Assembly: GCA_026400835.1 (NCBI GenBank) | Contig: JAPLOA010000035.1 | Coordinates: 62,001-126,000, forward strand | From: Planctomycetales bacterium | GTDB lineage: Bacteria; Planctomycetota; Planctomycetia; Planctomycetales; Planctomycetaceae | Length of the DNA: 64,000 bases | Direction: 5' to 3' | In this document: in pieces, positions 1 through 64,000 of the stretch | How the letters are laid out: every line of letters begins with the position of its first letter | How positions within the stretch are numbered: the stretch's first letter is position 1 | The notes under the pieces: generated by a model | What the model was told of the DNA's origin: nothing | Seen by the model: only the letters and a program-made list of their open reading frames with translations | Databases searched by the model: none | Made by a program: the position numbers and the translations under genes

Positions 1-375
1 CCGAAGTCGATTGAGTCGCCATTTCAGCTGGGGAAAATCCGCGACATGTTTCGCAAGTTCATTGAGACGCTCGTCGCGAACTTCCGGCGAGAGTTGAAAG
101 AACTCGGCGGCGAAGCGACTCAACATTTCCCTTGCAATGATCTCTCGAAACCTGATGGATCGAAGTGCTCGCTCCGGACACACTGCTCCGACAATCGCAG
201 ACCTCACTGCAGTTGGAGGACTGAACTGGCAGGACTTCAGATAATCACAAATCTGACGATGAGTAGCTGCAACATTTCCTGGCGGAATCTCAAGCTGTTT
301 TCGCGACCATTCGGTTGCAACAGCATTCTGCAGGTCGACAACTGAAGGACTCTGTACTCTTATGTTCTCAGACAT
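1..375 (-). CDS. Partial hypothetical protein downstream of hscC
   Basis: An open frame on the minus strand begins with ATG at 375 (MSENIRVQSPSVVDLQ...) and stays open for 125 codons to the window edge, so the C-terminus is missing. It starts 58 bases after the stop of the HscC-type chaperone gene on the same strand, which suggests an operon. The visible part is mostly helical and charged. I see no J-domain HPD motif and no signal peptide. I do not recognise the family. By position it may be a co-factor or client-handling partner of the chaperone, but that is inference only. The plus-strand ORF over the same bases looks like a shadow. Confidence 0.6.
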   Translation of the reverse strand, partial: MSENIRVQSPSVVDLQNAVATEWSRKQLEIPPGNVAATHRQICDYLKSCQFSPPTAVRSAIVGAVCPERALRSIRFREIIAREMLSRFAAEFFQLSPEVRDERLNELAKHVADFPQLKWRLNRLR

Positions 376-433
376 GTCGTTTACTATGCCTCGACACTGA
401 ATTGTTGCACCGAACATCCGACAACAAACAAAA

Positions 434-2149
434 TCATTCAAAGCTCAAATCGAAGTGATCAAGAAACTTCTCAAGCGCCGACCGATTCATCTCAATGGCC
501 GATGGATCCTGCATGGCGAGTGCCTCTTCAAACCCGCCCAGAAGTGTCTCCAGCAGCAGTCGAGGATCCCCGGAGAGTTCCTGGTAGATTCGCTCGGCTC
601 GCTTGATCAGATGACGATTGCCCTGGTCTTCTCTCGGATCGGCTTTCAACTCCTGAAGCTTTGCCACGGCCTCCTTCAGCTGAGCATCTGTCAGGTTCTG
701 AGCGTGCCGCGTGATGACACAACTGGCCCTGGCATTCGACTCTGCAGCCCCGGCTTCGACTTCAAGAATCCCGTTGAGGTCATAAGTGAAGCGGATGGTG
801 ATACGTTGCCCGGCGGGACCTCGCGGAATCCCCTTTAGCTCGAACTCCGCTAGAAACAAATTCTCTTCAACACGGCGACTCTCTCCCTGAAAGACTCGCA
901 CACTGACACTGGTCTGATTGGCATGAGCTGTGAAGAACTCTTCCATTCGACTGATGGGAATTGTCGAATTGCGACTTATCAACGGGCTAAAGTAACCAGC
1001 GCGAGAAGTCCCTGCGATGTCCTTTGAAATCTCCACGCCCAATGTGAATGGACAAACATCAGTCACGACCATATCGGTCACAGCTTTGTCCAGCTGCACC
1101 AGGCCACCCTGGATTGCCGCCCCGAGTGCCACCACATGATCGGGGTCAAGAGTGCAACGCGGGACGCGTCCAAACACTTCCGTCAGCATTTCAGAAATCT
1201 GAGGCATCCTCGTAGCACCACCGACAAGAATTACGTCATTGATCTGCTGACGAGTCAATCCGGCATCGGACATCGCCCGCTGCAGCGGCAGTCGTGTTTT
1301 TGCGAGTAGTGAAGCGGTCCAGCTCCGGAATGATTCCGCCGAGACAGGAATGGATTCTGACGTCTCCGAAATCCGCCCGTCATTATCCGGAAATCGAACA
1401 ACCGTGTCTGATCCGGTACTCAATCTTCTTTTCGCGGACTCACACTCGTGCAACAAACGTGAAATCAGCTTCGGCGTGCGAGTTTCGCCATGTTCAAAAT
1501 TCATGCCCTTGGCGACGAGCAATTGATTCGCAAGATTTCGAGTAAAGTCTTCGCCACCCAGAAAGATTTCACCGGCCGAAGATCGAATCTCCAGAGTCGA
1601 CTCGAACTGATCCAGAATTGACACATCGAATGTGCCGCCGCCAAGATCGAACACGAGAGCAATTCGCTCCTGGTTTAGTTCGTGCAGCCCATACGCAATG
1701 GCTGCCGCGGTCGGTTCATTGATAATGCGACGAACATTAAAGCCTGCCAGTTGCCCCGCATGGATCGTCGCCTTTCGTTGCAGATCGCTGAAGTAAGCTG
1801 GGACCGTGATTACAGCCTCAGCGACTTCCCGGGCAAGGAACTTCTCCGCATCGGCTTTTAGTGACTTGAGCACCAGCGATGAAAGCTCCTCGGCTCGAAA
1901 CATTTTGTCGGCCACCGACACAGTCCGGTCTGTCCCCATCATTCGCTTGAATACGGTGGCACAGCGATCAGGAGCAACAACCTGAAGTTCTTTAGCTGGC
2001 TTACCAATCAGAAGCTTGCCATCATGATCAATCCCAACAGCCGAAGGCGTGAGAAGCTCATTCAACGAGTTCGGAATCAGTTGCGGACCATCCGGCGACA
2101 GCCAGGCCACAAGCGAATTCGTCGTTCCCAGATCAATGCCAACAATCAT
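434..2149 (-). CDS. hscC: HscC-type Hsp70 chaperone
   Basis: Cytoplasmic ATP-dependent chaperone of the Hsp70 superfamily. The N-terminal ATPase domain has the phosphate-1 motif GIDLGTTNS at about residues 4-12, an [11 protein letters not shown] stretch, the phosphate-2 motif [11 protein letters not shown] and the adenosine motif [10 protein letters not shown] short substrate-binding domain follows ([10 protein letters not shown] onward). At about 571 residues it is shorter than DnaK (about 640). Segments such as [22 protein letters not shown] and [11 protein letters not shown] closely match E. coli HscC as I remember it, including the C-terminal half. I chose the ATG at 2149 because it gives the usual Hsp70 N-terminus; an in-frame start lies at 2197. 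No dnaJ or grpE is adjacent. The next gene on the strand is an unknown protein cut by the window edge. Confidence 0.88.
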
Positions 2150-2393
2150 GATGTCTCTCACCATGTCGCAAAAAGTACACTGCCAGTTCTCGGCCACAGA
2201 TCCGCCCCAGCCCTGAACTTCTTCGAAGCATAGTAACGAGTCGACATTTGGTGAAGGGGACCCTGAGACCCACCCGTAAAACCGAGTGATCCCAAACGTT
2301 TTCTCAGGCCTGCACAGAGGTTAAATGGCCCGAACAGTTTGAAGAAAACCGACTCAGGGCCGGTTCAATCGAGGCCGCTCAAGTACCCCGTTG

Positions 2394-3347
2394 TTACTCC
2401 AGATTGCGTTTGCAGGGATCTGTGTCCGCGAGGCCTCTCAGGCCCCGCAAACGATCGATCGCGGCGTCTTCCCAGGCGTTCGGCTCTGCCTGGAAGAATC
2501 CGATCGCCGACTGATAGGTGCCAGCAAAACCAGCGGGCATGGTTTTCTCGGAGAAACTCATCAGACGCAGCTTGCGATAAACCCCCGGAGCATCCGTGTA
2601 CTGAAACCAGACATCTTCTGAAGCAGGATGTTGACGCAGCAAACAAACGGCTCCATAGCGATTGGCGGAATCATAAACCGCCATCCAGCGAGCGGTGCGT
2701 TCGAGTCCTTCGCCGGGCTTCGCTCCGTCCGGTAGAAACGAACCTCGCTTCAGTACGCCGGTGTCGTCTCCGAACAGGTAATCCGTCATGCCTTGGGACC
2801 ACGCATACATCAGCGGATAAGACAACTTCAGCCGAACGTCTTCCTGAGTTCTCATGCGGACCGTTTCGATCAGAACATCGTTCTCAACGAAAACTTCAGA
2901 CTCAAGATGTACCGCTCGAATCACTGATGACCTCTTCAGGCGAAATGACTTCCCGATAAGATTTGCCCGCGGAAGATCAGGCGCCACGCGACTTCCGTCC
3001 ACGAAGAACTGCACCTGCGATATATACTCTTTCTCGACCTTCCCCGGCTGCCCCGGCACATCCAGAAAATGTGCGGTCCCCAGCAGGCCAACTCCTTCGA
3101 TGTTCAGCACAGCCCCATACGCACTATCTCTGGTAGCGATCGAATGAGTTTTGTATTCAATTCCGCTCAATGTCCAGAGCTTGGGGCCATCAATCTGAAA
3201 TGTCACATTTCCGATTGCGCAATTCACCAAATCAGGGCGTACGGCTTCCGTGTCGCTGGATAGTTGTTCGTCCGCCGAACAGATCATCGAACAGAATTGC
3301 AACACAATCAGCAGAGGTCCCGGACGATCGATCACACGCCTGATCAT
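2394..3347 (-). CDS. Secreted hypothetical protein
   Basis: A 317-residue protein with a plausible N-terminal signal (hydrophobic stretch GPLLIVLQFCSMICSA, cleavage near residue 25). The rest alternates hydrophobic and polar residues as in a beta-sandwich, and I see no catalytic motif. It starts 31 bases after the stop of the DUF1501 gene on the same strand, so the two are probably co-transcribed and both exported. Planctomycetes often place secreted proteins of unknown role next to DUF1501 genes. I do not recognise the family and assign no function. An alternative start downstream in the leader cannot be excluded. Confidence 0.7.
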   Translation of the reverse strand: MIRRVIDRPGPLLIVLQFCSMICSADEQLSSDTEAVRPDLVNCAIGNVTFQIDGPKLWTLSGIEYKTHSIATRDSAYGAVLNIEGVGLLGTAHFLDVPGQPGKVEKEYISQVQFFVDGSRVAPDLPRANLIGKSFRLKRSSVIRAVHLESEVFVENDVLIETVRMRTQEDVRLKLSYPLMYAWSQGMTDYLFGDDTGVLKRGSFLPDGAKPGEGLERTARWMAVYDSANRYGAVCLLRQHPASEDVWFQYTDAPGVYRKLRLMSFSEKTMPAGFAGTYQSAIGFFQAEPNAWEDAAIDRLRGLRGLADTDPCKRNLE

Positions 3348-3378
3348 GATGATGCCCCTGCGCCCGCAAAATCAACGA

Positions 3379-4737
3379 TCAGACCAGTTCGCTGATCGGA
3401 TATCTGTGATCCACCAGATATTGCGGACGTCCGGCCTGATCAGGAATTGTCGCACTGAGCACATCAATGCCCAGACGGTTGTAAAGAGTCGCGAAGACTT
3501 CCTGATAATGGACCGGGCGATCCTGTGGCACTTCTCCAAGACGATTGGTTGAACCAATCACCTGCCCCATTTTCATCCCGCCTCCGGCCAACAAACAGGA
3601 GGACACCTGAGGCCAGTGGTCGCGGCCTCCGTCCTTGTTGATTCGCGGAGTTCGTCCGAACTCACCCCACGCGATAACGCTGACGTCCTGATCGAGTCCT
3701 CGCTGATGCAAATCCTCGACGAGCGCCGTAATTCCCTGGTCAAGCTTAGCTAGCTGAGTTGGCAGGCGTTCAAAATTCGCCCCGTGCCGGTCCCAGCTTC
3801 CGAAAGACAACGTGACGCAGCGAACTCCGGCTTCGACCAGTCGCCGAGCCGTCAGGAACTGATCCATCCAATGCGGCCCCGCATCTTCACCAAACGCTGG
3901 ATCCGCACTGCCTCGACCGTAACGATCTCGCAACGCCGCATCCTCTTTCTCCAGATCCAGCGCCTCGACCAGCCTGCTGGAGGTCAAGACATCAAACGCC
4001 TTTTGAGTCAGTGCATCGACGCCGCGGTAAGACTCCTGAGTATCGACCTGACGGCGGAATTTATCGAAGCTGGTTAACAGCCCCTGTCGATTGCGAAGCT
4101 GATCAAGAGTAATCCCGTTCAGCCGCATATCGGCCATCCCCTGGCCTTCCGGTTGAAACGGCGCGTAAGCAGTTCCAAGAAAGCCCGCAAAGCCCGGATT
4201 GCAGTAAGGATCGTGTCTAGTTTTTATCGTCAGACCAACAAAAGCTGGAACCGACGGATCAACAGGCCCCTGCAAACGAGCGACTGCAGAACCGAGCGAC
4301 GGATGATTATCCTGCCGACCTTTCGGTCCGATTGGATATCCGCTCATACAAAGATCGGACGCATGCTGATCAGGACAACCATGCAGCGAACGAATGATGG
4401 CAAACTTGTCCATCATTGTCGCCAGCTTTGGCATGTATTCGCAGATTTCAATCCCCGGGACGTTGGTCGCAATCGGCTTGAACGAACCACGAATCTCCGG
4501 AGGAGCATCCATCTTCAGGTCATACATATCCTGATGCGACGGGCCGCCGGACAGATAGATCATAATCACAGCTTTGTGTGACAGTTTCTTTCCCGCCGTG
4601 CCTGCGGTGGATTGCTCAGCCTGAAGAATCTGAGGCAATGAGAGCCCGCCCATCGCCAGTCCGCCAATCTTCAAAAACTGGCGTCGCGAATGACCGTCAC
4701 ACAGCGCCGATTGGCGTCGGCCAAGAATATGCAGCAT
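3379..4737 (-). CDS. DUF1501 family protein, Tat-exported
   Basis: A sulfatase/alkaline-phosphatase-fold protein of the DUF1501 family, abundant in Planctomycetes and of unknown substrate. A twin-arginine signal (SRRQFLKIGGLAMGGLSLP) lies near the N-terminus, so it is probably exported folded. Family landmarks are IYLSGGPSHQDMYDLK, a HASDL motif (Gly/His-rich region), WDRHGANF and the C-terminal WGEFGRTPRINKDGGRDHW. I chose ATG 4737 because it places the Tat motif about 20 residues in; the frame is open up to 4824. DUF1501 genes usually pair with a PSD1/DUF1549/DUF1553 gene. Here the neighbour is instead a different secreted protein just downstream. Confidence 0.88.
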   Translation of the reverse strand: MLHILGRRQSALCDGHSRRQFLKIGGLAMGGLSLPQILQAEQSTAGTAGKKLSHKAVIMIYLSGGPSHQDMYDLKMDAPPEIRGSFKPIATNVPGIEICEYMPKLATMMDKFAIIRSLHGCPDQHASDLCMSGYPIGPKGRQDNHPSLGSAVARLQGPVDPSVPAFVGLTIKTRHDPYCNPGFAGFLGTAYAPFQPEGQGMADMRLNGITLDQLRNRQGLLTSFDKFRRQVDTQESYRGVDALTQKAFDVLTSSRLVEALDLEKEDAALRDRYGRGSADPAFGEDAGPHWMDQFLTARRLVEAGVRCVTLSFGSWDRHGANFERLPTQLAKLDQGITALVEDLHQRGLDQDVSVIAWGEFGRTPRINKDGGRDHWPQVSSCLLAGGGMKMGQVIGSTNRLGEVPQDRPVHYQEVFATLYNRLGIDVLSATIPDQAGRPQYLVDHRYPISELV

Positions 4738-5481
4738 GGAAAACACTCGGGAGGGATGAACAGGAGAGATTAATGAGGCGGGGAAACGTGCAGCCGTTTT
4801 CGTGAGCATCTTCTGAAACAGCAAACCAGTCTACCACGGTTTTTAACAGGCTCCAGTCCAATCGACAATTCGCGACAAGTTCGACACTGGTTAACTGAAT
4901 ATTTGCAGGCGAATCATGCACCAACCGATGCCCCCCTTGCTGCGATCAGTCAGACAGGCGAACCGGACAAGCGAATCTTCAGCGTCGAAAACGCCATGCG
5001 AAGTTCCTTCCGCGAGCCAGAAAGCCGAGCGACGTTTTGCTGTCCGCCGCATCGCGAAAATTCGCCGTGCTGCAGTACCAGTCTTCAACATCGAACGCAT
5101 GAAAGTCGGGTGTCTGTCTAACCCAACCATCGCCTGCGCCAGCCATCACTTCACGGGACGCACAAACCCTCATCCTTCGCTTGCAAAACGCAAGCAATCT
5201 GGCCAGCACTTGCATTTTGCAAGCTTAACGCGCATTGTCAAGAGACAAGTTTGAGAGAACAGGGTTCAGGCTCTTTCCCTGGTCTTCATATTCGGCGAAC
5301 TTCACGCCGAAGGAAGACACTCCATCAGGTCCTTCAGCATCGGGTGCTCGTACGCTATGGGGGCCATCCATCAGCAGGAAATCAGCGACTTCCCTGATGT
5401 CAATTCCGTTTAACACGGAAAGAACCTGCGGCATTCCATGTTGCTACGGGATCATCGGAAAAAAGCGGAATGACGGAGACG
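4738..5481. other. Gene-poor spacer with a hairpin and a doubtful small ORF
   Basis: About 740 bases between the DUF1501 start and the end of the yedI-like gene. The only structured element is the inverted repeat at 5179-5224. A minus-strand ORF of 69 codons at 5225-5434 (ATG start, MPQVLSVLNGID...) ends immediately before that hairpin, so it could be a small gene with its own terminator. It has no recognisable domain and an in-frame stop just upstream. I list it only as a possibility. Confidence 0.4.
5179..5224 (-). repeat. Inverted repeat, possible terminator or operator
   Basis: Two 16-base arms (5179-5194 and 5209-5224) pair with one mismatch around a 14-base loop. Each arm also contains a smaller CTTGCA...TGCAAG-type palindrome. 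There is no T-run on either strand, so a classical intrinsic terminator is not clear. It lies directly after the stop of a doubtful 69-codon ORF and upstream of the DUF1501 gene. Confidence 0.6.
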
Positions 5482-6441
5482 TCAATTCGTCTGCTGAGCG
5501 CCGCCTCGGAATCGCTTCACCAGCTCAACCACGAAAAGAACGCTGACACCGACAAGGATCCCCAGTACAGCGTGCCCGGCCATCCCTGCAATCACGGACA
5601 AGACACCACCGACACCGTCAATCTGCTGCAGTCGTTGCTGTATGGCTTCGATCAGGTGGTGGGCAGGTGAAATTCCATGAGCCAGAATTCCTCCGCCTAC
5701 CAAAAACATGGCGGCGGTTCCGGCGATGGATAAGAACTTCATCAGATAAGGAGTTCCCCCGACGATCATCCGGCCCATTCGGAATCTCAGTGCTGAAGGC
5801 TGAGCTGCCGTCTCCTCCGCCGGTGCCTTCATCCAATAAAGTCCGATGTCGTCGAGTTTCACGATGCCAGCGACCAGCCCGTAAACGCCCACCGTCATCA
5901 ACAGGCTGATCGCAACCAGCACGCCGACTTGAGTCATGAAGCCGGCCGTTGCCACTGTCCCCAGAGTGATCACGATGATTTCGGCCGACAGGATGAAGTC
6001 TGTCTGGACCGCGCCTTTGATTTTTGATTTTTCGGCCGCCACGATATCCGTCTGCGTGTCGGCAATGTTGGCTTTGTGTTGTTCTTTATGTTTCTGCTCT
6101 GCTGTAGATTGCAGGAACTTGTGAGCCAGTTTTTCGCAGCCTTCGAAACACAGAAACGCTCCTCCGACAATCATCAGCGGTTCGATCAGCCACGGTACCA
6201 GTGAACTGAGCAACAGTGCGGACGGGACCAGAATCACTTTGTTCACAAGCGATCCTATGGCCACAGCCCAAACAACGGGCAGCTCTCGATTTGCCTGAAT
6301 GCCAGTGACCTGTTCGGCGTTCAACGCAAGGTCGTCGCCAAGAATCCCCGCTGTCTTCTTCGCGGCGACCTTTGTCATAACCGACACGTCGTCCAGGATG
6401 GTGGCGATATCATCCAATAACATCAGAAAGCCGCTGGCCAT
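5482..6441 (-). CDS. yedI: YedI/DUF808 family inner-membrane protein
   Basis: Integral membrane protein of the DUF808 family, whose physiological role is not established. The N-terminus (SGFLMLLDDIATILDDVS), the AAKKTAGILGDDLALNA segment and NRELPVVWAVAIGSLVNK match E. coli YedI almost word for word. Several hydrophobic segments follow (around residues 65-105, 160-200, 230-260 and 280-310). Length is about 319 residues, as expected for the family. I chose ATG 6441 because it aligns with the conserved family N-terminus; the frame extends upstream to 6543 with unrelated sequence. It is a single-gene unit, divergent from the beta-propeller gene that starts at 6732. Confidence 0.9.
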   Translation of the reverse strand: MASGFLMLLDDIATILDDVSVMTKVAAKKTAGILGDDLALNAEQVTGIQANRELPVVWAVAIGSLVNKVILVPSALLLSSLVPWLIEPLMIVGGAFLCFEGCEKLAHKFLQSTAEQKHKEQHKANIADTQTDIVAAEKSKIKGAVQTDFILSAEIIVITLGTVATAGFMTQVGVLVAISLLMTVGVYGLVAGIVKLDDIGLYWMKAPAEETAAQPSALRFRMGRMIVGGTPYLMKFLSIAGTAAMFLVGGGILAHGISPAHHLIEAIQQRLQQIDGVGGVLSVIAGMAGHAVLGILVGVSVLFVVELVKRFRGGAQQTN

Positions 6442-6731
6442 CGTCGTTCCCGCATGAAAGTAATTCTGACTTGCCCGCTCAAAATCGCGGTCTCTGATTC
6501 TAAAGGTTTCCAGCCCACAATTCACTCGAAGTGAACCAGGCAAAAGATATCACACATTCCCTGTCGTTAACTCCTTCCTTTGACGAGCAGGCTGAGATCG
6601 CTGAGAATCAGTGCTCTTTGCAATCGAGCAGGCTGCTGCGATATGGACGCGATTCGTAAAATCTGTATTGCGGTAGTGTCGGCATAATTCTTTTGTTCTC
6701 AGAGTGTCCATCTGACTGAGTAAAAATTTCA

Positions 6732-7919
6732 ATGAGTATTAAGAGCTGCCTTCCGGTCTTGTTAACACTCACCTGGTGCATTGAAGCAACAGGTGATGAA
6801 CCGGGACTTGTGAAGTCGTTGATTGGATATACCGAACTGCAGACAAATCTGCCCGGTGGTCGCCATGCCAATGTGCGAACAATGCGAGCGATGGTATCGC
6901 AAATTGATGGTTCTAATCGGGAGGAGCTTGCTCCACAACTTGTGGACAATCCAAATGCCTGGACGCAATTCGCAGGTTGGTCGCCGAACGGGGCCGAGGC
7001 TGTTATTGCTCGAGGCTGGCAGGATCCCGAGAACGCGGAGTGGGAAGAGACGAACCGCACCTTTCGCATGGAACCCGGAAACTGGATGCTGGACAGCTTC
7101 CTCGTCTCTCTGAAAAACAAAGAGTCGCGCAACGTCACGGCTGTTGATCGAGTCAGCCATTACAACGGCGGACTCTTCTTTCTCCCGGACCGACGTACGC
7201 TGGGATTCACGGCTCTTATCAACGGCGTTTCAAAACCCTGCCTGATGGATCTCGATGGCCGCAATAAACGCGATGTCTCCGGCGACGGCAGCGGATTTGC
7301 CTATGGCTACAGTGCTTCGCCGGATGGAAAGATCATCAGTTATCACGAGAACTATCAGATCTTTATCGCAAATGCCGACGGCACCAATAAGCAACACATT
7401 CCCACCGGTAATCCGTTCAACTTCGGGCCCACATGGTCGCCGGACGGTCAGTGGCTGTTATTCCTGAGCGGCGAGCATGGTCACAGCAACCCGTATGTAG
7501 TCAGAAGAGACGGCCACGATCTGCGAAAGTTGGCTGACCAGAATAGCTATCAGGGATGGATTCTGTTCCTTGATGTTGACGACTTCCATCAGGGCAGCAG
7601 TGATACGCCCGTCTGGTCCGCTGATGGTCAGTCTGTCTTCTTCACAATAAAGACCGCGACAACAACAGAACTTTGTCAGGTCGACCTGGAAGGTAAGTCC
7701 ACGCAGCTAACTACTTCACCGGAGGGAACTCTGCATTATCATCCAAAACCATCGAACGACGGAAACTGGATACTGTATGGCTCACTGCGAAAAGGCGTTC
7801 GCCAACTCTTTGTGCGCAATCTAAAGACATCAGCCGAGCATCAGATCACGCATCTTACCAAAGGTCGTGGAGCAATGTGGCCGCACTGGCAGTCTGCTCA
7901 GTTACCTTCTGAACGTTGA
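6732..7919 (+). CDS. TolB-like PD40 beta-propeller protein, secreted
   Basis: A 395-residue protein with a short signal-like N-terminus (MSIKSCLPVLLTLTWCIEA), then repeated beta-propeller blades of the PD40/TolB type: WSPNGAEAV, YSASPDGKIISY, TWSPDGQWLLFLSG, VWSADGQSVFFT and PSNDGNWILYGS. Each blade carries the typical (S/A)PDG-x-W turn. Such propellers act as periplasmic or surface binding scaffolds; here no fused enzyme domain is visible. It is transcribed divergently from the yedI-like gene and convergently with the peroxiredoxin fusion gene, so it is probably monocistronic. The ligand is unknown. Confidence 0.8.
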   Translation: MSIKSCLPVLLTLTWCIEATGDEPGLVKSLIGYTELQTNLPGGRHANVRTMRAMVSQIDGSNREELAPQLVDNPNAWTQFAGWSPNGAEAVIARGWQDPENAEWEETNRTFRMEPGNWMLDSFLVSLKNKESRNVTAVDRVSHYNGGLFFLPDRRTLGFTALINGVSKPCLMDLDGRNKRDVSGDGSGFAYGYSASPDGKIISYHENYQIFIANADGTNKQHIPTGNPFNFGPTWSPDGQWLLFLSGEHGHSNPYVVRRDGHDLRKLADQNSYQGWILFLDVDDFHQGSSDTPVWSADGQSVFFTIKTATTTELCQVDLEGKSTQLTTSPEGTLHYHPKPSNDGNWILYGSLRKGVRQLFVRNLKTSAEHQITHLTKGRGAMWPHWQSAQLPSER

Positions 7920-7944
7920 CTGCCGCCTGTTTACCCGCAGCCCA

Positions 7945-8898
7945 CTATTGACCAAGTGCCGCAAGGGCCTGTTTCACGTGCGCATCCGATGCCAGTTGCG
8001 CAGAGTAGATCTGGCGGATGATTCCTTCTTTGTCGATGACGTAGGTCACTCGACCGGGGAATAATCCAAGCGTCTTCGGGACTGCAAATAACTTCCGCAA
8101 TGATCCATCTGCATCACTGATCAGTGGGAATGTGAGACGGTACTGTTTGGCGAAATCGAGGTGTGATTCATCGGAGTCACTGCTTATCCCAATCACCTCT
8201 GCACCGGCATCGGCAAATTGCATGTAGGAATCGCGGAAGGCGCAGGCCTCTTTTGTGCAGACAGGAGTGCCATCTTTCGGATAGAAGAACAGGACAAGTC
8301 CCTTCTTCCCGAGGTAGTCAGCAAGGCGGATCAGGTCACCGGCTGAAGTTCTTCCAGAGAAGTCCGGTGCTCGATCGCCAATTTTCAGTGTCGCCATTGC
8401 AGATTCCGCAGAGAGGTTTGAGTAATTTCCGGATCGCGGAAAACCACTGATCATCAGGATGTTCAGCAGCATGCCCAGCACAAGGAAGGATCGAAGACTC
8501 CAAATGACCGTTCGGATCCAGTTCGTTCTGACCAGACGCTGATGTACGTTTTGATCGAATCCGGCAGCCAGTTTTTTGTGACAAGGGACCTGCAGCAATT
8601 GCGTCGAAGCGGCGTTACCGAACATCAGAGCCGCCCCCAGCCAGAATCCCCACTCGGGAAACCACGAAGGCAGGTACCATAACAGGATTAGCCCTGTGAT
8701 ACCTTCCACGAGCATCGGCAAACCAACAACCCACCCGATTCGGTCACAATGCAACCGTTCGAATTCGGCAGACTCGGCCTGCCCCACAAAGGCCATAAGC
8801 GGGTAACTAACTCTCTGAACCATCCAAATCAGGCCTGTCATGTACAGTGTAGAAGACAGATGGGCCAAAAAGATGGCCTGGGCCATCAGATCACTCAT
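7945..8898 (-). CDS. Four-TM membrane domain fused to a Bcp-type peroxiredoxin
   Basis: A single 317-residue frame with two parts. Residues 1-165 form about four transmembrane helices with conserved-looking polar residues between them (LHCDRIGW, PCHKKL, HQRLVRTNWIRT), resembling uncharacterised DUF1772-like membrane proteins; that family call is tentative. Residues 168-317 are a complete thioredoxin-fold peroxiredoxin of the Bcp/PrxQ type: IGDRAPDFSG, FFYPKDGTPVCTKEACAFRD with peroxidatic Cys214 and likely resolving Cys219 five residues on, and a VTYVIDKEG strand. The Bcp part starts at an internal ATG (8397) with no good ribosome site and no intervening stop, so it reads as a true fusion. 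With N-in topology the peroxidase would face the cytoplasm. A lost stop between two ancestral genes is the alternative. Confidence 0.82.
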   Translation of the reverse strand: MSDLMAQAIFLAHLSSTLYMTGLIWMVQRVSYPLMAFVGQAESAEFERLHCDRIGWVVGLPMLVEGITGLILLWYLPSWFPEWGFWLGAALMFGNAASTQLLQVPCHKKLAAGFDQNVHQRLVRTNWIRTVIWSLRSFLVLGMLLNILMISGFPRSGNYSNLSAESAMATLKIGDRAPDFSGRTSAGDLIRLADYLGKKGLVLFFYPKDGTPVCTKEACAFRDSYMQFADAGAEVIGISSDSDESHLDFAKQYRLTFPLISDADGSLRKLFAVPKTLGLFPGRVTYVIDKEGIIRQIYSAQLASDAHVKQALAALGQ

Positions 8899-9104
8899 TC
8901 ACAGAACCTTTAAGCCAGTTTGATCGAAGAAGAGTTATCAGGGATCGCCCCAGGACTCTATCCCGCATATGGAACAGAAAATTAACAGACGGATAAAATA
9001 CTCCAGCATCCAGTGGTTACCCCGGCACTCAGTCATCGCTAACACAGGCCCTCATCAATGCGGAACATGGCAGGCCTGAGGCAGTTTAACGAGCCGGTTC
9101 ACGG

Positions 9105-11234
9105 CTATTTCGACGGCAACAATTGCAATGCATCCACAACAACATATCCATCTGTGTCTTTGTTCGAAATGGTGACGACAATCTTGTCATCAGTTTTCAG
9201 ATTGTATGTTCCAAGAGAACAGAAAAGACCATCTTGTGACGGCTGCTTCTTCTGATTGATGATGAGATCGGATACAGAGCCATTGACGCTGACCGTCACT
9301 GGAACATTGGACGCGCGATTTGAATGTGAGGAGTAGGCAAGGCGAAGCTCGTGATCTCCCGTTGCCACCGCGGTCAGTTCCCAATGCAGCGATTTCTGCC
9401 CTTTCTCCACATCGCCGTCATGCAGATAACCGGTTCCGACATACTTTGCGGATGACGTACTGGACGTCCATGTACCGGAAAGCTTTGCGTCGGAATCGTC
9501 CAGCACAAGACCTTTCAAAGACGCCTTCGTAATCAACTCCTGCTTCTTCAAACCCGGGGGAAGATCCAGTACCTGACCATCTTTCACGAGTTGTTCACGC
9601 AACGCGGCATAGGGCAGATCCTGAAGTGCTTTATTGGCTCTGATCGCCTGAACGGCCGCTGTCGCTGTGCTTTGCCCGAGAATCATAAAGACAGGTTCCA
9701 TGCGAATGGAGCCGTAGGCGATATGGGAAGACGACAGACATACCGGAACGCTCAGGTTAGTCACCTGCCCGCGTGCCGGAATCACCGACTTGTAGCTGAT
9801 CAGGTACGCTCCTCCGGGAGAAACCTGAACATCACCTTCGTTCTGTACGAACCCATCAGCCGTGATGTAGCGACGGACGTTGTGAGAATCCATGTTGTAA
9901 CTTCCCAACCCGACGGAATCCTCGGCAATTCGAGTTCGTCGACAATCAAGTTCTGTGACCACATAGTCGCTGACCATGCGACGAGCTTCGCGAACGTAAA
10001 GCTGATGCGGCCAGTTTCCATTATCGACAAACTCGTCGGCTGGAAGTCCCCACTGTGTCATGTGCTGTCGAACGACCTCCGGCACACGCGGATGATTGGC
10101 CAGCGTCCACATGAGCCCCTTCTGATAGTCTTCGTGGTCTCGAACAATTGACTCGCGCTTTTCATAACTCGCCTCGGGATAGAGGTAATTTCCACCCAGA
10201 TAGTCGGTCGAGAAAGCACAGTTGTTGTTCGTATCTGTCTTCCCGTTGGGCATCATGTCAGGACTAATCGGAACGCGAAGATCTCCAGCTTCGAAATTGC
10301 GGAACAGCAGTTCATAGCGTCTTTCGTTGTAGTTGTCGGGCTTTGGAAACGGGACTCGATTGCTCGCAGCTCTGCTCATGCACATCCGGAAACAGTACGC
10401 CTGAACCCGATGATCGCCGGTCCCGTCTTCACCGGGGCCGGCATTCTCGACTTCGGCCACAAGACCGCTGGACGGATCACCTGGCGTCAACCACGGATCA
10501 ACATTCTTCAGGAAGCGATGATTATGCACGTTCGCTTTGACTTGATTGCCGTTGAGAGTCTCGCCATAGACTGAGTTGGCTTCACGGCCGACGGTATATT
10601 TCACGCCAGCCGCTGCCATCAGATCACCTTCATAGGTCGTATCGATGAACTGCTTTCCGCTGAAGATTCTGCCGGACTCCATTGTGATCGAAACAACTCG
10701 CCCCCCGGCGATCCTCACGCCAGTCGCACGATTCAGACGCTCTCGCATCAACACTTTGACGTTGGCTTCTTTCAGCATCTGATGGAAGACAGTCTCCGCC
10801 ACTTTGGGTTCGAACGTCCACATGGCATCGTCACCGGGGCGGTAGCGAGGATAGTCTGAAGACTTCTCCTGAACCCATGCGGACGGCTGATCGTAGTGCC
10901 GACGAATCCGCTGATAAAATTCCCGAGCGACTCCCCCGATAACTCTTTTGTCACCACTGTCGGTGAAGCCAAGTCCGCCGGACGTGAGTCCTCCGATATG
11001 TGAACCGGGCTCAATCAGGGTGACAGAATGGCCCAGGCGGGAGACCTGAACAGCAGCAGCGACACCAGCCGAGGTACCTCCGTAAACCACAACATCCACA
11101 GATATCTCATCGGCAGAAAGCCGGACCTGTGGCAGTGTGGCCATCAAGCTGGACATCGCCGCAAGGAACAAGAAGGCGCTGAAGACTGAGCGTCCCTGAG
11201 ACGCCCGCCGCGTTGGTCGATTGTTGAGTAACAT
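9105..11234 (-). CDS. Secreted FAD-dependent oxidoreductase with golvesin-like C-terminus
   Basis: A 709-residue protein with an N-terminal signal (residues about 15-40). Next comes a Rossmann FAD-binding motif VVVYGGTSAGVAAAVQVSR with the acidic end LIEPGSHIGG, typical of the FAD_oxidored family common in Planctomycetes and often annotated as xanthan-lyase-like. An RFIDTTYEGDLMAAAG-type segment follows. The last ~130 residues (SGTWTSSTSSAKYVGTGYLHD... DGYVVVDALQLLP) look like the golvesin C-terminal-like, carbohydrate-binding-type beta-sandwich. A role in polysaccharide or glycan oxidation outside the cytoplasm is inferred from this architecture; the substrate is unknown. It is monocistronic, with the stop at 9105 and the divergent FHA-EAL cluster starting about 400 bases from its start. 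Confidence 0.85.
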   Translation of the reverse strand: MLLNNRPTRRASQGRSVFSAFLFLAAMSSLMATLPQVRLSADEISVDVVVYGGTSAGVAAAVQVSRLGHSVTLIEPGSHIGGLTSGGLGFTDSGDKRVIGGVAREFYQRIRRHYDQPSAWVQEKSSDYPRYRPGDDAMWTFEPKVAETVFHQMLKEANVKVLMRERLNRATGVRIAGGRVVSITMESGRIFSGKQFIDTTYEGDLMAAAGVKYTVGREANSVYGETLNGNQVKANVHNHRFLKNVDPWLTPGDPSSGLVAEVENAGPGEDGTGDHRVQAYCFRMCMSRAASNRVPFPKPDNYNERRYELLFRNFEAGDLRVPISPDMMPNGKTDTNNNCAFSTDYLGGNYLYPEASYEKRESIVRDHEDYQKGLMWTLANHPRVPEVVRQHMTQWGLPADEFVDNGNWPHQLYVREARRMVSDYVVTELDCRRTRIAEDSVGLGSYNMDSHNVRRYITADGFVQNEGDVQVSPGGAYLISYKSVIPARGQVTNLSVPVCLSSSHIAYGSIRMEPVFMILGQSTATAAVQAIRANKALQDLPYAALREQLVKDGQVLDLPPGLKKQELITKASLKGLVLDDSDAKLSGTWTSSTSSAKYVGTGYLHDGDVEKGQKSLHWELTAVATGDHELRLAYSSHSNRASNVPVTVSVNGSVSDLIINQKKQPSQDGLFCSLGTYNLKTDDKIVVTISNKDTDGYVVVDALQLLPSK

Positions 11235-11648
11235 GAGAGAACATTCCCTTAAAACATCTATTCACTTTTACGTCGATACGCGGTCATGAGTCGAGCGGGC
11301 AATGCGCCGGATGTCGAATCATCACGTTGCAATCGCGGAGTCAATAAAAACTGGTTTTCGACGTTGTCACCATAAACCAGTCCAGTGCAGCGCCGGAGCT
11401 GATCGTAACGACTGGCGCGATTGTGCGGAATTGTCGCGATAACTCCGCCTCGTTTTGATCACGACAGAGTAATCCCGTCGTTGCAGTACCCCCAATCGAT
11501 ACCAGGGATTCTCCGGATCTTGCGCGAATTCTTAATGTGTTGACGGTTCTGAGCTAGTGTTGACGTGACACAACCTGCGCTGTTTTTCTGACGCGTATGA
11601 GGTACTACGGTGACAACGAACCGCTGTCTCCATGAGGAACGAGACCCG
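11235..11648. other. Divergent promoter region, no gene seen
   Basis: About 410 bases between the divergent FAD oxidoreductase and the FHA-EAL gene. It must hold promoters for both, but I could not identify convincing -35/-10 boxes. A GTG at 11610 is in frame with the FHA-EAL gene and could be an upstream start. Confidence 0.4.
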
Positions 11649-12812
11649 ATGACTTCCATTTCAACTTTGAATAGTGAACCGCAGCTCACCCTCCGGGGAA
11701 AAGAAGGCCCCGGCGATTCCGGTTCGAATTCGTCGCCGTTCCCCGAGGGATCCTGGGTGCTGGTTCGCAGCAATGCGGACGGGAACTCCAGTCATCGTCT
11801 TAACGTGGTTGGACCGACATTCTCCGTTGGACGACATCCTTCCAACAGCCTTTGCCTGAGTGACAGTACAGTCTCCGGACGACATGCAGAGATTCTGACG
11901 ATCAACAAGGATCTGTTCGTAAGAGACCTTAACAGCACAAACGGCACACTTCTGAACGGTCGACGTATTCAGCATCTGACGGGGCTCCGCTCCGGCGATG
12001 TTCTGCATTTCGGGAGCGTGATGTATACGCTTCAGTCTTCCACCGACGAATGCACCAGTTCCACAGTCACCGCTGATGTCTCGGCCGATGCACTCGCACA
12101 GCTTCAATTCGATAAACTGCTGCGACGTCCCGCAGTGCGACCATATTTTCAACCGATTGTGCGTCTGAGTGATGCGGCTCGAGTCGGTTTTGAAGTCCTG
12201 TCACGCAGTTATCTGCTGGGACTGGAAACGCCGGAAAAAATGTTCCGTGTCGCCGCGTCACGAAACGTGGAAGCAGAACTCAGTCAGATCTGTCGTACCG
12301 AAGGGCTGCGGATTGGCGAATCTTTGCCGCAGACACAATTTTATCTCAACACGCATCCGGCCGAGATTGGCGGAACTGAACTATTCTCTTCGCTGGAACG
12401 ACTTCGATCTGAATTTCCGGAAATGCAGATCATGCTTGAGGTTCACGAGGGTGCAGCAGCCTCAGGTACGTTGTTGAAGGAGATTCGTCGAGTGACTCGC
12501 GAACTGAAGATGGGGCTGGCCTATGACGACTTTGGCGCTGGCCAGGCACGCGTCCAGGAACTCTTCGAAGTTCCGCCGGATGTCCTGAAGTTCGATGTCA
12601 GGTTTGTCCATGGTCTGCCGTTCACGACTCCTCAGCACAGAGGCACCATTCAGTCGCTGATCCGGATCGTGAAAGATCTCAACGTCGTACCGCTTGCTGA
12701 GGGCATTGAAACAGTCGACGAAGCTTCAGTCTGCTTTGAGCTTGGATTTGAACTGGCTCAGGGCTTTTTATTTGGCCGTGCGGAAACTGTTGCTCATTGG
12801 ACGAGTTCCTGA
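11649..12812 (+). CDS. FHA-EAL domain signalling protein
   Basis: A 387-residue cytoplasmic protein. Residues about 50-130 form an FHA phosphothreonine-binding domain with GR at 61-62, SGRH at 76-79 and NSTNGT at 95-100. Residues about 150-387 form an EAL cyclic-di-GMP phosphodiesterase-type domain. The signature is EVL (182-184) instead of EAL, but the residues usually needed for metal and catalysis appear present: N234, E264/E267, D293-D294 in DDFGAG, K314, D316, E351 and E354 in AEGIE, and Q371. It may therefore be active, which needs testing. ATG 11649 is preferred over the in-frame GTG 11610. First gene of a three-gene run with an AAA+ ATPase and a kinase-tubulin fusion. The FHA domain is a natural reader of that kinase's phosphorylation; this is inference. 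Confidence 0.88.
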   Translation: MTSISTLNSEPQLTLRGKEGPGDSGSNSSPFPEGSWVLVRSNADGNSSHRLNVVGPTFSVGRHPSNSLCLSDSTVSGRHAEILTINKDLFVRDLNSTNGTLLNGRRIQHLTGLRSGDVLHFGSVMYTLQSSTDECTSSTVTADVSADALAQLQFDKLLRRPAVRPYFQPIVRLSDAARVGFEVLSRSYLLGLETPEKMFRVAASRNVEAELSQICRTEGLRIGESLPQTQFYLNTHPAEIGGTELFSSLERLRSEFPEMQIMLEVHEGAAASGTLLKEIRRVTRELKMGLAYDDFGAGQARVQELFEVPPDVLKFDVRFVHGLPFTTPQHRGTIQSLIRIVKDLNVVPLAEGIETVDEASVCFELGFELAQGFLFGRAETVAHWTSS

Positions 12813-12886
12813 CAGCTCGAAGTTCCCGGATCCCTGCATCGTGATCGGATTCCAATCTTATTCTCTGTCGCTGAAACATCCTCCAA

Positions 12887-14251
12887 ATGTTAATGCAACG
12901 TCCTCCTCAAATCAGATCAAACGATTCGGCATTGGTGACCGCTCTTCTCGCCGGAGAAAGCTTCTGGCCATCAGATCCGGCGACAATGCATGAGCTGGGT
13001 TTGTCTGAGCCCTTTCTGGAAGCCATGATCTGCCGAATCCTGCGGTCCGCCGGAAATCTGTCCGGAAGAACAATTGCGAGCGAACTCTGTATCCCGTTCC
13101 GCATGATCGAAAGTCTGCTGGAGCGACTTAAGAATCGCCGCATGGTTGCCCATTGTGGCAGCGCCAGTCTGAATGACTATGTCTTCGGTTTGACGGACGA
13201 AGGTCGCCGTCGTGCAGAGCAGTGTCATATCGAGTGTTCTTATGTGGGGCCCGCTCCGGTGCCCCTGGCCGATTATGTGATTTCCGTCGAGGCTCAGGCG
13301 ATCTGCGATGAGCCTGTTCGCCGCGAAGAACTGGACGATGCGTTTTACAATGTTTCGGTGTCCGAAGAGTTGATGGACATGCTGGGCCCCGCGATCAACT
13401 CGGGCAGCGGATTGTTTCTTTACGGAGCTCCGGGGAACGGCAAGTCGACACTGGCTCGTTGCCTGACAAGTTGCTTCGCCCGCGAAATCTGGATCCCGTA
13501 TGCGGTCATGGACGGTCGAGAACTCATTACTCTGTTTGATCCGGCCTACCATCAGGTAGTCCAGCAGCCGATGGATGGCTTGTCCTATGATCGTCGCTGG
13601 GTGCGGATTCGCCGACCGACTGTTATTGTGGGAGGCGAACTGACGCTGGACAATCTTGAGATTCGCCATGACTCGACCTGTAACATCAGTGAAGCCCCAC
13701 TGCAGATGAAGAGTAACTGCGGCTGTCTTCTGATCGACGACTTCGGCCGGCAACGAGTAAAGCCCGAAGAGTTGCTGAATCGCTGGATTATTCCGCTCGA
13801 AAACAAACACGACTACCTGACTTTGGCGACAGGAAAAAAAATTCAGGTTCCGTTCCAGCAGCTTATCATCTTTTCGACAAACCTTGATCCGGCAGATCTG
13901 GTGGACGAAGCTTTCCTTCGCCGCATTCCTTATCGAATCGAGATCGAAGATCCGGATGCTGAGGAGTTTCATCGGCTGTTTCAGATCGCTGCCGAAAAAC
14001 TGGGTTGCAATTACGATCCTGAAGCCGTTGAGCATTTGATCAATAGTTGTTATCGCGAACAGTCACGGCCGATGCGTCGCTGCCATGCTCGTGACCTCCT
14101 GCTGCAGGTTCGAAGTTATTGTTTGTACCGCGGTCTGGAGTTTGAAATGCAACCTAAGCACTTTGATCGAGTCTCTGAGTGTTTCTTCACGCGCGTTCCG
14201 ACTCGCCAGCTGAATGCCTCTTTCGAAATCGCTCGGCCGACTTGTCGCTGA
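12887..14251 (+). CDS. Winged-helix AAA+ ATPase
   Basis: A 454-residue protein. The N-terminal ~110 residues contain a helix-turn-helix/winged-helix-like region (RTIASELCIPFRMIESLLERLK...). A AAA+ ATPase core follows: Walker A GAPGNGKST at 180-188, Walker B LLIDDFG at 281-287, sensor-1-like FSTNLDP near 329-335 and candidate arginine fingers R345/R346. An insert with RRPTVIVGGELTLDNL precedes Walker B. A helical lid lies at about residues 385-454. It starts 75 bases after the FHA-EAL stop, and its own stop overlaps the ribosome-binding site of the next gene, so the three are very likely co-transcribed. The type resembles uncharacterised AAA ATPases found near pilus or signalling genes in diverse bacteria. 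Its substrate is unknown; remodelling the neighbouring tubulin-like protein is a hypothesis. Confidence 0.85.
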   Translation: MLMQRPPQIRSNDSALVTALLAGESFWPSDPATMHELGLSEPFLEAMICRILRSAGNLSGRTIASELCIPFRMIESLLERLKNRRMVAHCGSASLNDYVFGLTDEGRRRAEQCHIECSYVGPAPVPLADYVISVEAQAICDEPVRREELDDAFYNVSVSEELMDMLGPAINSGSGLFLYGAPGNGKSTLARCLTSCFAREIWIPYAVMDGRELITLFDPAYHQVVQQPMDGLSYDRRWVRIRRPTVIVGGELTLDNLEIRHDSTCNISEAPLQMKSNCGCLLIDDFGRQRVKPEELLNRWIIPLENKHDYLTLATGKKIQVPFQQLIIFSTNLDPADLVDEAFLRRIPYRIEIEDPDAEEFHRLFQIAAEKLGCNYDPEAVEHLINSCYREQSRPMRRCHARDLLLQVRSYCLYRGLEFEMQPKHFDRVSECFFTRVPTRQLNASFEIARPTCR

Positions 14252-14257
14252 AAGGAG
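14251..14257 (+). promoter_or_regulatory. Ribosome-binding site fixing a GTG start
   Basis: AAAGGAG lies 7 bases before GTG 14265 and overlaps the last base of the preceding stop codon. It decides the start of the kinase-tubulin gene, against the longer frame from 14214 that would overlap the ATPase gene, and implies tight translational linkage. Confidence 0.85.
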
Positions 14258-14264
14258 AATTCAC

Positions 14265-17200
14265 GTGTTAAAAACTGAGATACAGGCCACCGCGCTGCTC
14301 GACGAGACAGTAACAAACACTTCGACGGTCGCAGGCGCAACAGAGATTGCCGGATATCGACTGCAATCACGGATCGGTATGGGAGGATTCGGGGAAGTCT
14401 GGCGGGCGATCGGCCCCGGCGGTTTTCCGAAGGCGGTGAAGATTCTTTTCGGCAGCCGCAACGGTCCGCAGGCGGAAACTGAACTCCGCTCTATGAATCG
14501 CATTTGCGAACTGCGACATCCGTTTCTGCTCACCATTGAGCGGGTTGAAATCGTTGATGGCCGCGTTATCATCGTGAGTGAGCTCGCTGACAAAAGTCTT
14601 GATGACCGCTACCGTGAAATTGCGGCCTCTGGTCAGAAGGGAATCCCGCGGGAGGAACTGATTGGATATCTTCGTGACGCTGCGGATGCTCTGGACTTTA
14701 TGTCCGACCAGCATGGACTGCAGCACCTTGACGTCAAGCCGGAAAACATCCTGCTGCAGGGCGTGCATGCCAAGATTGGGGACTTCGGACTGACGAAAAA
14801 TCTGAACTCTTCCGGTCATTCCATCGTCAATGGTTATACTCCTTTGTATGCGCCGCCGGAATTGTTTGACGGACAGCCGGAACGAGGCAGTGATCAGTAC
14901 AGTCTGGCGATTGTGTATCAGGTGATGCTGACGGGCGTCCCTCCCTTCAACGGACGATCGGCAGCGCAGTTGACGGCTCAACATCTGAGGAGTGCTCCGG
15001 ATGTTTCGGTGATGCACCCATCGGATCGAGCAGTGGTGGCTCGGGCTCTGTCGAAGAATCCTAAAACGAGATTTGCGAGCTGCAGGCAGTTCATCGATGA
15101 ACTTGCGAGGCGACGGTCTGTGAATTCTTCGCTGCCGAAGTCAGGAGGTCTCGCGGAAACAGAGGCTCCTCGTCCTCGAACTGACCTCGTCGAAAACATC
15201 AAAGCCTCGAAAAATCGTGATAAAGTCCTGCCGGCCCCAAAACCGCTGCGCCCACCGACCAACCCGAGCCAGCCGTGGATGGTGCGGCCGACGGTCTTTA
15301 TTTCCATCGGGGGTCTTGGTGCGTCGGTGCTTGCGGAATTGCTGCGGCGAATCCGGCAGGGAATGCCCGGTGATTTGCCTCCGTCAATTCAGTTCGTCTG
15401 CATTGATGCAGACTCCGCCCGGATTGAAGCCCTGGAACGTCGTGTTGCGATTGAAAAAACCAGCACACTCACAACCGTACGAACTCCTCTGAAGACGTCT
15501 CACGAGTATCGAAAAACGTCCGGCGAGTATCTGAACTGGCTGAGTCGAAGGTGGCTGTTCAATGTTCCGCGATCGGGCAGAGTTGAGGGCATGCGACCGC
15601 TCGGGCGTCTGGCGTTTATCGATCATTCGGACCTGATTCGCACGCAATTGGAGAAGGCAATCGACAGCGCCTTCGATCTTCAATCCATCGAAGCCTCGAA
15701 GAATGTCTCGTCACTGCCTTTCTCCAGCGATGCGATCGATATCGTTCTGGTGGGGGCAACTTCCGGCGGAACCTGCAGCGGCTCACTGATCGATTCCGCA
15801 TGGATGCTGCGTTCCATACTGGCGGCCCGTCGATTGCCACCTTGCTGTCTGTCGGCAATAATGCTGCATGGAACGGAAAATTCGAGTCGAACGGCTGATA
15901 TGCAGGATGCAAATACGCTCAGTTTTCTGCAGGAACTGCACCACGTCAGTCTTCCCGGCTTTGAGCGTCCGGGAGCATCAATGCCGTCCGAGGATGATCA
16001 GGCATCAGCCATGCCTTTTGACGAAGCGATCTTTGTTCATCTCGGCGATGACCTCGCCGATATCGATTTCCAGACCGGCACGGATAAAATTGCACAGTAT
16101 CTGGAGCTGCGAAGTGTCACGAAGGCTCGTGCGGAGATCGATGGGTGGCGAAATGCATCTGCGATGCAGGCAGATGATGATGGCTCGCTGAAACTGCGAA
16201 CGTTCAGCCTCGCGAAAGTCGCCTTCGAATCGTGGGATATTGCCAACAGTGAATCGCAGTCGCTGACGCGGTCACTGCTTCAGCGGTGGGTCGCTTATGC
16301 ACGTGGTGAAACGAAGGACTCGATCGCACGAACAAGTCCTCTGGGGGTTCTTCTGCATGACCTCGCGCTGACGGAGCAAGGTATTGTGGAAGTTGTGCCG
16401 CGTCTGCTGAATGCAGAGAGAACTCGACGAATCGAAGAGTACGCATCGTCGATCTGGAGTCGCCTCGGTTCCATATCAAATGCCGCAGAAATCCCCGGAC
16501 AGATCGGAGCCATGATCAGTCAGGAAGCAGGTTTGAGCGATCAGAAGATTGCGATCACAGCCGTTATTGAGGATATCCGCAGGGATCTCTCCGCTGGTCT
16601 GGAGCGTTCGATTTCCAAAGTTGCAACGCATCTTCGGACTTTGTTGGAAACCCACGGCCGTATCAATGCCGCCGATAACGTAGTGAACGTGCTTATGAAG
16701 TCCATTGATCAGTCAATCTCGGTGAACGCAGGTCAGCAATCGGAATTACGCTCTGCATTCACAGATCTCTGCAACTTGCTGACGGCTCAGGCCGAGTCAT
16801 CGCCGGAATCTGTTGACGAAAACTCACTTCGCCCTTACTGTCGACAGTACTGTATGTTGCTGGTTTGTCAGACGGTCTGCCAGAGCGTGGGAAATCATCT
16901 TCGAAATCTCCGTGACGGAGTATTCAGATTTGGTACCGAGAAACTTTCACTCCTGCGTCAGCGGATCTCCACTCTGTCTTCAATGGGATCTGAGGCGAAT
17001 TCTGATGACGATACGTTTCCCGATCACATGCTCGATGCGTTTGACGAACACCTCACAAAGACTCGCCGCTTTGAGTTGTCGGCACTGCTGCAGCGAGATC
17101 CACAGACATCAGATCTTCAGGTTTTGAATTCGGAGGCTGCCAGCTTTCTGTTCAAGAATATGGGACCGGAGTCAGAAGTACTGCCGGGAATCGGGCCTCA

Positions 17201-17495
17201 CGCGAACGTTGAAATCCCCAACTCAGCGCGGCCAGTTGTACGAAATGTTGGCGGAGGTCAGCGTGTACTGGTGGCTCTTCCGGAACAAATCCCGGGAGAA
17301 CCCTGGAAACAGCGAATTCAGGCAGAGTTTGGGCCGTGCGTTTCCCTGTGCTCAATGAGTCGCCCTGATATCACTTTGCTATATGAAGTCGAGGGGATCG
17401 CGATCTCAGCTCTGATTGACAACCTGTCCCATCTGAAACCGAAAGTCGTCGAACTCGCCGAGCGACTGCATACACGACAGGATATCCACTGGTAG
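14265..17495 (+). CDS. Ser/Thr protein kinase fused to a tubulin/FtsZ-like domain
   Basis: A 1076-residue cytoplasmic protein with no clear transmembrane segment. Residues about 28-290 are a Hanks-type kinase: glycine loop RIGMGGFGEVW, AVKI lysine, HLDVKPENI catalytic loop (HLD in place of HRD, catalytic Asp kept), GDFGLTK and YAPPELF. A proline-rich linker leads at about residue 330 to a second module starting VFISIGGLGASVLAELLRR. Further on comes GATSGGTCSG (497-506), which resembles the GGGTGSG nucleotide-binding signature of tubulin/FtsZ GTPases. This fits the bacterial tubulin-like (Tubulin_2) family as I know it. The C-terminal ~500 residues are largely helical with no other motif. Start is GTG 14265 with a strong ribosome site. 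Last of three linked genes. Assembly of filaments and control by the kinase are inference. Confidence 0.82.
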   Translation: MLKTEIQATALLDETVTNTSTVAGATEIAGYRLQSRIGMGGFGEVWRAIGPGGFPKAVKILFGSRNGPQAETELRSMNRICELRHPFLLTIERVEIVDGRVIIVSELADKSLDDRYREIAASGQKGIPREELIGYLRDAADALDFMSDQHGLQHLDVKPENILLQGVHAKIGDFGLTKNLNSSGHSIVNGYTPLYAPPELFDGQPERGSDQYSLAIVYQVMLTGVPPFNGRSAAQLTAQHLRSAPDVSVMHPSDRAVVARALSKNPKTRFASCRQFIDELARRRSVNSSLPKSGGLAETEAPRPRTDLVENIKASKNRDKVLPAPKPLRPPTNPSQPWMVRPTVFISIGGLGASVLAELLRRIRQGMPGDLPPSIQFVCIDADSARIEALERRVAIEKTSTLTTVRTPLKTSHEYRKTSGEYLNWLSRRWLFNVPRSGRVEGMRPLGRLAFIDHSDLIRTQLEKAIDSAFDLQSIEASKNVSSLPFSSDAIDIVLVGATSGGTCSGSLIDSAWMLRSILAARRLPPCCLSAIMLHGTENSSRTADMQDANTLSFLQELHHVSLPGFERPGASMPSEDDQASAMPFDEAIFVHLGDDLADIDFQTGTDKIAQYLELRSVTKARAEIDGWRNASAMQADDDGSLKLRTFSLAKVAFESWDIANSESQSLTRSLLQRWVAYARGETKDSIARTSPLGVLLHDLALTEQGIVEVVPRLLNAERTRRIEEYASSIWSRLGSISNAAEIPGQIGAMISQEAGLSDQKIAITAVIEDIRRDLSAGLERSISKVATHLRTLLETHGRINAADNVVNVLMKSIDQSISVNAGQQSELRSAFTDLCNLLTAQAESSPESVDENSLRPYCRQYCMLLVCQTVCQSVGNHLRNLRDGVFRFGTEKLSLLRQRISTLSSMGSEANSDDDTFPDHMLDAFDEHLTKTRRFELSALLQRDPQTSDLQVLNSEAASFLFKNMGPESEVLPGIGPHANVEIPNSARPVVRNVGGGQRVLVALPEQIPGEPWKQRIQAEFGPCVSLCSMSRPDITLLYEVEGIAISALIDNLSHLKPKVVELAERLHTRQDIHW

Positions 17496-17822
17496 TTTTG
17501 CAGAAGAAATGAAAGGTGAATATCCAGAGCCTGCTGCAGTCCACTGTACTCTTCACCTGCCTTCAGATTGGCGATCACGGTCGGCCTCCGCTATGTTGCC
17601 GCCCGTTCTGATGGACGGTGACCTGCATTCTTCGCAGACAACTCAAAGTTTGTCGCAGTGAATCGTACGCTGTCTCATCGGCGACAGAATATTGCACGAC
17701 GAGGCTCGCACAGACCGAGGGCACCCTTGCCGGTCCTTCTTCGACTTGCTTCAGGACCTCTGCGAGAGCAAGTCCGGTTTGGCTTCGCGTACTCAGATTT
17801 CTTAGCCACGAAAGTTTTCCTG
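17496..17822. other. Spacer after the kinase-tubulin gene
   Basis: About 330 bases with no recognised gene or strong hairpin. The downstream gene has an open frame back to 17658, but its Tat signal sets the likely start at 17823. Confidence 0.35.
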
Positions 17823-19319
17823 ATGGTGCCATTGAATCGTCGCGACATGCTTCAGTTAAGTGCCGCCTGCGGCCTGAGCACGGCAATTGGTGAGGCTGCG
17901 GTTTCCCAACAGGCCATCGCTGCGGACTCCGCGATCACACCGGCAGTTCGGGAGCAATCACCAATTCAGACGCGAATGTTCTGGACGTGGGACCATAGCA
18001 CGGAATGGGCTCTGAACCGCCTTGGTGCTCACACGCATGGGTCGTGCAACGAGTACGGACGTACGACTCAGTCGTTCATCGACGACTATTCTGCCCTGCT
18101 GCGCTGGTGCGGGCGCAATGACGTCGATGCTGTTGTTGTCTGGGGGCTCCTGCGGGATGGCCACGGCGGCCTTGAAGCAGCCAGGCGACTTTGTGAAGTC
18201 GCGATTAAAGAGAACGTTCGTCTGTTGTGTGGCGTCGGGCTGAATGCCTATGGTGGTGTCTATTACGAAGGGAACTCGCCGTACAACCTTGAGCGGCACT
18301 TACAGGCAAATCCCGATCTCTATGCAGTCGACGCCAATGGTGATTCGACGAACTTCAGCATTGACGCCATCGGAACCAGAGTCAGTCTCAGCAACACCAG
18401 CACACCCGGTCCACGTGGATTCTATCACGCCTGCCCATCGCGAACCGAGAATCAGGAATTCGTGGCCGAGTCTCTGACATGGTTGTTCAAAAATCTGGAA
18501 CTCGGTGGTGTTCAGATCGAAACCGGTGATACCGGCGTCTGCCAGTGTTCGTTGTGTCGGGACCGCAGGAAACATCCTGCAGACACGTTTTCGTGGGAAG
18601 ACATGGCCCTGATGTATCCTTTGGCCGCCGAGGCAATTCGCTCTGTCGCACCCGAAGCGTGGATCGTTTGCGAAACCTATTCTCATCCCGAACCGTATCA
18701 AGGTCCCAAAGCGGCACCCGGCTTCGGTGACGGAAAAGCGGCGTGGGCTGATGAGTCGCTGGAGAAATTTCCACGAGGAGTCTTCATCCAGTGGGTTGCG
18801 GACCGCTATTTGAGGCAGGGAGATCCAGACAGAACCTGGACTGACAAAGGGCGAGTCTCCGGCAATGGACTGCGTCATGTCATGCGAGCCCACGTGGGGA
18901 CTGACTGGGGCTGGGGAGCGTTTCGCGGCGAAGTGGCTCTGGAGTGGATCGCGAAAATGGTACAGCAGAGCGCGGCTTCTGGATTCGATGGTATCTCGTT
19001 GTTTGGCGAAGTGTCGACGTTTCATACGGGTGCTGAGTTGAACTATCTGGCTCTCGCGGATTTTGGCAGTTCCGAAAATCCGCAATCTGATCAGGACAGC
19101 TTTATTGAGCGTATCGCGGGGCCACTCCTGGGCGGCCCGTCACATGCAGTCGACTTTGTGAGTTTCGCCGGATTGCTGGATGCTCGCTTTCCGGACAGAC
19201 GTAAAGACATCCCGACTGCAATCGCCAGTATTCACGGCCGTCTGGCGGCTATGCCTCCCGACATAGCCCGACGCTGGTGCTGGCTGGCCAACCAGTTGGC
19301 GTCGTTTGCTTACGTTTGA
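17823..19319 (+). CDS. Tat-exported TIM-barrel-like glycoside-hydrolase-type protein
   Basis: A 498-residue protein with a Tat-like N-terminus (NRRDMLQLSAACGLSTAIG), so probably exported. The body alternates helices and strands in the manner of a TIM barrel (DVDAVVVWGLL, ENVRLLCGVGLNAYGG, GGVQIETGDTGVCQCSLC, AWIVCETYSHPEP, GVFIQWVADRYL, GFDGISLFGEV). Acidic residues stand at strand ends as in glycoside hydrolases. The CQCSLC cluster recalls DUF4838-type proteins, but the match is loose. ATG 17823 places the Arg pair near the N-terminus. It converges with the minus-strand STAND-type remnant and overlaps it by 10 bases. The substrate is unknown; a role in glycan degradation is only suggested by the fold. 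Confidence 0.65.
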   Translation: MVPLNRRDMLQLSAACGLSTAIGEAAVSQQAIAADSAITPAVREQSPIQTRMFWTWDHSTEWALNRLGAHTHGSCNEYGRTTQSFIDDYSALLRWCGRNDVDAVVVWGLLRDGHGGLEAARRLCEVAIKENVRLLCGVGLNAYGGVYYEGNSPYNLERHLQANPDLYAVDANGDSTNFSIDAIGTRVSLSNTSTPGPRGFYHACPSRTENQEFVAESLTWLFKNLELGGVQIETGDTGVCQCSLCRDRRKHPADTFSWEDMALMYPLAAEAIRSVAPEAWIVCETYSHPEPYQGPKAAPGFGDGKAAWADESLEKFPRGVFIQWVADRYLRQGDPDRTWTDKGRVSGNGLRHVMRAHVGTDWGWGAFRGEVALEWIAKMVQQSAASGFDGISLFGEVSTFHTGAELNYLALADFGSSENPQSDQDSFIERIAGPLLGGPSHAVDFVSFAGLLDARFPDRRKDIPTAIASIHGRLAAMPPDIARRWCWLANQLASFAYV

Positions 19320-21138
19320 TCAAGGCCAGGGGATTGACGGAGAATGTTTCTTTCGGCCTGAATAAGTTCGACAAAGCCTGCTTCGTTGTGTCTCATGAGA
19401 TACCGAATTCCATAGCGGAACAGTCTCAGAGCGATCTCCAATTCACGACGTTTTGTGGCTCGATGTTCGACAGCCAGAACATAGCCCTGAAGCACGACCG
19501 AGGTGACTCGATCCGAATCAATCTTTGTAAGGGACTTGACAAGCCCATCCGCCGGATGCAGCAGAGGATTGACAGACCCGCGTTTACTCTGGACGAGGTC
19601 GCCGGGAACTCCACGATGCTTAGCGACCTGTTCATAGATATCAAACGGCATGTTGATCCGGGCTTGAAATCGATCGTAGTCTTCACTGAGTCGGAAGATC
19701 AGGCCAAACATCGATGCGGAGTCGTCAAGTTGGTTTGGGGCGTCCTGATCGTGGGCCAGCGCGTCGCGAATGGAGGCGAACCCCTCTTCCCAGCGATGCA
19801 GTGCCAGTAAGCAATTGCCCCGACTCAACTTCGCAGCCACATGGTCCGGCGCAACTTGCAGGACTTTTGCGTAGCACTGCAGGGCTTGCTTGTGGTCCTT
19901 TTTGATTTCAGCGAAATAGTACCCTGCCTGAAACCATTCGGTCACGGCTTTCGATGCAGCCGCCTTCTCCTGCAAAGACTTTGCGTGGCTAACGATGTAA
20001 CCCTGAGCTTCGGCGAGTTCCAGGTCATCGTCCAGCAGTGTTGTACGCGGGGGAGTTTGGGCTGCAGATCGATCCCCGTCCGCATCAAAGTACAACTGCA
20101 CAGAGCCACTTTGCGCAGCCAATCGCAACTTTTCATTCTCATTGAGGCGGTACCACATCCGCAGGAACCCAATCAGAAGTCTGCTGTCTTTCAATTGTAA
20201 GTCAGCCGCATTAAAGGTTCGCTGAGTTCATAACAGGTCTCGCGCCCCTTCTTCTGCGACGTCAGGTATCCGATCTCGGCAAGATTACGAACCTGCTTGC
20301 CGATCGACTGTTCAGGCAGCAACAGTCGGCGTGCTATCTCTTTGGGATTGAGTGTGCAATGTTCACCGCACAGCAGTTCAACGATCTGTCGCTGCAGCGG
20401 TGAAACAGAGTGGATACGTTCCTGATAGAATGGCGTCAAATCGTCCAACATTCTTTGAAACGGAGCCATCAACTGGTCCAGAGAGTCCCGCCTATGAAAC
20501 CTGCCCAGCACTATGCAGACGCGATGGTTGCCTCCGGCCAGATCATGGATCGCACGTACTCGGCGCTGCCCTTCTGGCGTGTTCAGAAAGTCGATAAGAT
20601 CTTTGTGATCTTTGAATGTTGCAATCTTCAGCAGCAGTTGTTGAGCATCCTGCAGAGACAGCGGCCGAAGAGGTATTGGCTGAAAAAAACCAAAAAACGG
20701 CTCGCTGCGATCGGATACAGCCTTAAACAACTGCTGGCTGGTGGCAATCAGGCAGGCAAACGGATGCTCCTGCAGCAGAGTACGCAGGTGATGTTGGCCT
20801 TCGCAACCAACAAAGATGGCCTCCAACAATCCCGGATTGGTCTGAGATGGAGAGAACCGCCAGACGAATTGCTCACTGGAAACACATAGCCGCCTGCTCG
20901 CAGCCTGCGTTGAGTCGTCAGATGGAGTGATATCCGATTGGGATGCTGCCGCCCACTCACAAAGTTCAGACCTGGTGCTCAGGGTGCAGATCAAACATGG
21001 GTCGGATTTCAGAACGTAGTCCACGTTAATCCCGGCGGAGGAACAGATACGTTTCAGATGATTGGAACGGTGGCGGTCAGCGGACAGACATTCATCGATA
21101 GCGGAGATGGGGATGATCAAAACAGCTCCTCGAAACAT
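19310..21138 (-). pseudogene. Broken STAND-type ATPase gene with C-terminal TPR region
   Basis: Two minus-strand frames, 20191-21138 and 19310-20194, meet in a 4-base overlap. The first carries the middle of a STAND-like NTPase (LIATSQQLFKAV, FFQPIPLRPLSLQDAQQLL), then a winged helix (NPKEIARRLLLPEQSIGKQVRNL), ending YELSEPLMRLTYN. The second begins LKDSRLLIGFLRMWY and continues into TPR-like helices. In this family those two ends normally join as one segment (SEPL.RL...LK.SR..LI..FLR.WY), and adding one T at the junction (near 20194) would restore the frame. The N-terminus is also missing: no Walker A was found upstream to 21.7 kb, where all frames are interrupted. I read this as a decayed gene, though two coupled genes or a sequencing error at the junction are possible. 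Confidence 0.7.
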
Positions 21139-21826
21139 TCCCGATCAGGGAGACATTGTGTTTCGGGGTGTTGTGTCAATTCCGACAGGCCAGGGGATTG
21201 ACTTCGTCGAATCCGGCAATAACTCTGACAACTCCGATCGCGTACCGTGCAGGCATGCGGTTGCCATTTCGACTGGTGATCAGGAAGACCTGGTTGATCC
21301 TGGAAAGTCCGTGTTTGAGAAATCGCTTGTTGTTGATGTTGGAGGCAACGCTCTAAACACAATGAATCCGAGAGTTTTCATAAGAGACATTCAGATAAAA
21401 GGTCTTGCGTTCTTCAGATCTGCTGGACCTGCCAGCATCAATATCGACACCGTTCCCGATTCGACATCGCCATCAAGATTCGGAAACGCGGTAGGCTTAG
21501 CACCGCAACCGGGAAGAGTCACGATTGGAAACGAACTTCATACAACTCCGAAGGGCAACTTCGATGGCACCCAGACTGACACAGGGACCGACTCGAGGAT
21601 CGCCGTAGAATTTGCCGGACCAATCCTGGCGAATCCAGCAAAGCGACGATTGATTCGCGCAATCCCTGAATAGCACACGCAGTGCGCCGTGCGAAACGGG
21701 GGGGGGCAGTCAAGAGCTGCTCAGGCCTGAATGCATCACGATGAAACGCAACATGTCGCACCTCTTTAACAAGCCGAGTTCAAGGTCAGCTTAAGAGGAA
21801 GTCTCTTTCCTGGGCGACATCACTCG
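21139..21826. other. Region between two decayed genes
   Basis: Minus-strand frames upstream of the STAND-type remnant are all interrupted by stops. A plus-strand ORF of 203 codons at 21062-21673 has no recognisable motif and overlaps the remnant, so I do not call it. A run of nine G lies near 21700-21707. The interval probably holds eroded sequence. Confidence 0.4.
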
Positions 21827-22370
21827 TCAATCTTTCGTGACGACCTCGCCGAGGTTCAGCAGAACTCGACTGACCGCAGTCCATGCTGCGGCTTCTGAGG
21901 CGGTCACGTTGCCACGTAACTGCAGTTTGCCTTCAGGAGAACCTGTCACGAACTGGATCGAGTTCTGTCCGGGCTCTGCCGTGAATCGTTCTTTTTGTTG
22001 GCGAAGAAAACTGAGCAGTGTCTCCAACTCGTGTTCGCCCGGAGACCGCCCCGTGCATTGACGAAATGCGATGATGATGCGTTCCTGATCATCGTTGGCC
22101 ACCGCAACAGTTCGCATCGCGAGGGCTCGACTGCATTCCACGAACAGGTCTTCATTCAAGGTTGTCAAAGCCTGAATCGGAGTGTTCGAACGAACTCGAC
22201 GAACGCACGCCGCATCACCACGAGAAGTATCGAAGTTCTGCAACATCGAATATGGAGCCGATCGAAAGCGGAACGTGTAGATTGCTCGACGGTAGCGATT
22301 GGCTCCGGACTCCGTCGTCCAGGTCTTGGGACCATAGCTGGCCGGCGGAAGGAACAGAAAATCAGGAGCT

Positions 22371-22436
22371 GGTGGATAAACCGGTGGATAAACCGGTGGA
22401 TAAACCGGCGGATAAACCGGCGGATAAACCGGCGGA
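22371..22436 (-). repeat. 12-bp tandem repeat encoding VYPP
   Basis: Five full copies and one partial copy of the unit GGYGGATAAACC. The first three copies have T and the later ones C at position 3. On the minus strand this reads (VYPP)n inside the DUF1553 remnant at a point where intact relatives have a single VFPPQ-type loop. The clean copies indicate recent slippage expansion. Confidence 0.9.
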
Positions 22437-23070
22437 CCTCCGACTTCTCGATTCAACAATCCGCTGACAGCCAAAGCCACGTCGCGAACGATTTCTCCCG
22501 ACAACCTGAACCGAGGCCCTCGCGCCAGCAGACGATTGCCAGGGTCAAGCTGGTAAAGTTCTTTCGTGACATGTGAAGATTGTCGATAAGTCGCCGATTT
22601 CGCTATCAGACGATGGATGTGTTTGAAACTCCAGCGGTGATCCATCAGTTCCACCGCCAGCCAATCAAGCAGCTCCGGATGAGAGGGATACTCGCCCTGT
22701 GTTCCCAAATCCTCGGCCGTCTGCACCAGCCCTGTTCCGAAGTATTCCTGCCAGATCCGATTGACGATCGTGCACGCCGTTGTCGGAGAGCGGCGATCGG
22801 CAATTCAATCAGATCGAGGGACGCTCGCCGCAGCAATGTCCAGGATTCCGCGACCGGTGCTGGATGCAGGCCTTCTTTTTGAAGTCGCTGCAGAATAAAA
22901 CATGGATCGGATTCTTAATCCACTGCCGGCATTGCTCATCAGCAAACTCAGGGACTGGTGGAGAAACCGGAGTCATGAAGGCCCAATGCTGCTGATACTC
23001 GGCCCAGGACTGAATCCATCGTTCCAGCATATCAACTTGTTGAGCAGCCAGAGCCTTGCAGGTTTCACGA

Positions 23071-23128
23071 GGCGGCATGACTGAGTCGGCATGAGGCGGC
23101 ATGAGGCGGCATGACTGAGTCGGCATCG
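23071..23128. repeat. Short direct repeats in the PSD1 remnant
   Basis: A 24-base segment beginning GGCGGCATGACTGAGTCGG occurs at 23071-23094 and again at 23105-23128 (last two bases differ), separated by an extra copy of its first 10 bases. The duplication lies where the MPPH/MPPR haem-distal motif of PSD1 should be, and it shifts the reading frame of the decayed gene. Confidence 0.85.
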
Positions 23129-23644
23129 TGAGACTTGACTCGTGTCAGCAACTCACTGGCGTCAGGTTTCCCCGGAACAATTGCCGCTCGTCCTTGATGC
23201 TGTGCTTTGGCCCCGGAGAACGTGTCCAGTCGCAGTTCGCCTTCTCGATGTCCTTCGTCCGTACCGTGGCAGCCAAGGCAGTTGGCCGCAAGAATCGGCC
23301 GAATATCGCGTGAGAAGCTGACATCATCCGCCGATGTCAACGGACTCCAAAGCAGCAGGGCAACAGCGACGGGCAATCTGCGTGACACAGTGATACCTCG
23401 GGGATATCGAGTACCAGAATTGACCGGAAAACACTGGTCGGGATCGTAAAAATTTCGGCACGATGTTCCGAGCGTACAATCGATACAACCAGAAGCGGTC
23501 GCGAACAAGGAACAATCTCTCATCCTCCTTCCCTGCTGCCAGTGTTTTTAACGCCGATCGCTCCAATCATGACCTAGGGTCTGTACGGATACGTTGCTTT
23601 GTTGCAACACCTTCTTGATCCGCCAACAGAACACCCGGTGTACT

Positions 23645-24784
23645 ATGCTGACACGTAAAACACTGTTTTCCGCCGCTGCGATTGCTGTTCCTGTCGCTGT
23701 TTTTGCAATGACAGCCATGACTGAGCCGGGTGGCAGCGGAGCAATGGCTCCCGACACAACCAAAGTGATCGCTGTCAATGGAACTGTCTCTGAATCCATA
23801 TCTCAGGACTCTCTGCGACAAACAGCCGGGGCCAGTATCCCGACTTCTGCACCTCCGGCCAGGGCTGCGACTTCCGAATCAAGTGCTCCGGAGTCGAGCA
23901 CCATGGTCGAAGCATTTACGGAACCGTACCGTGACATCTCGGTCGCTGCATCAGAAATGGGCACGTTGTCTGAAGTACGTGTCGTCGAAGGGGCCATCGT
24001 TAAGCAGGGAGATATCCTTGCCGTGATGGACGCTGACATCCTGCGAGCATCTCTCGAAGTTGCTCGCCGAAGCATGAACGCCGAAGGGCTCCTGAAGTCT
24101 GCTCAGGCAGATCTCGACATGAAAATTCAGGAACAGGAAAAACTTAAGCAGCTTCGTGAGCGTGACCATGCCAGCCAACAGGAAGTGGATCGTATTGAGA
24201 CCGAGATTCGCATCGCCGAAGCTCGCCTGCTGTCGGTTAACGAAGATCTCGAAGTCAAACAACTGGAATCACGCCGAATCGAATCTCAACTCAAGCAGCG
24301 TCAGGTGATTGCTCCGATGGACGGAGTGATCTCTGAGCTGTCCCGAGAGGCCGGGGAATTCGTTTCCCCTTCAGACCCTACGATTGCACGTCTCGTGCAG
24401 CTTGACCCGCTGTTGATCGTGTTTTCTGTTCCATTGTCTCAGCGCAATGAATTTGAGAAGGATCAGGTTGTTGAGCTGAAACTTGGAACCAATCAGGTCC
24501 GGGCCGAAGGCATTGTTGAATATGTCTCTCCGACTTCCGATACATCGAATTCATCAGTGCGAGTCAAAGTCCGTTTACCCAATTCCGTTCGCCAGCATCA
24601 GAGCGGTGAGCGAGCGATTCTTGTGATGGAACACTCCGGTGAGAATTCGCCCCTGGCCGTACCAGCTGCTCCTGAAACAACCAGGCCAGAAACATCGGTC
24701 CCGGCTGCTGAAAATGTCAACATGACTCCCGAAGAGACCAGCGGAACACAGGGCAAATCAACGCCGGTTGCAGTTCGAAACTAA
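23645..24784 (+). CDS. HlyD/RND-type periplasmic adaptor protein
   Basis: A 379-residue membrane-fusion protein. An N-terminal hydrophobic signal/anchor (TLFSAAAIAVPVAVFAM) is followed by a low-complexity linker. Next come a lipoyl-like half (MGTLSEVRVVEGAIVKQGDILAVMD), a long coiled-coil hairpin (residues about 125-225) and the second lipoyl half (APMDGVISELSREAGEFVSPSD). A beta-barrel (LLIVFSVPLSQ...) and an acidic Thr/Pro-rich tail complete it. It spans the periplasm between an inner-membrane transporter and an outer-membrane channel in known systems; no transporter or TolC-like gene is adjacent. ATG 23645 places the signal at the N-terminus. First of three linked genes, 57 bases before the GAF-HlyD gene. 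Confidence 0.83.
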   Translation: MLTRKTLFSAAAIAVPVAVFAMTAMTEPGGSGAMAPDTTKVIAVNGTVSESISQDSLRQTAGASIPTSAPPARAATSESSAPESSTMVEAFTEPYRDISVAASEMGTLSEVRVVEGAIVKQGDILAVMDADILRASLEVARRSMNAEGLLKSAQADLDMKIQEQEKLKQLRERDHASQQEVDRIETEIRIAEARLLSVNEDLEVKQLESRRIESQLKQRQVIAPMDGVISELSREAGEFVSPSDPTIARLVQLDPLLIVFSVPLSQRNEFEKDQVVELKLGTNQVRAEGIVEYVSPTSDTSNSSVRVKVRLPNSVRQHQSGERAILVMEHSGENSPLAVPAAPETTRPETSVPAAENVNMTPEETSGTQGKSTPVAVRN

Positions 24785-24841
24785 GCGATCAATTTTCCGC
24801 GAACTTTCTAAGCATCTCTGCTGACACTGAGGTATCTCCCT

Positions 24842-26752
24842 GTGCTTTCGTCAGATGGATCGACAACCTGCGATGTGCAGGACAATCTCCCTGCGGATGG
24901 CCGTGCCGATGGCAATTCTGTTCAGCATCTGTTCCAGACAACTCGCAACAGTTTGCTGAATGCGAAAGATCTGAACGATGTCCAGAAGGTCGTCGCAGCG
25001 TATCTGCAAAGAGCTTGTCAGCCGACATTGCTGGTCTGGCGTCATCCACCCGGCTCACAGATCGGGCAGACCGAACATCTCGAGGGCCTGCTGGCTCCGA
25101 TTGAAGGCGCGTCGCAGAGCTTGCGCGAACAACTCAAGCGGACTGCCACTGAATGTCTGCACAGAAATAATCTGACGTGGACCTCTGTGGGCACGGAATT
25201 GAACCTGTGCGCCCTGCCGATCGGCTCACTACCGGGCCATTGCCTGCTGATGATTACGCAGCCGCCAGCTTCTCCGCAGATCGCTCAGGATGACAGGAAT
25301 AATCAAGTCACAACATCATTGCTGATGCTGTCGTCGTTCATCGGCGAATGGTCGTTACAGCGAGCCGGCCGCCAGAACGCTCAAAACGCATCCACCGTCG
25401 CGGCCCTGATCGAACTTGTGGCTCATGTGCAGTCAGCAAATGATTGCAACTCAGGATGCCAGCGACTGGCGGATTCGCTGCAGTCGTATCTTCAGGCTGA
25501 TCGAGTTGTGATCGGCCTGTGCCGTCGTGGTCGTTCCGACGTGAAGGTCACAGCGATCTCCTGCGGTGCGGTGATTGATCCGTTCTCCGAAGAAACCCGG
25601 CTGATAGAATCAGCCCTGCAGGAATCTCTGATTCGGTCGACCAGTGGCGTTTGGCCTGCACTGGAATTGTCCAATCGCCATGCCCTGTTGTCACATCAAC
25701 AACTTGCGGAGTCTGGCTATGGCGACAGTCTCGTCAGCATGCCGATTCAAACCGAATCCGGCGATGCGATGGGCTGCATTCTCGCGACTTTTCCGTTAAG
25801 TACTCATGACGCTGCGGCCACGGATCGAATTCGCGAAGCCGAACGCTTTCTCCGTGCGGGGGCCGGTGCTCTGGCTGGTTGTCTTGGCGTACTTCAGAAA
25901 GTGGCGGACAGTCGATGGCTATCGCTGATCCGTGGTGCTCGAGGTGTCCTCACCGCATCACGACTGCAAGTGGCGGCCTGGTTGTCCGGGGCCATCGCCA
26001 TGGTGCTGATGTTGCCGATGATCTATCGTATTCGCTGCGAACTGGAACTGCAGCCGGTCGAACGGCGTTATGTCGCAGCCCCGTTTGACGGTCCGCTGGA
26101 ACAGTGCCTCGTTGAACCGGGAGACATCGTGACGAAAGATCAACTCCTGGCTCAGATGGATGGACGAGAAATCCGCTGGGAACTGGCTGAAGTTCAGGCG
26201 AATCTCAACAAAGCGACGAAAGAGCGAAACACTCAGCTCAGCAAAAAAGAATTCGGGAACGCCGCGATCTCCGGACATGAAATGCAAAGACTCGAACAAC
26301 GAGCCGCCCTGCTGCAGCATCGCAATGCGTCACTCGAAATTCGCAGCCCGGCTGATGGCGTCGTCGTCAGCGGTGACCATCGGGAGGCCGAAGGTGTTCC
26401 ACTCGAAATGGGCAAGACTCTGTTTGAGATCGCCCCTCTGGACGCCATGGTCGTTGAACTCTGCATTCCCGAAGAAGACATTCGGCATGTTGAGGTTGGC
26501 ATGACAGTCGATATTCAGCTGGAAGCCGTGCCGGAAGACTCTATTACCGCTCTGATTCGATCCGTGCATCCTCGCGCGGAGATTCGAGATGGAAAGAACA
26601 TCTTTATCGCGGAAGCCGACATTCCTAATCACAATTCGCTGCTTCGCCCCGGCATGCGCGGTTCAGCGCATGTCAATACTCGCCGCCACCCTCTGGGCTG
26701 GAACCTGTTCCACAAGCCGGCGGCCTGGCTGCTTGGCTGGCTGGGGTGGTAA
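24842..26752 (+). CDS. GAF-like domain fused to HlyD-type adaptor
   Basis: A 636-residue hybrid starting at GTG. The N-terminal ~390 residues contain two GAF-like regions (around 40-170 and 190-340; e.g. LADSLQSYLQADRVVIGLC and DSLVSMPIQTESGDAMGCIL). A single transmembrane helix (LQVAAWLSGAIAMVLMLPMIYRI, about 378-400) leads to an HlyD module: AAPFDGPLEQCLVEPGDIVTKDQLLAQMD, a short coiled-coil hairpin, IRSPADGVVVSG, and a beta-barrel. The sensor part would be cytoplasmic and the adaptor part periplasmic. The stop is one base before the M50 gene, so the two are translationally linked. What the GAF-like part binds is unknown. Confidence 0.8.
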   Translation: MLSSDGSTTCDVQDNLPADGRADGNSVQHLFQTTRNSLLNAKDLNDVQKVVAAYLQRACQPTLLVWRHPPGSQIGQTEHLEGLLAPIEGASQSLREQLKRTATECLHRNNLTWTSVGTELNLCALPIGSLPGHCLLMITQPPASPQIAQDDRNNQVTTSLLMLSSFIGEWSLQRAGRQNAQNASTVAALIELVAHVQSANDCNSGCQRLADSLQSYLQADRVVIGLCRRGRSDVKVTAISCGAVIDPFSEETRLIESALQESLIRSTSGVWPALELSNRHALLSHQQLAESGYGDSLVSMPIQTESGDAMGCILATFPLSTHDAAATDRIREAERFLRAGAGALAGCLGVLQKVADSRWLSLIRGARGVLTASRLQVAAWLSGAIAMVLMLPMIYRIRCELELQPVERRYVAAPFDGPLEQCLVEPGDIVTKDQLLAQMDGREIRWELAEVQANLNKATKERNTQLSKKEFGNAAISGHEMQRLEQRAALLQHRNASLEIRSPADGVVVSGDHREAEGVPLEMGKTLFEIAPLDAMVVELCIPEEDIRHVEVGMTVDIQLEAVPEDSITALIRSVHPRAEIRDGKNIFIAEADIPNHNSLLRPGMRGSAHVNTRRHPLGWNLFHKPAAWLLGWLGW

Positions 26753-26753
26753 C

Positions 26754-28943
26754 ATGATGGGCATGCCCGACATTTCCACGGTTGAACTGAGCCGAACACG
26801 CCTGAAACTTCGCGACGATTTGCTGTTCGTACCGCAAAACTACAACGGCGAAACGTTCTATCACCTCGAAGTCAAAACGACGTCGGAATACTTTCGAATC
26901 GGCTTTGCGGAATACGTGTTTGTTTCGCTGCTGGATGGCCGCACAAGCTTCGCTGAAGCTCTGGCGATTGCCTCGCAGCAGCTAAAAGACAAAGCCCTCG
27001 GGCAGACTCAGGCCATCTCCATCTATTCGTGGCTGCTGGAGAATGGTCTGGGAGCATTCGCAGACAGTGACACAACTTCCTCTGGTGCATCGACAACGGT
27101 CAAAGCGCCGAACAGCCACAAGCCATTCTGGAAAAAACTGAATCCGCTTTGGCAGAAGATTCCTCTTGGACGACCAGACTCGTTGCTGCGAACCCTGCAG
27201 CCAACATTCGGCTGGCTCTTTTCCGGACCAGCGACCATCCTCGCAATGATGCTGATGGTCATCGCGGGGTTGACGTTGTCGGCCAATTGGGATCGATTCA
27301 CCGCCAGTTCCGCTGACGTGATCTCGCAGCAAAACTGGTTCTGGTTGTTGATCGCCTGGATCGCGCTCAAGTTCTTTCATGAGCTGGGTCATGCCCTCGT
27401 TTGCCATCGTTACGGCGGCAACATTCGCGAGACCGGAGTGGTCATCGCTTTTTTCGCTCCGCTCGCCTACGTGGACGCCTCGTCGTGCTGGTCTTTTCGC
27501 TCTCGCTGGCAGCGTATTCATACCGCTCTGGCCGGTGTGTATGTCGAACTGATCATTGCCTCGGTATCAATCCTGGCCTGGAAGTGGTGCGATTCGGTTT
27601 TGTTTCGACATGTGTTACAGAACACGATTGTCATGGCCAGTGTTTCGACGTTGCTGTTCAATCTCAACCCGCTGATGAAGTTTGACGGATACTATGTCCT
27701 GTCAGATTTGCTGCAGATCCCGAACCTGAGTACTCAGGCGAATAACGCCATCACGGAACTTGCACGGCGAATCTTCTTCGGCGACAGCGGCAGTCGGCCC
27801 ACTGCGATGGGTCAGCAACGCTGGACTCTGCTGGCCTACGGTGCTGCCGCTATGGCCTGGAGACTTCTGGTTACATTTTCTCTGCTGATTATGGCGTCGG
27901 TGCTATTCCACGGCGCCGGGCTGGCATTGGCCGCACTGGGCGTATGCCTGTGGTTTGGACGCCCTTTGTGGGGGTTTCTGCGAACGCTCAATCATCTGCG
28001 AGTGCAGCATCCGGAACGATTATTCCGCGCGTCAATCGTGAGCACTGCAGTGATCGGAGTTCTGCTGGCCGCATTGTTGGGCCTGCCATCGCCAGTGATG
28101 ACGACGGCTCCCGGCGTTGTCGACTTTACAGACGGCGAAGTCGTTCGAGCAGAGACTCCTGGTTTCATTCAGTCGATTCATGTCAACAATGGCCAGTATG
28201 TCCACGCCGGAGATTTGTTGCTGACTCTGCGGAACGAAGATGTGGCTACTAAACTGCTCGATCTGCAGAAACAACTGGCTCAGCAGGATCTGCGAGTTCA
28301 AACCGCGTCCGGCGAACATAACTCCGGCGCACTGAATGTCTTCCAGGGGACACGCGAATCCCTGCTGCGTCAACTTCATGAATGCCGGAAACAGACGGAT
28401 GGCCTTGAAATTCGAGCCGGACGTTCCGGGCAGATTATCAGTCGAGAGTTGCATAATCTGTTGGGTACATTCGCCAGCGCAGGGATGGAACTGATGACGA
28501 TCGGCGTTGAGGAAGATAAAGAGTTAAAGCTGTCGATCGGTCAACGCGATCTGGCGGTTGCGACGGGCCTTGTAGGTCAGTCTGTGAAAGTTCGGATTGG
28601 GACTCATGAAGCCGTAAGGGCGACGCTGGTGCGAGTTAACCCGCGAGCCAGCCGGTCGATTCCGCATCCCGCGTTGGCTGCTACGAATGGAGGTGCGTTG
28701 AATGTTTCACAGATGGACGAACGAGAATCCTCCAGCAGCAAAGATCGTTTGCGACTGACCGAACATCGTTTTACGGCGATCGTGAAACTGCCTGACCAAC
28801 AGGCAACAGCATTTCGCTGCGGCGAACGTGGCACTGCCGCGTTGGGTTTACCTCGCGGTTCCCTGGGCACACATCTCTGGCGATCCGCTCACGACTGGTT
28901 CAATGCCCAGCTTGCGTCAGTGGAAACCGAAGACCGACACTAG
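26754..28943 (+). CDS. PqqD-like N-terminus, M50 site-2-type metalloprotease and lipoyl-like C-terminus
   Basis: A 729-residue membrane protein. Residues about 8-100 (TRLKLRDDLLFVPQNYNG, FAEYVFVSLLDGRTSFAEALA) resemble the PqqD/RiPP-recognition fold; this call is tentative. After a first membrane helix comes the M50 zinc motif FFHELGHALVCHRYGG, with the second motif FNLNPLMKFDGYYVLSDLL providing the third ligand, among about eight hydrophobic segments. The C-terminal ~240 residues form an adaptor-like module (VVRAETPGFIQSIHVNNGQYVHAGDLLLTL, coiled coil, GRSGQIISRELHNLLG). It overlaps nothing and starts one base after the preceding stop. Together with the two HlyD proteins it looks like a processing/export unit for a peptide or protein, but no precursor gene was recognised nearby. 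Confidence 0.82.
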   Translation: MMGMPDISTVELSRTRLKLRDDLLFVPQNYNGETFYHLEVKTTSEYFRIGFAEYVFVSLLDGRTSFAEALAIASQQLKDKALGQTQAISIYSWLLENGLGAFADSDTTSSGASTTVKAPNSHKPFWKKLNPLWQKIPLGRPDSLLRTLQPTFGWLFSGPATILAMMLMVIAGLTLSANWDRFTASSADVISQQNWFWLLIAWIALKFFHELGHALVCHRYGGNIRETGVVIAFFAPLAYVDASSCWSFRSRWQRIHTALAGVYVELIIASVSILAWKWCDSVLFRHVLQNTIVMASVSTLLFNLNPLMKFDGYYVLSDLLQIPNLSTQANNAITELARRIFFGDSGSRPTAMGQQRWTLLAYGAAAMAWRLLVTFSLLIMASVLFHGAGLALAALGVCLWFGRPLWGFLRTLNHLRVQHPERLFRASIVSTAVIGVLLAALLGLPSPVMTTAPGVVDFTDGEVVRAETPGFIQSIHVNNGQYVHAGDLLLTLRNEDVATKLLDLQKQLAQQDLRVQTASGEHNSGALNVFQGTRESLLRQLHECRKQTDGLEIRAGRSGQIISRELHNLLGTFASAGMELMTIGVEEDKELKLSIGQRDLAVATGLVGQSVKVRIGTHEAVRATLVRVNPRASRSIPHPALAATNGGALNVSQMDERESSSSKDRLRLTEHRFTAIVKLPDQQATAFRCGERGTAALGLPRGSLGTHLWRSAHDWFNAQLASVETEDRH

Positions 28944-29188
28944 AGGCTGCTGACCGTTCCATGATTACCGCCGAGCCGCAGGCCGAGGCGAAACCGGGCC
29001 ACGACGCCTGAGTCTGACCGTTAAACGTGAATTCAACAGACCGACTTTGCCCCCCCACAGCGCACATGGTGTCTCTGAGAACGCCCAACCGAACCGTGAC
29101 TGGCTCCCGCAGAGATGCCGGAATCATTGAGAAAAGCGAACGACAAAGGTGCCTGTCACGGTTTTGTTAGCGTCTATTAGACATCACG

Positions 29189-29776
29189 TCACCGATGAGT
29201 TCGCACGAGTCCTACGTAGATGCCTCGGATTTCAACCTGAGCAGCAGGCCACGTGGTGGCGGTCATTTGGTCGTTGGCCGGTGTCAAAACAATGACGTCT
29301 TTGGTCCGGCGGAATCGCTTGAGCGTTGCTTCACCGCTATTCACGACAGCGACGACCGTGTCACCGTTTTTTGCCGTATTGGCATGCCGGATGATGGCGA
29401 GATCTCCGTCGTTGATTCCATCGAGAATCATCGAGTGGCCTTTGACCCGCAATAGAAAATGCTGGCGAGGGTCGAATAGTCGAGTCAGATCAAACGTTTC
29501 GACGTCTTCGATCGCTTCAACAGGCTTACCGGCCGCAATGTCTCCCAACACACGAAATGGAACAGACTGGTGCCCAGCTTCACCTAACAATAAATCCGGA
29601 TCTACTCCCAACTCTTCCGCCACTCGAAGCAGCGAATCACGGCCGATCTGATCTTTGCCGTTTTCGATCTTTGACAAGTGACTAAAATGAATTCCCACCT
29701 GCCCCGCTAACGCGCGGAGAGAAATCCCGCGAGCGATGCGGGCTTCTCGGATTAATTGTCCGACATGAGTATTCAT
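29189..29776 (-). CDS. LexA/CI-like repressor with XRE HTH and S24 peptidase domain
   Basis: A 195-residue transcriptional repressor. Residues 5-62 are an XRE/Cro-type helix-turn-helix (SLRALAGQVGIHFSHLSKIENG). Residues about 72-190 are an S24 self-cleavage domain with likely Ala82-Gly83 scissile bond (GDIAAGKP), nucleophile Ser115 (VKGHSMILDGINDGDLAII) and general base Lys153 (EATLKRF). All elements for RecA-stimulated autocleavage appear present. Its ATG overlaps the csrA stop (ATGA), so translation is coupled to csrA. It may be an SOS-type or prophage-type switch. No phage genes are adjacent, and the integrated element at the right end is 32 kb away. Confidence 0.88.
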   Translation of the reverse strand: MNTHVGQLIREARIARGISLRALAGQVGIHFSHLSKIENGKDQIGRDSLLRVAEELGVDPDLLLGEAGHQSVPFRVLGDIAAGKPVEAIEDVETFDLTRLFDPRQHFLLRVKGHSMILDGINDGDLAIIRHANTAKNGDTVVAVVNSGEATLKRFRRTKDVIVLTPANDQMTATTWPAAQVEIRGIYVGLVRTHR

Positions 29777-29973
29777 TTGTTGGCCTGTATCGAAGAAGAA
29801 ATTCCGCGAGGAACTCGCTTTTCAAACGGCGGTAGTTCACCCCGGCGAATCACAAAGGAACTCGGCGCCTCGATCGATAGAGTGCAACTGCCCTCTGACG
29901 CCTGAGCCACGTAGATGCGAATCTCTTCGTTGATAATAATCTGTTCGCCTTTTCGACGTCTTAGCACCAACAT
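29773..29973 (-). CDS. csrA: CsrA-family RNA-binding regulator
   Basis: A 66-residue post-transcriptional regulator that binds GGA motifs in mRNA leaders. The sequence MLVLRRRKGEQIIINEEIRI... SIEAPSSFVIRRGEL retains the family core, including Leu4 and Arg44 (both important for RNA contact in known CsrA). The tail EKRVPRGISSSIQANK is slightly longer than usual. ATG 29973 is preceded at a 5-base spacing by GGAGGA; the frame is open upstream to 30066 but that sequence is the leader. It overlaps the S24 repressor gene by four bases. CsrA in other bacteria is often linked to flagella; no flagellar genes occur in this window. Confidence 0.9.
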   Translation of the reverse strand: MLVLRRRKGEQIIINEEIRIYVAQASEGSCTLSIEAPSSFVIRRGELPPFEKRVPRGISSSIQANK

Positions 29974-29978
29974 GGCAG

Positions 29979-30034
29979 TCCTCCGAATCCTGTAGTTCTT
30001 CTTACCAACCGAGTGTTGGGAAAAAAACCAACAC
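29979..30034 (-). promoter_or_regulatory. csrA leader with hairpin and GGA motifs
   Basis: On the minus strand a stem GTGTTGG/CCAACAC (30028-30034 with 30013-30019) encloses a mostly T loop. It is followed by an AGGAT (29987-29990 region) and by GGAGGA overlapping the ribosome site (29979-29984). Two GGA motifs at a Shine-Dalgarno site are the usual pattern for CsrA autoregulation; that function is inferred here. Confidence 0.5.
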
Positions 30035-30549
30035 CCGGATAATACCACAGAATCCTCGTTCGCCAAGTGATGAGCCGAGATTTTGCCCCTGCGTGAATTC
30101 TGCAGGTAAGATTCGCTGGGGTGCTCCGATTCCGGGCTTCAAGCGAAAGCATCATCGCGGGCGCAGTGCCTGAGTGACGGAGCCCTTGCTGAGGCCGCTA
30201 CTTCCGGAATGCGATTGGCACCATCACTACGCGGGAGCCGGCCTGCAAGGTGGCCCGTCGGCCCTTCGCTTGTGCCTCCGACTCAAACGACCGCCACTAC
30301 ACACCGTCTTTAACGACGGTTGAGTTGGAAACAACATCCGCGGCTCGTATGACTGCGTTCGCCGCAGCGAACTTGTCAAACCATACACATTCCAACGTTT
30401 TCCAGCAGCGTGTGAAAAGTGAGCCTCAGCAATCGCAGCCACATCGATTGTGTCGCCGCTTGACCAATCCCCCGGGTTATTCAAGGACTGATGCTCAACA
30501 GCTTCCACAGGCACAGTTCGCAGGGAGTCCACCTCGACAGCAGCCGTGT
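30035..30549. other. Spacer upstream of csrA
   Basis: About 515 bases between the csrA leader and the end of the Minf_1886 gene. It must contain the csrA promoter. ORFs on both strands here have no recognisable content. Confidence 0.35.
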
Positions 30550-30939
30550 TCAGGACCTGCTGAAGACTTCACTGGTGTCGAGCGTGTAATCGTCAAGAAA
30601 GACTTTGCTGAAATCGTACACACCAAGGAAATCATGCAACTGATCGTCGTCCGTCTTTCGCATTTCGCCGGCTTCAATCAACTGAAACACGATTTTGCCG
30701 AAATCGTCGGTACTGTGAATTCCCCAGGTCTTGAAGACCACGATCGACATCATTCCGAAATGCTGCAAACCCAGGCGTCGAATTCCATCCAGCAGTTCCG
30801 GCCCACTGATATGCCCCGTCGCTTCCGTCGATCGATCACGCCCAAGTTGCTCCTGTGTGAACCGCAATGCGGAAAACACAAACTTGTAGGCCATGGGATG
30901 GTAGGTCCGGGGAGTGGCATGGTTTCTGACAGAGGTCAT
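30550..30939 (-). CDS. Minf_1886 family protein
   Basis: A 129-residue cytoplasmic protein of the Minf_1886 family, conserved in Planctomycetes and Verrucomicrobia and without known function. The typical sequence is clear: AYKFVFSALRFTQEQLGR, TGHISGPELLDGIRRLGLQ, FGMMSIVVFKTWGIHSTDDF, GKIVFQLIEAGEMRKT and VYDFSKVFLDDYTL. It lies about 110 bases after the ricT-like gene on the same strand, and the two may be co-transcribed. A longer plus-strand ORF over the same bases is a shadow. Confidence 0.88.
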   Translation of the reverse strand: MTSVRNHATPRTYHPMAYKFVFSALRFTQEQLGRDRSTEATGHISGPELLDGIRRLGLQHFGMMSIVVFKTWGIHSTDDFGKIVFQLIEAGEMRKTDDDQLHDFLGVYDFSKVFLDDYTLDTSEVFSRS

Positions 30940-31047
30940 TGCTGAAACGATCCGGGGACTTTGTGGCGAGAAAGCGTCAAATGATTTTATGAGTGTGTGG
31001 CGATTCTACAACAAGCCACCGACCGAATGAAGGCCCGATTACGGAAT

Positions 31048-31929
31048 TTAGTCTTCGTCCGAATCTGAGCGTCCCGGCTTACTGCCTCGGGAGACCACGG
31101 TAACAATGTCGGCAGAATCGGTCATGACACGCCGCCCATCCTCGTAAACGACAACCAGCCGTTTTGCCAGTAATTCATGTTGCAGAACGCGAGCGGTTCC
31201 ATTTTTCGTAATCACCGTAGCGCCGATAGGAGGTAGCTCCTTACGGTGTTCTTCATAGGTGTCGTATTCGTACCTGAGACAGCACTTGAGCCGCCCGCAG
31301 CGGCCGGAAATCTTGTTCGGGTCGAGCGTTGCTTTCTGCAATTTCGCCATTTTCATCGAAACCGGAGGCATTTCCTGCAGGTGTGTGTTGCAGCACACCG
31401 GCTTGCCGCAATCACCGTAATCCGCCAGCAGCCGCGCTTCATCACGGATTCCAATCTGACGCATTTCAATGCGAGTGTTGAATTCGCGAGCCATGGATTT
31501 CACGAGATCACGAAAGTCAACGCGATTCTCGGAGAGATAATAGATGATGACTCGTTCGCCGCCAAAAATCTGTTCTATATCGATCACCTGCATCTGCATG
31601 GATCGTTCTTTGATCATGGACGAGGCGAGTTCAAAGAACTTCTTCTCGCGAGCTGAATTCTCACCACGGGATCTCCGATCCTCATCAGAAACCGGTCGCA
31701 GAATTCTTCCCCCGGGGCCTTTAGTGTTTCCCAGATAAGAACCTGTCTGATTCGTCGCTGGGCATAACACGACGCCCCATTCGATGCCACGTTCCGAACG
31801 AACGACGACTTCATCGTTTCGAGCGAACGAGGTCTGGCGACGTGCCTCAAAGTCACCCAGCAGCCTCATCGTTCCGTAGCGAACGACATACCGCGAAACG
31901 TCCTGCTCAGAAACTGCAACTTCCGACAT
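31048..31929 (-). CDS. ricT: PSP1/RicT (YaaT) family protein
   Basis: A 293-residue cytoplasmic protein. The family pattern is clear: RYGTMRLLGDFEA N-terminus, VRSERGIEWGVVL, IFGGERVIIYYLSENRVDFRDLVK, and the Cys-rich PSP1 signature GDCGKPVCCNTHLQ with SGRCGRLKCCLRYE. In Bacillus, RicT (YaaT) works with RicA and RicF in an Fe-S-containing complex that affects RNA maturation; its role in Planctomycetes is not established. ATG 31929 has GAGG at suitable spacing, and the TTG at 31941 is less likely. A charged tail (SKPGRSDSDED) is an extension. The Minf_1886 gene follows on the same strand. Confidence 0.9.
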   Translation of the reverse strand: MSEVAVSEQDVSRYVVRYGTMRLLGDFEARRQTSFARNDEVVVRSERGIEWGVVLCPATNQTGSYLGNTKGPGGRILRPVSDEDRRSRGENSAREKKFFELASSMIKERSMQMQVIDIEQIFGGERVIIYYLSENRVDFRDLVKSMAREFNTRIEMRQIGIRDEARLLADYGDCGKPVCCNTHLQEMPPVSMKMAKLQKATLDPNKISGRCGRLKCCLRYEYDTYEEHRKELPPIGATVITKNGTARVLQHELLAKRLVVVYEDGRRVMTDSADIVTVVSRGSKPGRSDSDED

Positions 31930-32072
31930 CGCTGACCTCAAGAATCCCTGACACCAAAATGTTCAGGTGGGACTATAGAGAACTCGCCGCAATTGTGGAA
32001 ACAGGATTGAAGAAGTGAAATCGGGTTGGGTGCAGTCTCGGATTTCGGTAGCTCGCAACGAAGTGCAATTCC

Positions 32073-32183
32073 GGGAGGGCGAGGCTCCTGCCGAGCCCCG
32101 CGTTTCCGCAGTGCAGTGGCTCGGCAGGAGCCCGAGCCCCGCGTTTCCGCAGTGCAGTGGCTCGGCAGGAGCCGCGCCCTCCC
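32073..32183. repeat. REP-like palindromic element with internal direct repeat
   Basis: Outer 25-base arms (32073-32097 and 32159-32183) are inverted copies with one difference (core GGCTCCTGCCGAGCC). Inside, a 41-bp unit containing CGCGTTTCCGCAGTGCAG is present twice in tandem (32091-32131, 32132-32172). It lies in the gap of about 440 bases between ricT and the XRE-cupin gene, which otherwise shows nothing. Such GC-rich palindromes recur in planctomycete genomes and give false ORFs reading AEP-rich peptides. The copy number in this genome is unknown. Confidence 0.85.
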
Positions 32184-32367
32184 AAGTTAACAATCATCCG
32201 CGACTACACCCAATCGGGTTTGGTGCCGAAGAAAATCGTATGAGCCGCAACCCGATGGCTGGACAAGGCTATTGGCTCGGCAGCGAGCGCCAGCCACCAG
32301 ACTGATTCTGCCCCGGACGTCATTCTTCCCTTCCGCCGATCATCTTCCGAGGATCGAGTAACGAAAA

Positions 32368-32967
32368 CTACTGATAGATCACAACCAGAAAGACGAGCGA
32401 CTCGGCTTTGGCCAGATTGCGGATTTCGTGAGGAACATCGGCTCGATAGCTGGCTGAATCGCCTTTATTCAGTTCCGTCACTTCGGCCTCTGACGTGACC
32501 TGAACCTTGCCCTTCTGAACGGTCAGGAACTCACGAGTTCCCTCAAAATGCGGCGATGACCGAAGGATCCCGTCGGGCGTCAACAGCACTTCGTAGAATT
32601 CCACATCCTTCTCGAGGTGCAGCGGCGAAAGCGTACGAATGGAGCAATTGCCATCAGCTCGAAAAATGTGCTGACGATCTTCCGATCGGATCACCTCAAT
32701 GTTTCGAACCTGAACGACCTGCTCCAATAACTCTGCCAAAGACATTCCCAAAGCATTCGCGATCTTGACAGTGACGGCCAGAGTGGGATTTGCCTGCTCT
32801 CGCTCAATCTGGCTCAACATCGAACGACTTACGCCAGACGCCTGCGACAAAACGTCCAAAGACCAACCCAGCTTCTGCCGCAGTTCATGAATGCGGCGGC
32901 AGACATGGCGACTGACGTCTTCCGCCGACGGATTGTCACCGGCTGAGGAAGCGGGTTTCTTTTTCAT
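32368..32967 (-). CDS. XRE-cupin transcriptional regulator
   Basis: A 199-residue DNA-binding regulator. Residues about 20-80 form an XRE helix-turn-helix (LGWSLDVLSQASGVSRSMLSQIERE, NPTLAVTVKIANALGMSLAELL). Residues about 115-198 form a small cupin sensor (FEGTREFLTVQKGKVQVT, LNKGDSASYRADVPHEIRN). This architecture (SutR/PuuR-like) usually senses a small metabolite and controls nearby amino-acid or polyamine genes. The nearest metabolic gene is tdh, about 870 bases away and divergent, with palindromes in its promoter region. Regulation of tdh is a hypothesis. The spacer between them is filled with repeat elements. Confidence 0.87.
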   Translation of the reverse strand: MKKKPASSAGDNPSAEDVSRHVCRRIHELRQKLGWSLDVLSQASGVSRSMLSQIEREQANPTLAVTVKIANALGMSLAELLEQVVQVRNIEVIRSEDRQHIFRADGNCSIRTLSPLHLEKDVEFYEVLLTPDGILRSSPHFEGTREFLTVQKGKVQVTSEAEVTELNKGDSASYRADVPHEIRNLAKAESLVFLVVIYQ

Positions 32968-33157
32968 GGTTCAAGGCTTCTTCAAAGAGGCTGTATCGAT
33001 GGCGGGACAAAGGCAACAGCGAGGACATAAGAATTTCTCTGCGAGCGACACGGCGCTTACAGACTGTTGATCTAATCAGCCGGAACGCGTTAGCGTCCGC
33101 AGGTTCTGATCCGTTCTTTCGGGCTGTGCTTCGCAGCGTAGCTGCGGCAGCATTTAG

Positions 33158-33357
33158 CCCCAGGCTAAAGCTTTTGAAGTTGCGCGTTTCAACGCTGAGG
33201 TTGTTCGCTTGCGGAGAAACACTGGGATTTATCATAACCCGAAGCGTCAGCGAGGAATTTACGCAAACACTGCGTAAAACGCAAAAACACAATCCCTCGC
33301 TCACGCAGCGGGTTGGGATGGGCACAAACGCGCAACTTCAAAAGCTTCAGCCTGGGG
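33158..33357. repeat. 200-bp nested palindromic element
   Basis: Three inverted repeats share one centre. Outer arms of 31 bases (33158-33188 and 33327-33357) match with one difference. Middle arms of 22 bases (33236-33257 and 33293-33314) match at about 18 positions. An inner perfect 8-bp stem TTTACGCA/TGCGTAAA (33258-33265, 33271-33278) has a 5-base loop. No transposase frame is inside. The middle arms belong to a sequence type that, when translated, reads TRCVSEG/ITRSVSEE, which I recognise as recurrent in planctomycete genomes. It looks like a non-autonomous MITE- or REP-like element, possibly one inserted in another. Confidence 0.82.
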
Positions 33358-33382
33358 TGCGAGGCGAAAACACGATCCATCA

Positions 33383-33450
33383 GCCGTGAAACAGCGACAG
33401 CGATGTTCTTTTTCAACGACATCAACATATTGCTGTCGCCGTTTCACGGC
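33383..33450. repeat. Third inverted repeat in the pre-tdh spacer
   Basis: Arms 33383-33401 and 33432-33450 (19 bases, core GCCGTGAAAC and GCGACAGC) pair with one mismatch around 30 bases that contain an ATGTT...AACAT pair. It lies 26 bases after the nested element and may be a separate insertion. The spacer 32968-33833 holds no gene. Confidence 0.8.
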
Positions 33451-33732
33451 TTAATGTTCATTTTCAAATGACTTCCCCCGGGCTAAAGCATGGGGCTATC
33501 CGCTGCCGCCTCTGCGAGGCGAAATCAGAACCATATTTGTCCCACTGAATTTCGTGACAACACTAAATTCCTGACACCTCAGGCTAACGCCCGGCGGCTG
33601 ATGAGATGACCAAATCACCGGTGGCTACTGCCATTCCGCTCACGGATTCATCGAGCAATGCACCAGGAAACCCAGTCACCTGCAGCTTGCCACTAAACGA
33701 CAACCCCGCGGGCCTGATGAGAGTCTAACGAT

Positions 33733-33833
33733 ATTTCCACGATAGTGGAAATACGTCTTGCAAAATGGAAGCGACTAATCTAGTATACTACACACCGCGT
33801 CCACTATACTAAATACACTAAGGGGATTTCCTG
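33733..33833 (+). promoter_or_regulatory. tdh promoter region with two palindromes
   Basis: ATTTCCAC-GATA-GTGGAAAT (33733-33752) is a perfect 8-bp inverted repeat. TAGTATACTA (33781-33790) is a perfect palindrome, and a related ACTATACTA follows at 33803-33811. TTGCAA near 33759 and TATACT-type boxes fit a sigma-70-like promoter loosely. These are candidate operators for a regulator of tdh. No ribosome site is obvious before ATG 33834 beyond AGGGG at about -12. Confidence 0.5.
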
Positions 33834-34859
33834 ATGAAGGCTCTGGTTAAACGACACTCCGAAAAGGGGCTTTGGCTGGAAGATGTTCCGGAACCGACCG
33901 TGGGCGTCAACGATGTTCTGATCAAAGTGGATCGCACGGGTATCTGCGGAACCGATGTGCACATCTATGAATGGGACGCATGGGCTCGGAAAACAATTCC
34001 GGTTCCGATGACGGTTGGTCACGAATTCGTCGGCGAGATCGTCGCTGTGGGCTCGAATGTGGTCGACTTTCATCCGGGTGAAATCGTCAGTGGAGAAGGT
34101 CACGTTGTTTGCGGTCGCTGTCGAAACTGCCTGGCCGGGCGTCGTCATCTTTGCCCAAAGACGCAGGGCATCGGCGTCAATCGCCCAGGAGCGTTCGCCG
34201 AGTACATTGCTCTACCGATGACCAATGTCTGGCACCATCATGACAGCATCGATCGCGACATTGCGTCGATCTTCGATCCGTTTGGTAACGCAGTGCATAC
34301 AGCCCTGGCTTTCCCTGTACTGGGTGAAGACGTTCTGATCACTGGCGCCGGGCCGATTGGTTTGATGGCTGCCGCCGTCGTTCGTCATGCCGGAGCACGA
34401 TTCGTTGTGGTGACGGATGTGAACCCATGGCGACTGGATCTGGCAAAGAAGCTCGGAGCAACAAGAGTCGTTGACGTTCGGCACGAAAAACTTGAAAACG
34501 TTCAGCTCGAGCTGGGAATGGTGGAAGGTTTCGATGTAGGCCTCGAAATGTCAGGTAATCCCGGCGCGTTTCGCAGCATGCTGACAAACATGGCGCATGG
34601 CGGAAAGATTGCGATGCTGGGGATTCCCTCAGAAGAAATCTCCATCGACTGGAATATTGTGGTCTTCAACATGCTGACGATTCACGGCATTTACGGACGA
34701 GAGATGTACGAAACCTGGTACAAAATGTCCGTGATGCTGCAGAGCGGACTGGATATAAGTCCGGTGATTACTCATCGTCTGCATTACACGGAATTTGAAA
34801 AAGGCTTCGAAGCGATGCGATCCGGACAGTCCGGCAAGGTCATTTTGAAGTGGTCCTGA
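33834..34859 (+). CDS. tdh: L-threonine 3-dehydrogenase
   Basis: Zinc-dependent medium-chain dehydrogenase that oxidises L-threonine with NAD+ to 2-amino-3-ketobutyrate. The 341-residue length equals E. coli Tdh. The catalytic zinc site is [14 protein letters not shown] (Cys38) with GHEFVGEI (His/Glu near 63-64). The structural zinc loop is [15 protein letters not shown]. The Rossmann motif is [12 protein letters not shown], and the C-terminal region [16 protein letters not shown] is typical. No kbl (2-amino-3-ketobutyrate CoA ligase) gene is adjacent. A GT4 glycosyltransferase follows 29 bases downstream but is not obviously related in function. Confidence 0.95.
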
Positions 34860-34888
34860 GTGCTCAATTTCTCTCATGAGTCTTCCTG

Positions 34889-36013
34889 ATGTCCCTCGGG
34901 CCTGTTGCACAATCTCGTCGACTGACGATGGTGATCACCGAACTTGATGTCGGTGGGGCCGAGAAAGCCTTCGTGCGCGTGGCGATTGGCCTGCAGAATC
35001 TTGGCTGGGATGTGCATGTAGTCAGCTTGCGAGATGCCGGACAACTGACAACTCTGCTGGAAGCTGCCGACATTGAGGTCTCGGCCTTGCAGGCTGGGGG
35101 TCTGCTTGATGTTCGTGCAATCTGGCGACTACGTCGAGAGCTTCTTCGCAGGCCAGCCGATGTGTTGCTGACCTTTCTCCATCAGGCAAATCTGGTGGGG
35201 CGAATCGCAGGTCGTCTCTCGGGCGTACGCCGGATCGTGTGCGGAATCCGCGTCGCTGATCGGCGACTGGTTGTCAGCCTTCCCGAGCGGCTCACAAACG
35301 GCATGGTGCATCGCTATGTGGCCGTGAGCCAATCCGTCGGTGATCTGCATCGGAACATCTGTCAGATTGATGCCGATCGCATGGTGACAATTCCCAATGG
35401 TGTGGATCTGGAAGCCATCGATGCGGCTGTCCCTGCGACTCGCAGCGAGATGGGGTGCGGGCCTGACGATCAAATCATCCTTTGCGTGGGGCGGCTCTCA
35501 AGACAGAAAGCTCCTCTTGATGCACTTGAAGCCTTCCACCTGATGCTTTCAAGTTTTCCCGAACTGAAGCTGCGGGCCAGATTGTTGTTTATCGGTGAAG
35601 GCGAATTGCGGCCGGATCTGCAGCGGCGAGTCGATGAACTCGGACTGCACCACTCAGTACAACTTCCCGGATGGCGCCCCGATGTCTGGAGGCTCATGAA
35701 GTCGGCAAATATTCTGGTGCTGGCATCGCACTGGGAAGGTTTACCCAACGTGATCCTGGAGGCTCAGGCCGCCGGATTGCCGGTTGTAGCCACCGCCGTT
35801 GATGGCAGCCAGGAACTCATTCGAGATCAGCTCACGGGACGACTTGTTCCCCGAGGTGATATCAATGCAATGGCGAACGCTCTGGGTGAAATCCTGCACG
35901 ATAACGCTGTCGCCACTCTGATGTCCCGCACTGCTCGTAACCACGTCGCGGAGCATCATCAATGGAGCACGTGTATTGGTCAGTATGATGAGCTGCTGAC
36001 TAAGCTTTTATGA
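34889..36013 (+). CDS. GT4 family glycosyltransferase
   Basis: A 374-residue GT-B fold glycosyltransferase. The N-terminal acceptor domain starts TMVITELDVGGAEKAFVRVA, the usual GT4 opening. The C-terminal nucleotide-sugar domain has IILCVGRLSRQKAPLDALEAF, LLFIGEGELRPDLQ and the EX7E motif SHWEGLPNVILEAQAAGLPVV. No membrane segment is seen; such enzymes act at the cytoplasmic face in surface-polysaccharide or lipid glycosylation. It starts 29 bases after tdh on the same strand and may be co-transcribed. No other glycan genes are clustered here, so the substrate cannot be guessed. Confidence 0.9.
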   Translation: MSLGPVAQSRRLTMVITELDVGGAEKAFVRVAIGLQNLGWDVHVVSLRDAGQLTTLLEAADIEVSALQAGGLLDVRAIWRLRRELLRRPADVLLTFLHQANLVGRIAGRLSGVRRIVCGIRVADRRLVVSLPERLTNGMVHRYVAVSQSVGDLHRNICQIDADRMVTIPNGVDLEAIDAAVPATRSEMGCGPDDQIILCVGRLSRQKAPLDALEAFHLMLSSFPELKLRARLLFIGEGELRPDLQRRVDELGLHHSVQLPGWRPDVWRLMKSANILVLASHWEGLPNVILEAQAAGLPVVATAVDGSQELIRDQLTGRLVPRGDINAMANALGEILHDNAVATLMSRTARNHVAEHHQWSTCIGQYDELLTKLL

Positions 36014-36235
36014 GACTCCAGGATCGGCTCTCCGCGAATTCTCACGCTCGTTGCAATCGCCCCGACCGGAACAATCTCTGCCGTCTCCCGGAAACCCTCG
36101 GGGCGCCTACCCGTACGGCAAAAAAAGATCACTTAGCCGCAGTGATTTCGATGGCTGCTCAGCATGAGTTGATTTCCATCAACACCTGATGCCCTCTTCC
36201 AATCGTCGACGTCCTTATCCGGTCACGACACAGAC

Positions 36236-36595
36236 ATGAAACTCGAGCATCTGCCACTTTGGAAGCGAATAGCCGTTGGCTACGTTGTCGTTGGAGTTCT
36301 GGTACTGATTCTTTCTCGCCCGGACGAAATGTGAACAGCAACGGATGCGACAGTGAACGGTAACACCCAAATCTTCCATGTCATTCGCGAAGTTGATGCC
36401 GTACATCAGGAGTTTGCCCGAGCTGCAGAAGAACAAAGCCTGGCCACAGAGGATATTTCTCGCTGCGTTCAGGAAAATTCCAGTGCTGCCGATACGGTGA
36501 CCAACATCGTGACAGGGGCCTGCTGTGCGGCGTCTGTGTTTGAGAGCGCAGCGAGTAAGCAGCAGCCTCGCCAGAGAGACTGCTCGGAATCATGA
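36236..36595 (+). pseudogene. Remnant of a methyl-accepting chemotaxis protein
   Basis: ATG 36236 opens a peptide with a typical transducer N-terminus (LPLWKRIAVGYVVVGVLVLIL: short cytoplasmic lead, then a membrane helix). It ends at TGA 36332. In the same frame, 36353-36595 resumes with a signalling-domain fragment: IREVDAVHQEFARAAEEQS, LATEDISRCVQENSSAADTV. The ligand, HAMP and hairpin-tip parts (several hundred codons) are missing. This is an internal deletion plus a nonsense codon. Around it, 36014-36235 and 36596-36846 hold no gene. A small GACGGAG/CTCCGTC hairpin sits at 36605-36623. Confidence 0.72.
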
Positions 36596-36846
36596 TTCAC
36601 CACTGACGGAGTTCGCCTCCGTCGAGCAATGCTCAGGGAAATCACGACTCTATGCGGGGCCGTGTACCGTGACCGAAGGGAAAGCTCGGACCTGCATCCG
36701 GTGCCTAAACACTTGAGCATCAGTTGAAATTCCAATCGCATTGGGGCACAACACGGACTTCCTGACCTGAGACGCTCACGACTGGCAACTGTGTGGTCAT
36801 CGTTGGTGCTTCAGGATGATTCCGCTGCTTCCAATGAGGCCCCGCA

Positions 36847-39573
36847 ATGCAAAGCTGGCCGCGTCTGACGTCTCCCGAATGCCTCGCTGACCTGGATTCG
36901 GTCGAAACTGCGCACACATCTCGTGCTGGTCGCGACAGCTATCATTCGCCGGAGCGATTCTTTCTGTTGATAATGCTCATAGCGTTGGTATTCACCTGTG
37001 TTTCAAGTGCCTGCGCACAGGATCAGGTGCCGGTGAACTTCGATAAAGACATTGCACCGCTCTTCAGAGATCGATGCCTAAGTTGTCATGCGGAATCGCC
37101 GAGCGGCGGGCTCAGTTTGACATCTAAGTCGACATGGCAGCAAGGCGGCGACTCGGGAGCCGCGTTTAATGCAACCGAGCCTGAGAAAAGTTCGCTCTGG
37201 ATCCGCGTCACGGCTGGCCCTGATGAAGACCATCGCATGCCTCCTGAAGGTTCGCGATTGAATTCCGAGCAACTCACCAGATTGAAGCGGTGGCTCTCCG
37301 ACGGCGCTCGTTGGCCGGAGAAATCTGTTCTGCAGTCACCTCAGGCCGCCGCTCGCGAACACTGGGCGTTTAAGGTGGTGAAGGCTCCGCCAGTTCCAAA
37401 CGTCGTCCATGATAATCAAACAAAGAACGAGATTGATGCGTTCATCCTTTCAGGACTTGAGCAACAGAAGATCAGTCCGGCCCCTGAAGCTGATCGCGTC
37501 ACATTGTTGCGGCGAGTGACGCTGGATCTCACAGGACTACCGCCGTCACCTGACCATGTCAGTCGAGTCCTTAACGACTCGGCCCCGGATGCGTACGAGC
37601 GAGAAGTTGATCGGCTATTGTCGCTGCCTGCCTACGGTGAACGATGGGCTCGCCCTTGGCTGGATCTTTGTCACTTTGCCGATACCGACGGTTATCTGAC
37701 GGATCAAAAACGTCCGGTGGCCTGGCGTTATCGTCAGTGGCTGATCGATGCTCTCAACCGCGACTTGCCTTTTGATCAATTTACGATCGAACAATTGGCG
37801 GGCGATCTATTGCCCCAGCCCACTCAGGAACAACTTCTGGCAACGGGATTTCTCCGTAATACGCTCAGCAATCGCGAAGGCGGAGCAGATCTGGAAGAGT
37901 ATCGAGTGGAACAAATCGTGGATCGCACTCGGACTGTCGGAACTGCATGGCTCGGTCTGACGGTGGGATGTTCGCGCTGTCACGATCACAAGTATGATCC
38001 GCTGACTCAGAAAGAATTCTTTCAGCTCTACGCGGTGCTTGATCAGGCCGACGAGGTCAATCTTCCACTGCCGCTGCCCGGCGAACAAGCCGCGTTCGAG
38101 GCGGCCTTCGCAAAGTACCGCGAGAAACGCGACACGCTGGTAGCGTCATTCCAGCCGGGCCTTGATGAACTCCAGAAGCGTTGGGAAGACCGCATGCAGG
38201 AGGCTGTAGTTCATCCCGGCGTTTCCCCGACATGGGATCGTCAATGGGAAGTTCTGGGCCTGATCTGGGGCGGAGAGCTGGGCGAAGGGCAGCTTGAGGG
38301 TTGTGTTATCGCGCAGACTCCGTGGCAACAGAGAACTCAGGATGAAAAAGATCGCCTGCAGGACTACTTTCTGGCTCGAGGATCCATTATTGATGATGCG
38401 AAGTTTGCGGAACTGAAACTCTCCACGCTGGCACCTCAACTGGAAGAACTAAAAAAGTCGGTCCCATGGCCCACACGTGCGCCGACAATGCGACAGGCTC
38501 GACATCCACGACCGGTGCATATTCATACGCGCGGTGACTTTCGAGTTCCCGCCGAACTGGTGCAGGCTGGTATTCCGCGCTGGTTGCCATCGAACATTCA
38601 GGGTCTGGCCAGCGTGTCGGACGATAATGTCCAGCCTGCTCAGCCCGTGGATCGACTCGATCTCGCACGTTGGCTGGTGTCGAAAGAGAATCCGCTTACG
38701 GCGCGAGTCGTGGTGAATCGCATGTGGCAGGAGTTCTTTGGGCACGGTCTCGTGGATCCATCGGATGATTTTGGTCTCCGTGGTCAGAAGCCCAGTCATC
38801 CGGAGTTGCTGGACTGGCTGGCGGCGGAGTTCATGAATCGCGGCTGGAGTGTTAAGCAGATGCATCGCATGATCGTCACGTCAGCGACATATCGTCAATC
38901 TTCTCTTGCAAGGCCCGAGTTAGTTGCGACCGACCCGCAGAACCGGTTGTTGGCTCGACAGATGCCTTTGAGATTTTCATCCGATCAGGTGCGAGATGCA
39001 ATGTTGTACGCCAGTGGTCTTTTAGAAAGCCGTGTTGGCGGACCGAGCGTGTTTCCTCCTCAACCAGAGATCGTCGCAAAAGAAGGATTTTCCAACGTCT
39101 GGAAAACAAGTGAAGGCGCAGATCGGTATCGACGAGGTCTCTACACATGGCTTCAGCGTTTATCTCCTTTCGCACAGAATGTAACGTTTGATGCTCCACC
39201 AGCGAACGCCGGTTGCACACGCCGTGATCGCTCAAACTCTCCTCTGCAGGCACTGACACTGTTGAACGATCCTGTCTTTTTTGAAGCCGCTCAGGCGATG
39301 GCTCGAGCTGCCCTGACCCAGCCTGGTCTTACCGACAGCGAACGTATCCAATGGGTCTTCCGCCGCGCGGTTTCCCGCGATACAACGGATTCAGAAGCAG
39401 AAGTCCTGAATCAGTATCTTGGTGAGCAACGTCGCCTTTTGCGTGAAAATGCAGCGGCAGCCGAACGACTGGCTCCCATTGCGATTGAGAATATGGAGAG
39501 AGCCGAAGTCGCCGCATGGACTGGTCTCTGCAGCGCTGTCTTGAATCTGCACGAATTCATCGTCAGAGAATAA
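36847..39573 (+). CDS. PSD1-DUF1549-DUF1553 cytochrome-like protein
   Basis: A 908-residue exported protein of the planctomycete cytochrome type. The signal is near residues 37-58 (RFFLLIMLIALVFTCVSSACA). PSD1 follows with the haem-binding motif DRCLSCHAESPSGGLSL and the distal MPPEGSRL. DUF1549 comes next (ILSGLEQQKISPAPEADRVTLLRRVTLDLTGLPP), with a second CxxCH (GCSRCHDHKYDPL). Last is DUF1553 (LTARVVVNRMWQEFFGHGLV, RRDRSNSPLQALTLLNDPVF). Its function is unproven; roles in surface polysaccharide handling or electron transfer have been suggested for the family. Unlike most such genes it has no DUF1501 partner downstream. The true start may be later than ATG 36847, since about 36 residues precede the signal. 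Confidence 0.9.
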   Translation: MQSWPRLTSPECLADLDSVETAHTSRAGRDSYHSPERFFLLIMLIALVFTCVSSACAQDQVPVNFDKDIAPLFRDRCLSCHAESPSGGLSLTSKSTWQQGGDSGAAFNATEPEKSSLWIRVTAGPDEDHRMPPEGSRLNSEQLTRLKRWLSDGARWPEKSVLQSPQAAAREHWAFKVVKAPPVPNVVHDNQTKNEIDAFILSGLEQQKISPAPEADRVTLLRRVTLDLTGLPPSPDHVSRVLNDSAPDAYEREVDRLLSLPAYGERWARPWLDLCHFADTDGYLTDQKRPVAWRYRQWLIDALNRDLPFDQFTIEQLAGDLLPQPTQEQLLATGFLRNTLSNREGGADLEEYRVEQIVDRTRTVGTAWLGLTVGCSRCHDHKYDPLTQKEFFQLYAVLDQADEVNLPLPLPGEQAAFEAAFAKYREKRDTLVASFQPGLDELQKRWEDRMQEAVVHPGVSPTWDRQWEVLGLIWGGELGEGQLEGCVIAQTPWQQRTQDEKDRLQDYFLARGSIIDDAKFAELKLSTLAPQLEELKKSVPWPTRAPTMRQARHPRPVHIHTRGDFRVPAELVQAGIPRWLPSNIQGLASVSDDNVQPAQPVDRLDLARWLVSKENPLTARVVVNRMWQEFFGHGLVDPSDDFGLRGQKPSHPELLDWLAAEFMNRGWSVKQMHRMIVTSATYRQSSLARPELVATDPQNRLLARQMPLRFSSDQVRDAMLYASGLLESRVGGPSVFPPQPEIVAKEGFSNVWKTSEGADRYRRGLYTWLQRLSPFAQNVTFDAPPANAGCTRRDRSNSPLQALTLLNDPVFFEAAQAMARAALTQPGLTDSERIQWVFRRAVSRDTTDSEAEVLNQYLGEQRRLLRENAAAAERLAPIAIENMERAEVAAWTGLCSAVLNLHEFIVRE

Positions 39574-39819
39574 TGGCGCACACAGCGACTGAGGCCACTG
39601 GCCCTCGGCCAAATGAATCGGACGGGAAAATCGCAGCTCCGGCCGATTCTGCCGGTGTTTATCGAGTGTTTCCTGATTTTCGAGTAATCCGCAACTTTTG
39701 ATTCTGACGTCGGAGGAACATGTATTGACGCGTTTTGAGAATCGTCATACTGTCCTCCTCGTTGCGACTGAGTGGTCAAAAACTGACCGGCAAAGAAGTA
39801 ACAAGTACAACCAATCGCC

Positions 39820-39879
39820 CCCGGAAGCAGCTAGAGTCCTCCGCCCCCCCTGGGATTCGCTGCTTCCGGGATTTTTTTT
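39820..39879 (+). terminator. Intrinsic terminator after the PSD1 gene
   Basis: A perfect 12-bp stem (39820-39831 CCCGGAAGCAGC with 39859-39870) with a 27-base loop is followed by eight T. It lies 247 bases past the PSD1 stop and just before the convergent kinase gene's end. A small GGTCA/TGACC hairpin sits upstream at 39774-39788. The interval 39574-39819 has no gene and could hold a short RNA. Confidence 0.75.
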
Positions 39880-39993
39880 GCCCGCAACGAATTTTGCGCG
39901 TAGCGATTTTTGGCTGCAACGAAGTATAAGGCGATCCAGTGAAGGTTGTCCCGGAACCCCGGCTCGCACCTTCCAGCTTTGCACCGTCTTCGA

Positions 39994-42162
39994 TTATTCA
40001 GCGGCATGCACTTTCAGCGAATTCGTCCGGCCGAATGCTCGCCATACGAAGAACCAAACCATGGCCATCATGGCAACAGCAATCAGAACAGCCAGCCACG
40101 CCTGACGACTTGCGCGATCGGCCATCGTTTGCACAGGCTGAAGAGCTGCGTCCCGACGCTCCTGAACAATCACCAGCCAGCCCGTACCTTCGACCGGAGC
40201 CAGCGCCGCGATCCATTCACCCGCGTAGGATGAGGAATTTGCATCCAGTAACTGCCCTACCGGATCCAGGTAGACTGGCAGTTTGACAACTTTCCGAACG
40301 GCTACGTCTCTTGTTGCCAGTTCTTCACGTATTCTCAGCACGGTTTCGTTGCTCATCGTCAGCTTCTCAAGAACTTCCACGTCCTGAGATTTCCGTTCGG
40401 CTGACTTCACGAACTCTTCGGTCAAATATGGATGGTCCAGCAACCGAAGGTTTTCCGATTCACGAAACTCCGCCAGCGCGATGATGCGTTTCACGCTGTC
40501 GTCATCTTTATCCTGAATACGACGCCCCAGACGAGACTGCAGATCTCCCAGGTTGGCCGTTCGAGCAAACACGCCGATCACTTCGCCAGCAGAGTTGCGC
40601 ACAGGAACACTTAACGCGACAGTCTGCCGATCCGTTGTAGTGCTTTTGTAAGCAACACTGACGTGACGAGTCGTCAGAGGTTGCACATCCTGCGGAATCT
40701 GATCTTCGGGATAGTCAAGACCTCGCCCGTGAAAATAGTCGCGATAGCGAAACGCCTTGGCCAGCGTCAATGAGCTGTATTCACGCCGCCAGATCTGGAC
40801 GCCATCGGCGTTGGTCAGAAACCAGCTTGTGTCCTGTTCGTAATGGCGTCGAGCATTAGCCGCCTGACTGCGTTCCCACGCGGCATCCAGTTGCCGCATC
40901 CAGTTCAGCCTTGCATCGTCCTCCGCGGTGAGCGGCATTCCTTCACTCGCGGCCGACACAAGGGCGACGACATCATCGCTGCTCTGCTGAAACATCAACT
41001 CGAGCGATGAAGACAACCGAGGATCGGCGATTATGTTTTCCAGTTCATCAAGGCGATCATTGAGCTCATCTTCCAGACCAGCCGCCTGCAGTCGCGCAGA
41101 CAAAGCATCACTTTCCAGAGCGCGGTCGGTGATCTGTTGTTCGGTAACGTGCAGATTTCGGGTCAGCGCGTTGACGAAAATCGGCACCATCGCAGCCATC
41201 AACAGCACCGGTGCGACAACTCCCAGCATCAGGAGCGGGCGACGTGTTCGCTGACGATCGCGCGCATCCATTTCATCACGCACTGCCTGAGCATTCGGAA
41301 GGCGATCGCCCGGAGCCACGGCGAGACACCGCTCTATGATTTCAGCCAGCCTGCGATCCACCCCTCGAACTGCTCGATGTCCGGAAGGAACTCCGGACGA
41401 ATGAATAATCTGCTGATAAGTTTTCAGGCGTTGATCCAGCGTCTCGGCTTTCTCCAGACGCCTTTGAGTCGCCTCGTTACGATGCGGCGGATCGCCAGTC
41501 AACATATGATACAAAAGTGCGCCGACCGCATACACATCCCATCGCGCATCGGGCAATGCCTCCAGATCGGCCTGCTCCGGAGCCATATAATACAACGTCC
41601 CCAGTGCCGGACTTTGCTCATGAGACATTCGCGACTGGCCAAAGTCACACAGGCGCGCATGGAGTTGATTGTCCAGCAGTACGTTGTCCGGCTTGAGATC
41701 GCAATGCAGAACTCCTGCACCATGAGCATCGATCAGTGCACTGCAAATTTCGCGAGTAATCCGGATAGCTTCTTCAACGCTGATGCGGCCGCGAGCCAGA
41801 AAATTTCCAAGAGAACCGTTTTCGACATACTCCATCACAAAGTAAGGTGGTTCAGCGTTCCAGCCAACATCCAGCAAACGTACGATGTTCCGAGAGGTAT
41901 AGACCGCCGCGAGCTTTTCGACTTCGCGGCTGAGCATTGACCAGTTGAGTCCTCGCCGATGAGGATAGAACTTGACCGCAACCATGCGGCCCGTGCGATC
42001 TTCGCGAGCCAACCAGACGGTTCCGTAGGCTCCGGTCCCCAGTCGACGAACGATGGAGTAGCCTTCGATTTCCGCCGGGGCCTTGTTCGCCTGGAGGCTC
42101 AGCCGCCGCGACCGTTCCCGATCGTCGTCATTCTGGATCTCGGTATTGCCGTTGTCCGTCAC
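39994..42162 (-). CDS. Transmembrane Ser/Thr kinase with sensor-like ectodomain
   Basis: A protein of about 722 residues. A Hanks-type kinase occupies residues about 33-300: VRRLGTGAYGTVWLA, VAVKFYP lysine (about 64), HCDLKPDNVLL with catalytic Asp (about 155), CDFGQSRM and YMAPEQADLE. Two membrane helices follow: PLLMLGVVAPVLLMAAMVPIF (near 310-330) and AWLAVLIAVAMMAMVWFFVW near the C-terminus. Between them is a ~350-residue extracytoplasmic region with PDC/Cache-like features (SWFLTNADGVQIWRR, FRYRDYFHGRGLDY, GEVIGVFARTANLGDLQSRL). A short cytoplasmic tail ends the protein. I chose GTG 42162 because it overlaps the zinc-ribbon gene's stop (GTGA); GTG 42180 is an alternative. Confidence 0.85.
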   Translation of the reverse strand: MTDNGNTEIQNDDDRERSRRLSLQANKAPAEIEGYSIVRRLGTGAYGTVWLAREDRTGRMVAVKFYPHRRGLNWSMLSREVEKLAAVYTSRNIVRLLDVGWNAEPPYFVMEYVENGSLGNFLARGRISVEEAIRITREICSALIDAHGAGVLHCDLKPDNVLLDNQLHARLCDFGQSRMSHEQSPALGTLYYMAPEQADLEALPDARWDVYAVGALLYHMLTGDPPHRNEATQRRLEKAETLDQRLKTYQQIIHSSGVPSGHRAVRGVDRRLAEIIERCLAVAPGDRLPNAQAVRDEMDARDRQRTRRPLLMLGVVAPVLLMAAMVPIFVNALTRNLHVTEQQITDRALESDALSARLQAAGLEDELNDRLDELENIIADPRLSSSLELMFQQSSDDVVALVSAASEGMPLTAEDDARLNWMRQLDAAWERSQAANARRHYEQDTSWFLTNADGVQIWRREYSSLTLAKAFRYRDYFHGRGLDYPEDQIPQDVQPLTTRHVSVAYKSTTTDRQTVALSVPVRNSAGEVIGVFARTANLGDLQSRLGRRIQDKDDDSVKRIIALAEFRESENLRLLDHPYLTEEFVKSAERKSQDVEVLEKLTMSNETVLRIREELATRDVAVRKVVKLPVYLDPVGQLLDANSSSYAGEWIAALAPVEGTGWLVIVQERRDAALQPVQTMADRASRQAWLAVLIAVAMMAMVWFFVWRAFGRTNSLKVHAAE

Positions 42163-42494
42163 TGATAAATACTCGTCCACTGATTGCAATAGTTGCAGCG
42201 GACTCGACCGTCCGGTGAAAGTTCGGCCGTGCTGTCGACGGTGGCTCCACACCCACGACACTTAAAAGCAGGTGAACCCGGTGGTTGTTGAGCGAGCAGT
42301 TCCAAAGCCTTCCGCTTCTTCTCCACGTGGGCCGCCTGCCCGGCTTCGAGCTGATGCTGCCCCGCATCTTTCAACGCGCGATTGAACAGCCGGAAGACAT
42401 TGAAGAATACGAATCCCGATGTGCCCAGCGTAAAGAGGACAAAGAGCCCAAAGATCACTCCGAAAACAATCAACAGGATGTTCATACTGACCAT
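42159..42494 (-). CDS. Small membrane protein with zinc ribbon
   Basis: A 111-residue protein. One membrane helix lies near the N-terminus (ILLIVFGVIFGLFVLFTLGTSG), then a charged coiled-coil-like stretch. A C-terminal zinc ribbon carries two CxxC knuckles (CRGCGATV and CNYCNQW, about 20 residues apart). It lies directly upstream of the membrane Ser/Thr kinase and overlaps its start, so the two are translationally coupled. It may be a partner or substrate of that kinase. Start ATG 42494 has GGTGG just upstream; ATG 42485 is also possible. Confidence 0.8.
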   Translation of the reverse strand: MVSMNILLIVFGVIFGLFVLFTLGTSGFVFFNVFRLFNRALKDAGQHQLEAGQAAHVEKKRKALELLAQQPPGSPAFKCRGCGATVDSTAELSPDGRVRCNYCNQWTSIYQ

Positions 42495-42784
42495 ATCACC
42501 ACCCGTGCCTTCCTCGCATTCTCCTGCCCAAATCGCGTTGCAATTATAGAACGCTCTTTGCAGGAGATTCGTCTTCCATGCAGATTCTTCGATCTGAATC
42601 TGCTGCGCCGTGTCTATGATCTCAGAATCCGGTCAAAATTGCACTCGGAATTGCGTGTTTGAGAATTCATGGGTTCATGACTTCTTCAGTCAAGGGTGTT
42701 CATCGCGTCTCGGCATTGCTAAAACGCTGCGGACCGGGAAGAGTTGAAACCTGGCTGTTAGCCGTAATCAATTACCCCGGTGCA

Positions 42785-42810
42785 CAGGTGCGGCCATGGG
42801 GCCGCGCCTG
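42785..42810 (+). promoter_or_regulatory. GC-rich hairpin before the aldolase gene
   Basis: CAGGTGCGGCC (42785-42795) pairs with GGCCGCGCCTG (42800-42810) over 11 bp, one of them a G-T wobble, around a 4-base loop. It ends 31 bases before ATG 42842. It could be the end of an upstream transcript or a leader structure. The remaining spacer 42495-42784 shows no gene. Confidence 0.5.
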
Positions 42811-42841
42811 ACCTGAAACTTCAAGTATCTGGATTTGAGCC

Positions 42842-43603
42842 ATGAACTGGATTGATCGCAATCGGCTGTCGTCAGAAGTGTTGGCCGGAACGTTTTTGAA
42901 TCTGGGATCATCAGTCGCCGTGGAAATTGCGGTTTCGGCCGGATTTGATTGGGTACTGCTGGATCTTGAACATGGTTCAGGCAGCCTGACGGAACTCCGC
43001 AGTCAACTCCTGGCGACTCGCGGATCATCTGCGGCACCGATCGTGCGAATTCCTTCAATCGACGCCGACATGGTCAAATTCGTGATGGACAGCGGCGCAG
43101 CGGGAGTCATGTTTCCCTATGTGCCGGATGCCACTGAAGCAACTCGAGCGGTGAGCATCATGAAGTATCCACCGACCGGTATCCGCGGGGTTGCTCAGGT
43201 GATACGAGCCACAGACTACGGGCGAAACTGGAAGGGTTATCTCAACGAGGCCAATGAACGATCTCTGGTTGTCGTGCAGATCGAAACTCCGGAAGCAGCC
43301 GATCAGGCGGAATCGATGGCAGCCGTTCCGGGAGTTGATGTCCTGTTCGTTGGGCCGATGGATCTGTCCGTGAATCTTGGACACCCTGGTGATTTTTCTC
43401 AGCCCCGATTTCTGCAGCATCTGAAAAATGTCGTCTCTGCTTGTGAGAAGCACGGCAAGACCGCCGGAATCCTGTCTCGTCCGGAACTGGTTGATCAACA
43501 CAAATCGATGGGCTTCAGATTTCTTGCACTCGGCTCAGACTCGGGGGCGATCGTGCAGGGAATGAACAATAATCTCGCGGCCATTCGAAAACCAATTGTT
43601 TGA
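42842..43603 (+). CDS. HpcH/HpaI family aldolase
   Basis: A 253-residue class II (metal-dependent) aldolase of the HpcH/HpaI family, which cleaves or forms 4-hydroxy-2-oxo acids using pyruvate. Family landmarks are AGFDWVLLDLEHGSGSL, VRIPSIDADMVKFVMDSGAAGVMFPYV, VVVQIETPEAADQ (metal-binding Glu) and VDVLFVGPMDLSVNLG (metal-binding Asp). The length is typical. The precise substrate cannot be told from sequence; 2-keto-3-deoxyglucarate or similar sugar-acid aldols are common in this family. It is convergent with the NHL propeller gene, with a shared hairpin between. Confidence 0.88.
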   Translation: MNWIDRNRLSSEVLAGTFLNLGSSVAVEIAVSAGFDWVLLDLEHGSGSLTELRSQLLATRGSSAAPIVRIPSIDADMVKFVMDSGAAGVMFPYVPDATEATRAVSIMKYPPTGIRGVAQVIRATDYGRNWKGYLNEANERSLVVVQIETPEAADQAESMAAVPGVDVLFVGPMDLSVNLGHPGDFSQPRFLQHLKNVVSACEKHGKTAGILSRPELVDQHKSMGFRFLALGSDSGAIVQGMNNNLAAIRKPIV

Positions 43604-43623
43604 ATAGTCGGCTCGCAAGAATA

Positions 43624-43649
43624 CAGGACGGCCTGCAAAGACCGTCCTG
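43624..43649. terminator. Hairpin between convergent genes
   Basis: CAGGACGG (43624-43631) and CCGTCCTG (43642-43649) form a perfect 8-bp stem with a 10-base loop between the aldolase stop (43603) and the propeller stop (43662). It has no T-run, so a bidirectional terminator is likely but unproven. Confidence 0.55.
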
Positions 43650-43661
43650 CTGATGACACCA

Positions 43662-44666
43662 CTACTTCACACGCACCAGCTTCATGATTCGTCCGGAGAC
43701 ATTCCAGTCCTGAACATACAGGTTGCCGTCTTTGTCCCAGTAAGATCCGTGAGTGCCACTGAAGACACCTTCGATCCACTGATCCTGCGGGACGCCGTAG
43801 TTCACTCGCTTGGCCGGATCCGCGTTGTGACCCAGCACCGCCATGATCGTGTTGCTCTTGTCCAAAATCACAACGCGTCCATGCAGGTCGGGAACAGAAA
43901 CGTAGTCGCCCTGAACAGCCGCTGATGTTGGCATACCGAGGCCTGTGATCACTTCTTCGATGTAGTTGCCTTCCAGATCGTAGTGCAGCAATCGGCCCTT
44001 TGGTTCATGATTGCGGTCGCAGATCAGCAGGCGAGGTGGGTCGTAGCGAGTATCCAACGTCATCCCGTGAGCGGTATTGAACTGCTTCAGGTCATTGCCC
44101 TTGGTGCCGAAGTGCTTCAGGTACTTTCCGGCTTTGTCGAACTTGAAAATGTGATTGCTGGCATAGCCGTCTGACAGAAAAATATCACCGTTGGGAGCTA
44201 CCGTGATGGCTGTTGGGCTGAACGCGGTCAGCTTCAGGCCGGATTCTTCCGGAAACTTCAGACGCAGCACAATGTCACCGGTCTCTGCGTGAAACTTGAT
44301 GCCTTCGGCGGCAGCATTGCGAGCACCATAAATAAATTCCGCGTCGCCTTCTTCGCGAATCTCGATATCGTGCAGTCGAGTGTAGTCGTCGCCGACGAAG
44401 CGTCGTACCAGTTTACCGTCGGGAGAAAACACAAACACACCCATGTCAGCGCTGGTGTAAATGTTGCCGGCTTTGTCGACAACGACGCCTCCGTGAGTAG
44501 GCCCGATGATGGATTTGCCATCTTCACCCAGCCCCCAGCCGGGAACCGTGTCAAATGTCATGATGCCGCAACCCATGCGGACCGGTGCAACTTTCTCTGC
44601 GGCCAGTGTTGGTGCTGCAAGGCAGCAGGCCAACGCGGCAACCATCAACTTCACACAACGATTCAT
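43662..44666 (-). CDS. Secreted NHL-repeat beta-propeller protein
   Basis: A 334-residue protein with a signal peptide (CVKLMVAALACCLAAPTLAA). It then has repeated NHL-type blades: GVVVDKAGNIYTSADMGVFVFSPDGKLV, AITVAPNGDIFLSDGYASNHIFKFDKAGKYLKHFG and GSYWDKDGNLYVQDW. Such propellers resemble the scaffold of peptidyl-alpha-hydroxyglycine lyase but here probably serve binding; I see no second domain. ATG 44666 is preferred to the TTG two codons upstream. It is probably monocistronic. Confidence 0.82.
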   Translation of the reverse strand: MNRCVKLMVAALACCLAAPTLAAEKVAPVRMGCGIMTFDTVPGWGLGEDGKSIIGPTHGGVVVDKAGNIYTSADMGVFVFSPDGKLVRRFVGDDYTRLHDIEIREEGDAEFIYGARNAAAEGIKFHAETGDIVLRLKFPEESGLKLTAFSPTAITVAPNGDIFLSDGYASNHIFKFDKAGKYLKHFGTKGNDLKQFNTAHGMTLDTRYDPPRLLICDRNHEPKGRLLHYDLEGNYIEEVITGLGMPTSAAVQGDYVSVPDLHGRVVILDKSNTIMAVLGHNADPAKRVNYGVPQDQWIEGVFSGTHGSYWDKDGNLYVQDWNVSGRIMKLVRVK

Positions 44667-44811
44667 CAGCAATGTTCCTGTCAGGAAAAGCCTTCATACA
44701 GATCCGCGCGAGGCTGGTGGAGAAGCACATGCGAAACTCCCCGACCGGAACCGCATGCCGCGAACAGACGCAGTATTGAGAACCTGCCACCGCAATACAA
44801 ACCTGGGCGCA

Positions 44812-44866
44812 TTCCCGTCGGCGGAGCGACGGGTGTACCGTACGCCGGTCGCTCCGCCGACGGGAA
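44812..44866. repeat. 55-bp near-perfect palindrome
   Basis: Arms 44812-44830 and 44848-44866 are perfect 19-base inverted copies (core TCGGCGGAGCGAC). The 17-base centre continues the pairing with one mismatch (GGTGTAC/GTACGCC). It sits in the 450-base spacer upstream of the lipoprotein gene, which otherwise shows no gene; a long minus-strand ORF there is antisense shadow. It is probably a REP-like element different in sequence from those at 32.1 and 33.2 kb. Confidence 0.85.
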
Positions 44867-45116
44867 AGACGCCTCCGGCAATATTCACTGCTTTCATCCA
44901 ACGAAGATGGCTATCTATGTCGTCAAAGAATGCTTCGCCGCGGCGATTTCTACCGGAACACAAGTTGTCGTCGAGATTCATCAGGTGACAAGCGTCGCTC
45001 GCCCCGGTTCCGCTCTTGTTGATGTTTCCGCCAGCCGCGCATACTGCAATTCTTACGGGTGACTCGTGGTCGCTGGTCCACGCGCTCGCTGTGCAGGTTG
45101 CTATCAAGGAATAGCC

Positions 45117-45731
45117 ATGGCTCCAAATCGACGACTGATTCATTGGTCTCTGATCCTTGTCCTGACCTGCAGCTTCAGCGGCTGCGCAACAATCATCAGT
45201 GGTCGCAAGAGTCAGGTCACGGTCAAGAATCATGCGGGGCCGACATATTTCAATGTCGTTGATCAAAACGGTAATGTCGTCCACTCCGGGGTCACCCCGG
45301 CTCAGGTCACATTGAAGACCAGCGTCAAGGCATTTCGTCCTGCCAGGTATGATGTGGTCTACGCCGGTCAGGAAGGCGTCTATCGCCAGGAAGTCCAACG
45401 TGACATCAACTGGTGGACTGCCGGAAACATCGTGATCGGTGGCGTCCCGGGGTTGCTCGTCGACGCCGGCACCGGAGCCATGTGGCAATTCGACTCTGAA
45501 GTTCACGGAAGCGTACCCGCTCATCTCGTTGTCGCAGACCGAGGTCAGGGCGAAGCAATCATTGCTGGAAACAACATGCCAGTGCACAACGGTATGATGA
45601 CGGCGGAGCAAATTCAGCCACAGCCGCACATTCAACAGGCATCCTTCGGTGAGCCCACTGACAGCCCGCACCATCAGCGAACGCAGCCAATGACACACGG
45701 CCATCTGGAGCCTGAAAATCGACGTAATTGA
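45117..45731 (+). CDS. Lipoprotein with PEGA-like region
   Basis: A 204-residue lipoprotein. The signal is RRLIHWSLILVLTCSFSGC, with the lipobox Cys (FSGC) giving a membrane-anchored product. After CATIISGRKSQVTVKNHAG a beta-rich segment (VVHSGVTPAQVTLKT) looks PEGA-like. A hydrophobic glycine-rich stretch follows (WWTAGNIVIGGVPGLLVDAGTGAMW). The last ~50 residues are Gln/His/Pro-rich. ATG 45117 has AAGGA 6 bases upstream and gives a proper lipoprotein signal; the frame is open from 45066. Similar proteins occur widely and their function is unknown. Confidence 0.82.
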   Translation: MAPNRRLIHWSLILVLTCSFSGCATIISGRKSQVTVKNHAGPTYFNVVDQNGNVVHSGVTPAQVTLKTSVKAFRPARYDVVYAGQEGVYRQEVQRDINWWTAGNIVIGGVPGLLVDAGTGAMWQFDSEVHGSVPAHLVVADRGQGEAIIAGNNMPVHNGMMTAEQIQPQPHIQQASFGEPTDSPHHQRTQPMTHGHLEPENRRN

Positions 45732-46110
45732 ATACCGGCTCAGACCTCATGCAATCTGCCAGGTTTTCTCGACGGCTGCTTTCGTCCGCTCGATGGAATA
45801 ATTGAAACCTGAATTTTCAATTTCAGAGACGATAGAACGCCGCAAATCGAATTTTTTCCGGGGAATACACTCTCAGGAACAAGGAACGTTCATATCCCGG
45901 ATTCCCGAAACCTGTTACGTCTCCGATGGAAGGGAAATTCGAGGAGTTCCTGCATATGATCAGGTATTCCTGAACGGGAATGGTTTGTGCCGCGTCAGAG
46001 TCCCATGAAGGCTCGGCACGAGATTTGGTCCCGAACCAGGCTGCACCCACCCTGAAAAAGTCGTGGTGAAATCATCTGACTTTGATTCATTTGCGATACT
46101 GGAATTCCCT
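45732..46110. other. Spacer with no supported gene
   Basis: About 380 bases. A 68-codon plus ORF at 45802-46008 has no recognisable feature and no ribosome site, so it is not called. No strong hairpins were seen. Confidence 0.35.
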
Positions 46111-47238
46111 ATGTCGTCCGGATCTGATTCATCACAGCGCGAGCATTATGCCGCGGCAGGAAGTCGTCCTGAGGAACTGCCACCGGTGACACCACCGTCG
46201 GCCGGTTACATCGTGCAACTCTTTCTGATTCCCGCGTTGATCGTGATGGCGGTTGTGGGCGTCTGGGCCTTGTTCGGCAAACTGGCCGATTCTGAAAGCG
46301 ATTGGCAGCAACTGGTCGCAGAACTCGGCAGCAGCAACGAACATCGCCGCTGGCGCGCGGCGCTCGGGCTGGCTCAGTTATTGCGTAATGAAGAGATCAC
46401 ACCGCCGGAAGATCGAGAGCCTTTAGCGAAGCATCCGCTGGTCATCGATTCCCTGACAGAGCTGCTGAGCCAGTCGCTGAAGACTCAGACGCCATCGGAG
46501 GAGGACCTGAGTCATCAGGAATATCTGGCGCGAACACTGGGGGCCTTAAACGCAGACGAAAAGACGATGCCAGTTCTGGCTGAAGCCGCTCAGGAGTTGC
46601 ACAACATCGAAGTTCGCAAAAGTGCTCTCATGTCGATTGCGGTGATCGCTGGCCGGCGTTTCGATGCCATCACAGGCTACTCGGCGAAAGAAGACAAGAT
46701 TACGGCAGGAGGAGAGACGAAATCCGTGCCGCTTGAGAAACCGACAATTTCAGATGCCGCTGTTCAGCAACAATTGAAACTATGTGCTCAGGACAAAGAA
46801 CCGATCGTACGACATTTGGCGGGATTCGCCATAGGCAATGTCGGCGGGCCGGATTCTGTAGACCTGCTGAAGGTGATGCTTCTTGATGGGGATCGATTTG
46901 CTCGAGCGAACGCGGCTGTAGGGCTGGCCAGAAATGGCTCGACTGACGGCGTCCCGATCCTTCTCGAGCTGCTGAATGAATCGCTGCTGCCTTTTGACGC
47001 GTCGGCCCTGAAAGGCAAGGCGGCCAATGAGATTCAGTTGGCCGAGAACAATTTCCTGGTGGAACAACCCTCGCTTGTACGAACCTGCCTGCGTGCTGTG
47101 AGTGATCTCTGGCCACGTTTATCTGATCCCGAGAAGGCCGAATTTAAGACCGTTGTCGAAAAGATATCAGCAGATTTCTTCGCACCGCAAGTCCGCATTC
47201 AGGCGGATGAGCTGCTGAGGAAGATTGCCGGGCAGTAA
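46111..47238 (+). CDS. Membrane-anchored HEAT-repeat protein
   Basis: A 375-residue protein. A proline-rich N-terminus leads to one membrane helix (IVQLFLIPALIVMAVVGVWALFG, about residues 33-55). Then come HEAT-like helical repeats: NEHRRWRAALGLAQLL, EVRKSALMSIAVIAG, DKEPIVRHLAGFAIGNVGGPDSVDLLKVML and DRFARANAAVGLARNG. It probably acts as a protein-protein scaffold on the outside or inside of the inner membrane. The partner is unknown. ATG 46111 is chosen over 46063 because the upstream residues are unlike a coding start. It is convergent with the HEAT/TPR gene. Confidence 0.8.
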   Translation: MSSGSDSSQREHYAAAGSRPEELPPVTPPSAGYIVQLFLIPALIVMAVVGVWALFGKLADSESDWQQLVAELGSSNEHRRWRAALGLAQLLRNEEITPPEDREPLAKHPLVIDSLTELLSQSLKTQTPSEEDLSHQEYLARTLGALNADEKTMPVLAEAAQELHNIEVRKSALMSIAVIAGRRFDAITGYSAKEDKITAGGETKSVPLEKPTISDAAVQQQLKLCAQDKEPIVRHLAGFAIGNVGGPDSVDLLKVMLLDGDRFARANAAVGLARNGSTDGVPILLELLNESLLPFDASALKGKAANEIQLAENNFLVEQPSLVRTCLRAVSDLWPRLSDPEKAEFKTVVEKISADFFAPQVRIQADELLRKIAGQ

Positions 47239-47413
47239 TCCGTGGTGCCGACTTCAGTTGGCGTTACTTGCTTTTTGTGGCGTCGACTTCAGTGGACTTT
47301 GTTCGTGTGATTCGCGACAGAATCGCTGGCTGAACCAGCACTACAGAATCGTATCGCCTGCTACTTTTGATCGGCATTGCCGGTCATCGATTCACGTCAT
47401 GGGCCGCTGTCGT

Positions 47414-50086
47414 TTAAGGAGCGATTGGTGCCGGGGCTTTGTTGGCGTTGACCAGGTCAACCATTTTCTGCCATTCCGGATGACCCTGAAGACTCAGTAA
47501 ATCCACATCTTTCTGCATGTGCTCGGAATCACTGAACTTCAGCTCCGCTGTTTGTCTTAATAACTCGATCGCCTTATTGGCGAAGTTTTTCCTGTCGTCT
47601 TCCGACGGCAGCTTACTCTCTGTAGCTCGAGCATAAGTGCACGCTCCGTTGTAAAGACTGGTCCAGTCTTTGGGAGCCATCGCAATCACTTGATCAGCGC
47701 AGGCCAGTCCCCCGGGAATATCGTCGAGTCGCACCATGACCAGGGCAATCATGCTTTGCGTTTCCACATCTTCCGGCGACAGTCTATCGGCATTCTTTAA
47801 TGCCTCCATGGCTTCTGAAAATCGCTCCGCATGCATCTCCTCCGAAGCCAGCCTGACGTAAGCTTCGGGCAACAGTGGATCGACTTCCAGACAAAGCGTC
47901 AGGCTTTCTTTGGCTTCCTTCAGCTTTCCTTCACGCCGCAGTTGAGATTCCTGCAACAGATACTGAAATCCCGGCGCGCTGCGAAAGGCGATGACACGCT
48001 GGCTGGTTGCAATGTCGCTGATGTACTTATTGGGATCGCGAGCGAGGCGATTCATGACTCGTCGACATTCCGGATGCACAAACGCTGAAAGATGAATCAG
48101 CAGCGTTTGATACATCTGCATGCCATCGACGGATGCATCTCGAGTTCCCTCCAGGCCCGCTGCATAGGCCTGAACATGATCACACAGAATCTCCAGTGAC
48201 TCTTCTGACCCATCCTGCGATAACAGCGGAATGACATGCTGCCAATTTCGCTCTTTCCTGGCCAGCAGTTCCGTCGCCAAAGATTTCCAGCGAGGATGAT
48301 CGAGCCGTGCCAGATGCTGGATCAGGGTCGCCTGCTGAGGAACGGAGTACTCTGCGGGATTCTCCGCCATCTGATTGAGTTGTTCCGGGGACGCACACTC
48401 CAGAGCCGCGTTCAGAAACTGCGTCGCCGCCCCTTCATCCTTTGACGCAAGCCGGAAACTCGCCATTAACGGACCCGTCCATGACGGGTCACGATACTTG
48501 ATGGCCGCCGTGCAAATCATGCCGGAGATCTGTCCTTCTCTCAGTCGCCGAGTGACACACTCCCGAATCAGAGCATCATTGCCTGACATCTTCAGGTTCA
48601 GAAGATGCTGCACGAACATATCCTGAATCATCGGATTGCGAATGTTTAACAGATCGCGGCGAATGGCCTGTTCGACTCGCGAATCGTTCTGAGCCGAAAG
48701 AAATCGCAACGCTCCACTGATGTTCTTCGCAGGTATCGTGGCCGAATCGGGTTGAGCCGCCTGTCGCAAAAACACCAGCACATAATCCACAACGAGCGGT
48801 AACCAGCGTTCGTCGGGATATTCGGAAATGGCCTGCACCACTTCGGACTGCAGTTTGGGAGTTGTCGATCCGGCCTTCCACACTTCGGCCATTGCCGGCT
48901 CAGCCGCATTGTCTCGGCTTCTGACGAGAGAACGCAGGGCCACCTGTGCAACTCGTTCATTTTCGCCGAGACACATTTCCTTCAGCGCGTTGACGGCTTC
49001 TTCGCCCGGGATCAAATTCAGATAAGCGGCAATTTCAAGTTTCACCGCCGTGGAACCAGTCTCTGCCTGTTCGATAATCGCACTGGCCTGTTCGGCTGTC
49101 AGTCGATCGGCAGCTCCGGCCATCGCTGCACGCCTGACACCACTATCCGGGTTTCTGAGATCAACCACGGCTTTTTCAACCGGTACAAACCGATAGATCG
49201 GTGTTAGCGCAGCGCAGACGGCGTCATCGAGCGATTCGTAGTGAGTGACCTGTGATCGAGGATTGCGGAAGATTCGTTCGGAGGCTTCCGAGAAATCAGC
49301 TAAAGAGACGTGCTTCAGCTTCACGGGAGTTTTGGGAAGCGGAATCATGCTGGGAAGGTCCTGAGAATCTTCCGTCCTGCTATCGATTAAAGACGCGAGG
49401 AACTGGATGAACTCGGCATGCACCGTCGGAGTGTCAGACGTGGCTGGCGTGAAAACAACTCGCTGAATTCCCCGTTCAGAAATCCTCTTAAGATGGTCGC
49501 ACAACACCCACGTGGCCAGAATGTCCAGAGGCCGATGGACCGAGACAACCACCAGTTCACGATCCGCTCCCACGTATTTATCTTCAAAGAGGTTGAGCTT
49601 TCTGATCGCCTCATTCAGATTCAACTTCACAACTTCACGCGATGGTTTTGATTCGCCTTGCGGAGAGTTCTCAGCGTCCTGTTTGTCATCCTTGATACGA
49701 TCACGCGCCCATTGAAGTTCGAGGGGAATCTCCGGACCGTTATAGGCCACTGCCGGGAACGTAAGCCATCCGGAAACAGATTTCGACGGTGCAAGTTTCG
49801 TCGCCGTCAGTGGCTCGCTGCGATTCGAGTTTACGGAATCCAGAGGGACACCGCTGGCATCCAGCCTGAACAGATGACGGTCCACATCAAGCGGCACATC
49901 ACGGGAATTGGTGACACTAACCTTGATCTCTAACCGCAGAAGCCGAGTGTTCCGGTCGTTCCCAAGAACAAGTGCAGAATCAATCTCCTGGACGACCAGA
50001 TCCTGAGGAGCCAACTCCGCGCCATCAGCCAACGGCATCATCGCGCAGGTTGCTGTCGTGAGAAGTACAAATACGCTGGCCAACAT
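47414..50086 (-). CDS. Secreted HEAT/TPR protein linked to Hsp70
   Basis: An 890-residue protein with a signal-like N-terminus (MLASVFVLLTTATCAMMPLADG). An N-terminal beta-rich region is followed by a PBS/HEAT-like superhelix (AMAGAADRL... VALRSLVRSRDNA). The C-terminus has TPR-like units (AKESLTLCLEVDPLLPEAYVRLASEEM, AMEALKNADRLSPEDVETQSMIALV). ATG 50086 follows GGAGAG; the frame extends to a GTG at 50152. It begins 77 bases after the stop of the Hsp70 gene on the same strand. Co-transcription of an exported scaffold with a cytoplasmic chaperone is odd. The true location depends on whether the leader is cleaved. Confidence 0.78.
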   Translation of the reverse strand: MLASVFVLLTTATCAMMPLADGAELAPQDLVVQEIDSALVLGNDRNTRLLRLEIKVSVTNSRDVPLDVDRHLFRLDASGVPLDSVNSNRSEPLTATKLAPSKSVSGWLTFPAVAYNGPEIPLELQWARDRIKDDKQDAENSPQGESKPSREVVKLNLNEAIRKLNLFEDKYVGADRELVVVSVHRPLDILATWVLCDHLKRISERGIQRVVFTPATSDTPTVHAEFIQFLASLIDSRTEDSQDLPSMIPLPKTPVKLKHVSLADFSEASERIFRNPRSQVTHYESLDDAVCAALTPIYRFVPVEKAVVDLRNPDSGVRRAAMAGAADRLTAEQASAIIEQAETGSTAVKLEIAAYLNLIPGEEAVNALKEMCLGENERVAQVALRSLVRSRDNAAEPAMAEVWKAGSTTPKLQSEVVQAISEYPDERWLPLVVDYVLVFLRQAAQPDSATIPAKNISGALRFLSAQNDSRVEQAIRRDLLNIRNPMIQDMFVQHLLNLKMSGNDALIRECVTRRLREGQISGMICTAAIKYRDPSWTGPLMASFRLASKDEGAATQFLNAALECASPEQLNQMAENPAEYSVPQQATLIQHLARLDHPRWKSLATELLARKERNWQHVIPLLSQDGSEESLEILCDHVQAYAAGLEGTRDASVDGMQMYQTLLIHLSAFVHPECRRVMNRLARDPNKYISDIATSQRVIAFRSAPGFQYLLQESQLRREGKLKEAKESLTLCLEVDPLLPEAYVRLASEEMHAERFSEAMEALKNADRLSPEDVETQSMIALVMVRLDDIPGGLACADQVIAMAPKDWTSLYNGACTYARATESKLPSEDDRKNFANKAIELLRQTAELKFSDSEHMQKDVDLLSLQGHPEWQKMVDLVNANKAPAPIAP

Positions 50087-50163
50087 GAAGCTCTCCGGCA
50101 ATAACGTCCTGCTACTTCCGGAACTATGGCGGACCAGGCCCAATATTTCCACTCAATTTATTG

Positions 50164-51945
50164 CTAAGTGGCTTCGGCATCGTCCCGCACGCTGAATTCC
50201 AGTTTCCAGCGTTTGTCCCCGGATTCATGGACGCACCACAATTCAAGCACTCCAAGTTCCGTAATTCGCGAGTGAAACTTGACCGGCACATATTCGTCGT
50301 CAGAGTTTTCCTCTGCCGGCAATGTGGCTTCCAGAGAATCCGTTTCGGAAATTTCGTCCTGTGACCAGCGACTGAGCAGTTCCCCCGGTCGATCATGGTT
50401 GCGAACCGGCGAACTGAAGAAGCGAAAGCGAGCCGCTTCGCCAACGATCAGGCCAATGGATTCTGAGGGGACAGCGGTCTCTGTGCCTTCTTCCATCCCG
50501 GCAGGAACAACGCAAAGTGCCTTCAAAGGTCGACCAACTCCGGGAATCGCCAGACCTGCGGTTTCGATCCCGATATAGTAAGACCGAGCTGTCCCGCCAC
50601 GAATTCGCACTCCACCTCGCTGTTTGGTCCAGCCGTAAAAGCAAGCACCTCGGGCCACAGAAAAATCCAGATCCTCCGCACCTTCCACCAGCTTCGGAGG
50701 ATTCTGCGGGAACCATTCCTGGAGTTGCTGCAGAAGTCGCGATCGCAGGGCGTGCGATTTGAAGACTCCTCCATTGAGCAACACATGCGTCAACCCGTTG
50801 CCGCCCAACGATTGCTGCAGAAACGCAGCGAGATGACGCGTGATGCCAGTGTCGGCTTCATAGGGCAAACCAATCTCGCGAAATCCTGCTCGAGACTTTG
50901 TGGGCTTTGAAGAAAGTTGAGCGGTCGGCAGGAAGCCGTCCAGCAACAAATCAGTGGCCGCGTTTCGGTCGACAGTCACAGAAACCAGCCCGCCGATCAA
51001 TCGACTGCCGCGGCCAGGCACAGAAATCGTCTGACTGTCCGGCCCCGTTCCTGCCAGCAATGCCTCTTTGGCGTTTCGACAGGAGTGCCAGAGTGAAATG
51101 GATTGCCACGGATCCAGATGCAACCCTTTCTGCTCAAACAATTGCGCCACGAAATGAGCGAGGGCCAGATCCATATTGTCGCCGCCGACCAACAGATGAT
51201 TCCCCACCGCCGCTCGCTGCAGCGTCAGTTCACCACTCTCTTCAGCGACTTCAACCAGCGTCAGGTCTGTAGTTCCACCGCCAATGTCGCAAATCAGCAG
51301 ACGCTCACCAACCTTCAGCAATCTTCGCCAACGATCACCAACTCCGTTCAACCAGGCGTAAGTGGCAGCTTGAGGTTCTTCGAGCAGAACAAAGGAATCC
51401 GGTAGCCCCGCATTTAAAGCCGCCTCACGGGTGAGTTCACGAGCACTCGCATCGAACGACGCCGGGACGGTCAGCACAACCTGTTGATCCCTGATCGACG
51501 ATTCCGGAAATGCCTGATGCCATGCCGCAATCAGATGTTCCAGATAACGTTGTGATGCGGTGACGGGAGAGACTTTGGCCACCGAGTCTGGTGCCTGCCA
51601 TGGAAGAATGGCCTGATGTCGATCGACTTTGCTGTGACACAGCCACGACTTCGCCGCTCCGACGGTGCGTTCAGGAAATTCCGCCGACAGACTGCGAGCC
51701 GCGTAACCGGCGGCCTCTGAAGCGTTCGTCGACCACGGAACGCTGTAAGCCTTCGCAGCGGTTTCTTCTTTCGTCGCCAGATACAAAAACGATGGTAGTA
51801 CAGAGCGAGATTCAAGAGTGTTGGCAGACACAAGCTGAGGAACAGGCAACACGTGAACCTGAGGTTTGTCTTCGCTCAATGCCGCATAAGCGAGAACACT
51901 GTTAGTGGTGCCGAGATCGATACCAATGACGTACTGAGCAGACAT
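50164..51945 (-). CDS. Divergent Hsp70 family protein
   Basis: A 593-residue Hsp70-superfamily ATPase. Motifs are phosphate-1 [14 protein letters not shown], the VVLTVPASFDASARELTREAA stretch, connect-type LLEEPQAATYAWL, phosphate-2 ICDIGGGTTDLTLVEV and the adenosine motif VLLNGGVFKSHALR. It differs clearly from DnaK: long inserts (residues about 40-130), LLEEPQAA instead of INEPTAA, and a beta-rich C-terminus without a recognisable helical lid. It resembles the uncharacterised Hsp70-like proteins common in Proteobacteria and Planctomycetes. It is the first gene of a pair with the HEAT/TPR protein. No J-protein or GrpE gene is adjacent. Confidence 0.88.
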   Translation of the reverse strand: MSAQYVIGIDLGTTNSVLAYAALSEDKPQVHVLPVPQLVSANTLESRSVLPSFLYLATKEETAAKAYSVPWSTNASEAAGYAARSLSAEFPERTVGAAKSWLCHSKVDRHQAILPWQAPDSVAKVSPVTASQRYLEHLIAAWHQAFPESSIRDQQVVLTVPASFDASARELTREAALNAGLPDSFVLLEEPQAATYAWLNGVGDRWRRLLKVGERLLICDIGGGTTDLTLVEVAEESGELTLQRAAVGNHLLVGGDNMDLALAHFVAQLFEQKGLHLDPWQSISLWHSCRNAKEALLAGTGPDSQTISVPGRGSRLIGGLVSVTVDRNAATDLLLDGFLPTAQLSSKPTKSRAGFREIGLPYEADTGITRHLAAFLQQSLGGNGLTHVLLNGGVFKSHALRSRLLQQLQEWFPQNPPKLVEGAEDLDFSVARGACFYGWTKQRGGVRIRGGTARSYYIGIETAGLAIPGVGRPLKALCVVPAGMEEGTETAVPSESIGLIVGEAARFRFFSSPVRNHDRPGELLSRWSQDEISETDSLEATLPAEENSDDEYVPVKFHSRITELGVLELWCVHESGDKRWKLEFSVRDDAEAT

Positions 51946-52240
51946 GTTTCAAACAGATCTCAAAGAACTCGGGAAACGTCGAACCAAAATGTGATAGCCA
52001 CAGATTGCCATTGCAGGAGATTGCAAAAGTGAACGCCATCTCTTCGCCAGCGGATTTTATCTCTTTCTCCGAACGAAAAGGCCAGGCTCCTGCATGGTGC
52101 CTCGAGATTTGAGCAAATAGGAGAACTCCTCGACGGCCAACGAAAACAAGCTCTGAGTCGTGAAACCGAAATCTCGATTCCATGACCCAGAGCCTGCGAG
52201 TGTCAGCATTTGCTGTTCACGAGCTTTCCGGTGCGTTCGA

Positions 52241-52528
52241 TCAGAACACGTCCAGAAGGTAGTGGTGACCGCTGTGGTATGGCTTCTCGGTCGGGTAGAA
52301 GTTATACCAGTTCTTGTTGTACACCGGAATTCTCATCGAAGGCTCATAGCGATAGTACATGTGATCGTACTGCTGCGGCTTCTGAAATGAGTGTGGATAA
52401 TAAACGTAGGGATAATGGTAGAACCGCTGCCAGTCTGACGGCTGTCCCGGAGGAGCCGCCTCCACGGTTCGGACGGAAGTCAGCACGGCCACGGTGATGA
52501 CGGCCAGTACGATCAAACGTTTCAGCAT
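52241..52528 (-). CDS. Small secreted Tyr/Pro-rich protein
   Basis: A 95-residue protein with a clear signal peptide (MLKRLIVLAVITVAVLTSVRTVEA) and a mature part of about 70 residues rich in Tyr, His, Pro and Trp (FYHYPYVYYPHSFQKPQQYD, NWYNFYPTEKPYHSG). The ribosome site AGGAGAGG is strong and sits 4 bases before ATG 52528, which supports expression. Its function is unknown; the composition suggests a surface, matrix or metal-binding role. Nearest genes are the Hsp70 pair (downstream on the same strand, but separated by about 295 bases) and a divergent secreted protein. Confidence 0.78.
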   Translation of the reverse strand: MLKRLIVLAVITVAVLTSVRTVEAAPPGQPSDWQRFYHYPYVYYPHSFQKPQQYDHMYYRYEPSMRIPVYNKNWYNFYPTEKPYHSGHHYLLDVF

Positions 52529-53225
52529 TTAACCTCTCCTCTGGACAACACGGTAATACTGGACGAGTACTCGGCAGGCGGATCGATCATAAAGACAACT
52601 CAGGTTGTCTTAATCGCCCCCGGAAACAGATCAGAGATCCGCGATGCCGAGGCTCGTCAGATGTTTTCTGGTGATCACGGTCGACTGAAGGTAATCCCTC
52701 AGCCATCCTTTCGAGCCGTCCCGAAATTGACCACGCGTCTATTCTTCGGCGTTCGACCGGCGACAGAATCAGTGCTTTCGTCAGAATCGTTAAATTCGAC
52801 TTAGCGACGAGTCATTTACCACTCCGACACTCTTCAGTTCACAAATCACCAGACGGCCCCATCCTCGCATCAGCCACTGTGCGACAGCGGCGTACTGATT
52901 TGGCAGCACTAACGCGTTCCGGCTGATTCTTCGATGCCTCTGCTGTTGCGGCCAACGGCAAATTCTGCGGCAGCATGGCCAATTGTGGCCGCGACCCCTC
53001 AGTTGGTCCCGGATAATCGCCCTGGTGGGCATGATCGCAACAATGCAATCAAGTCGTCAAATCGTGACATCCGATACATGTAACCGGAGCATCGTGTACT
53101 GAACCGCTGCGCGCAGGTTCGGTCGGGGGGATTTGAACGCGATGCTGTATTGAACACGACGTGCGTGGGCCGGTCGGCAAATTGCTGATGTGTCCTGCGG
53201 GCGTCTCCAGCGAGGGACCGCAGGG
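52529..53225. other. Spacer with possible remnant frame
   Basis: About 700 bases without a supported gene. A plus-strand frame is open from before 52529 to a stop at 52803 (includes IRDAEARQMFSGDHGRL) but lacks a good start, so it may be a decayed gene. A perfect 7-bp hairpin AGACAAC/GTTGTCT lies at 52593-52610. Confidence 0.4.
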
Positions 53226-54911
53226 ATGACTCTCCGTCAATTCATAACCTCTGTACGCTGTCATCGGAAATCGCTGTCCGTGACAGCATTCCTCGGAGTT
53301 GCCACTTCACTGAGCGGACCGGGCATTAATCTTGCCAGCGGTGATGAGCCACTTGTGACAAACGTCGGCCAGTTTCAAATTCCATTCGACGTGGAAACAG
53401 AGCCAGGCCAGAGGGCTGAGGGCTTTGCTGTACTATTCGGATCTCAGAATGGTGGAGCGAACTGGGAACAATTGCAAAGCGTGCCGGCTTCTCAGGACGC
53501 CTTCATGTTCGCTGCGCCTCGCGATGGCCGCTACTCGTTTGCAATTCGAATGACTGATCCGCAGGGGAACGTGACTCCGCCTGCGAAGAACACGGCGGCG
53601 GAACTGGACGTTGTTGTGGATACGGTTTCACCAGACCTCAAAGTGGAACTCTTTGAATCCGCCCCCGGTCAGATTCTGATCAACTGGACGTGTACCGATG
53701 CCAGTGTGAATCCTGAGACTCTTTCAATTGAATACGCCGATGGCACAAACGGACGCTGGAAACCCGTGTCCGTCGATGCCGTCGCAAATGGTCAGGCCGT
53801 AGTCCCTTCAGGGCAGGGATCCGTCATTGCAGTTCGCGCTCAGATCTCCGATGCCGCTGGTAATCGCGGAGAAGCTTCGACTCAGCTGGTGTCAAAGGGA
53901 GTATCACAGGCTCCCGCGGCTGGTCCGATGACTGTTCCTCCTGTGCCAGCCGCAATCCGTTCGACTCCGATGGGCCCATCACCATTCGGAGCATCTCCGC
54001 AAAATCAACATGCAACCAATGTTCCGGCAGGCTATCCGGCTCCAGCAATGAAAGGAGCTGTCACCCCTGTGCCGCAGACCCCTGTGCCGCAGACGCCTGT
54101 GCCGGCGGTCGGTTATCCTCAGGAAACGGCCACAACAAATTTCGTTGGAAACTATGGGGCTCCGATGAGTTCTCAGCTTTCAACGATGGCCTCAGCCTCG
54201 GCGATGCCCGGTCTTCCGGATTTTCATAACTCGATGAATTCATCCTCCGTCGGCGATGAGCAGCTCGTGAATACTCACGTGTTCGATGTTGACTATCAGG
54301 TGGAAGACGTTGGTCCATCCGGAGTCAGTGCGGTGGAACTGTTCGTGACTGAGAATGGCGGTCAGCAGTGGTTCCGATACGGGAATGACACCGACCTGCG
54401 TAGTCCCTTTCAGGTTGACGCTCAGGGCGAAGGGACGTTCGGATTTGCTGTCAGAGTTCGCAACGGTCTGGGCTTTGCCGACGCTCCACCTCAGCCGGGA
54501 CAGGCACCGGAAATTGTTGTGACCGTTGACGAGGCCGCTCCTGGCATTGAGCTGTCTCAGCCATCAGTGCGAGTCGATGGTTTCGGAACAGTGCAGCTGG
54601 CGTGGCGGGTCACCGACCTGCATCTGGCTCCGTCACCGATTCGACTGGAGTATTCAACAACTCCGAACGGCCCATGGACACCGGTCTTCGACTGGCAAGC
54701 CGATCAGGGCGGATTTGACTGGTCGATCCGGCCTGGCACTCCATCGTCCCTTTACTTCCGCCTGCTCGCTCGCGACGCCGCCGGCAACATCGGTGCCGCA
54801 CAGACGCCTCAGCCGGTCATCGTGGACCTGAAGAAACCCGTCGGCCGCCTCCTGCGAGTTCAAGCGGCGTCGCACCCCATCGCGCCGCGCAATGAGAACA
54901 ACGGTAAGTGA
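53226..54911 (+). CDS. Secreted beta-sandwich repeat protein with Pro-rich linker
   Basis: A 561-residue exported protein. The N-terminal signal is in the first ~45 residues (SLSVTAFLGVATSLSG). Four Ig/fibronectin-like segments follow in two similar halves: VGQFQIPFDVE...YSFAIRMTDPQGN and DLKVELFESAPGQILINWTCTD, then HVFDVDYQVEDVG...FGFAVRVRNGLG and GIELSQPSVRVDGFGTVQLAWRVTD. The halves are joined by a Pro/Ala-rich linker with TPVPQTPVPQTPVP repeats (about residues 280-300). The closing motif RLLARDAAGNIG mirrors QISDAAGNRG. The two halves suggest internal duplication. It is probably a cell-surface or periplasmic scaffold of unknown ligand, and is convergent with the DUF1501 gene. Confidence 0.75.
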   Translation: MTLRQFITSVRCHRKSLSVTAFLGVATSLSGPGINLASGDEPLVTNVGQFQIPFDVETEPGQRAEGFAVLFGSQNGGANWEQLQSVPASQDAFMFAAPRDGRYSFAIRMTDPQGNVTPPAKNTAAELDVVVDTVSPDLKVELFESAPGQILINWTCTDASVNPETLSIEYADGTNGRWKPVSVDAVANGQAVVPSGQGSVIAVRAQISDAAGNRGEASTQLVSKGVSQAPAAGPMTVPPVPAAIRSTPMGPSPFGASPQNQHATNVPAGYPAPAMKGAVTPVPQTPVPQTPVPAVGYPQETATTNFVGNYGAPMSSQLSTMASASAMPGLPDFHNSMNSSSVGDEQLVNTHVFDVDYQVEDVGPSGVSAVELFVTENGGQQWFRYGNDTDLRSPFQVDAQGEGTFGFAVRVRNGLGFADAPPQPGQAPEIVVTVDEAAPGIELSQPSVRVDGFGTVQLAWRVTDLHLAPSPIRLEYSTTPNGPWTPVFDWQADQGGFDWSIRPGTPSSLYFRLLARDAAGNIGAAQTPQPVIVDLKKPVGRLLRVQAASHPIAPRNENNGK

Positions 54912-54994
54912 CCATGAGTCAATCAGAGGTCTCATTAACGCAGAGACCTCACACATCATCGCAGCAGAATCACTCGCGACACAAACGCCAGTGA

Positions 54995-56296
54995 TCAGGC
55001 GAAAAGAGCGGGAATCAGCTTGCCATCTCGGACGATCATCACGGGCCGACCGGTTGGCGTATGGTATTCGTAGGTGTGGTCAATTCCGAGCGCATGATAG
55101 AAGCTGGCTGCCACGTCATCCGGTGAAAAGCCTTCGTGCTTCGGCAAACTGGCGGTTTCGTCGCTTTCCCCCAATACCTGACCGCCCTTTATTCCGCCAC
55201 CACCAAGGATCATGAACATGTTGCGTGGATAGTGGTCGCGACCAATGCGTTCTGTATTGATCTTCGGTGTGCGTCCGAATTCTCCGGTCACATAGACGAC
55301 GGTCGATTCCAGCAGACCGCGAGCCGCCAGGCCCGTGAACAGGCCGTACAAGGCTTCATCCAAAGCTGGCAATTGCTTTGTCTTCAGCGTATTCCAGTTA
55401 TCGCGGTGAGTATCCCAGCCGCCGTTCGTGACGGTGACAAAGCGAACTCCCGATTCCACAAGCCGCAGAGCCAGCAGGCAGCTTGCCCCAAGTCCGGACG
55501 AACCAAAGTCCTTCGTGAAGTCAGGAGATTCTTTACTGATATCGAACGCCTCACGAGCCTTGTTCGACGTAATAACGGTGTGGGCCTGACGACCAAACTC
55601 ATCCATGCCGTCCAGCAATTGGCTGTCTTTTTCGACATCGCTGAAAGTGCGATCAAGATTCGACAGCAGGTTGCGTCGCTTTTCAACGTCTTCAACGGTC
55701 AAGCCACCTGACATCGAGATCCCGCGAACTCGAAACGCCGATCCGATCTGTGGCGTCGTTGTCGTGTTCATCGGAGCATACTTTACTCCCAGATACCCCG
55801 GTCGCTGAGCACTGTTCGGAATTGCGACGAAAGGTGGCATCTCGGGAATCCCCGGACGTTCTTTGCTCACAACTGAACCGTAGCCAGGAAACTCCAGCGA
55901 CGGCAACGGGCGATTCCCTGTATTTACATACTTGGTGCCCAGATCATGAGCGGCTACTGAGTGAGTTACGCCCCGCAGCAACGTGAACTTGTCCATGCAG
56001 GTCGCAATCTTCGGCAGATGCTCAGAAATCTGAACACCCGGAAGGCAGGTCTGAATCGGATTGAACTCGCCGCGATATTCAGACGGGGCATTCGGCTTCA
56101 GGTCGAACGTGTCCATGTGAGAAGGACCGCCGTTCAGATTAACGAAAATCGCTGCCTTACCTTTTGCATCCGGATTGATATGACTAGCGGCCGCAAGCTG
56201 AGCATAACTGGCCAGAGACAAGCCGGTTCCACCAACCACGCCAGCCTTCAGAAAATCGCGTCGACCAACACCATCGCAGGTTCGGAAAAATGCCAT
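54995..56296 (-). CDS. DUF1501 family protein, Tat-exported
   Basis: A 433-residue DUF1501 protein of the sulfatase/alkaline-phosphatase-like fold. A Tat signal GVGRRDFLKAGVVGGTGLSLA is at the N-terminus. Landmarks are FVNLNGGPSHMDTFDLK, HDLGTKYVNTGN, TNGGWDTHRDNW, TGEFGRTPKINTERIGRDHY and a C-terminal LGIDHTYEYHTPTGRP. It starts 110 bases after the PSD1/DUF1549/DUF1553 gene and forms the usual pair with it. The two are the last genes of a putative sigma-factor operon. GGGAG lies before ATG 56296. Confidence 0.92.
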   Translation of the reverse strand: MAFFRTCDGVGRRDFLKAGVVGGTGLSLASYAQLAAASHINPDAKGKAAIFVNLNGGPSHMDTFDLKPNAPSEYRGEFNPIQTCLPGVQISEHLPKIATCMDKFTLLRGVTHSVAAHDLGTKYVNTGNRPLPSLEFPGYGSVVSKERPGIPEMPPFVAIPNSAQRPGYLGVKYAPMNTTTTPQIGSAFRVRGISMSGGLTVEDVEKRRNLLSNLDRTFSDVEKDSQLLDGMDEFGRQAHTVITSNKAREAFDISKESPDFTKDFGSSGLGASCLLALRLVESGVRFVTVTNGGWDTHRDNWNTLKTKQLPALDEALYGLFTGLAARGLLESTVVYVTGEFGRTPKINTERIGRDHYPRNMFMILGGGGIKGGQVLGESDETASLPKHEGFSPDDVAASFYHALGIDHTYEYHTPTGRPVMIVRDGKLIPALFA

Positions 56297-56405
56297 GTGA
56301 GTACTCCCGGAAATCTATTGGTAACTAGAGGTTGTCTTTAAAAATGTGAGCAGCGGATCGACTTCCGCCATTGCGGCTTACCCCGATGGCGTCGCCTGCT
56401 GAATG

Positions 56406-59228
56406 CTAATGATTCACCATAAACTCACGAGTATTCAACAGAGCCCACAGCACACCGCGAACTCCGTCCACGGCATCTTTTGACTCGGAAATGTACGCCT
56501 GAGAAGTTCGGACTTCTTCTTCTGTCGGATATCGACTCAACGTTCGCAAGTAAGCTTCGTTGATGATTTCCGTGAAGTTGACGTTCGACGCAGCAATCGC
56601 GTCAGACTTGGAAGATTCAGGGACAGCCGGAGTTGCCTCCACTTCTTCCTCTTTCACGCCAGCCTTTTCGGCCTGAGCTTTCAGTTTGGCGATCTGATCC
56701 TGGAACGACTTAATCTGGCCTTCTTTGCCCTTCTTTTCAGCTTCGGCCAGACGTTCTTTCAGCTTCTTGATCTGAACTTTGTAACGATCACGAGCCTGAT
56801 TACGCTGATCCTTCTTCGAGTCGGCCGCGTCAGCGAAAGACTTGCGAGTAAATGCGAGTGAATTCTTTGTCGCAACGTCCTGCAACCAGCCGTCACCATC
56901 ATCAATCAAGGACAACAACTGGTTGTCATTTCGCACGAAGATGGTCTGCAGCAAACTTGGTTCTTCAGTACGATCACAATCGCAATTGCTTTCGCGAGTT
57001 GATCGGCCAAACACAGTCATCGCATAGTCAGCCGGATTTCGATTTCTGTTACGAAGACCTGAGCCAGGAATCGAGACTGCTCGTTTTTCCAGTTCCGTGA
57101 CAAATTCGAGGTTTTTCGCATCATTGCGAGTCGCCTGAACCATCATGTCGTAAGCGATCTCCGCTGGGATCCGTCGTGGCACCGCGCGGCTGAAGTTACG
57201 TTCATCCAGGCGATTGGTCGAATTCGGAACCCAGCTCAGTTGATAAGTACGGCTGTTCAGAATCTCGCGATGCAACCACTTCATGTCGAAGTTGTGTTCG
57301 ATGAACCCGGCCGCCAGATAGTCCAGCAAAGCCTTGTTTACCGGTGGGTTCGCAAGGTTCATGTCATCTGAAGGCTGCACGATTCCGACGTTGAAATAGT
57401 TGGCCCAGACTCGATTGACGAACGCTCGAGCAAACAACGGATTTTCCGGAGCACGCAACCAGTCCATCAGCGGCTGACGCACATCCTCGTACTTCGTCAG
57501 ATCCACAACAGGACCGGCCAACAACCTGGCACTGGCCACAGGCGGGACGTTTCGATCGGGCTTACCGTTGTTCTTCTTTTTATCCCTGGCTTTGGCTGGT
57601 GTCGCTTTGGGCTTCACAGCATAAACTTCTGCGAACGGGATGATCTCGCCGCCCTGAACCTTCCTGGCCAGAATGTTGCGAACATCATTGCCCTTCAGGC
57701 CTTTCGTTTCTTCAAACTTCGCGACCATCGCATCATATTCGGCCTTGGCGTCCGGGCGAGTATTCTGGCGGCCTGTCGTGGCCTTAAAGAATCCCTCAAA
57801 CTGCTTGAAGTCGTCCTGAGTCCATTGGTCGAATGGATGCTTGTGACACTGTGCACACTGGATGCGAGTTCCCAGGAAGGTGTATGCAAACCCAATGACT
57901 CGATCTTCCGACGTCTGGAAGTTCTGCCGAGCCCAGAAGTGTGCGAGGCCGGAACGTTCCGCGTAACCATCCGCCCCCGGTCCGCCCTTGTGATACAGCT
58001 TTGAGATATTCTCGCAGTACTGCTGGTACGATTCACCCGGCTCACGACTGACAGCCATGACAATTCCCTCGACAATCCTGTCGTAAGGAACATTGTCACG
58101 AACTCGTTTTTCAATCCACGCATACCAGTGTTTGGACGCTTCGGTCTGTACCGGAGTCACGTTGTTCAACTTGTCATCGCTGTTACCAGTAAAGTCACAC
58201 AGCTTCGTCGTCCACCATGCAACATAACCTGGACGTTCAAGCAGTTCGTCGATCTTCAGTGTACGCTTGTCTGATCGAGTATCCGCGAGGAAAGCTTTGA
58301 TTTCGGCCGGCGTTGGCAACGTTCCAGTCACATCCAGACTGACTCGACGCAGGAATTCCGCATCTGTGCAGGTTTCAGACTGCACGATGCCGACTTTCCG
58401 CAACTTCTCAATGACCAGTTCATCAACCCTCGTCGGAGCTGCGACCTGCGGATACTTGTCCCCGAAGTTTTCGGAGACGGGGCGAATCACGGGCACTGGC
58501 ACAACCGCACTGTCATACGACGCCACAACATGCGTGTCGCCGGACGATCCTGCCAGGACAAGTCCACCCGCAGTGATGTCGGCGATCTGATCATCGTTCG
58601 TCTGGAACCGAGTCAGTGCCGTTACGTCTTCGCGAGTTCCATCCGTCCAGATCGCCACAGCCTTCAACTGCTGTTGCTGACCATCGGCCGAAAAGAGAAT
58701 CTCAGCAGGAGTTACCTCCAGCTTAGTCAATGTGGGCGGCTCTTCAACGCGAGCCGGAGCGCCGGACTGAATCCAGCGGAGCAGAACATGATGCTCCCAA
58801 CTGCCTTCCTTCAGACGCTGGCCACCTTCATGCTGAATCTGCATCAATGGCTTTGCCAGAATCAAACTCTCTGCCGGAGTTTCAGGATCCAGACGACCGT
58901 ACAATTCGTCATGATCGAGAGTAAAATCGTATCCAAACAGGCTCATGCGAAATCCGCCTCGCCCCTGGAAAGATCCATGGCAACTACGGCCGTTACATCC
59001 CAGCTTTCCGAGCAACGGAACAACGTGCTTCTGAAAATCCGGCGATTCCCCGCCTGCTTCCGCACTTGCGTAGCGTTGAGAAACAGAAGCCATGACTTCT
59101 GGGCTCGCTTCCGGAACTGCCGCCACAGCAGGAGCAGTCTGCTCCTGAGCAACCCCGATCAACGATCCGACGGCCACAGCCAGTCCGAACACGGCGACGG
59201 AAATCCATTGTTTGATGCGGATCTGCAT
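56406..59228 (-). CDS. PSD1-BIG2-DUF1549-DUF1553 protein
   Basis: A protein of about 940 residues with a signal peptide (WISVAVFGLAVAVGSLIGVA). A PSD1-like region has LGKLGCNGRSCHGSFQGRGGF. A bacterial Ig-like (BIG2) domain spans about 160-250 (LEVTPAEILFSADGQQQQLKAVAIWTDG). DUF1549 (DAEFLRRVSLDVTGTLPTPAEI) has a second haem-type motif CAQCHKHPFDQW, and DUF1553 follows (NPLFARAFVNRVWANYFNVG). A Lys/Glu-rich coiled coil of about 80 residues lies near the C-terminus (RDRYKVQIKKLKERLAEAEKK), which the other PSD1 proteins in this window lack. Start ATG 59228 is preferred over 59258. It is followed by DUF1501 and preceded 33 bases upstream by the coiled-coil gene. Confidence 0.9.
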   Translation of the reverse strand: MQIRIKQWISVAVFGLAVAVGSLIGVAQEQTAPAVAAVPEASPEVMASVSQRYASAEAGGESPDFQKHVVPLLGKLGCNGRSCHGSFQGRGGFRMSLFGYDFTLDHDELYGRLDPETPAESLILAKPLMQIQHEGGQRLKEGSWEHHVLLRWIQSGAPARVEEPPTLTKLEVTPAEILFSADGQQQQLKAVAIWTDGTREDVTALTRFQTNDDQIADITAGGLVLAGSSGDTHVVASYDSAVVPVPVIRPVSENFGDKYPQVAAPTRVDELVIEKLRKVGIVQSETCTDAEFLRRVSLDVTGTLPTPAEIKAFLADTRSDKRTLKIDELLERPGYVAWWTTKLCDFTGNSDDKLNNVTPVQTEASKHWYAWIEKRVRDNVPYDRIVEGIVMAVSREPGESYQQYCENISKLYHKGGPGADGYAERSGLAHFWARQNFQTSEDRVIGFAYTFLGTRIQCAQCHKHPFDQWTQDDFKQFEGFFKATTGRQNTRPDAKAEYDAMVAKFEETKGLKGNDVRNILARKVQGGEIIPFAEVYAVKPKATPAKARDKKKNNGKPDRNVPPVASARLLAGPVVDLTKYEDVRQPLMDWLRAPENPLFARAFVNRVWANYFNVGIVQPSDDMNLANPPVNKALLDYLAAGFIEHNFDMKWLHREILNSRTYQLSWVPNSTNRLDERNFSRAVPRRIPAEIAYDMMVQATRNDAKNLEFVTELEKRAVSIPGSGLRNRNRNPADYAMTVFGRSTRESNCDCDRTEEPSLLQTIFVRNDNQLLSLIDDGDGWLQDVATKNSLAFTRKSFADAADSKKDQRNQARDRYKVQIKKLKERLAEAEKKGKEGQIKSFQDQIAKLKAQAEKAGVKEEEVEATPAVPESSKSDAIAASNVNFTEIINEAYLRTLSRYPTEEEVRTSQAYISESKDAVDGVRGVLWALLNTREFMVNH

Positions 59229-59261
59229 GACAAACGCCTTTTCAAAATCAACAAACATAAT

Positions 59262-59957
59262 CTACTTTTTGTCCGCAGCAGCCGGGGGCCCGGAAGCCTT
59301 CTTGCCGCTGTTTTTCGGGTTTCCCGCCTTCTTCGCGAGCTGTTCCCATTCCTTATCCACCTGAGCATCCATCGGATCAGACAGAGCCGTCAACTGTTCA
59401 TCAATCTTTCGCTGTTGCTCAAGCAGACGTTCCTTGTCCGCTTTTAACTGAGCCATCTTCGCTTCGCGACGCTGCTTCAGTAAACCCCGAACCTGTGTTT
59501 CCAGTTCCGCATCACGACTCAACGACCATCGAGCCGTCAGCACTCGAATTTGCGATTCAAGCTTCCAGCTTTCCAGCTGAGCGTCGTATCGAGTCGGGTT
59601 CTTTTCGCGAGTAATCTCCAGTTGCTGCAACTGCTTGTTCAAGTCTCTTATTGCTCGGACGAATTCATTTGGGCGAGATTTCTCAAGCTGCTCCAGGAGA
59701 CGAGCCAGTTCCGGATGATGCTGAGTTGCAAACTCCATGGCCGCTTTACGATCTGCCTCGGACTTTTCTATCCGGGATCTCTGCTCGCCCTGGTCCGGCT
59801 TGTCAGGTTCCTCGACCCTCGACTTTTCCTCGGGCTTTTTTTCCTCAGGCTTCTTCTCATCCGCCGAAGTCTGCGCTACGAAAGCCTGAAACGGTATCTG
59901 TACTCCAGACCCGAGTCCCACGATCGCAACAGCAAACAAAGCCAACAGTCTCATCAA
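59262..59957 (-). CDS. Secreted coiled-coil protein
   Basis: A 231-residue protein with a signal peptide (MRLLALFAVAIVGLGSGVQIPFQA). A Lys/Glu/Pro-rich stretch (EKKPEEKKPEEKSRVEEPDK) is followed by about 150 residues of heptad-like coiled coil rich in Gln/Leu/Arg, then a Lys/Pro/Ala tail. It starts about 116 bases after the anti-sigma-like gene and ends 33 bases before the PSD1 gene, all on the same strand. Its position suggests a periplasmic partner of the PSD1 protein, whose own C-terminus also carries a coiled coil. The family is not recognised. Confidence 0.78.
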   Translation of the reverse strand: MMRLLALFAVAIVGLGSGVQIPFQAFVAQTSADEKKPEEKKPEEKSRVEEPDKPDQGEQRSRIEKSEADRKAAMEFATQHHPELARLLEQLEKSRPNEFVRAIRDLNKQLQQLEITREKNPTRYDAQLESWKLESQIRVLTARWSLSRDAELETQVRGLLKQRREAKMAQLKADKERLLEQQRKIDEQLTALSDPMDAQVDKEWEQLAKKAGNPKNSGKKASGPPAAADKK

Positions 59958-60073
59958 TTCAACTCTCCGATGGTCAACTTACCTGGCACTGAACCATTCC
60001 GTCAAAAATCTTCGCCACCGAGTTTACACCGGTGGTTCAACGGCTTCTGCACCACGACTTCGTCTCCGGGTCA

Positions 60074-60661
60074 CTAATAAACATCGGATTCCTCTTTCGA
60101 CTGCGGCTGACCACTACCGTCCTCCAGCTCGATCGCCATCAACAACCATTCCGGGGTTGCCACTTCCGACAAGGCCGGATCCACATCCATTTCAACATCC
60201 TGCAATGCCAGCAGATCTGTAGCTTCCGATTCCGAAATCAAATCCGCAAGAGCATCCACCGTCTCTGCATTCACGACAGTCAACTCCCCGGAGGATCGCC
60301 CACCGGAGCCAGTCGCAAAAGTCAGCAGAATTCCCGCGAGCCCCAGTCCGGCCAGGCTCACTGCGATGTGAGACACTTGAGAACGAACCGAGATAAATCC
60401 TGGCGTTACATCCACCACTGACAGCTTAACCACAGCCGGAGCAGTCTCGGCAGATGACTCGCGGCAAGCCACTGCGATCCCGGCCTGCAGGCGAGTCGCA
60501 CTCAGGACCAGTTCACACAGTTCCGCGTCATCCAGCATCGCCAGTTCAAAAGCATCGACGTCAGATTCGGAAAGCTCACCGAGCACATACTGGGCCGCTC
60601 GCCAGGCACGCTCGTCGGCAGCGATTCCGGTTGTCTCTGAAGTTTGCAGTTCGCTCGTCAT
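60074..60661 (-). CDS. Anti-sigma-factor-like membrane protein
   Basis: A 195-residue protein. The cytoplasmic N-terminus (ERAWRAAQYVLGELSESDVDAFELAMLDDAELCELV) looks like the anti-sigma fold found with ECF factors, without a zinc-binding HxxxCxxC motif. One membrane helix follows (HIAVSLAGLGLAGILLTFATG, about 117-137), then an acidic extracytoplasmic tail (EMDVDPALSEVATPEWLLMAIELEDG). It begins 32 bases after the ECF sigma gene. ATG 60661 avoids the overlap that the longer frame from 60760 would have. By family logic it holds the sigma factor inactive until an envelope signal arrives. Confidence 0.78.
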   Translation of the reverse strand: MTSELQTSETTGIAADERAWRAAQYVLGELSESDVDAFELAMLDDAELCELVLSATRLQAGIAVACRESSAETAPAVVKLSVVDVTPGFISVRSQVSHIAVSLAGLGLAGILLTFATGSGGRSSGELTVVNAETVDALADLISESEATDLLALQDVEMDVDPALSEVATPEWLLMAIELEDGSGQPQSKEESDVY

Positions 60662-60693
60662 ATCAGTCCCAGCCCGTCTTTCGGAAGCATCAG

Positions 60694-61320
60694 CTAATTG
60701 ACCCACAATTCTCTGAGCCCGGAGTCTTCTCTCAGCCGCATCAGAGCTCGACGCATCCACGTCAGAACTGTCCCGAGCGGCAATTTCATTTCGGCAGCTA
60801 TTTCGGCAAATCCCTGCCCTTCGTAAATCCTTCGCCGAACCACTTCCTGTTGATCCGCCGGCAACTTTTCCAATGAGCGACGAATAGCCACCGCCAAATC
60901 ATCATTCACAAGAACCGCATCCACCATCCACATCAAATCATTCGACCGCCCGGAAGCGTCCACGGCCTGCAAGCCAGCACCCTGATCAATCAACTTCTGC
61001 CGCTGCACAGTTTCGCGACGCATCTCCCGACGAATCTGGCGACCCTCGTTCAAGGCCACCTGAAACAACCAGCCTCGCAAAGTGTCCTTCCGCCCCGACT
61101 GAATGGTTTCAATGGCCCGCACGACTGTTCTCTGAAATGCATCTTCTGCCAGATGACGATCCTTCAGGACCCCCGCGAGAAATGTCTTGAGATCTGCTTC
61201 CCACTGAACGCAGGCCGCCTCAATAATTTCGCGAGTTGCCGCGCAATCCCCGGAGACCGCTTGTTGCCAATCAAGAGATTGTTGCGAACTGGCAGAACTC
61301 TCTGGTTCCATCTGCGACAA
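60694..61320 (-). CDS. ECF-type RNA polymerase sigma factor
   Basis: A 208-residue ECF (sigma-70 group 4) factor. Region 2 has HLAEDAFQRTVVRAIETIQS and TLRGWLFQVALNEGRQIRRE. Region 4 has LEKLPADQQEVVRRRIYEGQGFAEIAAEMKLPLGTVLTWMRRALMRLRE with a clear helix-turn-helix. TTG 61320 has GGAGG 7 bases upstream and is preferred; TTG 61326 and ATG 61311 are in frame. It heads a collinear run with the anti-sigma-like gene, coiled-coil protein, PSD1 protein and DUF1501. ECF factors commonly control their own operon; the promoter upstream of 61320 was not resolved by eye. Confidence 0.9.
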   Translation of the reverse strand: MSQMEPESSASSQQSLDWQQAVSGDCAATREIIEAACVQWEADLKTFLAGVLKDRHLAEDAFQRTVVRAIETIQSGRKDTLRGWLFQVALNEGRQIRREMRRETVQRQKLIDQGAGLQAVDASGRSNDLMWMVDAVLVNDDLAVAIRRSLEKLPADQQEVVRRRIYEGQGFAEIAAEMKLPLGTVLTWMRRALMRLREDSGLRELWVN

Positions 61321-61587
61321 CGACAATCCTCCGAATACCGCACCTGACAGGAAAACGATGCCCGGCCTTCGGGAATTATTTCAGCATTTTTCGAGCTGCG
61401 AGAGAATTCCTGGCCACGTTTGTTCGGCAAAACATGCCTAACTGTCGTCATCGTCCAACTCAACTGTCTCGTTTTTGCGTCATGAGGGCCAGATGTCTTG
61501 TAAAGCCGCCAATGAGCCCCTAACATCCCGCCCCGGAAAACAGCTCCTTGGCACGACTCAGTTTACTGACCGTTTCACTCGCTGTTT

Positions 61588-61660
61588 GGGCAGATAGCTC
61601 AGTTGGTAGAGCACAGGACTGAAAATCCTGGTGTCGGGGGTTCGATTCCCCCTCTGCCCA
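61588..61660 (+). tRNA. tRNA-Phe (GAA)
   Basis: A 73-base cloverleaf. The acceptor arm GGGCAGA/TCTGCCC has discriminator A. D-stem GCTC/GAGC. Anticodon stem CAGGA/TCCTG with loop CTGAAAA gives anticodon GAA. A 5-base variable loop is followed by TPsiC stem GGGGG/CCCCC with TTCGATT. CCA is not encoded. The 3' end faces a tyrosine integrase gene 76 bases away, which marks it as the likely integration site. Confidence 0.97.
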
Positions 61661-61735
61661 TTCGATAAAACAAAGGGTTTCCGAGAAAATCGGGAACCCT
61701 TTGTTCGTTGAATACCGCCATTCATACCGCCATTC

Positions 61736-62893
61736 TCATTCTGTGGCGGTATCGTCGTCGATCGGCTGAAAGAGACTGGCAGTTGCCGCCGTCACCTTTG
61801 CCATCCCTGTACGCGTCGCATGTGCGTAGATTTTCGACGTCACAACTGAACTGGCATGGCCGAGCAACTCCGACACGTTGTTGATCGGAATGCCGCTTTC
61901 CAGAAGTAGCGTTGCGGTCGTGTGTCGCATCTCATGCCAAACGAGAACAGGAACCTTTGCCTTCTCACACAATGGCTTAAACGTCCTGCTGACCAGATTG
62001 TTCCGGTTGATGATCTTCCCTGCATGGTTGACGAACACGAGGTTATCGCCTGCCGTTGGGTGTCCGTCCATCATCATCTTGGCTCTGTGCTTGTCCAGGG
62101 CTTCCATAACGTAAGGCGGCACGACGATTGAACGATTCCCCGCGTCTGTCTTCGGAACCTCTCCAATCGTCGCCTTGCCTTTGTTGTCGGTCAACGTCCG
62201 GGAAATGCCGATCTCGTTTTTCGTCCAGTCGATATCGGACCAATATAACGCCAGGGATTCGCCTTGCCGCATTCCCGTGAACATGGCGAGTGCGAACAGG
62301 GCAAACCAGCGATGCCCCGCCACATGCTTCAGGAATGCCTGAGATTGTTCGGCAGTCCAGACGGTTCGCTTCGCTTTTGTCAGTCGTGGCTTGTCTGACT
62401 TTGAACAGGGATTGAAGCCGATCAAATCCCGTTTGACCGCATCATTGAGAGACTTACTCAGGACTGCAAAAATCTTCTGCTGACTGGCGGCTGAATACTC
62501 ATCTTTTGCCGCTGTGCTGATAACGCTGTCGATGTGCAGCCCTGTCAGTTGCTGTAGCCTTACCTTGCCGATCAGAGGATTGATCTTCGTCCGGATATCC
62601 TGCTGATATCGGTCTTTTGTGGACGTCGCCGCCTTGCTGATGTTCTCAATCCAAAACTTGAGATACTCTTCAACAGTCGTTCTGTTCGCTGTCGGAAGTC
62701 TGCCAGCGTCGTTTGCCGTTTGTGCGTTGCGGAGTTTCTTTTGAACCTCCTGCTTTGTCTTGCCGTAGATATCTTTGCGTCTACGTTTCCCGTCCGGACT
62801 GACCCCCAGGGAAATTGTTGCCCGCCAGCTACCGTCCGGCCGCTGCTGAATCGAGCCTTCGCCACGTCCACGACTACGCTCTTTCTTCGCCAT
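61736..62893 (-). CDS. Tyrosine site-specific integrase
   Basis: A 385-residue phage-type integrase. The N-terminal AP2-like arm-binding segment has GEGSIQQRPDGSWRATISLG, then a SAM-like core-binding domain (TVEEYLKFWIENISK...). The catalytic domain has Arg209 (FTGMRQGESLAL), His320-x-x-Arg323 (WHEMRHTTATLLLESG), His346 (LLGHAS) and nucleophile Tyr356 (SKIYAHAT). All look intact. ATG 62893 has GAGGAG 7 bases upstream; GTG 62902 is in frame. The 3' end of the gene points to tRNA-Phe. Confidence 0.93.
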   Translation of the reverse strand: MAKKERSRGRGEGSIQQRPDGSWRATISLGVSPDGKRRRKDIYGKTKQEVQKKLRNAQTANDAGRLPTANRTTVEEYLKFWIENISKAATSTKDRYQQDIRTKINPLIGKVRLQQLTGLHIDSVISTAAKDEYSAASQQKIFAVLSKSLNDAVKRDLIGFNPCSKSDKPRLTKAKRTVWTAEQSQAFLKHVAGHRWFALFALAMFTGMRQGESLALYWSDIDWTKNEIGISRTLTDNKGKATIGEVPKTDAGNRSIVVPPYVMEALDKHRAKMMMDGHPTAGDNLVFVNHAGKIINRNNLVSRTFKPLCEKAKVPVLVWHEMRHTTATLLLESGIPINNVSELLGHASSVVTSKIYAHATRTGMAKVTAATASLFQPIDDDTATE

Positions 62894-63040
62894 CGTTGCC
62901 ACTCCTCACAAAAGTGATCTCACAGATTGAAAAACGGGAAACTGACTGTGAGGAACAGCTTGTCGGCTTCGGTTAATTACTCCGAGCCTATCCCGCTGAA
63001 TCAGTATCGTCGTTTATCGCTGTCGCTGTCCAGTCCTGCC

Positions 63041-63319
63041 TCAATCAGGCCAACCATAAAACGGAACGCTGCCGTACTTGCGATGAAGGCTGACCGCATA
63101 ATCGCGAACAGCCAGCCAGCCTGATTGATCTCCAATCGGTAACTTCTGTGCCGCCTTCATCAATCGAAGTGCTTCAGACCGCTCCGCAGCATTTGCATCT
63201 TCAGGCAATGGCAGTGCGAGCAACTTCTGCCCCTGTCGTACCATTCGCGGATCTTCTTTTTTCAGCGGTCTCAAGAACGGCCTGCATTCAAGGCTGAACA
63301 GTCGGCGTCGTAAACTCAT
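63041..63319 (-). CDS. Small element-borne protein, unknown
   Basis: A 92-residue basic protein (SLRRRLFSLECRPFLRPLKKEDPRM... GWLAVRDYAVSLHRKYGSVPFYGWPD). No domain is recognised. Its ATG overlaps the stop of the preceding 123-residue gene by four bases, so the two are translationally coupled. It lies between that gene and the integrase. Confidence 0.65.
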   Translation of the reverse strand: MSLRRRLFSLECRPFLRPLKKEDPRMVRQGQKLLALPLPEDANAAERSEALRLMKAAQKLPIGDQSGWLAVRDYAVSLHRKYGSVPFYGWPD

Positions 63320-63687
63320 GACTTCGATTCCAGTGCTTCGAGGCGTTGCCGAAGTTCGCCAAGTTCAGTCATTGGTCCCAATTGCGTCAGGATCGCTTTA
63401 GCCGCGTTCAGGCGAACAGATGGTTCATTCTCCGCAGTCAGCAGAGAACGGATCGTAGCCACCGCTACAGATGCCGCTGCTGATAATTCGCCAACCGCTG
63501 CGTTCGTCATCTCGGAACGGATCTCAGAGACACGAGATTTGAATTCTGCCGACGCCGCAACACGATAGCCCTGGCGTTCGCTACAACCGCATGATTCCGC
63601 CGCCGCACGAATCGTCGAGCCACTGGCCACGTGCATAGCCAGCAATTCGGTAAACCTGCCAGAATCGGACGTTTCTGATTCCATCAT
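63316..63687 (-). CDS. Terminase-small-subunit-like or HTH protein
   Basis: A 123-residue protein. The N-terminal ~45 residues contain a helix-turn-helix-like unit (TIRAAAESCGCSERQGYRVAAS) of the kind seen in phage terminase small subunits and related DNA-binding proteins. The rest is helical, with HEAT-like alanine-rich segments (AVATIRSLLTAENEPSVRLNAAKAILTQLG) and a C-terminal coiled coil. It could be a packaging recognition protein or a regulator; both are guesses. It is coupled by overlap to the downstream 92-residue gene. Confidence 0.65.
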   Translation of the reverse strand: MMESETSDSGRFTELLAMHVASGSTIRAAAESCGCSERQGYRVAASAEFKSRVSEIRSEMTNAAVGELSAAASVAVATIRSLLTAENEPSVRLNAAKAILTQLGPMTELGELRQRLEALESKS

Positions 63688-63700
63688 GGTTCATTTACTC

Positions 63701-63741
63701 CAAAAAGCCGCCATCGAGCGAAAGGTGTACTCGATGACGGC
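63701..63741 (-). terminator. Intrinsic terminator after the right-edge gene
   Basis: On the minus strand GCCGTCATCGAG pairs with CTCGATGGCGGC (12 bp, one G-T wobble), followed by TTTTTGG. It lies 28 bases past the stop at 63769. A second hairpin ATGACGGGC/GCCCCGTCAT at 63749-63772 overlaps the stop codon. Confidence 0.75.
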
Positions 63742-63768
63742 CCGTGAAATGACGGGCAAAGTGCCCCG

Positions 63769-64000
63769 TCATGTGAACAGCCTTAGAAACTCCGCTGGTG
63801 CTTCTCTGAGCCTCAGTAGATTCAGATTGACTGATCGTGCAAGCTCGTAAGACAACGCCGCTGCTGCGTCCTCATATCGCTCAGGCGAAAGGCTGTAGAT
63901 TGAATGCAGAAACTGCAGATCGTTTGGACACAAAATAACCTGTTTCCTCGCTCGCCAGTACAGATGAAAGCCCAGTCGAACGAAGTCTGAACCATGCTGT
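63769..64000 (-). CDS. C-terminal part of a hypothetical protein
   Basis: A minus-strand frame enters from the right edge and ends with TGA at 63769-63771. The visible 76 residues read HGSDFVRLGFHLYWRARKQ... LSPERYEDAAAALSYELAR... APAEFLRLFT. They are mostly helical with no recognised motif. It belongs to the integrated element and is followed by an intrinsic terminator. The N-terminus lies outside the window. Confidence 0.6.
   Translation of the reverse strand, partial: QHGSDFVRLGFHLYWRARKQVILCPNDLQFLHSIYSLSPERYEDAAAALSYELARSVNLNLLRLREAPAEFLRLFT

Follow-up and report, generated by a model that had tools for sequence, protein, structure and literature searches.

Three neighboring genes of a planctomycete contig, read here within a window of 64,000 nucleotides (the whole stretch of DNA that was analyzed), raise the question of whether a phosphopeptide reader carrying an EAL domain, an AAA+ ATPase, and a Ser/Thr kinase fused to a tubulin-like domain form a single system and, if so, what that system does. 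An earlier note, made from the letters of the window, had proposed that the kinase phosphorylates itself or a filament, that the FHA-EAL protein docks and changes c-di-GMP, and that the AAA+ protein disassembles or loads the filament. Taken as a whole, this interpretation is partly supported. The three-gene observation underlying it is confirmed, with all genes on the plus strand, and the domain make-up read from the letters, FHA with EAL, AAA+, and Pkinase with Tubulin_2, is borne out by Pfam and by AAA+ motifs. The features are listed here, with the kinase-Tubulin_2 fusion abbreviated PK-Tub2.

11649 to 12812, + strand: FHA-EAL protein, 387 aa (Pfam FHA 2.4e-18, EAL 1.1e-32), conserved beside PK-Tub2
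11823 to 12014, + strand: FHA domain, residues 59-122 (Pfam range), with R62, S76, H79, and N98
12063 to 12065, + strand: candidate phosphosite Thr139, between the FHA and EAL domains; Thr at the equivalent position in nearly all anchored type I relatives
12111 to 12779, + strand: EAL domain, residues 155-377 (Pfam range), 8 of 8 checked catalytic residues
12887 to 14251, + strand: winged-helix AAA+ ATPase, 454 aa (Pfam, motifs, model), in a clade apart from a class-wide paralogue
13007 to 13195, + strand: winged-helix-like N-terminal domain, about residues 41-103 (AlphaFold2 model, pLDDT about 90)
13424 to 13447, + strand: Walker A, GAPGNGKS, its Lys present in 55 of 55 relatives
14249 to 14264, + strand: stop of the second gene and AAGGAG, 7 bases ahead of the GTG of the third (from sequence)
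14265 to 17495, + strand: Ser/Thr kinase plus Tubulin_2 (FtsZl1), PK-Tub2, 1076 aa, GTG start (Pfam, sequence, model)
14355 to 15074, + strand: kinase domain (Pfam range, Pkinase 5.6e-28), with VAIK-type Lys, HLD for HRD, and DFG
15120 to 15227, + strand: kinase-tubulin linker, residues 286-321, disordered (pLDDT under 50 in the model)
15180 to 15191, + strand: TDLV (T306), the window's copy of a T-x-hydrophobic-hydrophobic motif enriched in relatives' linkers
15297 to 16277, + strand: Tubulin_2 domain (Pfam 1.2e-28; alternating beta/alpha core in the model), with a GGTCSG glycine loop
16554 to 17159, + strand: long helices, residues 764-965 (AlphaFold2 model; coiled-coil-like by our reading)

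The ribosome site that had been noticed at the stop between the second and third genes is indeed there, with the TGA at 14249 to 14251 running into AAGGAG, and these two genes appear to be translationally coupled. The start of the third gene is most plausibly the GTG at 14265, while its longest open reading frame begins earlier, at 14214, within the second gene. Promoter and terminator scans gave no signal above shuffles, and an Rfam scan gave no match. The trio is flanked upstream by an FAD oxidoreductase gene on the opposite strand and downstream by another protein gene, and most of 20 other loci taken for an initial comparison do not share these flanking genes.

To ask how far the set extends, we drew on a GTDB contig scan that found 155 related loci and analyzed the best 80 of them. 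The query was an alignment of set-bearing loci, and it already contained eight of the 80 records; the 80 were chosen by tubulin-domain similarity, not by neighbors, and FHA and AAA neighbors were found with profiles from their own alignments. Among the best 80 of 155 loci, both an FHA and an AAA gene accompany the fusion in 52, the FHA gene only in 16, the AAA gene only in 8, and neither in 4. In the 44 of these loci that extend at least 5 kb upstream and 4 kb downstream of PK-Tub2, the FHA gene is found in 44/44 and the AAA gene in 38/44. Recurrence in 52 of the best 80 loci argues that the set is not a chance assembly, and the search for co-occurrence elsewhere that had been suggested thus shows a neighborhood conserved far beyond the source genome rather than limited to it. 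All three genes are found, for instance, in records of Botrimarina colliarenosi Pla108 (L140) and Lacipirellula limnantheis I41 (L163).

Order and strand differ by lineage, with arrangements following clades of the tree. In the best 80 of 155 loci, the colinear FHA-AAA-PK order of the window accounts for 15 (window included), a divergent FHA gene for 23, AAA-PK-FHA for 7, AAA-FHA-PK for 5, and singletons for three, with 16 having no AAA gene; the tree implies at least 6 arrangement changes among the AAA-keeping loci. The PK-Tub2 tree, built without L103 and L107, separates 81 rows of the window's kind from 7 rows of another clade with SH-aLRT 100; it and the AAA tree discussed below are quick trees carrying SH-aLRT support only. 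In that second clade, seen in another family, neither partner was detected within stretches of about 20 kb at L171 to L179. One of these, L172, has one weak FHA match at the far end of its stretch. In a phylum-wide survey, Tubulin_2 was present in 11/294 genomes; four loci outside the class comprise three without an in-frame kinase (L187 to L189) and one without a match to the models (L190).

The AAA+ gene is the partner whose assignment depends most on motifs, as its Pfam matches are weak (PF00004 at 0.007 and AAA_16 at 3.7e-4, both below the curated cut-off). The window protein has Walker A, Walker B, a sensor-1 Asn, and paired Arg, and the Walker A Lys, Walker B, sensor-1 Asn, and both Arg are kept in 55/55 relatives, a count from which matches below 600 bits were left out; Walker B in all 55 is DD, not DE. 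A DNA-binding-like N-terminus had been proposed for this protein, and the AlphaFold2 model agrees, placing three helices and two strands in residues 31-110 at pLDDT about 90, a pattern that by our reading is a winged helix. The best match of the model in a fold search is 8p49 (E 3.8e-13), a Pyrococcus protein without a characterized role, followed by resemblance to Lon, RuvB, and proteasome motors; none of the libraries scanned with the protein gave a named function.

Inheritance of the AAA+ protein follows that of the fusion. A closer, full-length form (at least 53% identity) is present in 13 of 59 related genomes (G000, 5, 11, 14, 15, 17, 22, 25, 40, 44, 48, 49, and 57), and these are exactly the genomes with a Tubulin_2 gene within about 7 kb of the AAA gene; the remaining 9 Tubulin_2 genomes of the 59 are without the closer form. 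Partial matches to this form occur in G004 (71% over 41 residues) and G028 (53% over 223), and other genomes have at most a paralogue of about 50% identity or less. That paralogue is class-wide, some AAA match being found in 54/59 genomes, and a tree of 59 rows, including one frame artefact (L019core), sets the set-linked AAA proteins apart from 10 such paralogues with SH-aLRT 100.

Both the phosphopeptide reader and the kinase of the original reading hold up, as their key residues are kept across relatives. R62, S76, H79, and N98, which we take to be the phosphothreonine-binding residues of the FHA domain, are all present in the window protein, and the set is intact in 66/68 relatives from the best 80 of 155 loci, the other 2 being cut at contig ends; with 66/66 covered relatives, the domain is predicted to bind phosphothreonine. 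A kinase was detected in 79/80 of these loci, the exception, L159, beginning inside the gene. Where covered, its Lys is conserved in 77/77, its Asp in 78/78, and the DFG Asp in 79/79 of the same best 80 loci, and HLD replaces HRD in 78/78.

What the reader might bind is suggested by the linker between kinase and tubulin domains. The pattern T-x-[VLIFM][VLIFM] occurs in 48/78 linkers of the best 80 of 155 loci, against 15.1 expected and a shuffle maximum of 25; L159, whose gene is cut by the start of its contig, and L168, whose linker is long, were left out. As the motif was spotted by eye and then tested on the same loci, the count carries a bias that is limited, not removed, by a scan of 20 residues at three spacings, in which nothing else exceeded Z 2.9, and by the other PK-Tub2 clade, in which 4/19 linkers have the motif versus 4.8 expected, that is, no enrichment. 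This control clade was defined by tubulin-profile score, and partner absence was seen directly only in L171 to L179 and L084; an FHA-EAL search in six genomes of the clade's family found nothing. In the 67 less similar linkers of the best 80 loci, the motif is present in 42 (12.8 expected, Z 10.1), and an additional 17 dissimilar linkers from the partnered clade, at loci in largely the same genomes as the main sample, have it in 9/17 (2.8 expected, shuffle maximum 10). A T..D pattern tried as a linker motif was rejected, with 14/78 falling below the 24.4 expected in the best 80 loci. The +3 residue relative to the phosphothreonine is read by many FHA domains, and the hydrophobic residue at +3 of the linker motif fits this rule. 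Kinase-dependent FHA docking, as proposed in the earlier note, thereby gains sequence evidence in the partnered clade, and the docking itself is a prediction.

The c-di-GMP part of the proposal fares differently, because the FHA-EAL proteins are of two types. In the window, the EAL domain keeps E182, N234, E264, D293, D294, K314, E351, and Q371, which we take to be its catalytic positions, and with this complete set the protein is predicted to be a c-di-GMP phosphodiesterase-type EAL protein. Among the best 80 of 155 loci, 45 proteins have 8/8 and 1 has 7/8 of these residues (type I, 46 loci), and 19 of 65 typed loci have 5 or fewer (type II), with 3 not typable because of a frame break or truncation (L109, L151, and L158). 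An AAA gene is found in 45/46 type I and 5/19 type II loci of the best 80; the 14/19 without it refer to the sequence examined, several having short flanks. At least 5 type changes are placed on the PK-Tub2 tree, the deep branches of which are poorly supported.

In 19/19 type II loci of the best 80, the FHA gene is also preceded by a GGDEF-like gene in divergent orientation, the motif of which is lost in 19/19; the profile that detected it was built from 14 of these same loci, and L115 matched it at 23 bits only. At L126 the two genes are separated by a gap of about 1.9 kb. By Pfam, L078, L104, L112, L160, and L170 have a receiver-GGDEF-CBS architecture, and the L079 neighbor has a CBS match and no GGDEF match. 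This recurrent neighbor family, found in 22/80 of the best loci, had been taken for antisense open reading frames and proved to be GGDEF proteins. Eight type I loci of the best 80 have a GGDEF gene nearby, which in six (L100, L101, L111, L130, L133, and L165) is intact, co-directional, and directly before FHA-EAL; the window has none nearby, while the source genome has 7 GGDEF and 3 EAL matches. With EAL and GGDEF both degenerate in 19/19 type II loci, altering c-di-GMP is not the general function, and only for type I is local c-di-GMP control plausible. The family has other uses as well, as 11 of the 23 genomes with FHA-EAL relatives (23/59) are without any Tubulin_2.

The types differ further in the FHA proteins' own linkers. 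In the best 80 loci, the T-x-hydrophobic-hydrophobic motif is present in 30/46 type I and 11/19 type II PK-Tub2 linkers, and in FHA linkers it occurs in 14/19 type II proteins (3.2 expected) and in 3/46 type I proteins (7.7 expected), so that only in type II is it common to both partners. A narrower form, T[QE][VI][MILV], follows the FHA domain in 13/19 type II proteins, against 0.2 expected, in this sample of the best 80. For type I, the position of Thr139 is Thr in 42 of the 43 proteins that could be anchored (3 of 46 could not) and never Ser, again among the best 80 loci. Scoring FHA linkers for a Thr at any position (46/46 type I, 18/19 type II) was uninformative and gave way to this position-specific count.

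The fusion protein bears on whether a cytoskeletal element is involved. PF13809 matches at 100.9 bits against a cut-off of 27, and tubulin-like character is assigned both by Pfam and by the 2010 description of the family (PMC2875224), with a model core that alternates beta and alpha. More distant comparison is faint: the A4 profile reaches FtsZ among PDB sequences at E 3 only and gives 13% probability with E. coli FtsZ. Nearly all named rows among the matches listed in a Foldseek search of the full model against viral proteins are kinases, which says nothing about the tubulin part. The C-terminal half is mostly helical in the AlphaFold2 model, long helices being followed by a small C-terminal alpha/beta domain.

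Filament formation is uncertain given that helical half and the lack of recognizable T6-H7 and FtsZ C-terminal elements in FtsZl1 proteins (PMC2875224). A signaling hub without a cytoskeleton, in which the tubulin-like domain would serve as GTP switch or dimerizer without forming filaments and the kinase, FHA protein, and AAA+ protein would make up a conventional phospho-relay, is consistent with both observations and with the variable Thr of the glycine loop (48/80 in the best 80 of 155 loci); we regard it as possible, if somewhat doubtful, since the three loop Gly are kept in 80, 78, and 80 of those 80 and the superfamily proteins so far characterized all form filaments, according to the authors of that paper. 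Another suggestion, that PK-Tub2 replaces FtsZ in the budding division of bacteria without it, draws on canonical FtsZ/tubulin (PF00091) being matched in 0/59 genomes, the source genome among them (control 13/14), and on the window's Tubulin_2 match being the sole one in that genome. Yet Tubulin_2 is present in just 22/59 related and 160/347 class genomes, and a same-genus relative appears to be missing all of PK-Tub2 and most of the AAA gene while keeping FHA-EAL. So patchy a protein, apparently lost in so close a relative, is not a general division protein, and we give this reading hardly any credence.

An anti-phage or conflict function is very unlikely in our estimation. Kinase, AAA+, and tubulin components recall some GTPase-centered conflict systems, tubulins occur in some predicted ones (PMC7159879), and PADLOC kinase models (mad6 at 2.2e-35 and PD-T4-6) match, as does IetA weakly (1.8e-8, best stretch 60 residues of AAA), with further weak matches to TRIP13 and none for FHA-EAL. 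The top kinase matches, however, fall on the kinase domain, no complete PADLOC system was found among the three proteins scanned, and arrangements track the tree. The resemblance to those systems is that tubulin-family proteins sit in multi-gene sets, but in the portion of PMC7159879 consulted they are paired with GTPases, HSP70, and vWA proteins, with no FHA-EAL/AAA/kinase-fusion set found. Gene proximity might instead reflect shared expression with no physical complex, to which the lineage-dependent order and strand lend some weight; this is unlikely, as proximity outlasts inversions that break a shared transcript (FHA divergent in 23 of the best 80 loci) and the Thr motif is enriched in the FHA-partnered clade and not in the other.

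We favor, with confidence evenly balanced, a cytosolic phospho-docking scaffold in which the kinase-tubulin protein would phosphorylate its own linker, the FHA protein would dock there, and a c-di-GMP module, catalytic or degenerate, would be brought in. The model is built on the gene set, its conservation and rearrangements, and residue and motif statistics, from which all of its dynamic steps are inferred. The tubulin-like domain would bind GTP and self-associate, bringing kinase domains together; the kinase would then phosphorylate linker Thr in T-x-hydrophobic-hydrophobic; and the FHA protein, which may itself be phosphorylated on its linker Thr, would dock on these phosphosites, carrying the EAL domain and, in some loci, a partner GGDEF protein to the scaffold. 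In type I loci, the window's kind, docking would set c-di-GMP locally; the degenerate EAL/GGDEF pair of type II loci would serve as a sensor or structural module without catalysis. Fold and co-inheritance suggest that the AAA+ partner most likely has the task of remodeling or resetting the assembly, which is the weakest step. The step with the best support is FHA docking on an autophosphorylated linker, which would account for the invariant FHA residues, the motif in the partnered clade, and the freedom of the c-di-GMP enzymes to decay. More tentatively, the set may constitute a cytoskeletal kinase-to-c-di-GMP circuit of FtsZ-less bacteria, in which self-written phosphothreonine sites capture GGDEF/EAL proteins, a dedicated AAA+ motor resets the assembly, and a sister form has both enzymes decayed into a non-catalytic sensor.

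The scaffold model has partial parallels elsewhere. The small actinobacterial FHA proteins GarA/OdhI are phosphorylated by PknB/PknG on a Thr close to the FHA domain; they have no EAL domain, and that Thr is N-terminal to the FHA domain, whereas Thr139 of the window protein is C-terminal to it. Similar in its working is the Hippo kinase MST2, whose flexible linker is autophosphorylated on several Thr and serves as the docking place of the SLMAP FHA domain (PMC5663475). That pair is, however, eukaryotic, has no tubulin domain, and uses E/D-G-pT-M-x-R/K rather than T-x-hydrophobic-hydrophobic, and we claim no homology beyond the kinase and FHA folds.

Parts of the set have been described. The FtsZl1 (PF13809) family was defined, with a proposed role in membrane remodeling, by Makarova and Koonin (PMC2875224), who noted an N-terminal kinase fusion for 4 planctomycete members in 2010; the window protein shares the domain, the N-terminal kinase, and a coiled coil after the tubulin core, but the contexts described there differ, comprising vWA, GTPase, OmpA-like, and kinase genes. 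A reviewer of that paper drew attention to a phosphodiesterase next to FtsZl1 in Pirellula staleyi, and the authors judged such cases too narrow to use; the term FHA is absent from the paper's main text. A kinase, or cytoplasmic kinases, joined to the tubulin-like domain in planctomycetes are reported in PMC9871819 and PMC11032199, and the lack of FtsZ is reported for Planctomycetota (PMC11032199) and planctomycetes (PMC5147048, where the term FtsZ-like does not appear). Within the openly licensed PMC literature as searched, no description of the FHA-EAL/AAA+/kinase-Tubulin_2 set was found. The claim that no characterized system has this set stands to that extent, but the fusion and one phosphodiesterase neighbor were already published (PMC2875224).

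Among the papers found since the 2010 description, none settles the role of FtsZl1 proteins. The conserved partners and the linker motif yield a directly testable biochemical prediction of which Thr is written and which reader binds it in bacteria without FtsZ, and the joint loss of EAL and GGDEF motifs, with FHA and kinase intact, separates docking from c-di-GMP turnover. The recurring gene set points to an unstudied internal signaling and scaffold machine in FtsZ-less planctomycetes.

Among relatives of the genes at window 12887-17495, the kinase of PK-Tub2, the Ser/Thr kinase-Tubulin_2 fusion, is of the non-RD type (HLD) in all 78 that were covered, and the Walker B motif of the winged-helix AAA+ ATPase reads DD (55 of 55 relatives). 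A planctomycete-type PK-Tub2 is also present in locus L107, whose record, labelled Candidatus Nealsonbacteria, is probably mis-binned.

In L083, a locus of a genome of the same genus as the window (G004), FHA-EAL is retained. Across locus region 2119-3763, the match to the window breaks inside the AAA+ gene (window-equivalent 13176) and resumes at 17540, past PK-Tub2, with ~250 bases without a match to the window separating the two matching parts. This gap may reflect either a natural deletion that removed the AAA+ gene along with PK-Tub2, or an incorrect join in the assembly.

Some other ORFs in the window are as follows.

19310-21138, minus strand, two adjoining ORFs, with Pfam matches
21827-22726, minus strand, one ORF that contains a short tandem repeat of PPVY, from the window sequence

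One ORF of the adjoining pair has winged-helix matches, every one below cut-off, and the other has TPR matches, one of them marginally above its cut-off.

A second kinase-Tubulin_2 clade (L171-L179, stretches of ~20 kb each) has no FHA or AAA partners nearby. Its kinase-Tubulin_2 genes often occur in multiple copies per genome, and form tandem pairs in L171 and L179.
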